A stretch of 64,000 nt of DNA from Arenicola marina (taxonomy: Eukaryota > Annelida > Polychaeta > Arenicolidae), in assembly GCA_964019135.1 (NCBI GenBank), contig OZ025265.1, positions 24,465,143 through 24,529,142 on the forward strand. The letters run 5' to 3'. Shown here one piece after another: positions 1-64,000 of this stretch. Within the stretch, counting starts at the first letter, position 1, and each line of letters opens with the position of its first letter. The notes beneath the pieces are model-generated. The model searched no databases and was not told the origin of the DNA. It saw only the letters and a list, made by a program, of their open reading frames with translations. A program made the translations under genes and the position numbers.

Positions 1-129
1 AAATTTTGCGAGCTAATTTCAAAAGATTTTAGCGAAACTACCCTCAGATCGGGGTACAATCTACTGCCTTATTAATGTCTTTGGTTAGTAAGAGACAGAG
101 AAGGTCCTATTGCATCATTACATCACCAG

Positions 130-284
130 TGATGTTCGGGCAGGATAAAGATCTATCATTCTTCGCAAAAGAGTTGGGGGTTACCCCCCGGGACATGGCT
201 CATCTCTACCTTGATGGACCCTTCCCACTGTCGCGAAATGACCTGCAGAGTTTAAAGCGACCTACTCATGCCAACCAATCTCCG
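130..284 (+). repeat. tRNA-derived SINE body (family A), ending at the EFHB exon acceptor
   Basis: The segment matches the body and tail shared with the copies at 4.0, 22.9, 42.5 and 54.6 kb: 'caggataaagatc', an 'ttcgcaaaagag' block, a C/G-run next to 'gacatggct', and a tail ending in 'gccaaccaa'. The tRNA-like head is missing. Its tail runs to within a few bases of the splice acceptor at 285-287. Confidence 0.75.
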
Positions 285-287
285 CAG

Positions 288-2444
288 TGGCGTCAGCACC
301 CGCTGGTTCCCTGTGCCGCACGGAGGATCCAGCCTGGGGGAGCGCCCCAGCGAGACTGCAGAAACAGATTGATGCCGCCATTGGGAACCACCGGACCAGC
401 TCCTCTATGATAAACGCTGTGGTGGGCGGCCTGTCGACCAGGGGTGAGTGCCCGGCCTAGGTGTATGGCACAATATATATACGATATAGCTTACAGTCTT
501 TGAAAGTGCTGTTAAACTCCACTGAAATCAAAGCTTTTGTGTATTGTTAAACAACGTTTAAATTTGACATGCGTACAAACACATCTAATTGTCATATTGT
601 TGTTCAAAAGGTAAGCTTAGTGTATGTATCTTCAACCATATACACTTTTATGTTGGAAATTTGTTTTAAAAAAGAAAAAAAAAGAATTACTATGTAAAAC
701 GAGACATTCAAAATATGTGAGAACTCAAATATAATTCATTCGTACATTCTTTGCCAATATGAATTTTCCATACTGACCTGACAAGAGGAATATAAGATCT
801 GTTGTGTTACGGAGACGAAGACGAAGTACAGTTCGTGTCGTTTGTTACTTCTGTAAGAGTTTAAGAGTTTACTTCTATAATTTAAATCCTGAAAGCCTGC
901 GGGCTATCCGGAGAGAAGCATTTTGGTCAACGGAGCAGAAGTGGCCATCTTTATATCCCTGCGCGCCTGTTCGCAGTTCGCTATTTTGTGTGTAATGTCG
1001 ACCGCGGCTCGCTATCACGTCTGCGCGCGATATAAATAAACCGCACAGTTTTATGTTGAAATGTTTCCTTTACAGACTCAGATATATAAAAACATATGCA
1101 TCATAAATTTTGAGATACTTTTAGTTTCGATTCTAAAATGTAAAAAATCTAAGATGGCGCATGTAAGCATATTGCTTTAATACAGCAAGACCTATTCAAT
1201 AAATAAATACGTATAGTTATATGTTTCATATGCACTTGAAGATGCATGGACAGCGCTAGAACAGACCTGTAGGTGAAAATAAAATGTTATATTTTGCTTC
1301 ATGTATTAATTTCTGCAGATTACCGTTGTTACGGTGTGCCGACTGTGAGGACGGACCTGCCCGCCCCCCGCATTAAGCGGGTCAGCGACCGTACCAACTA
1401 CAGTGATGAGTCAGACGCCTACGGCCTCATCAACCCCTCCATCTACAGCAAGTACGGCCTGGCCGAGCGCGAGTTTCTCATTCCCAGGCGCAGGTTTGAG
1501 GTATGCCAGTAAAATATTACGATTTCATGACGATAATATATCCTTTACTACTGGGATTTCGAAAAGATTTTTTTTTAGCAAAGTCGAAAAACGGTCACAT
1601 ATAAATTACATTCGCTAGGTGGCGCCACGGCGATCTCTCGTACAACCGTAAAGCGCCAGACCTAGACTACCGTAGAACCGCCGTTGCGTGTTCATTGCGG
1701 AGTGCTTGTGCAGAACCGTCGTACCGGAAACCCAGAAGCCGGCCGTTTGGCTATTTATAGAAACGCTTTGGCACACACTGGCGGTTCTACAGTACTCGGG
1801 CGGTCGGCCTACTGGGGCCTGGAAACCGCTACGCATCACAACGTTTATAACATTTCGTAATGTTTGATTTTTGTAAAAAGTGAAATATATGAACAATATT
1901 TATGTCTGATGTTAGTTCAGTATGTAATTACGGTCCCGCTAAAAGCTCAACGTCTACACCGTCTTACTCGTAATGGAATTGGGGTTGCGGAGAGCACGTG
2001 TTGTCGAACCTTTCACGATGTCGTAGACCAAGATTTTGTTCTTTTGTATATTTGTTTCGTCCATGGCAGTCGAACCCGGGACCATTCGTAATAGCGTGAT
2101 AAAAAGAGCAACATTTCGGCCACGAAATGCATTGCTATACAGAGTGCTCTGGATTTGGTTTATTTGACACTTACTTGTCGCCTACGGTAGTTTAATTATC
2201 CGTCTATGTAAACCAAACGCTTGTATGCAAGTCATTTAAGCGTCACTATTCATTTCTGTAGTTGCGACAGATCTTCAACAACATTGGCGTTGCCATGGCT
2301 GACGACGAGTTCTACCGTCTGTACGACCAGGCGGCCGCGGACCACCCCCAGGGTCACGTGAGCGTCGAGTCCTTCAAACACCAGCTGGATGTAGCTCAGG
2401 CCGCCGACCTGGAAGGCAATCCGGACACCTCCATCGCCTACTGA
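288..2444 (+). CDS. EFHB: EFHB (EF-hand domain family member B), last three coding exons; 5' part lies left of the window
   Basis: Three exons join in phase: 288-443, 1319-1500 and 2262-2444 (stop). Acceptors end in AG and donors are GTGAGT and GTATGC; phases 1 and 0 match across the joins. The peptide contains the family-typical blocks SSMINAVVGG, YGVPTVRTDLPAPRIKRVSD, DESDAYGLINPSIYS and IFNNIGVAM, ending after HPQGHVSVESFKHQL. From family knowledge, EFHB (CFAP21) is a microtubule inner protein of ciliary doublets and has also been linked to store-operated calcium entry. The last exon is a helical EF-hand-like segment without an obvious complete calcium loop. The exon at 288 follows a SINE tail almost directly. 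I found no strong AATAAA near the stop, so the 3' end is undefined. Confidence 0.88.
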
Positions 2445-4010
2445 CGGATCCAGACACTCCTCCCTTCCCCCACGGAGCCAACTCCACTCAACTCAACCCC
2501 AAGTCACCCGTGCCAAACCTATTCGAATACACCAAGGGCCAAAACGGCGAACTCGACCGCAGTATGCTTCCATTTTGTTTATACCCACGACGCGTTGTTT
2601 ATCTGACAAACTCTCGATGTCTTCCGATGAAGGACGTGGGCTCAAGATACTTCGACTTACTTCACACATTTACCAACAGCCGATTGCATAGAAAGGCGAT
2701 AGTTTTTATGATTTTTGTATGTATAATTGGCTTTTACACTTTTTATGAACATATATTTCATGACTTTTGGATGTATAATTGTTGGTACCAAACCATGTGG
2801 CTGCTGGTGATTGGTTAGCGATGTAATATATACACCATCTCAGCCTTATGACAGGATAAGACCTGAGTGGCGAGCTGGTAATGTAATGTGAATAGCAATG
2901 GTGTTAAGTCGTTACTAAGGAACATTTGAGGTCACCATCAACCTTTATCAGCATAATATTTGAATGTGATATGTAGATGATAATGTTGAAGCATCCTGAT
3001 TGGTGCATCACAAGTTAAAGTTTAATCGTGAATAATTTTTATGGTCTTGCCAAGCAAGCCGACGATAGCATTGTAACTTTAGTCTGCGCTTGCTACCACG
3101 TGTTTTTTACATTGTCTACGTTCCGAGGTTCGTCGGATAATTTGAATCCAGCTCAGTATTATTTACTACTATTGGCATTACTACTACAGTATTATTGTGG
3201 TCGTTGTGATATGCAAGCGATATAACAATGAGCTTTTCCTGAGATTATTTACATACATGGTAACCTAATGAATATGCATGAAATGAGCTGTACAATGTCC
3301 ACATTTTTGCCTTCTGTAGTTTGTTGTTTATTTTACGGCGAGGTATCTTAATAACATAGCAAAACCTATTTACAACCGTTACTGTCGTTTCTATTAAATT
3401 TATATATGGACCTCACGCTAGTTAGTAGCTTTGGTAGTAGAAATTATGGAATTTTATATCACTTTTAACGTGTTTATGAAGATTATCACGCCACCGCGGT
3501 GAGATTTGAACCTGGCTCCGTATTACTATTGCCATTAAATGGCTTTATAAATATATATTTATATTGAATTTGCTGCCGTCTTTTGATATATATATATATT
3601 GATTGCTTAACTGCTTTATATTTAAACATTTTTTTTCTGAGGCTGGAAAGGGATGCCATCGAGTATGGTCACCTAAACGTCCGTAACCGTCATGGTCAGA
3701 CAGAAGTTTACATATTTTGTTGTTATCGTTTGCCCCGTCATATTTGTGGTCGTATTGAAGCAATAACTGTGATAGTGAATATAATTGTTTTTAGTCATCT
3801 GCACCAATGGGCTAATTGAGATAAAAAACGATCTCCGTAAATGAGTGTATAACAACGTAATGTGCATCAAGTTTAATTAAGTAAGGGATCAGGTCCATCA
3901 GGATGTAGGTCAGGTCATGACCTCAACATATTGATGTTCGGACAGGCAGAGCACCCAACGCATGTCGGGTACAGAGAACCGAGGCGCCGGGCACTTTTCC
4001 CTTTTGTCCC
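2445..4010. other. EFHB 3' UTR and intergenic DNA
   Basis: No further coding exon is recognisable. The first few hundred bases are presumably EFHB 3' UTR. There is a short AT-rich run near 3585-3600 and a degraded SINE B-box-like stretch near 3500 (tgagatttgaacctggctcc). Confidence 0.5.
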
Positions 4011-4240
4011 GGGGTAGCACCGTGGTCCACTGGGGAGAGCGTTCGGCTATTGTCGAGCATGCTCTGCTGGGCCAGCCTGAGCGGTCGGTGCGTGGTTCAA
4101 GTCCCACCGGTTCAAATGTCTATTTGTGCAGGATAAAGATCTCCTGTGTGTCTTCGCACAGAGTATGGAGTTACTCCCGGACGTCTGGCCCCTCATCTAC
4201 CTTGATCCTTTCTATTGTCGCGATATTACGCCTACTTAAA
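4011..4240 (+). repeat. tRNA-derived SINE (family A), near full length
   Basis: The head has an A-box-like 'tggtccactgggg' and a B-box 'ggttcaagtccc' (RNA polymerase III internal promoter). It is followed by the shared body ('gcaggataaagatct', 'ttcgcacagagta') and a tail near 'ttgtcgcgatatta'. It lies between the 3' ends of EFHB and PP2D1. Confidence 0.8.
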
Positions 4241-4283
4241 ACCAAACCATTGAATTTGTATATTTCCTAAAGTCTTGCTATAT

Positions 4284-4388
4284 TAACATGTAAACTTATC
4301 ATGAAGATCCTGACATGTACGCTTATCAAGAAGATCTGACATGTAAGCTCATCGTGAAGTTAGAACATGTAAGCTTATCATGAAAATC
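4284..4388. repeat. Minisatellite, about 28-bp unit, four copies
   Basis: The unit 'acatgtaagcttatcatgaa' plus a short spacer recurs four times with a few substitutions per copy. Confidence 0.75.
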
Positions 4389-5068
4389 CATGGTCAAGAA
4401 TTAGTTCAAGCTTATTCTGAAGGTATAATAAAATGTGAGATATAATCTGAGATATGAGGTCATCTGAGCTCGAAATTATGCTGACATTTGTCATGAGGTC
4501 ATCAACTCTCCTGTCATCCGAGCCTAGGGCTTGTTACACTCAGTGATCCACATAATGATTAATCGGTTGTGTACAAAAAAGTGGTGGTATCAACCCAATG
4601 TAGTCATTCTACCGTCAGCCTGTAGCTAGAGAATGCCAGAAGTCGTTTGGATAATAACATTATGGTAGTTGCTTTTGGTATAAGAGGTTTTGTATTTCAG
4701 TAAACTATGCTACCGCAATCAGCATTATTTACTCATTATTTACTTATTTAGTGTGTTGAACATGCAGAATAACACTGAATTTCCGGTTATATAACTACCG
4801 AGCGTTATGTTATATCCAAGTTGTTATTTGCATGAAGCTGCAAGTAGGCTACATATTTTACGCGGACCTTATATATGGTCACTGCCTGGGAATCATCGTT
4901 AGATAAACGAGATCTACACCAAAACTCGTGTGTATGAATGTCGATTATTCTAAATACTAAACATATGCCTTCATATTGTGCAAGTATGTTTTATGAAAGG
5001 CTATTGCTACTGTTAGATAGTTCACCACTCCGTTCTATCAAAATAGCAATATTTGGGACTTTGTAGCG

Positions 5069-5470
5069 TATAACCTTCCAATCCATTGAAGCGTGTCAAA
5101 GGCTTGAAGTACACATTACGATAATAAAATAGAGACGTTTACGCAGTCCTGCTTCACAGTAACATTGTTGTGGAAGTCTATTTGATCTCCTGGGACACCG
5201 TCCGCCATTTTAGGTGCGCGCACAAAACAATCTGTTTTATCCGCGTGGCGCACAACTTGTTCGCGTATTATATATAACCTTTCAATTCATTGAAGTATTT
5301 GTCAAAGGCTTAAAGTATACAGTACGATAATAAAATAGAGACGTTTACGCAGTCCTGCTGCATAAGAACACATCCTGGTTGAATTTCTTTGATCTGTGAT
5401 CGCCCGCCATTTTAAGCGCGCGCGCACAATATGCCCCACCCTCCGGAATGCCCCTCTCAACCAGCACTGC
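5069..5470. repeat. Tandem duplication, about 205-bp unit, two copies
   Basis: Two diverged copies start near 5069 and 5273. Both contain 'gataataaaatagagacg', 'tttacgcagtcctgct' and 'ccgccattttaggtgcgcgc' or its close variant. No coding potential is apparent. Confidence 0.7.
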
Positions 5471-7125
5471 GCATAGCGGGCTAACAACGATGGCGGCCAT
5501 CCGGACGGCCTTGATATAGGCTGGTACTTGGTTGGGTTTCAGTGAACATTATCGGCGACCTCGGCACGAATGTCTGGTCATGCAGAATCTTGCCTAAATC
5601 TCCGGTCTGTCGAAAAGAGTAAGGGACACGTGGCCCCTCTTTACTCTTGAAAGAGTTTCCACGACATTAGTATTAGTCCATAAGCAAGCGAGACTCTGGT
5701 CACGTTCGGTGTAGAAACCATCTGATATTTACTGGATCACAAAAAGAGCACACATATCCGCGAATGTCAAACCTTGGTAGAGTATTGATTCCAGATATTG
5801 GGTCACGTACTTCTAGTTTCACAAACGTTGATCCTTCGAGTCTAGATGTATCAGAAACCATTTGTAGCGCTGTGTTTTTGAAATTGTTTAGGTGTATCCT
5901 TTGCTTTAGTTGCCATGACAACACATCCAATGAGGTCTTCTCTTCAAAACACGTCAGCGTTGGTAAGTCGAAGCAGAAGATAATCCTTCAATGGATATCA
6001 TGTATTAAAAATGTATTACATGTATTGAGAAGTCATATATCGATTCGATAAAGTATAAACGACCTCATGTTTTTTTTTTTACTTTTTATTATCTAACAAA
6101 GCAAAATAATAACCTATCAATTTGCAAAAGACACTTCAAAATATCACAGTGGTTCTGCACTCCACACCAAGCGTCTCCCCGAGTTCCGACAGAATGGTTT
6201 ATGGCATTGAGAATATGATCACAGTTTTGTACAGCTATGTCACACATCAGTTGTAGCTTATAGTATATAACGCGTGTTTATATATGGCGTGATTGTCTCA
6301 ATATCTCAACACAAAACTCTGGTAGGATATTGGCGAATAGCTAATTACAAGTTGATTCAAGTAGCGGAATGCACGGTGACTTGAGATCTGGTCAATTTCA
6401 TCTGTCATGGTCTGTACAAGAGAGGACACTGGTATATTATGTATTATATATGTGGTACTCGTATCTCCAAATGCATCAGTCGAATACAACCATGCCGTCC
6501 ACCGTCCATATTAGAGCCCACGACATGAATTAATTACAATATTAAGCGTGAGTCATATGTGAGCTATGCTGAAACCAATAATAACGAATCCCGACAGCTA
6601 TATGCCAGCCCCAACACCGGTACGTAAAATGTCAATTTCTTATCCCTTTTTGGTTCGTTATGTTTACTTAGCGTTATACAAAACCATTGTTCTATTTATA
6701 TCAGACTCCATTTTATACAAGAAGAATCCAATCCTCAACAACGGTGCGTAAAGTTTCTACCAAGTTCTGTACAGTGCTGTGCGTTATAAAGGCATTGACA
6801 TCTTACGTAATTCAGGAACATGACAACAGAATAAATTAATTACCTTGACATCATGACTGGATCTGCAACATTTGAGCTGTTCAGAAACATTGGCATCAAT
6901 TCAAGTAAACAGACGTTTTCGCGGTTGAGACAAAAAACTGTGCAATAATTCATTACATATATATCACATGATTAAGATGAGAACAAGTGCAACATTTTAT
7001 TATTAATTGTTAAGTAGTTTATAATTAAATATTACATGATGACGATATCATACCGTGTAGGAGCTTTCGTATTTCAGTGACATATGCTGACATATTTTGT
7101 ACGATTTATTTCATACTTTCATGAT
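5471..7125. other. Intergenic DNA between EFHB and PP2D1
   Basis: No conserved exon recognised. AATAAA on the minus strand at 7105-7110 (and again near 6997-7002) could serve PP2D1 polyadenylation, but the first is only about 15 bases past the stop codon. Confidence 0.4.
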
Positions 7126-10100
7126 TTATAAACCACAGCCGGGGAGCAGAATAACCATAACAGTGATGTTATCTTTGGCCCCCGCCATTAGGGCAGCCTG
7201 AACGAGATGCTGCGACAACGCTTTGGCCATGTCTCGTTGTAACTCTCGTCTCGTCGGAGATCTCTGAGTGTCATCTCCTATTGTAAATATATCCGTGTCC
7301 AGGTCAGCTTCGTTTCCAGAATCGCCTGCCTCGGTATCAAAATCTCCGCAATGACTATCTGTCGCCTCGGTCGACGCGGCGTCACCGTTATCCATATTGG
7401 TGCCGACGTGTCGCTTCTCGCCGGCGTCTGCGTCGTCAAGGTGACCATTGTCACCCGATTGTGTGACGTCATCTCTATGATTTGTCGCTTCTTCGTGGCA
7501 TGATTCATCCACTACAAGGCCGGCAACCTCTTCCGGGTGGAAGGTTTTCCAGTCGTTCTTCTCCTCGTCCACCGTCACACTTTGTTTAGAGCGACTCGTC
7601 GCAGGACGCGTGGACTGCGCTCCAGGAGATTGCGCAATCGTTTTGCCGGAGTCAAGGTCACGCGGTGTGGCGTCTGGCTTGGGTGACTGGTTCCCTGTAA
7701 GCCTGCTGGTGCTGGTGCGGCTCGGGCTGACCAGGTTCCGCCGCCTCTCGGCCTCCTCCCAGATCCGACCGAGGCTGGTGCTCATGCTGCTTGGAGGCGG
7801 GACATTATGGGATGGCAGCGTCTGGAAGGGAAATTTAACGTGTCGATTTCATATAAACGGGGGCATAGCTACAACATGAATATGCAGGTGACAGTGCTTT
7901 TGGGTCTTATCTCAACACAGACTTCCAATATTACTTCACACGACACGATTTAATATTCAGTTATTTTGAAGAATTTTTTTTAGGCATAAACATATTATTT
8001 TAACACATTAGAATGCAGACATAATTGATTTGAACAGAAAAAAACTTTTTCGAATCCATTACGGGCAATGCCCGATGTATTCACATGCAAGATTATCAAG
8101 ACATAATAGTTAAACAGGGACGATTGGTCTGGTGGCGAGAACGCCAGCGAGCCGCAGGTCGAGGGTTCGCGTCCCATTCGGCAAATGTTGGGGGAGGATG
8201 AAGATCACACAGTGTACCCAGCTAAGACTAAAACATTTTCCCTGAAATTTCTCAGACAGAATAGCAGGTCTCATTGAACAAATACATTTTTTGTTTAATT
8301 TATTTTCCTCGGCCTCCCATATAGTCGATTCAAAACCTGCCCTAGACAACTATATTATTGATCACTGGGTCAATTTGAACCTCTTTCAAAATCTTACACT
8401 TTCCTACCCATAAAACCCATATTCCAGGATGAGGAACCACAATGATAATGAGTCATGCATCACCACGGGTTACGTGTGAGGACGTCTAGACGGATTGATT
8501 TGCCGACAGACGAGAACGAGACAATAGTGTCTCTGAAAGAGAAACCACGACCCGCAAAACGCTGATCGGTCCCACGCTCATGTTACCATTGCGAAATAAC
8601 AGTCGTGCTTACACAAAGCATCGATTTCAAGCCGGCAAAGCATCAAGCGATGACAGTTTTTACCTATCGCCATGGAACTTCCTGTGAGCGTTTTAGTCAA
8701 GACGCAGAGATGTGCTCTAAAATACATAGAATACCTTCTAAATCCATCATGGGACCAAAAGTAACAAAAAGTAACAAAAGTAAACCTATGATGACGCATA
8801 AAAGCAATGTGTCCAAGCACATCTGGTTCTAATCACAGATAAACTCACGTTACAAATACCGCGTTCGTACTTCCAAATGATCGTCTGATATTTACTTTTT
8901 CCTTTCACTAGCTTCACCGGCAAATGACAGCGTTATTAATGGATGGCAGCCTGGCTAGAGTATATTCTTATTTGTTCAATGTACTCGACAAACATCTAAA
9001 TGTTATGGAAGCGGTTGGCCTGCGTTGTTTTTAATGGGGATTGCAATGCAATGACTGTCACAGTTAGTGTCATATTGTCACTGATAAGGAAACGTCATTT
9101 ATTTTCACAACGTTTTCAAATTTATTTTTTCTAAAAAAAATTCCACAGTTATTTCCACTCATTTTTTCACAACGGAATAGAACAACTAGTGAAATGAAAA
9201 GACTATATATTAGGCCCGTTTTGAGCACACGATGGCTAAATTACGCCAAGGAACCTCCTTGGGTACAACGAATGTTTAGGATGAAATATGTCCCAGACTG
9301 GATTACCCAGACCCAGTCCTATACCTAGACCGAGCGTTCTACCACTCTGCCACGGATGTTCCCCAGTTAAGGCAGTATGAAGCTAACGGACCTGCAATAA
9401 GAGTGACGTCACGTCCTGGTCCGAGAAGACTTCCCAGAGGCCATGGGACGCCAACACGAGGAACTGGGCGTACTGGTCTACGGATACACTCGTCGTGTGG
9501 GGCTCCCCCAGCACGCATCTCTTCAAGGATGAATCACCATGGTTACCGAGGCCACGGGTCGTTGCTAAGACGCCGTTCACTCGGAGTTCTCTGTGGCTGT
9601 CACTGATGGTTCCTCCTGGAAACATATCACAGCAAAGTGTATATTTATGTACGTTTGGGAACCATTGACATATTAGGAGCATTAAAATGAATTAAAAGCA
9701 AGGTTATTGAGAAGAATAAAGATCGTGGTTATTAAGAAGAATGAAGAACGTGGTTATTAAGAGGAATGAACATTATGGTTATTAATAGAAGAATTAAGAT
9801 GGAATGAATTAAGATAACTACAACAATAACTACAAATCCTCGGACGTAGTTTCTTTATGGTATTTTGTCAAAAGAAATTAACATACCATGATTGCGATTG
9901 CAAATTGATTAGAAATTGACATAATATAACTAAAAGCCTGACTACAAATTTTAAAAAGACCTTTGTTATTCATAAGAAAAGAACTAAGAAAAAGCGCGTA
10001 CAATATGCTCCTTGGGAGCACCGATTATTCGCAGGAACAACTCTCCATATAACTGTCTGGCAGTACAAACGGATATTGCTCAGGCAAATAGTTGCAGTGA

Positions 10101-12918
10101 CCGAGAAGCAATTCCCTACAATATATATAATTCCACCCAAATGCGCTTTGCATGTTTCCTGTGTAGACACAACCCACCAGCCTTGAGCACTCGGATCCTC
10201 TCCTTGGGGTTGGCTGGTGTGTGATCCTTGGTCAGACGATACGGTCGGTTGGCCCGGATCAGCAAGGCACGGACATTGCCTGCGCCACACAAATATCACA
10301 CATAGCAAACATGACAAAGTGACCAATATCATACATAGCAAACATGACAAAGTGACCAATATCACACATAGCAAACATGACAAAGTGACCAATATCATAC
10401 ATAGCAAACATAACAAAGTGACCAATATCACACAAAGCAAACATGACAAAGTGACCAATATCACACATAGCAAACATGACAAAGTGACCAATATCACAAA
10501 GTAACCCATATCACGAAGTAGCCAATATCAGTGACCAATATCACAAGGTAACCAATACAAGTACCAATATCACAAAGTAACCAATATCACAAAGTAACCA
10601 ATATCACAATGTAACCAATATCACAAGGTAACCCATACCACAAATTTATAAAAATCACGAATAACAAATATCACAAAGTTGTAAATATCATAAAGTTACA
10701 AATGTCACAAAGTTAAATAAATAACACAGTAAAAAATATCATAAAATTGCGAATATCTCCCAACATAGAATTTATATATATAATGTGAAGTTTGACGCAA
10801 ACATCAAAGGTTACCTGCATTGGAGAGATGAATGACACCTTGCTCCCTAGGAGGCGCTGGTGTCGCCTTCTCACTTATTGGGACGCTCAACAATTGCTCT
10901 GACCCAGTTAATTGGTCACGTGAGACGTCGCCACGGTTACTATCCACAGCTTCGCCAAACACTTTCTCAGCTGCTTCTTCGGGAACATGAGCAACAACCT
11001 GCAGAAATGTATCCATACCATCTGTTATATGTGGAAAATAATCACATAAGGAATACATGTACATCATAAAAGAAAACGTCCCCCGAGGGTGTGTACATCC
11101 ACCTTTTCATTCAAAGCAAGATTAATTCCGGTTTTTGCAGAAATGTCGTTTGCAACTTATGCCCCAATATAAAAAAAGTACAAACTTTCTTTAACTCACA
11201 TCCAGAACAATTAAAAATGTATGGACAGTCATCTCGAATGCCACATTTAGGGAATCGTTCCTACGTGGTATTACGTGGCACTTTCTCAGTGTGAAGAAGA
11301 GAAACCTTGAACGGCTAAAACAACTGAGAGTAAAATTTACCTGGGTATTCTGTATGACGCATGTGAGGGTTGAGCACCCACTCCAGCGTACTTTGGACAT
11401 TTCGTCCTTGCCGTAGGAGAGCCACGTGTCAGTGTATCTATGCGCCTTCCGCGCCGCCCTAGCCATCTTCTCTGCGAATGGATCTTTCCGCCTCTTCGAC
11501 TTGCCTCCGGATCTACCTTTCTCGCTTTTTGATGTCTTGCCATCGTCCAGTGGGGTGGTCGCTTTAGACCCTTCCTGTGGGTTAGAATCAGCGGTTGTAC
11601 GGTCAGAACCTCGGCCGGGGTCGTCGGCATCTGCCTTAGCTGAGATGTCGTCGTAGAGCTTTAAGTTCTCCAAGTGGGTCTCGCATGTCTGTATTATTTG
11701 CTGGATGGCGTTGGCGCTCACCTCGTGAATGGCGCCTCGTTCTGACGCCTGGGACGGTGCCCGGCTGTGGATCTCCGCCACGTGATACTGCGACAAGTCG
11801 TAGCTGTCGGCCATGTTGAACGAGCACGTGCATTTCGTCCTGGGGTCGAATTTTTCCATCTCCATCAAGAGGGCGCTGTGCAGTTCATTGGCGGCCAGTT
11901 CGGCCGCGAATCTCCCGTGATGGCCGTCGTAGATGGCGAAGAAGCATTTATTCTCGTCGTTACCGTAATAATCTTGAAAGACGCGCGCGTCCTCCATCGC
12001 GCCCTTCCACCTCTCGTTGCCATGGTTACAGATCCCGACGGCAAACGCGCAGCGCGTGCTGCAGGTCAAGGCCACTGCTCGAACGTCAAGGTCAACGGGA
12101 TCCTGCCGAATACGGCGATATTCCTCAAACGTCTGCTCCAAATTCGACTTCAGCAACTCGAAAGCCGCGTTGAGTTTCCCCAGCGCGTCCTGATCCACCC
12201 TATCCCCTCCTCCACCCCCATCGGTTCCCTCGGACGTCCGGATGGCCTTGATGAGCCGCTTCCTGCGCTCCAGAAGCTCTGGTACGTCCATCGGGCGCGC
12301 GGTCCCGCGGTAGCCCAGCAAGCCCAGGGCTCGATGGTAGTTTCGGTGCTCGTACAGGCGAGAGACGTTCACAAACTGCTGGCACTGGTCGCAAAACAGG
12401 GCCACATCCGGTCTGGCCGCCTCCGGAATCTGACCCACGTCCGTCTCAGGCGTATCTGTAAATGACAACAACAAAATATCAACGGTATGAGTTTACCAGA
12501 AAGGTATTGTTAACAGAAGAAAATCATTGCTCATTTAAGAAAATCATTGTTCACACAAGCAAATCATTGTTTACACAAGACAATCATTGTTCATATAAGC
12601 AAATCATAGCTTACACACGAAAATCTAACTTGTTCACATAATTAGTCACAAATGTACACACCGTACTAAATAATTAGTGCGGACATAGTATTTCGGAAAG
12701 GGATGGGACCACAGGAAAGGGACGTCTGCATCAGCCCCTTGCTGGATTACTGCCACTGATGGGATAATGGTGTAGCCCTATTTAACAGAGACATTACCAA
12801 GGTCAAATCGGACTTTTCTTTTCTGCAGACGCCAGGTAGAGTCAGAACTCTGGCTGGATGCGGTGACATTAGATGACGACGTCGCGTCACTGTCGGAATC
12901 ATCCATATTGTCATACAT
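7126..12918 (-). CDS. PP2D1: PP2D1, protein phosphatase 2C-like domain-containing protein, six coding exons, 813 aa
   Basis: Coding exons on the minus strand: 12918-12798, 12455-11341, 10998-10815, 10279-10178, 9615-9392 and 7821-7126. All use GT-AG and every phase matches. A Cys/His pattern (C62, C65, H77, H81) precedes a PP2C fold. Seen motifs: AMED (about 195), YDGHHG (about 217), RWSGCSTLTC, GVIHLSNAGN, TTRGLGNHG, SHGLWEV and AKDNITVMV (near the C-terminus). The same scaffold, including NGLWEV in place of the usual DG.WD, is known from human PP2D1. The aspartate expected in the DG motif is His here, so metal binding is probably incomplete and a pseudophosphatase role is likely. The last exon carries a long acidic, low-complexity insert, making the protein longer than human (about 630 aa). 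Confidence 0.9.
8118..8200 (+). repeat. tRNA-derived SINE head remnant
   Basis: A-box-like 'ttggtctggtggcgagaa' and B-box 'gggttcgcgtccc' about 35 bases later, inside the last intron of PP2D1. Confidence 0.55.
9225..9362 (-). repeat. tRNA-derived SINE (family B), reverse orientation
   Basis: It shares 'atggctaaattacgccaagg' and 'aacctcc' with the copy at 43.7 kb and ends in a reverse-complement A-box region 'gagcgttctaccactctgcc'. It lies just downstream of PP2D1 exon 5. Confidence 0.65.
9706..9800. repeat. Short tandem repeat, about 24-bp unit
   Basis: 'gtggttattaagaagaatga' recurs about three to four times with variation, in a PP2D1 intron. Confidence 0.65.
10290..10640. repeat. Minisatellite in PP2D1 intron 3, 33-bp units followed by about 17-bp units
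   Basis: About six 33-bp units built on 'cacatagcaaacatgacaaa' plus 'gtgaccaatat' (10290-10500) decay into shorter 'aatatcacaaagtaacc' units up to about 10640. On the gene strand the array ends about ten bases before the acceptor of exon 4 (10279), so the array itself forms the region upstream of the 3' splice site. Confidence 0.85.
12518..12640. repeat. Minisatellite in PP2D1 intron 1, about 23-bp unit, about six copies
   Basis: 'aaatcattgttcacacaag' recurs with drift. It lies about 60 bases upstream of the exon 2 acceptor on the gene strand. Confidence 0.7.
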
Positions 12919-15525
12919 CGCGTCTCATCTACCGCGGTGTGACGTCAGAGCATATAGACACCCGATAACAATCCATCAACTGCTGAATCATCCAGTGAAT
13001 CAGTTATCCCCTGCGAACCAAAGTCAATGGAGATAACACACGTCCAGAGAGAGGAAGAAGGATATATATGCTTGGATGTCAACTGTTCCTTGTTAATATC
13101 AGTCCTCGCAAATCCATAATAACATAACAACAGTGATATCACGACCATCAATTCTTGGATGTCCAGGTTTGCAAAGTTATAGGTTCCATAATAAGTGCGG
13201 CTTTGTCGAGTGACCTCTGCCATGCCAGGCTAGCTAGCCATTGTGCCTGAGTTGCACTCCGAGGATTTTCACTCTACTTCTGCCACTGCAAAAGTTAGAG
13301 AAAGATAAATATCTCATGTCCTTCCTTGTAAACAGAACAGGGTTATCGATCAACCCTCCATCATCCCTATTGACGCGGTATGACCTTCCACGTTTAAACC
13401 GTCCTGTCAATCCTACCGACCAACCCACCATATGAGAAACCCTATGCTGCGCATGCGCGGCCCGGTCGTGGGCGCATAATGAATAGATAAGTCGATTTGA
13501 AACTGCATCCCGCACGGCGTGCCATGAGATGTCTCCACAAACTTGTATATATGTATATGTTGTAAGCAAACCGAAGTTTGCACATATCAACACAGGCTGA
13601 CAAAGTTACACATCTACAGCTAAACGTTACCCACACCGCGGCCCCCTGTGATCTGAAAACTGTCGTAAATATTAAAACCGCACGCGCCAATAAAACCCAA
13701 CTCCGGGCCCGGGATTGGCTACATGTATGTATACAAGGCTAGCTAGCGGTCATGTGTCAATAAAAGCCGAACGTGGGACAAAAAAGGCCAAAGGGGTGGA
13801 ATCGATTGAATCCTTTCTGGTGGTGACTGTGTAACCAACCAATATGGCGGCCGAGTCACGTGGTACGTGCGCCGGCATGGACTCTCTGCCTCGGTGTTTA
13901 TAATAAAACGTCAGTTAATAATAAACCCTCGATCAGTCGCACCCGTTAAACCTGCATCCAGCGATAACTCGCTTAAAATAACTTATGTAAATGCTCTATA
14001 GGAGGTAACTCGAAAGGGTTCAATGGTATCAGTTTCCGCAGATTTTGCTGGTGGAAAAAGCATACCAGTACCAGTAGCAAGAGTATATAGTGTCCCCGCG
14101 TCGAGGCATGCGACTCGGAAAGGTTAACCATTGTTTCTGTATAGCTCACGTATTATTTAAGCCCAGCATTTACAGCAGTATTTCCTTGCATGGGTTCGTA
14201 TGTGGAAGATGGACCCATTACAATCGCGTACACAGGCGAGGTGAAAATGTGACCATTTCGTTTGACCTATTTGTTCCGGACGTACAAAACATATCTTATA
14301 AAGAATCTGATAGAGAAGCCAACGATCAATATAAGTTAGAACCTCTATGATTCGTGGCGGCATGGGATGGTGCCATTTGGCTGGTGTAGGCATGTGGCCG
14401 GGTTCTGAATGTTACAGTTTGGGAATTTGAGCGTTATCGGGTAACAGACCTATCCATATTCCGCTTGATTCCTTTTTCCTTAATCGTGATTATGAAATTG
14501 ACAATCATAGCTGATGTTAGGTAGATGGTAAGTGAGAAGCATTCATCTCTGAAACTGAAATGACAGTAATAAGCCGCTTTGTTTGTCCGACTTGTTTGTC
14601 CGACATAACGTACGAGGAAGAACTTTTTTGCCAACATGAGTGGAGAAAAGTAATAGTGACGTCAGTCAAATTGTGACAGCCTGGACAGGTCTATTCACAA
14701 TGAGTATGGTGATTACTTCGGTTTACCGTCGCTTGTACAGGCTTTAATCATAGCAAAGGTAGTGCCAACGTTCAAACGCAATCTACAGCAACAAATGGGA
14801 TGATGGTATGGCACAAACCGCTTCAGCAAAAAGCGCTCTGGCGCATTACGTCATCACGAAGACAGTACATAAAATTCGTACCAAACGCCAGGCAAAGACA
14901 TGAAAGGCCCCTTGAGAGCGGTGCTACTCTTGCTTGATCGATCTGAAACGATCTACTTTCAAACATAGGGAAAAAACAAACCATCGTTTTTTCTGATTTT
15001 GACAATTAATAGAACAAACTATTTTTTCGCGTGCAACTAGATCACTAACTAGGGCCCGATGCGTTGTCGGCTCCCGTTTACCTATTTCCCAACCATTTTC
15101 CTTGGTGTTGCAACATGAGTCGTTGGGTAAAATATCTCGCCCACCGTCGTGTAGCCATTTTCTTGCATCTAGTACCTGACGTCATATATAAATATTCATG
15201 AGTTGTAGGATAATGAAAAGTCGTGTTTACTGGCCTATCGCGAATATTTAAGTTTTACAAGTGGTTGTTACGGACATTTTTGACCAACAAAATGCCAAAT
15301 TTGCTCTTATGTATATTTTTATTTTCGTCCTCATGGGGTATTTAAGGGGATATGGTAGAAGGTTGGCAATCGCCTTTGAGAGACTGATTGCTGCTTATAG
15401 GACACCATTACTTGAAAGCGGAAGATCTTTTCGCGATATGTAAAGGATCGATGTCAAAAGAGCCAGATTACCAGTGTTGCAATCTATGTCCTATAGAAAG
15501 GAGTTTTAGTGTTGTGGACGCGCGG
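12919..15525. other. PP2D1 upstream region and intergenic DNA, no gene recognised
   Basis: This should hold the PP2D1 promoter and any 5' UTR exon. Short open frames here show no recognisable domain, and I see no clear TATA box tied to a start. Confidence 0.4.
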
Positions 15526-15830
15526 TATGCGGAGCGGCGGCGAAACCGAACGGCGACCGAACCGAGGCGACGCGGTTCGGATGCGGTGGCCAACGTCTAA
15601 GTTCTCTTGACACAGTCGCCTTGTTAACGATCTTTTTCATATTAGCTAAAATGTCGACGGCACGCCGGCCGATGACTGAAAAATAGAGCACCATTTCATC
15701 GCCAAGCCGCGACCGCGCCGCGTCAGCACCGCGCCGGCGCCGCGTGCAGTGGCCGGGCGTCAGCCAAGTAAAACTGTTCTAGTTTTCGGTCTTGCGTCAG
15801 TTCCGTCGCCGCTCCGCTTAACGCGCCCAG
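15525..15830. mobile_element. Possible GC-rich terminal-inverted-repeat element
   Basis: 'gcggagcggcggcgaaacc' near 15528 is inversely related to 'ccgtcgccgctccgcttaac' near 15806. The interior is GC-rich and clearly unlike its surroundings. No target duplication was confirmed. Confidence 0.35.
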
Positions 15831-16204
15831 TGGGCGTTAGCATTATTCTGCACCAACATTCCTATTTGCACAAGAGGTATTCCAACTGACGCACCGGCCG
15901 CCTAGCTGAACCAGCCCGACTCGATCGACAAGAGCCGAACGTCTGATTTTTTTTTTTTTGTTTTTTTAGACAAATCGCGAGGATCAAGCAGAGCCATGTC
16001 GCGAGGGGCAACCCCCTCTCCCTCCTTTTGAAGGCCATTATGCTGGCTGAACACTGAACTGCGTGGGGTCATTATTAGGGCCCTTTGACGCCGCCGGAAA
16101 ATGAAATTTTTATGATTTGGGCCGTTTACAATCACGCTAGGCTTGAATCTCATGACTTGCTATACATCCGGAAAGGTACGTGTTGGGACGACTGTAGCCC
16201 ACAA

Positions 16205-16290
16205 GATAGAGGGGACACCCGCATGGTCTAATGGTTTTATCGCCGGCCAGTCACCAGAACCAGGGGTTCGCGCCCCACTGTATGAATGTC
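16205..16290 (+). repeat. tRNA-derived SINE head
   Basis: A-box-like 'gcatggtctaatggtttta' and B-box 'ggggttcgcgcccc' are spaced as in a tRNA. Confidence 0.55.
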
Positions 16291-16445
16291 TGGATTCTTA
16301 ATTGCAGTATCAAGAGGGGTCTAGAAGAGGTAAATGGCCACACGCGACATCGCCTCTTTGTTGAGAGCCGGCTTACATTGGCATCCATATTCTGACTCCA
16401 AAAATGTCGACACAAGTGCATGACTAACGCAAATCCGATAGCGCT

Positions 16446-16620
16446 TTGGTAGAAAACAAGTTCTTTGGTAGAAAAAACAAGTCCTTTGGTAGAAAACAAG
16501 TCCTTTGGTAGAAAACAAGTCCTTGGGTAGAAAAAAAGTCCTTTGGTAGAAAACAAGTCCTTTGGTAGAACACAAGTTCTTTTCCTTTGGTAGAACACAA
16601 GTCCTTTGGTAGAAAACAAT
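16446..16620. repeat. Minisatellite, about 18-bp unit, nine copies
   Basis: 'aagtcctttggtagaaaac' recurs with one- to two-base variation. Open frames across it simply reflect the repeat. Confidence 0.85.
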
Positions 16621-16845
16621 TAGCATCTGTAGTTTATCGGACTCAGGGTGCCGGTGATATAAGTAGATGCCTTAGTGATTGGGCTGCAGGAATATTTCTC
16701 TGCAGCCCGAGAGCTATCGTGTCTGCCCAGTGATCGGAGGGTCGCGGATTTGTGCCTCGCTCTGGGCAGCTGGAAAAAGTATCCTAATTTTCAGAAAGGA
16801 GCTGAGGTCAAAATATCTCACAAGTAATATCAACTTAGTACTCAC

Positions 16846-17049
16846 ATGACCTCCCTTCGATGTATCTGTCAGCATCTGTTACCATCATTAGGAGATCCTC
16901 AGTAACGCCAGGTGTTAGCATTTTTTGTGAGTCCAGTTTCACAGAAGCTGTCTCATTGCGGTCTTCTGCTTGCAGGCTGGGTGACTGAAACTGGGTATTC
17001 ATACTTGATCCTTGCATAATTGTGGTGGCCATCTTAGAAAACAACTTCG
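16846..17049 (-). CDS. Orphan exon candidate, first coding exon of an unidentified gene
   Basis: On the minus strand a TTTTCAG acceptor is followed by an open frame starting MFSKMATTIMQGSSMNTQF and ending IEGRS before a strong GTGAGT donor (exon end 16846, phase 1). I do not recognise the protein and found no matching downstream exon between here and PP2D1. It does not join PP2D1 exon 1 in frame. It may be a real first exon or chance. Confidence 0.3.
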
Positions 17050-17267
17050 CTGAAAAGATAGCAGGATATATATATGCTCCTCACAGAATATCGATCATAA
17101 CATATATCTGTTTCATATATATTAAACTTTTAAAGTTTTAACTCCTGAAGAGATCTATTGAGACTGCATAATTGCAGTCTCAGTCTCAGAGGTCATGTGA
17201 GAATACCATATAGTGGCAAACAGCATCCACAATGCCCAGATTTACAATGCTGCATATAGAACTTGCT

Positions 17268-17427
17268 CTTTGAATATAGGGTTATAATCCTTTACTAAGA
17301 ACTGATTTTATCACTGTTTTAATTATATTATTATATTATTATTATTTCTTTGAATAAAGGGTTATAATCCTTTACTATGAACTGATTTTATCACTGTTTT
17401 AATTACATTATTATATTATTATTACAT
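17268..17427. repeat. Tandem duplication, about 80-bp unit, two near-identical copies
   Basis: Two adjacent copies containing 'agggttataatcctttacta' and 'gaactgattttatcactg', with only a few differences, followed by an ATT-rich run. Confidence 0.85.
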
Positions 17428-18865
17428 AAATTCCTGTCTGGATAGAAGCACAATTTATCAGCAAAGTATGAAAGGGTTCAACATGTTCAAGTGCTAGCTG
17501 GCGGTACAATACATATGTATATGCTAGCTGCTCTAGCTAGTACCATTGGGGAGAATCATGCAATAGCAATGAGCATCTTGTAGTAGTAATTAACGACCAG
17601 CTATATTCAGAACATGCTAGATAACTTTCAATTCCATTGTTTTTACAGCGCCTTATTGAAATATAAATATACTCACTACAATTAATATAGCTGCAAATAT
17701 TTAGCTTGTATCACTCTCGATCACCATGGACCCACCGTATGCTGCAGAAAGAATGATCATACAATTAAGAGTTCCATAGATCTAGAACAATTCTGAGGGA
17801 TCATTAATTGAATTAAAGACTATATACATAGCCTGATACAGTGATAGGGTTGCAGAGAGACCGATTGAATCCGACTTCTTTAAACTTAAAGCCTGGACAA
17901 TGTTTCTGTATGAAAAGATAACACCAAATAAATTGACACAAACCTGCCAACAAACAGTTTTAAAATGTTGAACTCGATAACCTTAATTAATTAATCGAGC
18001 TGTTGATATGTTGTCCCTCCCCCACCTGCTGATTGGGTCTGATTGACGGCGCCTAGCTGTCCCAGTGCCGGCAGTGGGTTTGCACATGTTAAGTCTTACT
18101 TTATTTATCTATTTTTGAAACTCCTCAAAAGACAAGTTTTCCCCCATTGAGGATTCATTTTGCGATGCTAGGATTAGTTAAAGGGAATCACTAGGGTGGC
18201 ACAGATCAAAAGGGCATTGCAGGAGGCAAGAAATAAAGACAACAAACTATTTTGTTTACATATTACCACGGCAGTGACGAGGTTGTCACACGTCGGAAAT
18301 GAAGCAACCGGAGTCCCAGCGTTTGTGTGTCACAAGGGACACAAGTGGCATTTGGGCCGTCCAATCACCCTGCTGTGCGAGCGACAGTGCGTGGAACATG
18401 CAGGCGTCAAAGGTGTGAGTAGATCTAGTGTAGCCAGGGGAAGATTGGCGGAGGTGAGTAGTGCAGCCAAGGGAAGGTTGACAATACTGTTGAGCCTTAC
18501 TAACACTATTTTGTGTTGCTTTGGACATAGCGAACATGATGGCGTCATGCACAATTGACATATATATGTCGCTAACAAACGTAAACCGCAAAACGTTATT
18601 TAAAAACACCGAAATTAACCATAGCTTTAGTTGAAAGCACTGTGTTCAAGATTACACATACACCACACCTTCACCTGTAGAGCATATGAAAATACGCTCG
18701 TATTCTTAATAACCAATATTTTATGCCGTTATAACTTATATTTTTACCCACGAGCGATGCTATGATCGCGATGAGATGTATTTATGAAAATAAATATTTT
18801 TCTTAACGTTGCAGCGTGTATCTTTACCAATGAAGGGCCTTACGACTTGGACGATAAAACTCCAG
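17428..18865. other. Intergenic DNA, no gene recognised
   Basis: A 120-codon open frame at 18196-18558 has no recognisable domain, and its end covers a partly repeated segment ('agccaggggaagattgg' and 'agccaagggaaggttga'), so I do not call it a gene. Confidence 0.4.
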
Positions 18866-19115
18866 GGGCCGTATTCATAATCCCCTCGTAAGTTACGCAC
18901 GAAAAGTGCGTTGTCGTCTTAGCCTCACCAGCTCGTTGTGGTGGTGCTTATGATTAAGAATTCTTCTTCAATATGATTTTAGCACTTTCCTAATTCAGAA
19001 AATCCACTTCTTGGGTGACTACTTATGTATTTTGAACCCGATAATCGCTCGACAAATCTTCCACTTAGCGCTAAGTCTAGTGGCGTAGCCTAAGTGGCGA
19101 TTATGAATACGGCCC
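18866..19115. mobile_element. MITE family 1, copy 1 (250 bp), flanked by CAG/CAG
   Basis: Perfect terminal inverted repeats GGGCCGTATTCATAATC at both ends. Flanking trinucleotides are CAG (18863-18865) and CAG (19116-19118), consistent with a 3-bp target duplication. No transposase is present. It is a close relative of 40288-40518. It lies exactly at the left edge of the 18-bp minisatellite. Confidence 0.85.
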
Positions 19116-19690
19116 CAGAACTCCAACGGCAGCCACAACTCCAACGGCAGCCACAACTTCAACGGCAGCTACAACTCCAACGGCAGCCACAACTCCAACG
19201 GCAGCCACAACTCCAACGGCAGCCACAACTCCAACGGCAGCCACAACTCCAACCACAGCCACAACTCCAACCACAGCCACAACTCCAACGGCAGCCACAA
19301 CTCCAACGGCAGCCACAACTTCAACGGCAGCCACAACTCCAACGGCAGCCACAACTTCAACGGCAGCCACAACTCCAACGGCAGCCACAACTCCAACGGC
19401 AGCCACAACTCCAACGGCAGCCACAACTCCAACCACAGCCACAACTCCAACCACAGCCACAACTCCAACGGCAGCCACAACTCCAACGGCAGCCACAACT
19501 CCAACGGCAGCCACAACTCCAACGGCAGCCACAACTCCAACGGCAGCCACAACTCCAACCACAGCCACAACTCCAACCACAGCCACAACTCCAACGGCAG
19601 CCACAACTCCAACCACAGCCACAACTCCAACCACAGCCACAACTCCAACCACAGACACAACTCCAACGGCAAATACAACTAAAACGACAA
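19116..19690. repeat. 18-bp minisatellite, about 30 units
   Basis: The unit 'caactccaacggcagcca' and its 'accacagcc' variant fill about 570 bp without losing phase. One frame reads Gln-Leu-Gln-Arg-Gln-Pro repeats, another Thr-Thr-Pro-Thr-Ala-Ala (mucin-like). All frames are open because the unit is a multiple of three, so coding status cannot be told from this alone. Confidence 0.9.
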
Positions 19691-19793
19691 CCACAATACG
19701 TACCATATTGAAGGGGTACCCCTTTAATTATTTAAGGGATATCCTTAAATACTTAAGCAATACCCATTAAATATATTCTCATTAAATATAAAT

Positions 19794-19946
19794 ACAGGCC
19801 GTTGATGCTAGGCATTGACGTAGAGCATAGGTATCCCTGTCTCGTGGGGTCTCGATAAGATCCCGAAATGACTGTACAGCCCTATCGAGACCACATGAGA
19901 CGGGGATACCTATGCTCTGCGTCAATGCCTAGCATCAACGGCCTGT
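19794..19946. repeat. Long hairpin (foldback), about 64-bp arms
   Basis: The left arm 19794-19857 and right arm 19883-19946 are inverted copies with about four mismatches, separated by about 25 bases. Arms begin 'acaggccgttgatgctagg'. It could be a foldback MITE or a source of hairpin RNA. Confidence 0.85.
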
Positions 19947-20975
19947 ACGCGTTGCCTACCTTCCGGTTGTTTGCCTTCCCCCGCCTCACACACAAGATCG
20001 GCTAAAACTGTCCTTGGAAGCACAACTACCCACTGAAGTTCTGTGCATATCCGAATTACAACCATCCGAGTAGATTTATGTAATGTATGAGCGGTTAGGC
20101 AGTTGATAAACCAGAATGCGGTTGTCTCATGAGTGACTGTCAGCGTTAGGCGATCTAATGTGCTACGCGGGGTTTTCCATGTCGTATGACGTAATAATCA
20201 TCATGACGCGCGTGTCTACGCGCGGTATCTATGGTTACGTAACAACGCTCCTTATATGGACTGAGCAGGTGAGGACAATGGTGCTCCGTTTGTCGTAGAA
20301 CTGTAAACATCCATGATTTGGCTCAAAATACGCTTCCAACGATCTCATCGAACAGACCACATGCATTATGGAGAGATAAATGTCTTATCTTTAATTTTAT
20401 TATGATTTTATAGTTAACAATGCCTGGACCAAAGCAAACCAAAATAGTTTCATACCCTCTCGATTCTTTAGGCACAAACCGCGCAGCTGGCCGGTTCCCA
20501 ACACTCAAAAGTTGACTACAATGAGTGCGCGTCACGCAGTTGCAGCAAGGCACCAGCGTGATGCGCACTCGTTCTAAGAGCACGTGTTTTTTTGTTGGTC
20601 CCCAAAAGACCTAAACCGGAAACAGAACCCGCGAGAACTGTACAGCCCTATAAAGTGTCCTATTTAGCTCGTCGCGGCGTATCCCAGGCCTACAGCATAG
20701 CCTATTGGCCTGACGCTAAAAAACACGTGCCCCACGTACACACACACACCATCCCGCTACTCTCGTATGTTCATTTCAGTCCAGCATTGCAGCGTTCTTG
20801 GGACGTTCTTCCATGTTAGACGCTCTCCTTTGTTCCCTATAGCTCACGCATTACTAACTGAGCACATGCATTTATGAACAATATAAACGATTTCGTGGAC
20901 TCAAAAACATCCAAGATGGACTTCCCTCTGCCGCTGTTCTCTGTGACTTCTTCAACTAGTCACGCCACAAATATG

Positions 20976-21213
20976 CTACTCACAATTGGCTAAGGATCAA
21001 CTCTATGCAGACATATCTGGGTGTATAACAGGTGACTGTGTAATTCTACTATAATACAAAGACGTTTGCCTTTACCATGCATGGTGGCACACGAGTATGA
21101 GATTAGACACAGATTGGGGAAATTTTATCTGTATTATAGTAGAATTACGCAGTCACCCGTTATACACTCAGATATCTCTGCATAGAGGTGATCCTTAGCA
21201 AATTGTGAGTAGT
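20976..21213. mobile_element. Foldback element with about 82-bp inverted arms
   Basis: Arms 20976-21058 and 21130-21213 are inverted copies at about 90 percent identity by eye, sharing 'taattctactataatac' and 'ctctatgcaga'. The loop is about 70 bases and no coding frame is present. Confidence 0.8.
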
Positions 21214-22674
21214 ATATATATGCGGGCTACCGCGAACCAAAACGAGCGCTATATCTTAGGCAAATACCGTACGCGATCTTGGAGATCAAAGTTCTTCGCC
21301 GAGTGCCTAATTTCATTTTATTCTCAGGTGTGGAAGCCAGGTGACAAACAGGTAAACTAGACGGTCAAGCACAGCTTGAGAAGGAAGACGAAAATTTGGG
21401 TTATGGGACCAATTCGACTATGTTAAGGCCCATTTCATGACTTTGGCATGGCACGCCGTCAGTCATTTGGCGTATCGAGGCCTTATAGTGGGCTTGGCCA
21501 TGTTAACGTGTGATTATTTGCTAGCGTCCAAACTACTGCTTTGATTTTGATGCAATTTGGCAAATATGATGCCAGTAATATGGGTACATATTCCACCACA
21601 TATGAGTCATGTACCTGCATTTATGTAGTCACAGCGATTTTTTTGCGCTTTTGGCAATGTCAAAATTGATCATCCAATTACTCGAAAACTATAATGTGAG
21701 ATGAAATCTGAGGACACGTTACTTTTGCGTATCTCTCTGAAGAATACTCTGAAACAAACCGCGAATCTCTAGTCCAAATATTAACGAAGTTACGCGGGAA
21801 TACATGTTTCGTAACCATGACCTTGATGTGACCTTGACCTAAGAAGTGTGACCTTGGTCAATATAATATTTTATGCCCAAATACTAATGTCATTTCTCAC
21901 GCAAGGTGTCGTTTGTCTGACATGTCCCCTTCATGGAGAAATTAAGAAGGCCTGATTCCCGCCAAAATGCTCCCATAGGGTCCCATGTTAAACTTTGGGA
22001 ATTTTTAGCGGGAAAACTATATGGGCGATTTGCACAAATGAAAGACGATATAGAAGGTACTAATGGGCCCAATACGTGAAATAATTGGCAGCACCATTGA
22101 TTGGAAACTGCGAACGTTATAGCGATTTTCCCGTTTTTTGGTCCTATCTTACAATGGTTAAGCGAATTTCGAAAAATTCCTGTGACCTTGACCTTTGACC
22201 TACATGGCCCATCTACGAACTTAGCCTGACGATTGTCATTCCGCATCTTTCTGTGAATTTGGAAGTCGATATCTTAAGGCATTCGAAAGATAATGCCCCG
22301 CGTTACACACAGACAGACAAACCGAACACACCGACATAAGACGAAAATTGAAAATTTTCGTCTTAACAAGGCGCGTTGTATCCTCCAGCAGCTCTGCGTG
22401 CCATGTCATGTTTTGCTGTAGTCCCATATGAGACAGTTGTTGCGTGAAACCAACAACGTCACATATGGGGCTAGTTTTGCTGCACGCAGACCTTGTACAT
22501 ATTCCGAACGTCGCGTGCTAGGTTTCAATACAGTTAAGAACTGTACAGTCAGACGGCATTCTGTGAATAGGATGACAAACAACGGATAGTATACCATCTA
22601 GAGATTAAATGTAGTGGAACAGCTTTATTCAGTCTGCGCCTACGCTAGCGCGGACAGCCAGAAAACTGTTACTG
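21214..22674. other. Intergenic DNA, no gene recognised
   Basis: Contains blocks such as 'tgaccttgacctttgacct' and 'cttaacaaggcgcgttgta' that look like parts of dispersed repeats. No exon is recognised. Confidence 0.35.
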
Positions 22675-22755
22675 TCAGAGCGAGAGAGTGAGAGATGGAG
22701 AGAGAGAGATAAAACTACGAGAGACAGAGAGAGAGATGGAGTGAGAGAGATAAAA
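22675..22755. repeat. GA-rich microsatellite
   Basis: Imperfect runs of gagaga interrupted by 'tggagtg' and 'taaaacta'. Confidence 0.85.
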
Positions 22756-22910
22756 AGAGATTTAAGAGCGGTCAAAGGGTAAGAAGTGGTCCCCCTGAGC
22801 TGCCGCTGAGCTGGTCTTTCTGGTCTGGACTGCAGCGGGAAGCGGACCGGCGATCAATTCAGCCTCGCATGATTATTACGGAGCCCGGCTTCTTGGTGGT
22901 GAAAGGGCAA

Positions 22911-23167
22911 GGTTGGTTGGTTGTATATTCAGGAAGCTTTAACCACTGTTGGTCATATCGCGTCAATGGATGAAAGAAGGGAGAGTGGAGCCATGTCCCG
23001 GGGGTAAGCCCCTACTCTTTGCGAAGAAGGGCATGGGATCTTTATCCTGCGACCACACAGACATGGCCACAGCGAGGCTCGAACCATCGATCCACGCGCC
23101 GTTAGGTTCTCATGTGACCAGAGCACTCGATGCGAGCGCTCCAGCCCACTGAGCTACCGGGCTGGAC
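22911..23167 (-). repeat. tRNA-derived SINE (family A), near full length, reverse orientation
   Basis: Reverse-complement tail 'ggttggttgtatattcagg', the body ('gtggagccatgtcccggg', 'ctttatcctgcgaccacaca') and a tRNA-like head with B-box complement 'ggctcgaacca' and A-box complement 'cccactgagctacc'. Confidence 0.88.
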
Positions 23168-23391
23168 CGTGAGAGGGCAAGGCGGCTATAAGATGTTTAG
23201 ATGTTTATGCTGGCGGATCAACAGGTTTTAAGCGCGTTCTAAGGTTTCTCCATTCATGTTCAAGCGCACGAAATGGTTTATTTTGTAAGGACAATGAGTA
23301 AATGGCAGGCTCGAATCGCAAACGAGCCACTCAGAATGGAGAGAATGTAATCTAGCCTTAGAAAAATGTCTCCAACAGGAATTGCATGCAA

Positions 23392-23560
23392 AACCACACG
23401 ATCAGAATTGGTCGAACAACCATACTATCAGAATTGAACGCAGAACCCATAGATCAGCATTGAACGCAGTCATACAATCATAATGGAACGCAAAACCATA
23501 TGATCAGAATTGAACGAAAAACCCTACGAGCAAGATTAGACGCCGAACCCTGCGGTCTGC
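23392..23560. repeat. Minisatellite upstream of the HAD-CHDH gene, about 28-bp unit, six copies
   Basis: 'gatcagaattgaacgcaga' with 'accata' variants recurs, ending about 200 bases before the start codon at 23755. Confidence 0.75.
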
Positions 23561-23754
23561 ATCTGTAGCGACTGAACTAAGAGGGCTTCATGCAAACATG
23601 AGTACAAACTTGATACAATTTGTTGTCTTATTGACTAAAATTGCTTTTCAATCCCAATGAAATCAATCAAACTACAATGCATCTTTCCTGTTTTTAGAGT
23701 ATTTGACTTCACATCGAGAACGACTGCCGACAGAACGAACGTGAAGATTTCACG

Positions 23755-26700
23755 ATGAACAGGGTCCTAAGCAGGGGGTACTTGCCTTCCCTTGAACGGT
23801 CTCTTACGAAAAGAGGACCGTTCTGTGCTCTACAATATCGAGATCGACAACGGCAAAGAACATTTACATCAGTGAGACTTGCTGTAACAGGAAAGCATCA
23901 TGCCTTCTTCAATTTTAAGCCGATGACTGATTTCACCAATTCAAGATGGGCAAAGTGTACCCCCAACCGACAACTTGCAAGTAAGTTTGATGTTCCATGT
24001 GTATAGATATATATTACTTGTATTTTCACGCTTTTTGTGTGTTGATCTTGAAGGATTATAATGTAATAAACGCTTTAATTTTACTGTAAATTCTTCCGTA
24101 TTAATCGTTACTCACAAGCTGTGACTGATTGCAGTTTATATCAAGTGCGTAACACATCTTCCGTTTCTAGATATTTGCTATGCACACAGTGTTTTGATAA
24201 AACTATTTACTCCTGACACTGACGGATTACACGAACGCAGTTTAACTATCTACAGGGCTTGGTCGGCTAAAGTTACGATGTAAAACGATTTCAGCCCACT
24301 AAGCCCCGTAGCCGGCTAAACTGTGTACGTAAAATAGGTCACAGTGCTTACATTACTTTGACGAAATTATTATGGTTATTCTTGAAGGTACCAGATGCAT
24401 AACCACCTTGCCTGGAAAAAGAGTGTCCCTAGTCATCTTCGACAAGGATGGCACTTTGTCCTGTTTCGGCACCGGGTGGACAGATTGGATTCGAAGGTAT
24501 ACCCGCAGGTAGGTCGAGCTTCCGATAATGTCTCTGCCACAGAAATGTGTCCTTTATTTCGTAATTAACATTAGACACTGTCATTGTTTCATAATATGCT
24601 TGTGTTAAGATAAGCCTGTGACATATGATAAGGCCTGGCTTTGTGGTGTGTGGTTCAAGGTCAAACACGCAAGGATAAGTACCGCTTATCCCACGGTAAC
24701 CATGCCATTTGGGGCATGCCGTTTGGTATTATAAAACCAATCGATGTGCCATGCGATAAATATAGGCCATTAATTTTGTCATCCATTTTTTTATTTTTTT
24801 TATTTTCACACAATTGTGACAGATTTTAAGGTATCATGCAAGTGATAGGTGCCAGATAGCGTAGCGGGGCCACAGTGTCAAGTGTCAATTTCTCAAAATT
24901 CATGGTGTCCACTGTAGATGTTTACGGTGTCGCTGTCAGATTTTGGAGAAACTATAGCAAAACTGTCGGTGTCTAATTTTTCGGTGTCAAAAATGTGGAT
25001 GCCGAGGTCACGTGTCGCCAATGACCTCTTTTTTGAAAACAAATGGGGTACACGTTCAAACAGCTTTAGTTTGTTGTCGAACATCATATTTCCATGTAGG
25101 TATCTCACGAATAACGTGTTAACATATATTTTCACAAAGCATTGAAGAAGAAACGAATGTGGACGGCTTGGCAAATCGGCTTATGCTGCTCCTTGGCCTC
25201 AACCCAGACACCAGCGAATGGATCGAGGGGCTTTTTTGTGACGTCAACGACGTTATCCTGAAAGAGATTTTCGCCTTTCTCATCGCCGAGGGAGTGCGAC
25301 CGGAACTCGCAACAGCAATTGTGGCTCGTGGGGTGAATCCCCCGGAAAACGAGTTCGATTCAATTCAAGTCAAAGCCCTCGGGGATCCAGTTTCCGTGGT
25401 GAAAGCTTTGCGGGCTTTCGGCGTTCGCGTTGCGGTATGCACCACCGATTCCCGACCTACCGCAATGGTGACGCTGGATGCCCTTGGTGTCAGCGGCCTA
25501 ATGGACATCATCGTATGTGGCAACGATGAAAACGTGACACCAAAGCCTGATCCCGCAAATATAATCCGGATTTGTTCCGCGTTGGGAGTGGATCCGAAAG
25601 AATCCATGATGGTAGGAGATGGCCACAGAGACATCGAGATGGGAAAGTTAGCCGGGGTCAAGGTCACAGTCGGGGTCACTTCCGGGGTGTCTTCTGAGGA
25701 GCAGCTTCGTGGCTATGGTTGTGACTACGTCAGACCCTCCATCGACGCCATATTGGATCTCGCGTTGCCGCCTGATTTCCGTGAGACTCTCGCGAAGAGA
25801 CATACCCACTCCAAGGGCAGTAATGGGCACTTACCAACATCCGGCAATAGTTATCGCAAATATTCCACTCTTGCTCACGGTGCGACAGCCTTACGCAACG
25901 ACCCGAGAGTTGCGAACAAATCAAATGAAATACGCACAATGTCACTGCCATCGCCTCGCAGTCTTCAAGCGAGGGAATTGACGACAGCGCCTCTAGCGGA
26001 GAGCTCTGCGGTTGACTCATCAGAGACCAAGGAGTACGATTACGTCATCATAGGCGCCGGATCTGCTGGCTGCGTGTTGGCGAATAGGCTGACAGCTGAC
26101 GGTGAAAACTCTGTGCTGCTGCTGGAAGCGGGTCCGGAAGACTCATCCTGGATGTTCCAGATGCCGGCCGCTCTGATGTACACCCTGAAGGATCCGGTCT
26201 GGAACTGGTGCTATTACACGTCGCCGCAGAAACAACTCAATGAGCGGCCGATGTATTGGCCTCGCGCCAGGGTCTGGGGCGGGTGTTCTTCCCACAATGC
26301 CATGGTGTACATCCGGGGACACGCCCTGGATTATGACCGTTGGCAAGCAGAGGGCGCCACCGGATGGTCCTACGCGGACTGTCTGCCGTACTTCAAACGT
26401 TCCGAGACCTTTGAACTCGGCGCGGATGAATACAGGGGCGGTGACGGCCCGCTGTGCGTATCCCGCGGCAAGACAAATAATCCGCTTTTCGACGCCTTTG
26501 TCGAGGCAGGAATTCAGGCGGGTTATCCTTACACCGAGGACGTCAATGGCTACCAGCAAGAAGGATTCGGGGCATACGATATGACGATTAATAACGGCAC
26601 CAGAAGCAGTACATCAAACGCCTATCTTCGGCCAGTGCTGTACCGGCGGAATCTGGATACCACCACATTTAGTGTCGTAAACCGGATTTTGTTCGAGGGA

Positions 26701-27690
26701 TCCAGGGCCGTAGGTGTGGAAGTCAAACGCCATGGATCCGTGCGCCAGATTCGGGCGACGAAGGAGGTCATTCTGAGCGCGGGGGCCATCAACTCTCCCC
26801 AGATCCTGATGCTGTCGGGGATTGGAAATCCCGAAGATTTGGACCCCTTGGGGATTCCCGTCGTCGCCGAACGTCCCGGAGTCGGTCAGAACCTTCAGGA
26901 TCACCTGGAGGTGTATGTCCAGTACGAGTGCAGCAAGCCTATCACGCTGTACAGCTACCAGTGGAAGTTCCCGCTCAATATGATCCAAACTGGACTGGAG
27001 TGGTTCATGTACCGGACCGGCAATGCCGCGACCGCCCACCTGGAGGCCGGCGCCTTCATCCGGAGCCGCTCCGGGTTAGCACACCCGGATGTCCAATTCC
27101 ACTTCCTGCCGTCGGTCGTTATTGACCATGGCCAGAAGACGGGTCACTGCCACGCCTTCCAGATCCACGCGGGAACCCTGCGAGGCACCAGCCGCGGCTG
27201 GCTCAAGATCCGGTCACGTGACCCGGAAGTGGCCCCCATCATCGAAGCCAACTACATGGCGACGGAAGCGGATCGGGAGGACATGCGGCAGGCGATCGGC
27301 CTCGCCAGGGAGGTGTTTGCACAGCGGGCGTTCGAACCGTACCGCGGAAAGGAAATCCAACCGGGACCCGGGAATAGATCAGCAGACGACATCGACGCGT
27401 TCATTCGTGCGCAGGCCGACTCCGCCTACCACCCGTCCTGCTCGTGCAAAATGGGTGCTCCTGACGACCGGATGTCGGTGGTGGACCCAGAATGTCGGGT
27501 GATCGGGGTGGAGAACCTGCGCGTCGTCGACTCCTCCGTCATGTCTAGTTGTATCAGCGGCAACCTCAACGGCCCGACCGTCATGATAGCGGAGAAGGCG
27601 GCCGATATAATTATGGGCCGCATGCCCCTGCCACGGAGCCAGGTGCCCGTATGGAAACCCAAGGACTCGTCCACTCAGCGAGGTCATTAA
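23755..27690 (+). CDS. CHDH: HAD phosphatase-choline dehydrogenase fusion, mitochondrial, three exons, 965 aa
   Basis: Exons 23755-23980, 24388-24508 and 25140-27690 join in phase (1, then 2) with GTAAGT and GTAGGT donors. Exon 1 (about 75 residues) is Arg/Lys/Ser-rich and lacks acid at its start, as in a mitochondrial presequence. Exons 2-3 hold a HAD hydrolase: motif I FDKDGTL (D94, D96), motif II VCTTDS (about 217), motif III PKPDP (K251), motif IV VGDGHRDIEMG (D276, D280). A GMC oxidoreductase follows from about 413: GAGSAGCVLANRL, VWGGCSSHNAMVYIRGH, GAINSPQILMLSGIG, and the probable catalytic pair H880 (YHPSCSCKMG) and N926 (SGNLNGPTVM). Its closeness to human CHDH continues to the C-terminus. 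CHDH oxidises choline to betaine aldehyde at the inner mitochondrial membrane. The HAD-plus-CHDH arrangement is not the human one. The last exon holds the whole GMC domain without introns. A GTATAC donor 12 bases earlier in exon 2 would keep the frame. Confidence 0.9.
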
Positions 27691-28039
27691 AATAGGTCGG
27701 AATAGGTCTTGTAGCTATTGCACCGGCATTGCACGCAGCAAATATATATTCCGTTTTAATTATTGGACGTCATTCCCCAGAGACATTATACGTACTTTAG
27801 TTTTGTTTAAGGCTTTGGACAAGATATCTTACGATTACATGTATTTCTGTTTCTTGTGCCCACAAATAGTGGAAAAACATTGGAATGGTTTGCTAAGGTT
27901 TATACATGTAGAATATAGATGTATACACGAATGTTCCTCTCTGCTACGCTTCGCACCAAAACAAAAAAAACATTATATGGAACCTATCCTGATGTTACTG
28001 CAACAATGTTTAATTTATAGTTTGGTGTCCTTCTTCCGG

Positions 28040-28066
28040 AATAAATGCATTATAAGTATTAATAAA
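28040..28066 (+). terminator. Candidate polyadenylation signals of the HAD-CHDH gene
   Basis: AATAAA at 28040-28045 and again at 28061-28066, about 350 bases after the stop codon. Confidence 0.5.
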
Positions 28067-29114
28067 TGTAACAGCGTGTCAGCTACTGGTCATAATAATA
28101 TATCTATAAATCGTGCTAATAAGATGAGAGTTGGCTGTAGCTCCAAATGCCATATGTAAACAATTTTAACGGATGTTACTAGTATACCAGTTAAGAATTT
28201 GATGTTACATTATCAGGTTGTCGCACTATCTATTTCGAAATATCCTAGAGTAATATAAATTTCCGTTTTGGCAAATAATCTACAACGTGATAGTGACCGA
28301 AGTACAGGATTTTCTCTATCAGGTATAGTGCTTATGCTACATGTAGATTCCAATTAGCTTTATTGGGTGTGCTTTAACATGGATCGACAATAAACCAATC
28401 GCGTATTTCACGTAGAATTTTGTTACAGGCTTTATTTTCGCGCATTATTGTGAAGTTTTGAATTAAAGTATTAACAGGACCTGCGACAGGGTGGGGGAGG
28501 GGGGGGGGCGGCAGTAGCCACGCATTATGGTAAGGACACGATAAGCGACTTGAGGACCAGAACATCACGACGAAAACAATTTAATCTTGGTTATATCGTA
28601 GTGATATTAACGATATGTGGGTGCGAAATCACGTAGAAATGAAGGTATGTTGTTATGGCATATATATATATAGCTTCCACTTCCAGAATCCTGAACTGAT
28701 GTATATCTATGTATAAGCTAGTCTGTCAATAACTTGGGGAAAGTGTCATTACAAAGTGAAGGAACGACCCCCCAGCAAGCTGACAGAATAGTCCATAGTA
28801 ATACCAAGAAATCTGAATGAAACAGCTCAACGATTCCGTATTATACATACCACGGTCACAACATAGGGATTTTATTGTGTACAAAGATATTGTAATGCAA
28901 TCATGGTTATCTCTTTTTAAATTATTTCCCCACCCATCCAATATCATCAATAGATTTTTAAAATATGAAGCGCTGCAGTTACAAAGTCTGCAGTCGACTT
29001 GTTTAACTTCCTGCTAACTACGCTTCCGTCTAACTACGGCACCAAAGAGTAGTATGCTTTTAGAGCAAAGTGGGTATCGTTTCCGCCTACTTTTAAACAT
29101 CTCTTTCCAAGCAC
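28067..29114. other. Intergenic DNA between two convergent genes
   Basis: No exon seen. Minus-strand AATAAA at 28871-28876 and 28431-28436 are candidates for CCDC103 polyadenylation. Confidence 0.45.
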
Positions 29115-30830
29115 TTAAATATTCTTTGCAACGTGAAATAATTCCATCAAATGTTCTAGATCACTTCTCGTAATCGTCTCTTCTGCTTCCGAACTGTGCA
29201 CGTTGTGAGCGTCATCAACACTAACTTCTGCTTTCAACATTGAATTCCCGGCGTCTTCACCTTCATCCACAGATATTGACCTCTCGTCACATTTATCTTC
29301 GATAGGGTCACCAGCGCTTTGTGAATCACAATTCGAACTCTGTAGCACGCCCCCAGATTCCTCCACGTCACCGCCAGATGGCGCGATTATGGCGCCACTG
29401 CGCACGCGTTCGAATAATTCCCGGCATGCCTGCTTTTCCGCCTCGCTCAAGAATTCGACGGAGAGCGAGAACCGGCGAGCCGAGGTAAGGCTGCGCAATA
29501 CTGCGACCACCACGTCCCTGTGGGTGACGGTGTAGCCGGCACAGAGAGCCGTGAGGACCTCTCCGAGAATCCCGAAGGGAATTTCGTTGCGGAATAACGA
29601 CGCCAGGGTGTCGGGACCGAGGTACAGAAGGTACAAGTAGCGTTCGTGACCTTCCGTCGCTGATAGGCGGCGCCACTCGCGGCCGAACTCGTGGGTGGAT
29701 TTAGGCTTTTGGGTGTTCTTCTGAAAGCAAAAAACGAAATTAATTAATATGGAACGGCAAATATGGTCGTGATATAATAAAAACATTTTTTTTATAAATT
29801 TTGCCATACAGTAAGAAAAACGAAAAAGTGTCTTATTACGCCACTTTCGCGCACATGGATCAAATTTATTGCATCAGGAAACCTCCCAACAAACCGGTTG
29901 AATGAATCATGCCTTGGATGCACGTGTCCGGGTGGGGAACCCATGCATGAACCATGAAACCACAGCTTAGCCTGCTAACAAACTGAGTTAAAAGGCTCCC
30001 GTCCACAACATCTTTTACTGCATGGGCGAAGCAAGACATGTGTACAAAACTGTTGTTAAATACAAGTCTACCACGTTAGTAGTATATAACAGTAACAATA
30101 TGTCTATGATATGAATTAAGGTTCAAGCCCTTTACATAGTTATCACAAAAATAAGTCTTCAAGACATTATTGTTTACAAATATTAAACTTGTTGGTCTTC
30201 ATTCTATAGCTATAGATAAAGTTGTACAGAGGTTAAAGAATATGTAGGCATTATATCAAACAATTCGAAATTATGAAGGGGGTTGAATGTATGTGTCCAT
30301 GTCATTCTCTGTAATTTATTAGAAAAGGTTTGCCAACATACTTTGGCTGAATTTCCACTTCCAGTAGCATTGTGTCCATGTGGATTGTTTGTCTGTAACA
30401 TTGTATTCCAAGGTTGGTTCCACTTGCCATCAAATTTATCCCCTTTTTCCAATGGTTTCAAGTTTGACGCCAGTACTATATCTCTGCAAAACCCAAACAA
30501 AATGAGCATATATTAAATTTTAAACAATCATTCATGAATATATACATTCATATAACTAACAGTACAGCTTTTGGACAGCTTATGGGCATATGGCCTAAAT
30601 ATATACTTGCATAACATAAATACAGGCCATATCAGGCTTATTTCAAGCCAACATAAATTTCTCTCCATATTTATCTCATACCTGAATTCCTCATAGGAAG
30701 CCACTTTTTGTTCAATGGCCCTAAATTTTGCTGCATTCTCACAGTTGTATTTCTCATCTGCATCGAGTGCTTCATTGAGTTCCTTTTGCAATTTGTTAAA
30801 GTCAATACCCTCATTGCTTAGAGACACCAT
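29115..30830 (-). CDS. CCDC103: CCDC103 / DNAAF19, dynein assembly and attachment factor, three coding exons, 298 aa
   Basis: Minus-strand exons 30830-30682, 30483-30342 and 29720-29115 join in phase (2, then 0). The N-terminal helical part carries [39 protein letters not shown] and then [12 protein letters not shown], which match the human protein closely. The last exon holds the RPAP3-like C-terminal domain ([32 protein letters not shown]) and an acidic tail ending in a helix ([13 protein letters not shown]). From family knowledge the protein oligomerises on axonemal microtubules and is needed for outer dynein arms. A TTTCAG acceptor just before the start codon (about 30835) shows that the 5' UTR is spliced. 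It is longer than human (242 aa) mainly through the acidic tail. Confidence 0.92.
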
Positions 30831-30835
30831 ATTCC

Positions 30836-32573
30836 TGAAATTGATATGAAAAAATGTGTAAATGCTATAACTTCTATACTCACTGGCCAGCAGCTACACT
30901 GCAAGAGGAATCATATATACAATAAATAGATTTCAGGGTTGCCAGCAATAAAACGATTATATACAGCTCTACCAATGATAGGGTTACTTTATCATTTAGA
31001 CTTTCTATATATTTACTTCATGTTTTCCCTCATAGAATATACCTCAAAGCTCAGTCAATATTTTGAAATAAAAAATGAATTTTGAGGCTAATGAAATCTT
31101 ATTTCAAAATATAATTGATAAGTGAATGTTTATGTAAGATGGGAAATTAGGTGTCATAAACAGTGACTATAGTCGCATTGGAAACTCTCCAGACAACGTA
31201 ATTTCCCGTTTATGAGAAAATATTCACTGATTTGAAGAAGAAAATACTTTCTGTGTGAACTTCAAGTCTGGGCCTAATAAGTGTATGTCAACTCACGTCT
31301 CCTGAAACACTTACAAATAAACTATAAGCAAATGTTGTTTTGCTGCACTTTGAAGCAGCTGATCGGCTTGATGGCGCCATTCACTGTTTACTGTGACATC
31401 ACTGGGCAATACCATTTACATCTTTGTAAGGGGTCATAGGTTTGAATTTGTTTGTAGTGTTTTATTATTAACTCTGTTTTTAAGCATCAACGCATACCTA
31501 AAGTGACCCAGAGTGAACTTGAAATCAATTTAGTATCAATTGAGGCTAAACTTGCTAAACTTATTGCGCGAAAGCAAATGCTTCCTGCAAAAGTGGGTAC
31601 AGCAGATTAACCACTACCCCCTGACCATTGCATTCAACCTCGGTAGCCTTGTCAAATGACGCAATGGACTTTGCTAACCTGACCTAGATTTTGAACCAAC
31701 CAGGTGGCAGTTGGATGACCTTTACATTTGCGCGACTGACAAGAAAATTATAAAAACAACATCGTCTGCTTTATTAAATAGCATGGCAGGTCATGTATTG
31801 TGAGGATAGGAAAAAAACTGCAGATCAGATAAACGATTGTTCAGACTTGCTTCCGTTTATAGGTAAGGAATATGCATAGCTTTTATCTTCAACTCGTACA
31901 GTAAACAAATAATTCGCAAATTTCAATGTCTGAAGAGTTTCCGTGGCGACTATAACTCTGAACTCCTCACACTTATATTATAAGTGTGAGGAGTTCAGAC
32001 ATTATTTGTTTCATTGCGAACTCAGGCAACTGTTGTAATCCCCCGTGGTGGAATAGGTACTTGCGTCTAGTACTTAAATTGGCATGCAGTATAGACAATA
32101 CAAATAAACATAAGGACTTCTAGCTTCTTTAGTCCAGAAACCCAAGTCCCAACGCTTATGTCCGAATGGCCTAAGCTGCTAAGTATAGTGGTTGGCTCAT
32201 CTGATGCCGCGGTGACATGCTTGAGCTAGCCCAGAACCCTAGGCTGTGTGGGCTGAAACACAGCCTAGTCACATTCCATAGTAAAATTCTGGTCTGGAAC
32301 AACCCCATTTCAGGGTTGTTTGACTTTGAGCAAGTGTAGCTCTGATTCTCCTTTGCTGTGGGAAAAGTTTTATAACAGAAACAAACCTTAATCCTTTTCT
32401 TATTACTTCCTGACAAGTAATGACTAATCACATAAGTAATGTTTCTTGAAAGGCAAAAATAGTCCAGTCTGTCATCAGAAATTCACATGAAAACATATGT
32501 TTTCACTGACCCAATGACTGGGTCCCTGAACAATGAACCAATTAGCATGGCTTATAATATCATGTGATGACCT
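30836..32573. other. CCDC103 upstream region, 5' UTR intron and intergenic DNA
   Basis: No coding exon recognised. Part of 31.04-31.26 kb resembles 45.2-45.3 kb ('gatgggaaattaggt' versus 'gatggaaaaataggt', 'gagttcagacatta'), which suggests copies of a dispersed repeat. Confidence 0.4.
31958..31998. repeat. Perfect 41-bp palindrome
   Basis: The arms 'ctgaactcctcacacttata' and its exact complement meet at a single central base with no loop. Confidence 0.9.
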
Positions 32574-32574
32574 T

Positions 32575-32909
32575 ACCAGGCCTGTCTCCAACGCATCACG
32601 GGGTGCCGTTAGAGCCAGGCAGCATTTGCTGTCTTTGCGATGTTGCAGCGCATATTTTTTCGTATAGGGCGAACAGTTTTTAACTAGCCGACAAAATATG
32701 GATCTTTCCAGAAACCTTATGCAATTTACAGACCTGGCGGAAGGAAAATACTTTGATTTATTGTCCTAACTTGCAATGTCAGGGCTTTTTCTGGGCACAT
32801 TTATTCGATCAGTGCCAGCCACGCCATTATGCGCTGCAACACCGCAAAGACAGCAAATGCTGCCTGGCTCTAACGGCACCCTGTGATGCGTTGGAGACAG
32901 GCCTAGTAA
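32575..32909. mobile_element. Long-TIR element (335 bp) with 11-bp direct flanks, Mutator-like
   Basis: Inverted arms of about 80 bp (starting 'aggcctgtctccaacgcatc') lie at 32578-32658 and 32826-32906. The element is bracketed by GTGATGACCTT at 32564-32574 and 32910-32920. A 9-11-bp target duplication with long TIRs is typical of Mutator-like elements. No transposase is present. Confidence 0.85.
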
Positions 32910-33689
32910 GTGATGACCTTGCACATGTGCAGTGAACAACTTCCTGTAAAAAAAATGGTGGCATGTTGTTGTCCATTTTGATGCCAGTAGGCAATTATAG
33001 CTCCTTTTGAAGACTTTAACAACTTTGGAATAGTTCATACATCAGTAATTATATAGAGAAAAGTAAGCTTACTTTTACATTGTTGAAACTAATTATGAAA
33101 GCTATACTTAAACAATTCACTTTGTCATGTGAAGTTGATTTTTCACTATAGAATGCTACATGGCTATCATTCTTCAACCATAGCCATGGATTCATGGCTA
33201 TGCTTGAGCCCACGCTGGGCGGCCAAAAACTGTGGGCGATAATTCCAGTATCTTAGTAAGTTCTTAAGTCAGACAATGTTAAACAAAATAATTACAATTG
33301 GCAAACAATTTGTGGACAGATTAATATCTTTCAGCGCTATCATCAAAGACACTGAGTTTATATAATTGGAGATAAAGATAGATGCCAACCTTACCGAAGT
33401 TTACGTGAAATTGAATGCGCTCAACGACGCAGTAACTATGTAAACAACTTGATGTTAAATATGCGAGCCGGTGAGCTGGGCAGTTCTCGGAGCGATTGGC
33501 GCAGGCCACATGGGCCGAGCCATCTGGGACCGAGCGCTCACCTCCGTTGATCATACATTGGGACGCCGCGTGCTGATTGTGACCACCGGGGATGAGCGCT
33601 CGGTGTCACACAACGGACATGAAATAACCTTCAGCTAAATTCAATCTATAATCTTTTAAAAACTTACATTTGGAGCAAACCCCCCCACC

Positions 33690-34440
33690 TTAAGTGGGAA
33701 CGAAGTAAAAAGTATTCTATATTGTTTGCCACTTGGAATCAGACAATTCATCTCCATTTGGATTCTGTTTCGATTTGAAAATATTTAAGTTAGGATCTAT
33801 TTGCCCATTCCGAAGAACGGACAGTCAATATGGGAATTCTGGGAGTGACTCTAGGCATTGTATTCTAAAGCAGATTAACAAGGTCACAGGGATTAAAAGC
33901 AACTGCCGTTATAAAGAACCTAATAGCTAAGTGTAATCGTCTGTCTCTCGACATTGCCCTCCAGTTGTTTGATAAAATGAGCATACTGGCTATTACGTAT
34001 GGAGCATAAGTGTGGGGTTATGATCATATTGAAGTAGTCAATTCAAATTTCGGTATTTATTTAGGGTGTCCTCATAAACAAACACGGCAGCCGTGTTACG
34101 TGTATGCGGTCGTGACCCTGCTGGTACATTACGTTTTACAAAATGGGAGAGAACATTGGGAGACTCGTGTGTAGCGTATTTTTTAAGGTACGGTTTTGGA
34201 CGCGTTTAGGTCACAGAGCGTCGGCGATGCAAAACTTTTTGTCAGAATTTGAACAATGATTAAGAGATTGTTACCAACAGGAGTGGTCGAGCAGTATTCC
34301 GGATAAATCCAAGCCTAATACGTATGCGACATACAGGAGTTTATTCGAAAGAGCAAAGTGCCTTAGTAATGTTCCTACGTATATTGAAACATCGTATAGC
34401 CACAAATCTCGATGGTCTTCTCAAATCACGTTATTCCTAA
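33690..34440 (+). mobile_element. LINE fragment, region after the reverse transcriptase core, degraded
   Basis: One frame reads LSLDIALQLFDKM, then after a stop VWGYDHIEVVNSNFG and YLGC. Another frame reads KPNTYATYRSLFERAKC. This order is typical of the segment between the RT domain and the C-terminal zinc knuckle in CR1/L2-like LINEs. It has several frame changes and stops and no 5' part. Confidence 0.65.
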
Positions 34441-34548
34441 TAATAATAATCTTTGGAAGTCGCCCTTTCTAGTTTCAACCGATGGTAAATATCAGCAAAT
34501 GATACCTTGCAATGCACACAACAACAACAACTAACAAAGTAGAATTTC

Positions 34549-34554
34549 TTTATT
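34549..34554 (-). terminator. Candidate polyadenylation signal of La
   Basis: Minus-strand AATAAA about 780 bases past the La stop codon. Confidence 0.35.
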
Positions 34555-35159
34555 TTCATATTTGGCAAATGACAAGTTAACCGCCTACGCAGACTTAGTA
34601 ACGGCATAAATGAAGGTCAAATGACAAATTCTTGATTTAGTGACCAAGATACACGATAACTGGAATAGGAACCCCACTATTCAATCGAGAAAATGTGTCG
34701 TGAAAATGCCTACCACGAAAAGTACCCCCAAAAGCACGTAATCTTTTTTAACAATATTAAGAATCTAATAATAATAGTAAGAATCTCTTACAAAACGCAG
34801 GTACTCGTACCTTAATAAACATTATTACATGGTAACTTTAAAAGTTATGAGCACTAAACAAATGCATCGTTGCACATTTTTATAAGCAGAGCCAACGGAC
34901 ATTTCTCACAACTTGTTTAATCTTTCAAACGAAGAAGAAATATGAACTAAAAATGATATTTTTCATCGCTGCCTACATGTTTTTGTCTATATATTTGCCA
35001 TACATATAGTTGACCGGACGTACTACGTAAAGAGATTTATCTCACTCGATTATATATATATGTAGGACATCTCTCACTCTCCATAATTCTCGGACCATTG
35101 TCTTTGAGCCAATTCTGTCCAGCCACGCTCTAGCATACAGCACACACACACACATACAC

Positions 35160-35352
35160 AACCCCAGTCACACTTCAATAGGGTCACATGATCAGTCTCG
35201 TTCTGCCTGCTTCAGCCACACTTCAATAGAGTCACATGATTAGTCTCGTTTTGCCTGCTTCAGCCACACTTCAATAGTCACATGATCAGTCTCGTTTTGC
35301 CTTCTTCAGCCACACTTCAGTCGAGTCACATGATCAGTCTCGTTTTGCTTGT
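35160..35352. repeat. La exon 12 array: 45-49-bp units repeating the stop-codon region
   Basis: Four copies of 'ccacacttcaatagagtcac' plus 'atgatcagtctcgttttgcc'. On the gene strand each unit carries the last La codons (Ala-Lys-Arg-Asp-stop) and the sequence after them. The genuine exon end (35334-35353) is the rightmost copy. Confidence 0.85.
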
Positions 35353-38300
35353 TTCGCCGGACGACCAGAGTCATCGTTGCTGCCCCTCTTCCACTGTAAA
35401 CATAGCACATGTAACACAATATAATGATACAGTACAACAAACGAAAGTCACTTCAATGTTGGGTTGATGAATCAGACGCTAATTCGCTTTGCGAAAGTTT
35501 CATCTAATCTCTGTTATGATGTCGCACATGCATTGACAAGTCTTAGCGCCTCATGAAGTAAATGTGAAAGTCAATATTATATGTACGTTTTAAGACATTA
35601 ATTTGATAGTACGGTACACAACAAGGGGTTAGTTATGTTTTTATCTGGTATTTGAGAAAGAAAGTTTTGAATCATTGGCCATTTGGGTTAGTCATTTGAA
35701 CAGGCACAACATTGACCGCTTATTCCAATGTTTGTTCAAGAGTGCGGCGTCATGCTTCGAAATATTACGGTATCTAATTGGTATTAAATTGAGTCTTTAA
35801 TCGGAATATCGCGGTATGCCCCTAAGCTGCTAACTTATATTGTGTATTTTATTCGCAATATTACGGAATGACCCACACGCTAACTTGCAGTGTCTCTTTA
35901 ATTGAAAACATAACGGTAGGACCCAGTAGACGCCTACATAGTGAAATATGTCGATGTTCGATGATATTTCGATATAAGACCGTTGTGTCTTAGAATCGGA
36001 CTATTACGGTATACGCCTTTGAATAATTAACTTATATTGTCCTTATTCGAAATATTAGGCATGCCCTATAGATTTCTAACTAATGTAATAACTCATATTG
36101 TGCCTTCCATTCGCAGTAGTACGGTACGCACCGTGGGGCGCTTGAAGTTACCCTTCCGCCTCTGTTTGTCGCCTTGTGACCTCTTCTTCTCGCGAGCGTC
36201 CTTCCTCGTCCGGAAGATGTTCCTCCAGTGATCCAACTCCTCCTCGCCTGGAGCAACAACAGAGGGCGCAGTTAGACATTGATCAGCTCACCGCTCATAC
36301 TCAATCAAAACAATGCTGACGCACTGCGTCACAGTGGTAGCTGTTTTGTCGAAGTGCAAGCATATCTCACTACTCACTTCTGATGGAAACTTGCAGAAAA
36401 CGTTAATGCCTTAAATGGTACATTAGTATCATTTTAGTGCTGAGTAACATATATTTAATGACCCTCTAGCACACCGCACTCCAGGGTCCCCTCCCCCCCC
36501 CACCCACACACAAACTCACCGTCCAGGGGCCAGTTTCACGAAGCCTTCGTACGTGAACGAACCTTCGTACGAAGATTGTGACCCGTAAATCCGGTTTCAC
36601 GAAGCCTTCGTACCTCTAATTAACATAAGATACATCGTAGGTTCCTTCGTACATCTACGAGTGCCTCGACCCTATCGTACACCCTTCGTACCAGCATAAG
36701 GACACACATTTCTGTCTACGGTATCTGTGAAAGTTGGAGTCGTTGCTACGTTACTTATAAGGTCAAAATCCATCCAAAATATTCAGGACGGCAAAATGCG
36801 AGTATCCTAGCAACGGTCGCATGACGCCTTGGACATTATGAATATGGGTTGAAACTGCACAAATTATATACAAAAATTACGCGAATTAATATTGTTGGCA
36901 ACGGCAAAAACACTAGATTTATGCAAAAGCTTACGTCAAAGGCCCTTCTTCGATTCGATTAAATGTTTTCATGGAAAATTTCATGCATTTATCACATGCG
37001 CATTAGTACTTCTTTCACTTCCGGCGTTAAAAAATATGGTACGAAGGTTCGTACGATGGGCTTTAGCCATACAAAATACGAAGGAGGTACGAAGGCTTTG
37101 TGAAACGCACGTACAGTTCTCGTACGAACCTTCGTATATGAGCTACGTGTAACGTACGGTGGGAAGGTTTCGTGAAACTGGCCCCAGCACACTACACTCC
37201 AGGGCTCTCTCCTTCACCACACCCCCTCCCACACACACACTCACCGTCCAGCACACTACACTCCAGGGCTGTCTCCCCCGCCCCACCCCCTCCCACACAC
37301 TCACCGTCCAGCACACTACACTCCAGGGCTGTCTCCCTCACCCCACCCCCTCCCACACACACACTCAACGTCCAGCACACCAAACTACAGGGCTCTCTCC
37401 CCCACCCCACTCCCTCCCACACACACACTCACCGTCCAGCACACTACACTCCAGGGCTCTCTCCCTCACCCCACCCCCTCCCTCCCACACACACACTCAC
37501 CGTCCAGCACACTACACTCCAGGGCTCTCCCTCACCCCACCCCCTCCCTCCCACACACACACTCACCGTCCAGCACACTACACTCCAGGGCTCTCTCCCT
37601 CACCCCAGCCCCTCCCACACACACACTCAGCGTCCAGCACACTACACTCCAGGGCTGTCTCCCTCATCCCACCCCCTCCCACACACACACTCACCGTCCA
37701 GCACACCACACTACAGGGCTCTCTCCCTCACCCCACTCCCTCCCACACACACACTCACCGTCCAGCACACCACACTCCAGGGCTCTCTCCCTCACCCCAC
37801 CCCCTCCCACACACACACTCACTATCCAGCACACTACACTCCAAGGCTCTCTCCCTCACCCCACCCCCTCCCACACATACACTCACCGTCCAGCACACTA
37901 CACTCCAGGGCGGTCTCCCTCACCCCACCCCCTCCCACACACACACTCAACGCCCAGCACACTACACTCCAGGGCTGTCTCCCTCACCCTACCCCCTCCC
38001 ACACACACACTCACCGTCCAGCACACTACACTCAAGGGCTCTCCCCTCACCCCACCCCCTCTCACACACACACTCACCGTCCAGCACACTACACTCCAGG
38101 GCTCTCCCCTCACCCCACCCCCTCCCACACACACACTCACCATCCAGCACACTACACTCCAGGGCTGTCTCCCTCAGGATCACTTTGCCGTCGCCTGCCT
38201 CCTGCGCCTTCTTCAGGGCTTCCGACGCGCTGTCCTCACCGTCAAAGCGCAGTGTACCCTGGGATATACACAACACATACATCAAACAATGTCCCAAGAT

Positions 38301-41300
38301 TCGGATTCAGGAAAGAGCAAAAATTATATCCTGTTGGAATTGGCCCACGATTTTTTTTTTCATTCTATCAATCCGGACGTTCACTGTATCAACACCGTAT
38401 AAACGCTTTCATTAAAGGTACCGTCGCGTCATTATTACCGTAAAATAGTATTTTGTGACTTAACGTTTGTTTTCATGTTCAAAATGATGCAGATACCAGC
38501 AAAAAAGAATATCGGGGTTAACCGTCTCTGTGCATGCACGGCCAATCCCTTACTCGGTTTCATAATATTCATAATAATATCCATCAGGTAAATGTGAAAC
38601 AAATCCCAGACGCGGATGCCAATGATAAACCAGCTTCGCGATAGACTGCCTAGGCTCCTTGGGATATCGACACCACTGATGAAATGCAATAATATGAGTC
38701 CGTGTTTTAGGCCGCCAGGATTCGGCAAAATTAACCTCCCGGGACGATAAAGGAACCATGCCCCAGATTAGGCAGGTGCCCAGCCCGGCTTCGATCCATC
38801 ATCTGACCTAATGATCTGCGGTCTAGTGCGCTAACCACTAGACCAGAGAGGCCCCCAGGACCTATTGATCTACCGCCTAGTGCGCTAACCAATAGACCAG
38901 GGAGGCCCTGAAAATGCGGCCCGCCTATCCACTTGGCCCACCTCTTTGTCGCCCTTGTCGAAGTCTGCCCAGGCCACCTTGCCGTGCTGGGCGAAGAACG
39001 ACTTGATCTCCTCTCTGTCCACGGTGTCCTCCACGATCCCTCCGAACTTTAAGATAGCACCCTTCGTGATACGCTTGCCAAACTCCTAGGTAACAAGCAA
39101 TGATCAACATTGAAATTGCGTTCCATAGACAATTATATCATATGATACATTATATAAGTGACAGTACAGTGCAAGTCGTACAAGGCAAGTTACAGGGTGG
39201 ATCTCAAGTAAATTTCTAATTCGCAGTTCTAAATCCACGATCTAATGCGATTATTTTCAGTGAGAGAAGCATTTTAACTATGGCCTATGTTCAATAATAT
39301 AACATAATTTACAGCAAATTGATATATACATATTTTCCTTGGAACCCGAAAGTGAAGCACTTTATGCTACGACACAAGTTGAATTACAACTGCTTTATAA
39401 TATAATATGGCTGAACTCTTTACCTCATTCTCCTCTGCTTGTCGCTGCACTTTGACACTAAAAATGAAATGAAATAAAATACTATATGTAAATTAATGCA
39501 ATATTGTATAAAAGAAAGCTTCAGAACATACATCATATGATGTTACGTTGCAGATGGGAGCCCCAAAGCATGAGGATATACCGCCACTTCAAATGATAGG
39601 TCTCCATTCAGCATACTCAGTGGGTTAGAGCGCTCGCATTGAGAGCCTAATGGCAAGTGGATCGGTGGTTCGAGTCCCGCTGTGGTGATGTCTGTGCATA
39701 AATGCAAAGCTGTAAGCTTTTTAGAATTGTACGCCAGGGTTTATACTCTGTGTAATCGGTTTTCTGCTTTAGGATAAATAAAATCTTCTCACGTTAGACG
39801 CAACATCGGGAAAACCATTTCCAGGTACACTTATAGTATAAGTGCCAACATTTAAGTACACTAGCCGCCCCGCTCGCCGGAAGTCTACCGTAAGCGTACA
39901 AAGTAACAGTATGTCAGTAGCTGGGCCCGCTGCATGCACCAGCAGCCGCCTTGGATGCGTCAACAATGTCGCTGGGTGCTTATCGCTTATCCCACATGGT
40001 GACCATCCAAGGCGGGCGCAGCGGCTGCATAGGTGGGACAAGCGGACAGCTTCATTTTATTAGTACCGTAAACTGCCTATTTGAAGCCGCGGCTCATATT
40101 AGGAAGTTGTAGGCTCCACTTTCCGGGTTTGAGTCGCAAGTCAGGGTGCGGCTTTAAATAGGGCCTTTTGCCGATTACATGTACATATTACAAGTCATGT
40201 TGATATTACGAATATTCACCATAAGCTTGAAATGCTATGCCGAACATAGACATTTATAAAAGGTAAGACTTTTAAAGACGGACCTTGGGGCCGTATTCAT
40301 AATCCCCTCGTAAGTTACACACGATAAGGGCGTTTTCGTCTTAGCCTCGCCAGCTCGTTCTGGTGGTGCTCATGATTAAAAAATCGTGTTCAATATAATT
40401 TTAGCCCTTTCTTAATTCCGCAAATCTACTTTTTGGATGAATAATTATGTATTTTGAACCTAATAATCGCTTGAAAAATCTCGTGGCGTAGCCTAAGTGG
40501 CGATTATGAATACGGCCCCAGGTCACTTCATAGCAAGGGGAACTCACGCCTCTTTCTTCTTCAATTCCTCTTCACGGTCGCGTTTCTTCTCATCCAGCTT
40601 CTTCTTGAAATAGTCATCCCTGGAAAACAATTCAGGACGCTTCACTTGAATACAAATCGAACCCAGGATAATGACATCGGTTTGGCTTGGCGACAGTTTC
40701 AGGTGACACGGTTTGAGCCTATAACAGTGGTTGTCCAGTGTCCAGTGTCGATTTTTCACGACGTTTCGTGTCGCTTATTGGCTAGGTTCAGTGTCTTTTT
40801 TTCTAAATGGCACTGTCTGTGTCAATGTCGCTTTGTCAGTGCCGGAATTTGGGGGTCGATGTCGACTTTCGATCCTTCAAATATGCCCGTGTCGCCATTT
40901 ACCCTTTCCAGACCCCTCATAACAAGTTGCTTTGCAGCCCAACCCGCTTGCTAATTGAATTGACGGGCTCTAGGGCGAACAGAACCGTGTTTTAAATACC
41001 ATTGAAGCACTTACTTGAGAATTCGGACGAGGTCACCCTCCTCGAACTTGGCGTAGTCGTCCTCGCTTAGGAACTTCTTGGCGCCCTCGACGTCATTGTA
41101 GACAACGAAACACGAACCCTGGATAAACGCAAGGAAATCAAACAGCTCAACGCGACGTAAACAGCCCAAAGTACAAAGGAAGGACAATCACGATTGGATA
41201 ATAAAAATCTTGGTGTTTTAGGCTTTTGTACACGTGAAGGCTAAATTGGGCCAAGATCAGATATAAAACAAAATCGATCATTATTAGCAGAAACGCATGG

Positions 41301-44300
41301 CGCAAGTGGAATGATGGTCTGCGACCCCGGAGCTGTAATAATCCTAAAGCACAAACACTGAGCTCAAGATGGTGTGATCTGAAGCCGGGACCCGTATAAA
41401 ACAACTTGGCTTTCTCTCGCGTGCGTACCTTGGTTCTAATAACGGTAATCACTTTCAATCGACAACGCAAACATATTAGTACAGTATATAGCAAGAGAGA
41501 AGTTACCAGCGTCACATACCTTGAACTTGCCCTCTATGTCCTTCCTCATCTTGACCTGTTCAGTGGTACCAGCCTTCTCAAAGAACTCTATCAACGTGTC
41601 TAGGGTTTGATCTACAGGAAAGCCTTTCTGCAAAGTATCAAATCAACAGTGTTCACTATAGGTAAGATATTCAAAGATCATGCAAACACAACTAGTTTTT
41701 TAACATAATTTATTTTCTGAGGTTTGCAACAACGAATTCACATGTAAATACTCACATCGTAAACATAGTTCATTTGTGTAAGAACGTAACGTAAAAGGTA
41801 CCAGTAATTGTTAAGCAAGAACATTGTTACACTTGAAGATATGTTATATACAGAGTGCTAACTATCATTACCGGTAGTGACGGTATCGACACTGTAAAAA
41901 CAAAACGGAACCGCTGACAATATTACTGTTAGATCATGCTTCTATGAAGTTAACAGTAATAACAGTGCTGAGTGGTAAAACATATGTTTCACATTAAGAT
42001 GGTGTATATTAAGATCATTTGGGTTAGTAATTAGAAACAAAACAACAAATATGTTCATGCAGTTTCATTTTAGCTAAGAGCCCTGGGTATGGATTTTTCG
42101 GTAATTCAGCCCAAAACGTACCTCATTAATAGATGCATGATAAATCAGACGCAGCAATGAAATGATATGTTAATGTTCTTGTCCGCATTTGCAGACATGA
42201 AGGCCAAGCAACCTCCCGAGACAATGACATTGGGTTGGATAAATCTTGCCCAAGATGCCAGTACCTGTGTTAAGAGCCCACGATCACTTGATCTGCAGCC
42301 TAGCGTAGCTTCAAATGAGCTACGGGGGCTCCAGGTCGGGCGATAAACTGAGCCAGTAAATCTCCCGGCAAAACGACTGCGAAAGATCTGTGAAATAATC
42401 TCCAGGGTCTGATACCGTTCAAGTGTCCTACCCTCGTCTCCGGCTCTGAAGCTACCAGCGAACTGAGGCACGGACGCTCATGGGCAAGGAAGATTTGATG
42501 TTGGTTGGTTGGTTGTATATTCAGGACGCTTTAGCCACTTTTGGCCATATGGCTTCAATGGTAGAAGGGCGGGAGAGTGGAGCCATGTCCCCGGGGGTAA
42601 CCCCCGACTCTTTGCGAACGAAACACATGGGGTCTTTATCCTGCGACAACACAGACATGACCACAGCGGGGCTCGGACCACCGATCGACGTGCCGTTAGG
42701 AGGAGTGGATGGTAACTTACCACGTACAGGCTGCGCGCTTTGAGGAGTGGATGGTAACTTACCACGTACAGGCTGCGCGCTTTGAGGAGTGGATGGTAAC
42801 TTACCACGTACAGGCTGCGCGCTTTGAGGAGTGGATGGTAACTTACCACGTACAGGCTGCGCGCTTTGAGGAGTGGATGGTAACTTACCACGTACAGGCT
42901 GCGCGCTTTGAGGAGTGGATGGTAACTTACCACGTACAGGCTGCGCGCTTTGAGGAGTGGATGGTAACTTACCACGTACAGGCTGCGCGCTTTGAGGAGT
43001 GGATGGTAACTTACCACGTACAGGCTGCGCGCTTTGAGGAGTGGATGGTAACTTACCACGTACAGGCTGCGCGCTTTGAGGAGTGGATGGTAACTTACCA
43101 CGTACAGGCTGCGCGCTTTGAGGTCATCCTTGCGTTCCTTGGTGTGGTCTGGCATCGGTTTGTCGGGGGATCGACGGATTTTCTTACCCTCCTCATTCAC
43201 CTGCAGATCAGTGAGAGTGTTACTTTCATATCTGGCGTCCATGAATTTATTATGTATGCGGTATAGGTATGAGTATCGTATATTCCTATGATTACAAGAT
43301 GTAGCAAAGATTGCAACCAAACAGTAAAGAGTGGAAGTTTAATTCAGCAATGGTAAAGAGAGATATACTTACATTTACAGAATCTTTTTCATATGTTAAC
43401 AAAATGAGGTAAAGTAACAAAATAAAGAACATACATTACCGTTATATATAAATATATGTCTAAAATAACTACAAACAATACATGTATGCTTGCACGGATT
43501 GATATGTCAACAGATAAAATTATTCAATATGTTCATACAAAAGTGTTGTGATAATTTTACCTCAACTAAGCCAGATGTCGACTTCTTTATGGCAGTCGTC
43601 AACACTTCAAAATCTTCTGACAGCGTCTTCAGCCTGTTGAAGGTTATCATGACGTCTAGAGAAACCCCTGTGGAGCTAGGTTAAGGACTGTCATAATCGT
43701 GTTTCAGACCGCCTTTGTGCACAAGGGCTAAATTGGGCCAAGGAACCTCCCACGGACAATGGAGACTAAATGGATGGAACATGCTCCAGGTTACGTGCTC
43801 GGGCCCAGACTCGAACCCAAGACCCATCATTTTGCGGTCTAACCACTGCACCAGAGAGGCACCCCCTCCCTACTTACTCTATTGATCTGAATTGAATTGC
43901 ACTAGCCATTACACCAAGGAACCCACCGCCTTCTTATCATAACCAGTGCTTAGGTGTTTCTTCATATTCGGTTGAACACTTGGAAGTACCGGGTACTATT
44001 TATCTATGGTTACACAGTAAACTTTGTTGGGAGATAATTGGGTATAACAATCATGTTAAAGTCGCCATGTTTAGGATACACCCTTCATCTTCCTTGATCT
44101 TCTCTTGCAGAAACTTGTCTCTTGCAAGGTTCATATCTCCAAAGTAATACTGCAATGAGAAATTTCAGTTCAGCACAGCTTTCCTAAATGCTTAAACTTG
44201 TACGCATGTGGCATACCAGGTAAAAAAATTAATTCAGAATTATGAGACAAATGATATTTTTAACAATCCACCCACTTGGTTGGGGTCTTATATTTGATCT

Positions 44301-44701
44301 TAATTAAGCAGCAATAACCAACACCTAGATATATGTGATATAAAAGTGTTTACAAAAAAAGTCCTTCTTTATCTTTAAATCATGAACTACCAGTAGATGA
44401 AAATTCAAGGCAAACAGTGGACATAAATTAACGCCTCTCTCTAATGTGTTGGTTGATTAAATAAGTAGGATACTTTAACTGCCAAGGTCAATCGCAACAA
44501 AGGGCAGGGTTAAGGTAGAGAAGAGCCATGTCTCTGGAAGTAACCGCTACTCTTTACCAAAGACATAGCATGCCTCTCTCAAATTTTGAATAGGTATGCA
44601 TAATTTAACATAACTTTCCTATGTCATATACATACCTCTATCTGCTTGATGATTTTCTTCTCAAGGACTGAAGGACCATCATTATTTTCTTCATTAGCCA
44701 T
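35334..44701 (-). CDS. SSB: La / SSB, RNA-binding La protein, twelve coding exons, 366 aa
   Basis: Minus-strand exons: 44701-44636, 44149-44080, 43667-43561, 43200-43099, 41627-41520, 41118-41015, 40619-40548, 39457-39424, 39085-38942, 38258-38141, 36247-36132 and 35393-35334. Every phase matches, 1101 nt in total. Domains: La motif (about 16-92; [18 protein letters not shown], then [14 protein letters not shown]), RRM1 (about 111-186; [31 protein letters not shown]), a charged linker ([20 protein letters not shown]), RRM2 (about 228-305; [35 protein letters not shown]) and a basic tail ending KQAKRD. La binds UUU-3'OH ends of RNA polymerase III transcripts and protects them; the basic tail is a likely nuclear signal. 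An acceptor TTGCAG before the start codon (about 44722) shows a spliced 5' UTR. Exon 2 to exon 3 needs a U12-type intron. The ends of exons 4, 10, 11 and 12 are each amplified as tandem arrays. Human La is 408 aa. Confidence 0.93.
35755..36131. repeat. La exon 11 array: old, degenerate 45-90-bp repeats starting at the splice donor
   Basis: About seven copies of a motif like 'attcgaaatattacggtat', several followed by 'ctaacttatattgtg', at 35757, 35803, 35861, 35902, 35993, 36039 and 36110. The last copy includes the GTGCGT donor of exon 11. Divergence between copies is high. Confidence 0.6.
36486..38165. repeat. La exon 10 array: 56-70-bp units, about 17 copies, each with a splice donor
   Basis: The unit 'cactcaccgtccagcacact' plus 'acactccagggct' and a C-rich stretch recurs from 36486 to 38165, interrupted at 36527-37184 by a MITE. 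On the gene strand each unit copies the exon end (codons for CSVLD) and a GTGAGTGTGTG donor. The real exon end at 38141 is the rightmost copy. Unit lengths vary and are often not a multiple of three. Confidence 0.92.
36527..37184. mobile_element. MITE family 2 (658 bp), CAG target duplication, inserted in the La exon 10 array
   Basis: Perfect TIRs GGGCCAGTTTCACGAA at both ends. Flanking CAG at 36524-36526 and 37185-37187; removing the element and one CAG restores the array unit 'accgtccagcacact'. The interior is rich in 'cttcgtacgaa'-type palindromes and the left TIR block is partly repeated near 36594. No transposase. Confidence 0.9.
38690..38912 (-). repeat. tRNA-derived SINE (family B), reverse orientation, with a duplicated head
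   Basis: 'gcgctaaccactagaccaga' (A-box complement) occurs twice, at about 38829 and 38882, each followed by 'gaggccc'. The B-box complement 'ggcttcgatccatcat' is present once. It lies in the La intron directly beside exon 9. Confidence 0.7.
39594..39770 (+). repeat. tRNA-derived SINE (family A) head and part of body
   Basis: A-box 'actcagtgggttagagcg' and B-box 'ggttcgagtcccg', followed by 'tgatgtctgtg'. In a La intron, opposite to the gene. Confidence 0.75.
40288..40518. mobile_element. MITE family 1, copy 2 (231 bp)
   Basis: Same ends as 18866-19115 (GGGCCGTATTCATAATC inverted) and a clearly related interior ('gtcttagcctcgccagctcg', 'gtggcgtagcctaagtgg'). Flanks are TTG and CAG, so a target duplication is not preserved. 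In a La intron. Confidence 0.88.
42503..42706 (-). repeat. tRNA-derived SINE (family A), head cut off at the La exon 4 array
   Basis: Tail 'ggttggttgtatattcagg', body 'agtggagccatgtccccggg' and 'tctttatcctgcgacaacac', B-box complement region near 42670, then the head stops abruptly at 'gccgttagga' where the 42-bp array begins. Confidence 0.82.
42700..43128. repeat. La exon 4 array: ten identical 42-bp units, each an exon end plus splice donor
   Basis: The unit 'gaggagtggatggtaactta' plus 'ccacgtacaggctgcgcgcttt' repeats ten times with no visible difference. On the gene strand each unit reads LKARSLYV followed by a GTAAGT donor, then VSYHPL if read through. The unit is 14 codons without a stop, so all ten donors are in the same phase. 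The array covers the last 29 or so bases of exon 4 and the start of its intron. Confidence 0.95.
43668..44079 (-). other. U12-type intron of La (intron 2)
   Basis: Donor GTATCCTAAA directly after exon 2, branch-site-like TCCTTAAC about 13 bases before the CCACAG acceptor. With these sites the split codon gives Trp in GWVSLD, as in human La (GWVPLE). No major-class GT placement at this spot restores the frame. Confidence 0.8.
43715..43863 (-). repeat. tRNA-derived SINE (family B), reverse orientation, inside the U12-type intron
   Basis: B-box complement 'cagactcgaaccc', A-box complement 'ggtctaaccactgcacca', and body 'gctaaattgggccaaggaac' shared with 9.2 kb. Confidence 0.8.
44449..44575 (-). 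repeat. Degraded SINE body (family A)
   Basis: 'agagccatgtctctggaagt' and 'aaccgctactctttacc' match the family A body with several changes, in La intron 1. Confidence 0.55.
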
Positions 44702-44722
44702 GGTAATACTTGATTCTGACTG

Positions 44723-45617
44723 CAACATAAAGATAGCAATATATGTATCTATATATTAAATAAGGACAGTACATATGATTCCATATTGTATCTATACACT
44801 GTCAGTTGACCAGAAACATACTTGCTTCCAGCTATCCAGTACACCCTCATGAAAATGTAAGGCAAAAGTAGGAATGACACTATAGAAAAAGTAGGAATTT
44901 AAAAGCAAAAAATAAGCTAAAAGTAAAAAAAGTAGTAGAACAGCATACTGGAATGCAGCAATATGTCAGAACATTTCTTAAATATGGTGCTCAGATGTGC
45001 CTGTAGTTTCGCTATTAGAACTGTTATTAAAGGCCAGTATGGATTTTAAAGATATATCATGATGCATATGATGAGACACCATAACCGATCAAGCTCAATG
45101 TGAAATGGTTCTGGCGTCAGCGAAATGTTGACTGATGCAGTCGTTTTACTGTAATGAGTGTAAATCTAGTCTCCCCACAGTTCCATTTATATCAAGCAAG
45201 AAATCTGCTATTTGAAACTAAGGGTAACAAGTGAATATTTTAGTCAAGATGGAAAAATAGGTTTCTTCAACAGCGACCAATTGCGATGAGTTCAGACATT
45301 ACTTGTACACCCATATTTATAAATTATAGATTATAGATCTAGCCTGGTTTTATATAAGCCTATAATAGATGAGAGATGGTCAAAGGGCTGATACCGGGAC
45401 ATTTGTATATATGTAACATGTAGCTACTATCCGGAACGTTTATTACAATTATAGGTATGTAGCAGAACCTAACGACTTGGGTGTCTTTACTTCGAGCCTC
45501 TTTACAATGGACTGACCCTCGACGGGACATAGATATTTAATCCATTATGTCTGTAGTTCATTAATGGTCTTCTCGGCCCACATGCTAGCTTTAGATAAGC
45601 GAGCTTTAATTCTGACT
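44723..45617. other. La 5' UTR intron and upstream DNA
   Basis: No coding exon. The first, non-coding La exon must lie further right, but I could not place it. Confidence 0.4.
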
Positions 45618-46186
45618 AAAGTCAAAGTCATAAATGCTGTAACGTGTCGTTTCGGCCCATATTTTCCCCGAATTTGTCGCGATCGCTCTAAAAATTAATG
45701 ACGTGAGAAAGCAACACTGTGTAATTTTAATGATACCAAACTTACGTATGTACTGCAAAGTTATCCTTTTTTAAGACACAAATAATATTTCTCCATGCTG
45801 ACACTCCATTGCCAACAGACACTTTGTCGCAAATAGACTAAATCACAGATAATGAAATGCTCTATAGTTGCCATGGCGCGCGTGGCTGGTACAAATATAG
45901 AGCATTATTGTTCAGAGCATATTTGGTGCCATGGCAATTACTTCATCTTATGACGTATGCTTACCTAGTAGATTTGCTGAACTGCGTTTGCTGTCAATAA
46001 AGGGTCAGCATGGAGAAATATTGTTTGTGTCTTTAAAAAGGACAACATCGCAGTACACACGTAAGTTTGGTATCATTAAAATTATACAGTGTTGCTTTCT
46101 CATGTAAGTGATTTTTAGAGAGATCGCGACAAATTCGTGAAAAATATAAGCCGAAACGACATGCTACAGCATTTATGACTGACTTT
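45618..46186. mobile_element. Foldback element with about 185-bp inverted arms
   Basis: Arms 45618-45802 and 46004-46186 are inverted copies at about 90 percent identity by eye, sharing 'tttaatgataccaaacttac', 'gagaaagcaacactgt' and 'atatttctccatgctgac'. The loop contains a smaller inverted pair around 'ttgccatggc'. No coding frame. It lies upstream of the La coding exons. Confidence 0.88.
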
Positions 46187-47884
46187 AAACAGAGAAGGGA
46201 TTACACAAACTCGCCCAATTCTTCACCAGAGATAACGGACCTGGGTTGACTATAAATAAAAGCTAAATTTCGCCACAGTCCAAAGGGATTTAAGCGCAAT
46301 TAGAAGCAAGACACAATTATCTTTATTCCCAAACATATAATCGGATTTCACAGCCTAATCCCTGGACTGCCATCAGGCGTTAATCAGCCCGACGCCGATG
46401 GCGATGGCGACGAGGAACCGGCCGATTTTAACCGGTGAAAGGCGAAACCGCGTGTCTACAGTGGACAACAGAAACAAGTAACCCCGAAAACTGCGATACC
46501 AAACATAACAGTGAAACCAAACTCACCCTCAACGATTATATGCAGCCGTCGCGACTAGTTTCAATATGCCGAACGAAGTATCTACGCGATAAGTCTATTT
46601 AAACTTGATTACTATTTCAAGTTCGCTTCTGGGCTTTCATCACTCAGTGTCCACAAACCGAAAGCTTTCACCACATGGTCGCACTTGCCAATCGCTGCAA
46701 CTCGAAGACGCTACTTTAACGTCGCCATCTGGGAACCTTGGCCAACCGCACAACTTTTAAAAAGATGAAACGGAGATTAAGTTCCAGCCCTTAAAGAATA
46801 TTGTTTGCCTTGTCAGCTTCAACTTCACGTTATAGGACAAAAGAGGCAACAATGTCCAACTGTTTTCCTTTCCCATATCATTCTGGCCAAAAAGAGCCTT
46901 TATAATGAAAGTTACTAAGAAATTTGGGGTGAAATCTCCACACAATTAACAAGCCTTTTTATTTTATTTATTGTGCTTCTCTTCGGTTTCACAAAATGTT
47001 GACTTTATCATAAGTATATTGCAATATTAATTAAAATAATATTGGCTAGAATAAGATTCAACAAGTGTCGAGTTTACGAGATGAAAGTGAAACGACTCCT
47101 GTATGCAAAACCTTATAATTGCGCGTAGGCCCGTTGCACCCGAGGTATCTCTGTATAGCGCATTTGTTCGTTCATTGTCCGTAAAATTACGACCAAACGT
47201 TAAATTTGCATGCAAAAGGCTAGCCCCAAATTTGTGGAATACCAATCGGCAGTAAATAAATAAAAATATGATCACTCCCGATCTGCCACCTGAAGTGTGG
47301 TGGCAAAATAAATAGCTGAATTATCCCTTTAATGGGGCGCCGCGTGTATCGCGTTTGACCTTTTGCTAGGAACGCGGCATATATGGGAGATTGAAACACG
47401 CCGGGGGTGGGGGGGGGGGGGCACGTTAGTACGGTGGTGGAGCGGGGTGTCGCCCATGCCATAGAGGGCATATGGAGAGTGGATATAAGTCCGAGATTGT
47501 GTGGTCATTGAAAGAGAATTTTTATGCAAAAAAAGGCATCCAAAATTGACACTGACAGTCATGACAAAGTAATACTAAGGTTACTTATTTGAAAAACTTT
47601 TGGAATTTATAATCAAGAGCTGAAATTTTATTGGAAATTGTGTTTGCTCATATGTGTATATCTAACTATATAATGGTACCCCGCGACCATAATGCATGCA
47701 TGGGTAGGGCCCAGGAGGCTTCACTTCAGACATCACACTTGTACAAAAAAAATGGCATCGCTGTGATGAATGTACGAAGGGTATTACGACAATGGACCAT
47801 AAGATTTAATGTAGAAGAATCTTTTATTGCACCGTTTAGGCCTTGGGCCAAAGAGTACATATATGTGTACAACAATAAATGAAC
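46187..47884. other. Intergenic DNA left of the LINE remnant, probably containing the La promoter
   Basis: No exon recognised. The GC-richer stretch near 46.4 and 46.7 kb is a possible promoter area for La. A G-run lies at about 47401-47422. Confidence 0.35.
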
Positions 47885-48480
47885 GATATAAGAACCGACT
47901 TACAATTACAGATCACAGTGCAACTTGAACGCCTGATAAATGAATGCCGCGACTTTTCTGACAATCGTAGTATTTCTATTTTTAATAAGTTGCTGACCCT
48001 CAAATTTAGACAGGTTGCAAGAACTGAGATAGTGGGATCTTATATTCGCATATAGAGGACACGTAGTTAACAAATGATTTTCATCTTCGATTTCACTGAC
48101 ACCTAAAGTTAAACAGTATTTACAGAGTCGTAGTTCTTTTGGTTCCTTTCCCCTTAAACGTTCGATTGCCAGTTTATGAGAAGAACATTGAAATTTACTT
48201 AATGCGATCCTATGCTTCCGATTTACAACACAAGTTAGATATATCTCACATTTTAACTCTGATTTAATACAACAATAAGTATCAAGCTTAGACAGGCGAT
48301 GATATCTGCTCGCTAGTTATTCCTGACAGGAAACATCATTCATCCGTTGGTTAAATAAATTTAAAAATAAGCCAACATAATGGGGATCTCCCAACCCAGT
48401 CATAAATTTCAATAGTTGTTTAGATGGCGGTACGTAGTACAGCCAGTGTAAAGTGTTGCAATGCTGATAAAACCTAATTC
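47885..48480 (-). mobile_element. LINE 3' remnant, C-terminal end of ORF2
   Basis: The minus strand reads, with one in-frame stop, about 180 codons: KQLLKFMTGLGDPHYVGLF, then NRKHRIALSKFQCSSHKLA, IERLRGKEPKELRLCKYC, EIEDENHLLTTCPLYANIRS and a genuine-looking stop at about 47914. The CKYC...H....C block is the zinc-knuckle-like end typical of CR1/L2-like and related LINEs. The 5' part is missing, as usual for truncated insertions. Confidence 0.8.
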
Positions 48481-48566
48481 AGTCTCAGATAGGCACATCG
48501 AGAGAATTTGTCGATTTCTGCTACGAGGATTGAGAGAAAAAAGAGATCATTTGGGCAGCACGTATG

Positions 48567-48651
48567 TATATACTTTGGCGCAAGTGCCCCCAGGCAAGCC
48601 CGTTTTTCTTGGGAAGCGGGCTTGCATGGGGGCACTTGTGCCAAGTATATA
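48567..48651. repeat. Short hairpin with 35-bp arms, pre-miRNA-sized
   Basis: Arms 48567-48602 ('tatatactttggcgcaagtg' then 'cccccaggcaagcccg') and 48617-48651 pair with about three mismatches across a 14-base loop. Confidence 0.75.
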
Positions 48652-49177
48652 CCTACCTAGATGTAGTGCCTCCTCCCACCGGGATTAGGGCGCTTGACAT
48701 GCCATTGAAATAAATGCTCTCCATATGACGTACACAAAGTGTCAACTCATATCTGCATAACACGCATTTTTTTATCATCTCTTGTGGCTTTTCCACAGAT
48801 ATAACATTTATATATTCAGCACTGAATATATCAGCGAAGTATTTTGATAACACGGTTACAAGTGTTGTCATAATTTCCAGTGATTTCCAATGTACGTCAA
48901 ACTTTAGCCATATGCACCTCTTTTTTCTTTTCATCAAGTGCGTGACATAGTTCGTATTGTAGGAAAAACAGGCTGGTTCCGTACCAAGTTTCTGATCGCG
49001 CATGCGTCAATGGCCGGTGTGTTCACGCTGTTCTGTCAGGTTGGGGTTATATTTCATAAGCCGGAGTTTTCATTATTTTACGTTATTGATTTCAATTTGC
49101 AAGCGCCTCGTTAGTTATATACTTCCATATCCTTTCTTCTTTATATGAATACAACATTTTTCCATTGCCTTTTGCAG

Positions 49178-49307
49178 GTTTGAAGGTGTTTAGCGAGAAC
49201 TGTGCAACCGCTGACGGTCTTGAAATCCTGTTCAAGGACACACACCGGTGTCAGGAACAATTGACCTGTGAATTCTGCACGTGGTTCTACTCTACTGACG
49301 TCGAAAT
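49178..49307 (+). other. PHB1 5' UTR part of the first coding exon
   Basis: A pyrimidine-rich acceptor (ccttttgcag) at 49177 precedes 130 bases leading to the ATG, so the 5' UTR is probably spliced. The upstream non-coding exon is not identified. Confidence 0.5.
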
Positions 49308-52300
49308 ATGGCAGGACGTTTGTTCAGTGCCATCACAAAACTAGGTGTTGGTGTTGCTGTTGCAGGAAGTGTTGCAAACACTGCCTTGTATAATGGTAAG
49401 TTAGTGACTTGGCACTGGTACTTGCTATACCCCCCCCCCCCCCCATCCACAGACATTCCCCTCCCAGACAATCCCCCCCCCCCCCACCCACTTGTGGACA
49501 ACTCCCCTCCAACAATTCACCCGCAAGACATCCCAGGACAAGTCCTTTCCCAGGTAATTCGCCCCCAGATAATTACCAGCTAGGAAAGCCCCTCTCTTCC
49601 CACCCCCCTGGATAACTCCCGCTAAAACAATTCCCCCTAGACAAGTGGTGGTAAAGGGTAGGGGGCATGTACGGTCAGTCAGCCCAAAAGCTTCTGTAGC
49701 CGTAGCCACCACTAGCCACCACGGGATGCGTGTAAGGGGCAGGGTAAGGTCAGCACGCAGTATTTGGCTTCCTTGCTTCCTGTCAAACAAACAAAGCCTG
49801 GCACGAGTGTAAAGGGATCACGGGGGTGGGGTGGCCAGCGGTGGGAATGGGGATTATTGTCGGTCAACCAGCTCTGATGGAGAGAAGAGAAGCGGAGAAA
49901 TGTGCTTCACATGGCTAGGCAGGGGTGGAGGGTGGTGCAGACAGAGCAGTCAGGCAGCGCAGAAATAAAACAATGTATGCGAGTCGGGAGGAGGGGGGTG
50001 CAGGGAGAGGCAGTCAGTCAGGCAGCGCAGACATTATATACAATGAACTCGCGGATACCACCGCGAGTTTTGACTGACATTTGATATGCCCCGAAAACTC
50101 CTTTACAATATTACCCATTTGAGTAGCTTGAGTGATATTGGATGGGTGGTAAGCGTGGGAACTGATGCCTAAAATTTGGGAGGGTGCTGGATCGGAGGTT
50201 GATACTCCCTTATTGAGACCGATTTCAATGTTATATGTCTTATATCTTCGCGGCCGCGACCTAAGTAAATAGATCTATTTCCGGAAAATTAGGGTGTACT
50301 AAAACATTGATACAAAAAAATTACCCACCATCTGTTGTGTACTAAAACATACAGCCACAAAAAATAATTATTTTTTCCAAAATTGGGGGTGTTCTAAAAC
50401 ATAGACATTTTTGGTGTTCCAAAACATACGTAAATGACGGTATATATGATATAAGTAAAGAGAAAAAATAATCAGAGAAAACAAATAAGTTGTCAAACTA
50501 ATGATATTGGCACATGTGAATTCTCTTTGGTAAGCCAAATTTTGTTGGGTTTTGTTTGAAACTGACAAATATATACTTTTTAAAGCTTATCAATGAAATA
50601 TTTGGTGTCAAATTAGAAAATGAGGTGACAGATATTCTGTTGACTACAGTTAAGTGTAGTTTATGTTGCTAACATGGCTGGATCTACATCTATCAGAAAA
50701 GTCTCCAGAGGAGTTCTAAAATTGTACCTCTCCTTCTTCGTCTCCAATAGCGGTGATACTAGCACAACAAATGTTCCACTTCAATATTCTACCAAAGTAG
50801 GGCTTCTGAATACTACACCTGGTAACAAGTTTGCAGTTATCATATGAAATTCTTTAATTGGATTACAGTTGATGGTGGCCACAGAGCTGTCATCTTTGAC
50901 AGATTTGCCGGGGTCAAGGATGATATAATTGGAGAAGGAACACATTTCCTCATTCCCTGGGTACAAAAGCCAATCATATTTGACATCAGATCGCGGCCAA
51001 GGAGTGTACCCACAATCACTGGCAGTAAAGGTGAGCACATCTGCATACAGGATGCATGGACTGAAAGTGCTGATGCATGATTATTCTTAATTAAGGACTG
51101 TAGCCTACAATTTGAATAGAAAATCAGTAATCACTATATTGACAAATGATCCATCCAATGTAAAGTGATAAAGAGACCTGAAGTAAATATAACAATTGTA
51201 GCAAGCTAAGTCAAATGAAAATTAGATGTCTTCAGTGAAAGAAAGTACTACTGATATCAACAGTAAGAGTTACAGTGATATATACAAAGACGTTAAGGCA
51301 GTCTGGGTTTATCTCCTATGTAGCTATTGATCATTTACTCCTTGAATTTGATCATTGCTTGCACTTTCTGTGTATAAATGTTTGAAGCCTATCTAACTTG
51401 CAGATTTACAGAATGTTAACATCACTTTGCGAGTGTTGTTCCGACCTCTGCCAGTGCAGTTGCCTTCAATCTACACCAACCTAGGCATTGACTATGATGA
51501 GAGAGTGCTGCCCTCAGTTGTAAATGAAGTGCTTAAATCTGTTGTGGTAAGTGCAGTTATGTCTCCACTATGTTCCTTGCCCCAGTGTAGCCCATGACTG
51601 CAGCGTAAAATGCCTGTGCAGTGAACAAATTCCTTTAAAGGCAATTTACAATTTAAGACTTACCATGCAGTGGTACCGGTAATATTAAATCTGAACGGAA
51701 TGACGGGGCATCAGTGTGATGACTGTGGCATGCTCTGCCAACTTGTCTTAAATGGTCACAAGATTAGTGGTACATATAATGGCAACAAGGTATACTATTA
51801 ACATTCACTATGTATATATGTGTGGAGTTGATTGTTTTTTGCTTGCACTACACCAGGCCCAGTATGACGCCAGTGAGCTGATCACGCAGAGAGAAATGGT
51901 GTCTCAACAAGTCAGTAACGAGCTCACCACCAGAGCTGGACAGTTCGGCATCTTGCTGGATGACATTTCCATTGTAAGTAACAAGTGATATGGTCAACTG
52001 TGGTTCAACCCTGCCTTTCATCCAATTACACATTTCCTTTTGATCCCATGTGCCCCAGGTTAAACCCAACTGGTTTGTTTGTCTGGTTGAACCTATGTGT
52101 GGTAAAATGTGGCCTAAAAAAAGCCAATTATTCCAACATTTGTTCCAGGGGTTCTTTGGCTTGCTTGTCCCATGTGTGGAAGAATGGGATTTAAATGTCA
52201 ATCCATCCATTAATGTCTTAGATTATCATGCGACTTCACATGGTTATTATTTCTGTTACAGACCCATCTGACGTTCGGCCGTGAGTTCACAGAGGCCGTT

Positions 52301-53159
52301 GAGATGAAGCAGGTAGCACAGCAGGATGCTGAGCGCGCCAGGTTCCTGGTCGAGAGGGTACGTCACTCCATTTTATACAAAACATTCTACCACATAAAGT
52401 CAAAGGTGAACCCATAGGCGGCGTTACCCTGCACGACCACGTCTATTATTGTAAACAAGGCAACACTAGTGATATATATGATATACAGTGGTCAGCGAAG
52501 ATTGGGCTAGCCCCAAAGTTATTGTAATCATTTTAGAAGATCTTGTCTCAAAGTATTAGCCGAATAAATCAAAATTAAATTTGCTGATGGCAACATCGCG
52601 AGCGGCTGGCCTTACTTAGCTCAGGATAACGTGAGCCAATGACTTCTGTTGAGCCTATAATTTTGATTTTTTTTGGTAGTGTATAACACTGCCTTGCAAT
52701 GTGGGTTGGTTTGAGTGCGATTCTCTTTTTTCTTTGTGGTTCATACACATAAAAATGAAAGAGTTTCCCGAGTTATCACAGACACTCAATATAAATATAT
52801 ACGTGTAGATCTATATATATAAGGAAATATATATATATGTTTTAAGAATAGTGGGGTCTTAATCTATCACGCACTTTCGAACTTCACTTATCGCGTATAC
52901 ATTTTGTATTTGGGCTGACGTGTTTTTCGTTGCTTCCGTGTTATAGGAGGAGCAGCGGAAGCGGGCGGCCGTGATCAGGGCCGAGGGAGACTCTAAGGCG
53001 GCCGAGTTGCTGGCCAAGGCCTTCGGCGAGTGCGGCGAGGGGCTGGTGGAGCTGAGGAAGATTGAGGCCGCCGAGGACATCGCCTACCAACTATCACAGA
53101 CCCCCAACGTCATCTATCTGCCGCAGGGACAACAGACACTCCTCAACATCGGACACTAA
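49308..53159 (+). CDS. PHB1: Prohibitin-1, six coding exons, 272 aa
   Basis: Exons 49308-49395, 50869-51030, 51404-51546, 51857-51973, 52262-52357 and 52947-53159 join in phase and give 272 residues, exactly the human length. The N-terminal membrane segment (about 8-27, [17 protein letters not shown]) is followed by the SPFH/band-7 domain ([81 protein letters not shown]) and a C-terminal coiled coil ([47 protein letters not shown]). It forms ring complexes with PHB2 in the mitochondrial inner membrane. It is PHB1 rather than PHB2 by these blocks. Confidence 0.96.
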
Positions 53160-54000
53160 GGCTAGCTGGGACGGGAATTTGTGTTCGAACGTCAAGTCAA
53201 ACGTGCGGAGACCGTATTGGAGAACTTTGAAGTGTTTTTAGCAGGGGAGCGCCCCCTCAATTGCCGAACTCCGCGGCATGGCCAGTGTGCGTATTCCGGG
53301 AATTGCCGAACTCACCCATCATAAACGTGACGACGCCAGTTACTGAAGCAGACGCCGGAGAAGTTCGCCCTGCACGCCGTGGTAATAGTTCTACAATAGT
53401 TGTACAAGATCGGAAGAGGTTGTCCAGACTACAAAGCCCAACTTTGACCTGAGAGGTAGCGCCAACTGAAACCCTCTGTGCGCCATAGATTCCTATTATA
53501 AATAGGGATTGTAGTTAGTTCAGCATTGCACCATACACAAATCATTCTCCAGTGGATAATTAGGGTGAAATCGATAATTAAACGGGAATTCAATGATGTT
53601 ATTGAAGAAAGGATAATGAGCGCTGTATGGTACAACATATGGATTAGAACAAATGGAACCGTTTACCTAAAGATTTATTCGTAACATTTATTCCGTGGCG
53701 GAGAAAGTAATATCTTCAACAATACAAGAGCTGTATGATTAACCAATTGATCATAGAGTTCCTTGTCCTATTCACGTCATATTCTTATATTAACTATAAG
53801 ACGTGCATTGGTCTCTTTAACATGCTTAACACGTGTAGAGTGTGCCATATAAGTGTCCGGCCCAGATCCAGGGCCATACATCGACCGCTGCCCCCGTCTA
53901 CAGACCGACATATGTTGCAGTATTTGGAGCACAGTGCTCTTGGGTCGGATCTGCGTTCATGGCTCTCAATTGTAATCTTGTACTCTGAATTCGTAATAAA
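53160..54000 (+). other. PHB1 3' UTR candidate with AATAAA at 53995-54000
   Basis: No gene recognised here; the first strong AATAAA after the PHB1 stop is at 53995-54000. A 117-codon open frame at 53735-54088 has no recognisable domain and I do not call it. Confidence 0.4.
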
Positions 54001-54602
54001 ACACTATTTACAGGTCTTCTCTGATACTCTTTCTTTTCTCGTTTGGTCACAAGCTAGCGGTTGTGCCCTAACAACGGAGTGGGTCTGAAAGGTATGCGTT
54101 CCACTCACTTTGATCCTCTTGCTCAGGGGTACAGAAGTCTGCGGAATATTAAAGTTGCACATAGAACTCTTTCCCGCCCAGACTAAAGAAATCAAAAGAC
54201 AAATTAAAATCCGTCCTTGAATCGTCCTAGATTTCTTTTGCCTATGTTCCACTCCTGCCAGAGTGCCAAATGGAGTCTCTTAGCCTTGACCGTGATATCA
54301 ATTTACCACAGCTTTTCAACTTATTGGTCAACATCATCAATGCCACGACAGAGTTCTGTGGTGTCCCGGGATAGACACGTTTGCCACATCACAGCCGAAA
54401 CGGCGATATTTATCAGGTTTCCGAATTTGTAGAATAGAACAATCGAGTTTTCTGCAAAGTTTGATACATATATGTCGCCTGGGCTTCGTTTTGGCGGGAA
54501 AGAGCTCGATATGCAACTTTAAGTGATAGCCGGTGGAGAAGGGAGGGGTCGGTGAATAGGCGCTTCCACAGCCTCACCTCCGATCGCTCCAATCTGAGTG
54601 GG

Positions 54603-54870
54603 GGCCGGCCCGGTAGCTCAGTGGGTTAGAGCGCTCGCCTTGAATGCTCTGGTCACCTGAGAGCCTAATGGCACGTGAATCGGTGGTTCGAGCCCCGCTG
54701 TGGCCATGTCTGTGTGGTCGCAGGATACCGATCCCATGTCCTTCTTCGCAGAGAGTAGGTTGTTACCCCCGGAGACATGGCTCCACTCTCCATTCCTTCT
54801 CCCATTGATGCGATATGATATAAAGTAATGATATAAAGCGTCCTGAATATACAACCAACCAATCTGAGTG
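54603..54870 (+). repeat. tRNA-derived SINE (family A), best full-length copy
   Basis: Head with A-box 'ggtagctcagtgggttagag' and B-box 'ggttcgagccccg', body 'atgtctgtgtggtcgcagga', 'acatggctccactctcc', and tail 'tcctgaatatacaaccaacc'. This copy defines the family structure used for the others. Confidence 0.92.
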
Positions 54871-55241
54871 AGCGGGCCACGCAGCGGGGGGCTCTGGAGG
54901 AGACTAGGTGGGTGAAGACAAAGGCCATCAAAGCAACTCTAAATGTATTGGTCATCTGAACCTGCACTGAGAGTTCATTACTATCCCAATTAAAGTAAGA
55001 CGAAGACACATTTACAGTGGCGGATCCAGAAAATCTGGATAGGGGGGGCGGGCGGTTTCAGGGTCGAATCCAGATATGCTAGATAGGGTGGGCCGGTTTT
55101 GGTTTTCATATGTTAAATGGTATAAATTTCGGCCCTAAAAGGCGGGGCCGGGGCCAGGGCCGGGGCTGGGTCGCCCCCGCGCCCCCCCCCCCGCCCCCCT
55201 TGTCTCTGTCCCTGCATTTACGTCTTCCTGTAGCGTCATCA

Positions 55242-58200
55242 CTAAAGATTCGCGCCATCTCTGATCGTCTTCCGGTTCAGTTTCGCGTTTTTTGACGTCA
55301 CGTGGCTCGGAAGGGGTTCTTGAATCACTCCATAAAGCTTCCTCGTGAAGCTGGTCGGGTCTCTGATTAAGTCCTCATACTGCATTTCTCGGATAAACTG
55401 TTCGTATGTCCTTTCGAAAATCCTTCTCTGACTTACATCCCGCTTGGCTTGCAACCATCCGAAAAGCTTGCGACGCTGATGTAACGTCAGATTTGAGACG
55501 ATCTTCATGTCTGGTGGCTCCCCCTGGCGTAGCGGTGGCACAACATGAACCAAGCGGAAGTTGCCATTCGTGAGCCTGAGGAACGGCTCCGCGGACGCCA
55601 TTTGTAGTCTGGTGGTGAGAATCACCCGGATGTTAGTTTCGCCGCACCATTTGTACCTCGCTGGGACTATACACCTGTCTATGACGACATCTCGCATCTT
55701 GCCGAGGCACCACTGATACCAGCCGAAGTGGTTGCCCGTCATCTGGCGGCGGAACGACGCTGACGTGGCGTAAGCCTGCTGCGTCCCTTCCAGACAGGGA
55801 ACCAGCTTGTGGGAATCCGCGCCGAACATGGCCGGACAATCCTCCTGTGGCGTGTACGACAAGAAGCAGCCATTATTAACCTGATAACATGTAATTGTTC
55901 TTAGTTAAAAAGCGGATCATATGGATATTGTCGGCACATAAACAATATTGTTTACTCGACTCCACGGGACCCATGGTCTGAGTCCTAGGTCCGTAAGTTC
56001 AACAAGGTCGGTTGGTTGGTTATTCAGGACGCTTTAACCACTTTTGGTCATATCACGTCAATGGGAGAAAATAGGGAGAGTAGAGCCATGTCCCCGGGGG
56101 TAACCCCCTACTCTTTACGAAGCAACAAGGTCGGGACCCAATATTTCGCCCCAGAATAGGACATTAGCATGGAACGGGGCGAAATATTCGGCCCCGCTGT
56201 TCGAACTTACGGACCCTGGTCTGAGCATTGAGGTCCCTTTCCGGTGCGAACGTACTGCTCTGGATTCTACATGTAGAACCTGCCCCTCCCCCACACCCCC
56301 CCACCCTCCTCCTTCCCCCTGTCGTCTTTTGTGCCAGTCAGCTAAAGTGGTCTTGAAAAGGCCAAACGAATATCCCGTCCCTCAATTTGGACTATTTGTT
56401 TTGGCGATCCAAACACATTCATGAGTACATGTTTTACATCATCGTCAATATAATCACACCCTGTACCTACGCGTGCGTTTAAGTCTCCCATAATAATAAT
56501 AATACTATCGCTTGGAAAGACTGCTTTTATATCTAAAAGTAGATCATACAATATTTCAACGCCGTTTGACTCGTGGGATTGCTGAGTATAATCCACAGCG
56601 CCCTCAGGTGGCAAATATGTGCATATCACAATAACGTCCTTGGCTATCTTTGTCACGGCGGACCGTATCCTTAGTATAACACCGTATAGTACATATATAT
56701 ATAGGTACTTTATATTCTCGGAGAAATCGAAAGCGGGCGGATGAAACAATTGTATTGTTTCCTCTCGATGATCACTCTTACAAAATGCATGGCACACTGT
56801 ATAGTATTTTATAGCATTTCCCTGTATATTCAATTCGCAAGGCATCTTGCATATCTTGAAACTTATTGTTTTGAAAAAACTTATGACTGGTAAGACCGTT
56901 TTTCAACAATATTTTGATTTGGCCACCGGTATCACATGCGGAAATGCCCCCTCGTGCGGAAATTCCCCCATTTAAAATACATGATATTGAGACCCCATCC
57001 GGTCCATGTATTCGTACGGTGCCATTATGATAGAAACCGGGATACCCCCTCTGAATCGCGAATCCACAAGAATTAGGGAGAGCAATATCGAATCTCCAAG
57101 ATAAGAACATTTTGAAGCTGGGCGCGAAAAAACACGCCTTAATGGTGATATCGCGAATATCGAGGAATTCTCAGACTGCTATAACGGATCGCAGAAAATA
57201 GGCAAAGGGTTTTTGCGTTAAACCAGGAATTGTACGGATAACGATCCCCAAATATTGCCAAAAGCAAGTCTCCATGAATTCCTGGATGCCAATCGCGGAG
57301 ATCGGAACAGGTATCCCCCCCCCCCCCTCCCCCCTCTATTCTTACCTGCAGCATACTATTCTCGTAACACTTCCGCCGGAAGTCGAAGGACCCGGACTCG
57401 TTTAGACACCGCTGTAGCACCAGGTAGCCGTGGTCACGTGGTACGGGCGGGGACGCCAGGACACCCAATAATGGGTCGTCTCCAAAGTATTCCGACGGCA
57501 ACTCATGCAGGTGACACAAAAACAGGTTTTCCAATATCTCCTTCTTCCACACAAATTCTAAGAATGGCATTTGTCTGAAAAGGTGAAATAGAAGCAACGC
57601 TCGATCATAATGAAGCATCGTAATTATTAAGGTCATTCGCCATTACCGAGCGGATATAGGACACAAAATGTGTTACCCTAAGAATATTTAGATAATTTAG
57701 TAGGCCTAATAAAGAAAAACAAATAGGAGCAAACCACGTCGTATGTGTTATGACCTTTTTTGTTGAGTTTGTCAACAACAAAAAAGAGATATAAAGAGAA
57801 TATTAGATGGTTTACACCCACCCCCCACCCTCAAGTTTAAGTACTGTACGTTAAAGTCGAATTTTTTGCAATGACCCATTTTTAGGAAGAACATTGTTTT
57901 TCCATGTCGTATCAAGGCGCTCTGAGGTGGGTCGACCGCCCCCCTACCTGCCCCACCTCCCCCGAGCTCGAAGCCCTCCTTTTTCTTTGGATTTCTTCCT
58001 TTCTTGATAACAATTAATACTACAACGGTGCGACGAGAGGATACTATACAGACAACCGGGCGATTTCTGGCGTTATGTGATGTGAAGTTTCAGTATATAT
58101 GTTATGTTTTGTATGCAACAGGAGCTAGAGCTGATCGTTTAGAGCAATTCTGAGAGACTAATTAAGCTTCTCTAAAAGTGACTAGAGTCGGGGGGGCGGT

Positions 58201-59943
58201 GGGGGGGGGGGCTGTGTCAGTCGATCTGCGGCGCCTGTGATTCGCGGTAAATAGGGAAAGGGTCGTCGCGTTGAACTAAGAATTGTACGGATAACGACCG
58301 TCACAAATTTTCAACAGCTGATCGCGAATCTCCAATAATTTCTGGGTGCCAATTGCAGAGATCGGAAAAGTACCCCCCCCCCCCCCCTCCTCCCACGGAC
58401 TAGGGTCGTGTAGATCGGCATAGGATCAGCATGGGACACTTCCTACCCATCACCTTCTGTCGCCATTCGGTAGATAGAATATGTCGGCCGGGTGGTTGAG
58501 GCCGCGGGCCGTGCCATAGAGGAACATGTACAGCGTATCCAGAGGCTCCGGAAACATGGCCACGTTGGGGTCCGAGAAGAGCAGGTTAGTCAGAATCCGC
58601 ATGTTCAGACCTGGATACGTCAGGATCAGTATCATCTTGGGTTGATCCCGCAGGAAAGGCGCGCGTGGCCCGGGACGTGCATCCCATGATGGCGGTGCCT
58701 GAAGTGTTAGAGTGTTACATATAATATATCTACTTACATAGGCGCAGGATATTGAATAGTGTGCAGGGGCGGATCCAGGAATTTGAAAAGGCGGGGGGGC
58801 GTCCAAACTTGCAACCGGGGGCGGGCGTCTAAACTTGCGACCCAGGGCATTGAAGAACCGAATTTTTCCTAGAAAAAAGGGGGATCCGGACCCCCTGGAT
58901 CCCCCCCCCCTCCCCCCCTGGGTCCGCCTTGGTGTAGGCTTTGGAGAATTAGGAGGAGAATTGCGGATAAAAGAACATGCAATGTTACTCCTTAAAAATC
59001 ATAATGTCGCCACCGTTATCGAACCCAGAACCAAAGGTTTAACCTCCTGCAGGCCCAATTTGCTTACAGCAGAAGTTCCATGATTCGCTCGACTGCTATA
59101 CTACCCATTTCCGTTTTGTACTTGACAAGAGGGTAAGTATTTTGGCCTTCCTTTGCGAAACAGAAAATTGAAAAAGAGACAATTCTGCTTTTATAATGTT
59201 CAGGTAGAAGTAGAAGGAAAAACGAGTAAGCGGTATACCCCGGGATTTTAAAGAAAATGTATTATTGCTTTACCGCAATAACTATATGTAGGGCCTAATG
59301 ATAAGCTTCTACAAGTTGTAAAATTACAATATTATCTTGTATTGATGCCGACATCGTCGCGGTCTCGTCGTGGTTGCCATGGACACCATATGTGCTATGT
59401 TGCCCTCTTTTCTCAGTAACGGTGTCACGTGATTCGGATGATCGAGTCGCAAAGTCTGAAGTCTGAAGGTCATCACCGGAGAAGGTCAGCTTGGCTTCGA
59501 GGCGCAGGCCACGACGAAGGTCAAGGTCAACATGGACTGCGCATAAGTATTGAAACATAAATAGTAAAGTAAAGAGGGTCAGTATTTCAAACATGGTAAT
59601 AATTATTGTCACATTAAATTTATCACATTACAGTTTCTTGCAAAGGAAAGATATATATCGATATTATGCTCTATAATCTTACAAATTAAGATAAACGCGA
59701 ATATATTTGGATATGATTTGAATCTTAATTTGGATCTGCATCAATATATATTTTATACTATATATATATAACTTTTATGTTAAAGGAGTGAAAGGAAAGA
59801 ATATACTATAGCCATACGTAGTGTACGGTTTTGATATTGATACTAAATTGGTACAAACCGTTTATGAAATAAGCCACAGCCAAGAAGACTGAACAGCAGA
59901 AGAGACACTTGATTTCGTCCCACTGGGACATCACGTTCTTCAT
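55242..59943 (-). CDS. Divergent carbohydrate sulfotransferase, type II membrane protein, five exons, 468 aa
   Basis: Minus-strand exons 59943-59859, 59536-59328, 58698-58454, 57574-57346 and 55880-55242 join in phase, total 1407 nt. Exon 1 gives a short cytosolic tail and a signal anchor (CLFCCSVFLAVAYFIN), then a luminal stem. The catalytic part begins MILILTYPGLNMRILTNLLF, at the place where CHST family members carry the PAPS-binding RSGS-type loop, followed by FPEPLDTLYMFLYG. A later block EMQYEDLIRDPTSFTRKLYG matches the family's conserved RYEDL.RDP segment. Family members transfer sulfate from PAPS to sugars in the Golgi. The PAPS loop here is degenerate, so activity is uncertain. I cannot name an ortholog. 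Confidence 0.75.
56007..56126 (-). repeat. SINE body and tail (family A), truncated
   Basis: 'ggttattcaggacgctttaa', 'agagccatgtccccggggg' and 'taaccccctactcttta' match the family, in the sulfotransferase intron between exons 4 and 5; the tRNA head is missing. Confidence 0.75.
56342..57110 (-). mobile_element. LINE fragment: APE-type endonuclease domain
   Basis: Minus-strand frames read GISARGGISACDTGG and then VIVICTYLPPEGAVDY, SDSIIIIMGDLNARVGTG and IDDDVKHVLMNVFG. GDLNARVG is the hallmark of the endonuclease of APE-class non-LTR elements. At least one frameshift separates the two parts, and the reverse transcriptase is absent. It sits in a sulfotransferase intron in the gene's orientation. 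Confidence 0.8.
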
Positions 59944-61974
59944 AACTTGGGAGCCGGCTAGTTCCAAATTATGACATCAGCCTGAAAACGGCCGAAGCGA
60001 TCCAAATGGCTACAACGGTGACAAGTAGGTTACTGTTACCAAGGATAGTGTATAATTAATTATATAACTATCCTTGCTGTTACATGGTAAGTGCATCATG
60101 ATATAGTCAGACACCATGGCGGATCCAGATAAAACGCCACCCCACCCAACACCATGTGAGAAGTTGGATATAGCTCGTCTAATCTCTCTTGTATTAACCC
60201 ACCTCTTTCAATCTATTTTAACATCCGTCAGCTGTGTCCTGCACCATGAACTATATAATAATGTATGGATCTTAATTGTCAGTTTTGCAAATGTATATAT
60301 CTGTTCGTGCTCAATTTTCCCAACAATTCTATGTAGAGTGTAACTGAATGTAAATTAAAATATGTTTCTAGCAACGTACTGGACATAAAAACAAGTGTTT
60401 TGTTCTTGTTTGTGTGACCTTACTGCATCGAAACCTAATTATATCTGTCTTTCTATTAACCGGTATACATAACGACAACGATATATAATAATTTTAATGA
60501 CGACGTACAAACGCACACGCCAATCTAATCTAATATCTTCATAGCATTTGCACAGAATTTATAACATTCATCAATATACAGTTTCTACATTTGAAGCATT
60601 CGAAACGTTTTTTTTATAGCTGATCCATTGTTGTTGCAAAGTAAAATTCTTCCAATGAAATTCGCGATTAACTTTAACACGCTGTTTATAATATATTGAT
60701 ATGCAAATATGACACCTTAAATATCTAAAAGATATGTATATTAGATATCGTTACCTACCTCATCATAAGGCGATGGGTCCTCCTGTCAACCCTCAGTGAT
60801 AGAATATTTAATGGCCAGTCAATAATTATGCATGAATTAAATGATTAACCCTGAAATCCCTATGCATTACTCAGTTATAGGAGCGAAGACAATCTCGGAG
60901 TCTTCACGCGGCAAAAACTGTTAAAATAAAAAGTCCACTGACAGTCTCGATCGGCTAGCCCCTGGCTACAATATGATACCAATGCCGCTATCTGCTGGAT
61001 GTACAATACATATAAACATATACTCTCATGTTGTCTGAGTAAATACACAGCATGTTAGCATGTTTGCTCTGGACTACTGCATGGACCTCCCGTCTCTCGG
61101 ACCATGCAGGGTACGTGCGAAGGAACACACCCATTTTTCATACAGGGGCTATCCCGCCCACCGCAAAACTCCCTCGGTACCCATGTAGCCCTTGGCCATG
61201 TAGGGTACTCCGTGGGTGTGTGAAAGGGTGTGGCGATAGTGGCAGCTTCAAACGGGAACAGTCTACCAAGTTAGTTTGCATATAGACCACCGGTTTTTTG
61301 TAGGTACGACCCCCTCTGTGTTAATCCCCCCCTCCCCCTCCCACCTCCCCCAGTCCATGTTCCAAAATTGCCGACAGTTGCATGTATGATGTATTAATTT
61401 AATATGTATACAATACAATATACAAAGCTATAATTATAATCTTCAAATATGAGACATACGTACCGCACAGCTAAAATACACATATAAACTTACCATACAG
61501 TAGGTGCCTAATTAACTGATTTAATGCACACACACGTATACAGATTCACGCATAGATCTACATGATGTGCCCACATTCTGCCGGCGGCCCTGGGTTCGAT
61601 TCCCTGTAGCAACGATGGCCCAGCGTTGGTTCGATGCTGCAAGCAAGGTTATTTTTTTCACTGGGCGTTGCTTCATCTGGAGCGTGAGCTAGGAAACAAC
61701 GGCATTCACCTGCTGAGGCTGTTTGAGAACTTTAAAAAGCTGGCGGTGTTTCTCTGCATATCGGTATATTTCCACTCCTTTTCCAACAACGGTACGTCTG
61801 TTTGAAATGAATAAAGTCTGTTGATGTGAGAGGTATTTCTGAATGATTTTGAACATCCTATTATTTTATCCGTTGTATTGTGTTCAATAAATGTTATGTT
61901 AAGTCTGAAATGTGTATTCATTTATTATTTACAGTCAGTGGTCCAACGTCGGTCAATTAGCGGCCTTGTGTTGT
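59944..61974. other. Sulfotransferase upstream region and intergenic DNA
   Basis: An imperfect palindrome built on 'aaggatagtgtataattaat' lies at 60041-60075, about 100 bases upstream of the start codon. A SINE B-box remnant ('ctgggttcgattccctg') lies at about 61590. No further gene recognised. Confidence 0.4.
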
Positions 61975-62215
61975 TGTACCAACGTTGGCCCGCTGGACAA
62001 AACTATGTTGGCCCGCTGGACAAAACTACGTTGGCCCGACGGTGGGCCAATGATGTTTTCCCGACGCTGGCCCAATGATGGTCTACCGCTTTTCCAACGA
62101 TGCCACGTGTACCAACATTGGCCCGCTGGACAAAGCTACGCTGGCCCAATGATGTTTGCCGACAGTGGGCCAATGTAGCCGCCGACGTTGGCCCGACGAT
62201 GGCCCACTGTCTTTG
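61975..62215. repeat. Degenerate repeat cluster with a 'ttggcccgctggacaaa' core
   Basis: 'cgttggcccgctggacaaa' and 'ggcccaatgatg' variants recur about eight times with mixed spacing. Confidence 0.65.
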
Positions 62216-64000
62216 TGCTATCTGGGAAACATCTCACTGATCAGTGAGAGCGTTTGTAGATACATGTACACAGACATTCATAGAACTCATTTTCTGTCGC
62301 TTCAAATAGGTTTATGACAGCTAATATCGTATCATTTCGCGTGCCGCATATTATAGTTATGACGTTTTTTTATATGTCTATCAATGGTATATTCCCAGCG
62401 TTTTTTTCACTTGGAATTCTTTAACAGTTCAATATTTGATTACGCAGTCCAAGATAAACTAATTCTATGCGATGTAGACCTATATTAATTGTATTTATTC
62501 AAGCGTAATATGAAACACGACAAACCCGCCCAACCGGCGTAGATGTTATCGATAGATCAAGTGCAACGGAGCAGTATCAACATGGTGGGGTTATAAAGGA
62601 CATGAGTAACATAATGTTATTTCGGTATAAATGTATACAAATATGAAATATGCATAAAATTGGTCATTTAATTGGTCCAATTAATTAATAAAATTGGTCC
62701 TACAAGATCATAACGCAAACATACATACAACCAATAGAGACTGCACGCCACTGAAACAATTTGCTCTTCTGTGACACTATCTCACTATATATCTTCTTTC
62801 ATCTAAACAACCTTTTAATTCGCTATTATAAAGCCCCAATGCATGGTTAATTTATTCACCTGAAACATTTCTCTTGGCTAATATCTATTCCCTAATTATC
62901 ACTCACTTGTAATCTGGCATCTCGGCATTTTCCAATATAGAACTGAACGGTCAAGTCTTGTCACGTCTTTCTCTGTTCACTCTTCCATACTATTAGACAT
63001 TTCGAAACACCTCTCGTGTCGAGCATTTTAGCCACTCAGCGTTGAGCTGATCACGCAGATATTGTTTTGCATTCTAACAGTTATGAACTTGTGTGACTTG
63101 TATGCATGACGTTATGAATGATGCTCTAATCTTATGTTTGCTAGGCAACAACGATAGGGATAATTGTTAAGTCGGTTGGTAAGGTTGGCTAAATTACTCG
63201 ACGCTGATTAATTGACTATTTCCAAATCGTGAAGTTGATCGAAACTTTAGAACAAGCTTACAATGGTAAACCGGTTGATTTGTTGCAATAAGCTTTACAA
63301 CGTATTGCGTCGTGTGAGCAGCGCATTCCACAACACGATTTTCAAAAAGCCTAGGTTAACTTGACATTGACTAGTGCACCATACTTTAACGACAGCTGTC
63401 CGCTTTTTCGAATGAATATACGTTAAATGCAAATCGAATTTCACAAAATAACCTCCTCATAGTGCGACTAGGGGACCTTGAATTGGTGACGTCACTCCGT
63501 TGACTTCTCACGACATATTTATTCTGTAATGCATTCTGTCAGTGTCAAAATGACGTCACGATTGTACGTGTATAAGTTAACGTCCTCGGAAAACGACATC
63601 ACGGGATCACAATGGGTCCTCTGGCTCTGCCGTTGGATTCCATTGTTATCTGGTAACACGCTGACGTTCCTCGGTATCGTGCGAGTCGTCGAAAAGAACT
63701 TTTTATTTTGATCGCCCGATGTCGTTGCGTGTTTTGCGTCGACAGAGACAATTGGTTTTAGGCAACTGAAACGTCAACTTTCATTCGAGGATGTCGTAAA
63801 CTTGATGTTCATCAATTTGATCGAAGAGGTTCTGAACCCGCGGAGGGGGGTGGGGGGGGGAGACACTATTATACAAATCTGGTGGGGGGGTTCTGCGGGT
63901 GCCCTGATGCCTGAGAGGGACATTTGTGATGAAAAAAATCCAAAAGAGCGGATATTTTGAAACTTGCGACCGGGGGGTGGGTGTGGCTTTGGAAGAAATG
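62216..64000. other. Right end of the window, no gene recognised
   Basis: AT-rich DNA with short G- and C-runs near 63844-63895. No exon with recognisable conservation. Confidence 0.4.

Follow-up and report, generated by a model that had tools for sequence, protein, structure and literature searches.

Tandem arrays at exon ends of the La gene and of unrelated genes in an apparent annelid

Tandem arrays that begin at exon ends raise the question of whether they reflect a process tied to those ends or the placement of minisatellites without regard to gene structure. The La gene studied here comprises 12 exons on the minus strand of the window, the 64-kb stretch of DNA that was analysed, and encodes 366 residues; RNA families and tRNAs were not found in the window at the thresholds used. 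The preliminary description had assigned four arrays to exon ends of this gene, three at splice donors and one at the stop codon.

Arrays along the La gene

44636..44701, minus strand: La coding exon 1
44080..44149, minus strand: La exon 2
43561..43667, minus strand: La exon 3
43099..43200, minus strand: La exon 4, the final 25 bases of which make up the first copy in array A (42-bp unit)
42700..43123, minus strand: array A, 42 bp x 10.1 copies, 424 bp, 100% identical
41520..41627, minus strand: La exon 5
41015..41118, minus strand: La exon 6
40548..40619, minus strand: La exon 7
39424..39457, minus strand: La exon 8
38942..39085, minus strand: La exon 9
38141..38258, minus strand: La exon 10, ending at its 3' side in the first copy of array B (64-bp unit)
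37184..38176, minus strand: array B, period 64, 15.5 copies, 90% matches (TRF)
36526..37185, no strand assigned: 660-bp element lying within array B and bounded by inverted GGGGCCAGTTTCACGAA ends
36132..36247, minus strand: La exon 11
35753..36126, minus strand: array C, decayed, ~50-bp motif in 7 copies, from base 6 of the intron that follows exon 11
35334..35393, minus strand: La exon 12, coding part including the stop codon
35165..35355, minus strand: array D, 48 bp x 4.0 copies, across the stop codon

The unit of array A is formed by the end of exon 4 followed by the GTAAGT donor, and the edges of the array have the 4-base microhomology CCTC in common. In array B, the last ~26-30 bases of exon 10 are joined to GTGAGT and ~30 intron bases, and an extra unit lies on the far side of the 660-bp element, at about 36465-36525. 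Array D covers the last codons of exon 12, the stop codon and the 3' flank, a site that marks the end of the coding sequence and contains no splice donor. The degenerate motif of array C occurs seven times at spacings of 44-93 bp and gives a self-alignment score of 45, compared with a maximum of 24 among 30 shuffles; TRF detected no array in the intron after exon 11, even at score 30. Array C adjoins the exon 11 donor, its motif recurring between intron base 6 (36126) and position 35772. A further array in intron 9 (38805-38908, 1.9 copies) overlaps La but lies away from exon ends.

The assignment of arrays to exon ends thus holds for exons 4, 10 and 12, where two donors and the stop codon are spanned, but was not confirmed as described for exon 11, where the donor is abutted. 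The arrays were also described as independent events, and their units are indeed unlike in length, sequence and divergence. The Lupus La protein from the PDB, which we take to be the human protein, aligns across the exon 4/5 and 10/11 joints free of insertions, which indicates that the first donor is probably the one used at these array joints.

Boundary arrays in other genes and their frequency

Beyond La, donor arrays occur at two ALDH1L exons, whose identity is backed by the solved ALDH1L1, at two further exons on contig C1 that were predicted from an open frame and splice signals alone, and at five exons of the CCT/Hsp60 family. Within this family, the arrays span the donor at L083, L087, L089 and L110; at L084 the array begins at the donor. 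Units with both exon and intron sequence are present at La exons 4 and 10, the two ALDH1L exons, L068, L070 and the four spanned CCT/Hsp60-family donors. These arrays have the structure that defines a mirage, the term applied in amphioxus to tandem units of an exon end and the adjoining intron, 10-160 bp long in the parts of the accounts drawn on here (PMC3087553, PMC3902484). Acceptors are reached by arrays at L088 (twice), L007 and L069, and stop codons carry them at La exon 12 and L091; at L103 the array lies 20 bases past the stop codon and was scored as elsewhere.

The frequency of donor arrays was estimated from exons picked by protein family (CCT/Hsp60), blind to repeats. From 49 matches, 46 were used, those at C5:36718893, C10:11072973 and C10:11073324 being dropped for their long open frames; three exons were taken as terminal (L090, L091, L103), leaving 43 donors; some of the donors and acceptors are putative. 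Arrays were present at 5 of the 43 donors, 2 of the 46 acceptors and 1 of the 3 stops. The donor count compares with 0.9-1.5 expected (P 0.004-0.02), an expectation built on a rough array density from short flanks, and counting junction-spanning arrays alone gives 4/43 (P 0.02-0.07). The difference between donors and acceptors in this sample is not significant (P 0.19). The results support, at modest numbers, that arrays on exon 3' ends are commoner than uniform placement would give, in La and in unrelated genes. The proposed preference for exon 3' ends is supported to that extent, but not as an exclusive one, as acceptors are hit too.

Chance offers one account of this distribution, in which minisatellites arise uniformly in a repeat-rich genome and some overlap exon ends harmlessly. 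The density of arrays is high, with 19 in the window and 18 across 31.8 kb of sampled exons plus flanks, and the arrays on acceptors and stop codons also accord with chance. Against it stand the excess at sampled donors and two motif counts: tandem CAGGTAAGT gave 8.4-fold more matches than its reverse, a total that a handful of very large arrays dominate, and the acceptor-like TTTCAGG showed no tandem enrichment (0.9-fold). Tandem GGTAAGT exceeded its reverse 2.3-fold. Counted as distinct arrays among the matches listed, CAGGTAAGT kept an excess of 5 vs 2 reversed (6.5-fold, P 0.02); once the first 1.1 Mb of C1, where arrays abound, was left out, the listed arrays numbered 3 vs 2 (4-fold, P 0.13), a result that favors chance, as does the tally of six donor-motif vs three control arrays in the first 1.09 Mb of C1, among the matches listed. 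Chance appears rather unlikely as the explanation.

A count of distinct GGTAAGT arrays, at least 6 in the 1.09 Mb at the start of C1, against at least 7 for the reverse in 10.9 Mb, exaggerated the effect because the stretch is array-rich and holds three control arrays too. Three of the six GGTAAGT arrays are not on the donor of an exon: no exon was seen at the L008 and L070:3031-5000 arrays, and at L069 the motif is on the other strand from a predicted exon, the array extending to that exon's acceptor. The L070:3031-5000 array runs on through L071, where the consensus is ATAAGT. One of the five listed CAGGTAAGT arrays, at C1:1094676, sits in the L071 array, GTAAGT being a minority variant there, and no exon was seen at that array.

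Proposed origin and its alternatives

We favor, with a probability of about 0.6, the reading that these arrays are mirage-type minisatellites that arose by slippage at microhomology and have been tolerated. The founding unit would be a segment of 25-120 bp lying across a gene-structure boundary. Short direct repeats, of which the 4-base microhomology seen at array A may be an example, would allow slippage or end-joining to copy the exon end together with the intron start, and unequal exchange or further slippage would expand the duplicated unit into the intron. The exon-proximal donor, whose use in La is suggested by homology, and the first stop would remain in service, and later copies would be non-coding and presumably tolerated. 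Because splicing would pick the donor nearest the exon and translation would end at the first stop, the duplication would be silent; the same filter would clear most arrays from exon interiors and press harder on acceptors and starts. In support of slippage and tolerance, the first unit is a genuine exon end at La exons 4 and 10 and at the stop, as it is at the two ALDH1L exons, the two predicted exons on C1 and the CCT/Hsp60-family exons. This genome has many such arrays. Donors seem richer in them than a uniform birth rate predicts, so there may be an additional bias toward the 3' ends of exons.

In donor arrays, exon sequence tends to make up about half of the unit (P 0.007 vs uniform), a clustering not predicted by random slippage followed by such a filter. 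Of the 11 measured donor arrays, 10 have their junction at 0.38-0.61 of the unit, as might be expected if a donor-centred mutational process, such as R-loops, polymerase pausing at bound U1 or transcription-replication conflict, seeded the duplications. The enrichment of the donor motif and not of the acceptor motif agrees with this process, as do the sense-strand G-rich intron arms at La exon 10, L083, L084, L089, L110 and L059. However, a similar centring on other boundaries is seen for units at the stop codons of La exon 12 and L091 and at the acceptors of L088 and L007, the units of La exon 4, L068 and L070 are not G-rich, and the very existence of stop-codon and acceptor arrays does not fit a purely donor-linked cause, which we consider doubtful.

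Selection for donor redundancy, raised in the preliminary description as a force holding arrays at exon ends, is weakly supported at best and improbable. GT is intact in 91 of 91 ALDH1L and 38 of 38 L070 copies, and in ALDH1L 2 of 31 nine-base windows (the donor window included) are as low in mismatches as the donor window. Unchanged columns nevertheless amount to 14/39 in ALDH1L and 16/27 in L070, GT is gone from 3 of the 14 scored copies at La exon 10, and the donor window does not stand out in the L070 and La exon 10 arrays, where 12/19 and 37/56 windows are as low. Homology backs the first donor, and this suggestion was not supported, though in the ALDH1L array the donor window ranks with the best conserved.

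Just as improbable is that the arrays are remnants of introns that arose when an exonic proto-splice site was duplicated in tandem, an origin suggested for amphioxus mirages in the part of the account drawn on here (PMC3087553). Intron gain by tandem genomic duplication, reported in other systems, resembles our case in its duplications at splice sites, but in the portions of those reports drawn on here new introns are made, whereas here existing boundaries gain copies and each intron remains a single one. Stop-codon arrays cannot be introns being born; other intron sequence continues for ~1.1 kb past array A and ~0.2 kb past array B before the next exon, and exon sequence directly after the duplicated unit, by which such intron gain is recognized, is absent from La introns 4 and 10. 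An assembly artefact, with repeats collapsed or expanded, is scarcely credible, for although the ten copies of array A are identical, units elsewhere have diverged (3.5-6.7% mean mismatch in the ALDH1L, L070 and La exon 10 arrays) and an element sits within array B.

Known systems, host lineage and meaning

The mitochondrial genes lie on one strand in the order nad4L-nad4-nad1-nad3-nad2-cox1-cox2-cox3-nad6-cob-atp6-nad5, in which cox2 was called by eye, nad2 by its place and shared family, and nad6 below the Pfam cut-off. This order fits the annelid ground pattern and suggests an annelid host. By the same gene order amphioxus was set aside as host, and mirages understood as a trait of the cephalochordate lineage do not cover this case. 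No GFP-family match was obtained either, a result that falls short of demonstrating absence.

A minisatellite with multiple splice donors in the human interferon-induced gene 6-16 (G1P3/IFI6) was reportedly described by Cuin and Porter in 1995. It likewise repeats a splice donor, but, as far as that description was available, it concerns one locus at which multiple donors are provided, whereas in our case it is apparently the first donor that is used. Closer in lineage, the earthworm metallothionein gene carries intronic tandem arrays; the part of the account drawn on here places these minisatellites within the first intron and describes them without exon-end units (PMC12783039). Amphioxus mirages are alike in their exon-end and intron units, their presence in several genes and their occurrence at both 5' and 3' boundaries, in the portions of the accounts used (PMC3087553, PMC3902484), one of which states that boundary repeats left splicing undisturbed (PMC3087553). 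Our case differs in its apparent annelid host, in the measured share of donors affected and in its stop-codon arrays, which those portions do not mention (PMC3087553, PMC3902484).

In the literature found, boundary-spanning arrays have so far been a curiosity of amphioxus genes. Their presence in unrelated genes of an apparent second phylum makes the cause testable, be it transcription, donor strength or splicing tolerance, and exon ends with such arrays can be mispredicted in annotation. Tentatively, and with odds against it, a boundary-centred process may duplicate 25-120 bp at the ends of coding segments, leaving several per cent of all splice donors with a growing array whose junction is near mid-unit. 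If true, this process would let introns grow throughout the lineage and possibly supply alternative donors, having arisen independently of amphioxus.

Boundary arrays of the La gene

The twelve coding exons of the La gene join to encode 366 residues and a stop codon, in a product with La, RRM_1 and RRM_3 domains (Pfam), the first RRM lying at residues 113-171. The PDB Lupus La protein, which we take to be human, matches residues 2-345 (E 2e-81) and aligns gap-free across the exon 4/5 joint (residue 115) and the exon 10/11 joint. Four TRF arrays overlap the gene or touch it; they are listed here with an associated element:

44701 to 35334, minus strand: La gene, 12 coding exons (joined exons)
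42700-43123: array A, which begins within the final 25 bases of exon 4 and includes the donor GTAAGT; 10.1 copies, 0 mismatches
38805-38908: 1.9-copy array inside intron 9, clear of the exon ends
37184-38176: array B, exon 10 end with GTGAGT; about 16 copies, 90% identity
36526-37185: element of 660 bp bearing inverted GGGGCCAGTTTCACGAA ends, within array B
35165-35355: array D, repeating the last codons of exon 12, the stop codon and flank

The preliminary description placed independent arrays on the ends of exons 4, 10, 11 and 12. Three of these four are confirmed, and independence is supported by units and divergence that differ from array to array. The exception is exon 11, for which TRF gives no match even at score 30; its motif recurs in seven copies, starting at intron base 6 (self-alignment score 45 vs at most 24 in 30 shuffles), and this is a decayed array whose recognisable repeats begin in the intron.

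In the spanning arrays, the functional boundary is provided by the first copy, and later copies are intron or 3′ flank. Both edges of array A share CCTC, which fits duplication between short direct repeats. Its unit is 14 open codons, so that use of the last donor would add nine extra copies to the first RRM; the gap-free Lupus La alignment indicates that La is made by way of the first donor, and homology thus supports first-donor splicing. The 660-bp element resembles a MITE, and because it lies within array B, with one more unit beyond it, the array seems older than the insertion. Elsewhere in the window, 19115-19696 holds an 18-bp unit repeated 32 times with several frames open, and 25123-27687 (plus strand) an 855-codon open frame.

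Boundary arrays beyond La and the case for a donor bias

Boundary arrays are not special to La. Within the opening 1.09 Mb of contig C1, the matches listed include at least six tandem GGTAAGT arrays. Three of them start precisely at an exon end (stretches L009, L068 and L070:2006-3030); those of L008 and L069 and the second L070/L071 array do not. The exon of L009 and a second exon with an end array, in L059, belong to ALDH1L, both peptides matching solved ALDH1L1. Open frame and splice signals are the basis for predicting the exons of L068, L070, L007 and L069, for which no gene names are claimed; a Pfam search gave no match for the first three and a single match, below its cut-off, for L069. 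L007:2077-2507 contains a 59-bp array (7.3 copies) whose unit takes in an acceptor together with the 30 bases that open the next predicted exon, and giant 46-bp and 63-bp arrays lie between the two ALDH1L exons (L038-L059, C1:637527-644937).

To avoid repeat bias, exons were also chosen by family: 46 of 49 exon matches to CCT/Hsp60 (PF00118), read with about 280 bases per side (37 stretches, 31,777 bases; TRF score 50, period at least 10). This sample yielded 18 arrays: five at donors (L083, L087, L089 and L110 spanning it, L084 starting at its first base), two at acceptors (L088 holds both; the second has a short exon overlap and a rearranged unit), one spanning a stop codon (L091) and ten elsewhere (L085, second L089, second L091, L092, L096, L101, L103, L106, L107, L109), of which the second L089 array stops just short of an exon start. 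Four boundary arrays (L087, L088 twice, L089) fall in an apparent single gene on C17, so La is not alone in carrying several. From a density of ten arrays over 23,839 bases of flank and a mean unit of 51 bases, 0.9 donor arrays are expected per 43 donors; at an expectation of 1.0, five have P 0.004 and four P 0.021, and at 1.5, set to allow for the short flanks, the values are P 0.019 and 0.066. Donors and acceptors carried arrays in 5/43 and 2/46 cases, respectively (P 0.19).

Genome-wide, three tandem GGTAAGT copies gave 30,039 matches vs 13,253 for the reversed control motif (2.3-fold), tandem CAGGTAAGT 3,707 (781 + 2,926 by strand) vs 439 (8.4-fold), and acceptor-like TTTCAGG 2,234 vs 2,480 (0.9-fold). 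Since large arrays dominate match counts, as the strand imbalance shows, distinct arrays were also counted: among the matches listed, CAGGTAAGT forms five over the opening 46.1 Mb of C1 (one being the L071 array, which showed no exon) and its reverse two across C1 and a further 42.8 Mb of C2, a 6.5-fold excess (P 0.02). Setting aside the initial 1.1 Mb of C1 leaves 3 vs 2 among the listed matches (4-fold, P 0.13). A donor bias, though likely, is thus not secure. The earlier claim that arrays occur at exon ends above chance is supported, on modest numbers, by the sampled donors and the motif excess; the excess in distinct arrays is no longer significant once the start of C1 is removed.

Relation to amphioxus mirages

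The founding paper on mirages, arrays whose unit joins an exon end to adjoining intron, is reportedly that of Canestro and colleagues (2002), and a human minisatellite is said, by title, to carry multiple splice donors. PMC3087553 and PMC3902484 describe mirages as boundary-spanning minisatellites of amphioxus, with examples from Adh3, the globins, troponin C and PGBD5. The A. marina arrays are the same kind of structure; what appears new is their recurrence in an apparent second phylum and the stop-codon form, with a probable donor bias, on modest numbers, as a further part. Among the matches listed, in literature mostly without subscription papers, no boundary-spanning array was reported in an annelid, which is weak evidence of novelty. 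Mitochondrial gene order places this genome outside amphioxus and fits the annelid pattern (cox2 named by eye, nad6 below its Pfam cut-off). Five kinesin matches on the small contigs C390, C504 and C536 contain internal TAG and TAA and no TGA, an apparent ciliate code that points to possible foreign DNA in the assembly.

Selection and tolerance

Selection for donor redundancy, as proposed in the preliminary description, appears weak or absent: the ALDH1L array keeps GT in 91/91 copies, and of its 31 windows the donor's is one of the two with fewest changes, but 14/39 of its columns are unchanged too, array B has lost GT from 3/14 copies, and the donor windows of L070 and array B are unremarkable. 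Slippage at microhomology may duplicate a boundary segment, unequal exchange would then enlarge the array, and arrays would be tolerated because splicing and translation halt at the first copy. This model alone does not account for an excess over deep introns, nor for the mid-unit junction in donor arrays, where the exon share of the unit is 0.38-0.61 in ten of 11 arrays and 0 in the eleventh, L084 (clustering vs uniform, P 0.007; P 0.017 with a set of ten). Acceptor arrays have shares of 0.53 and 0.51 and stop arrays 0.31 and 0.60 (n=2 each). The pattern is exploratory and its sample mixed, with La among the genes. The model would nonetheless explain donors and stop codons together, with acceptor arrays permitted but rarer.
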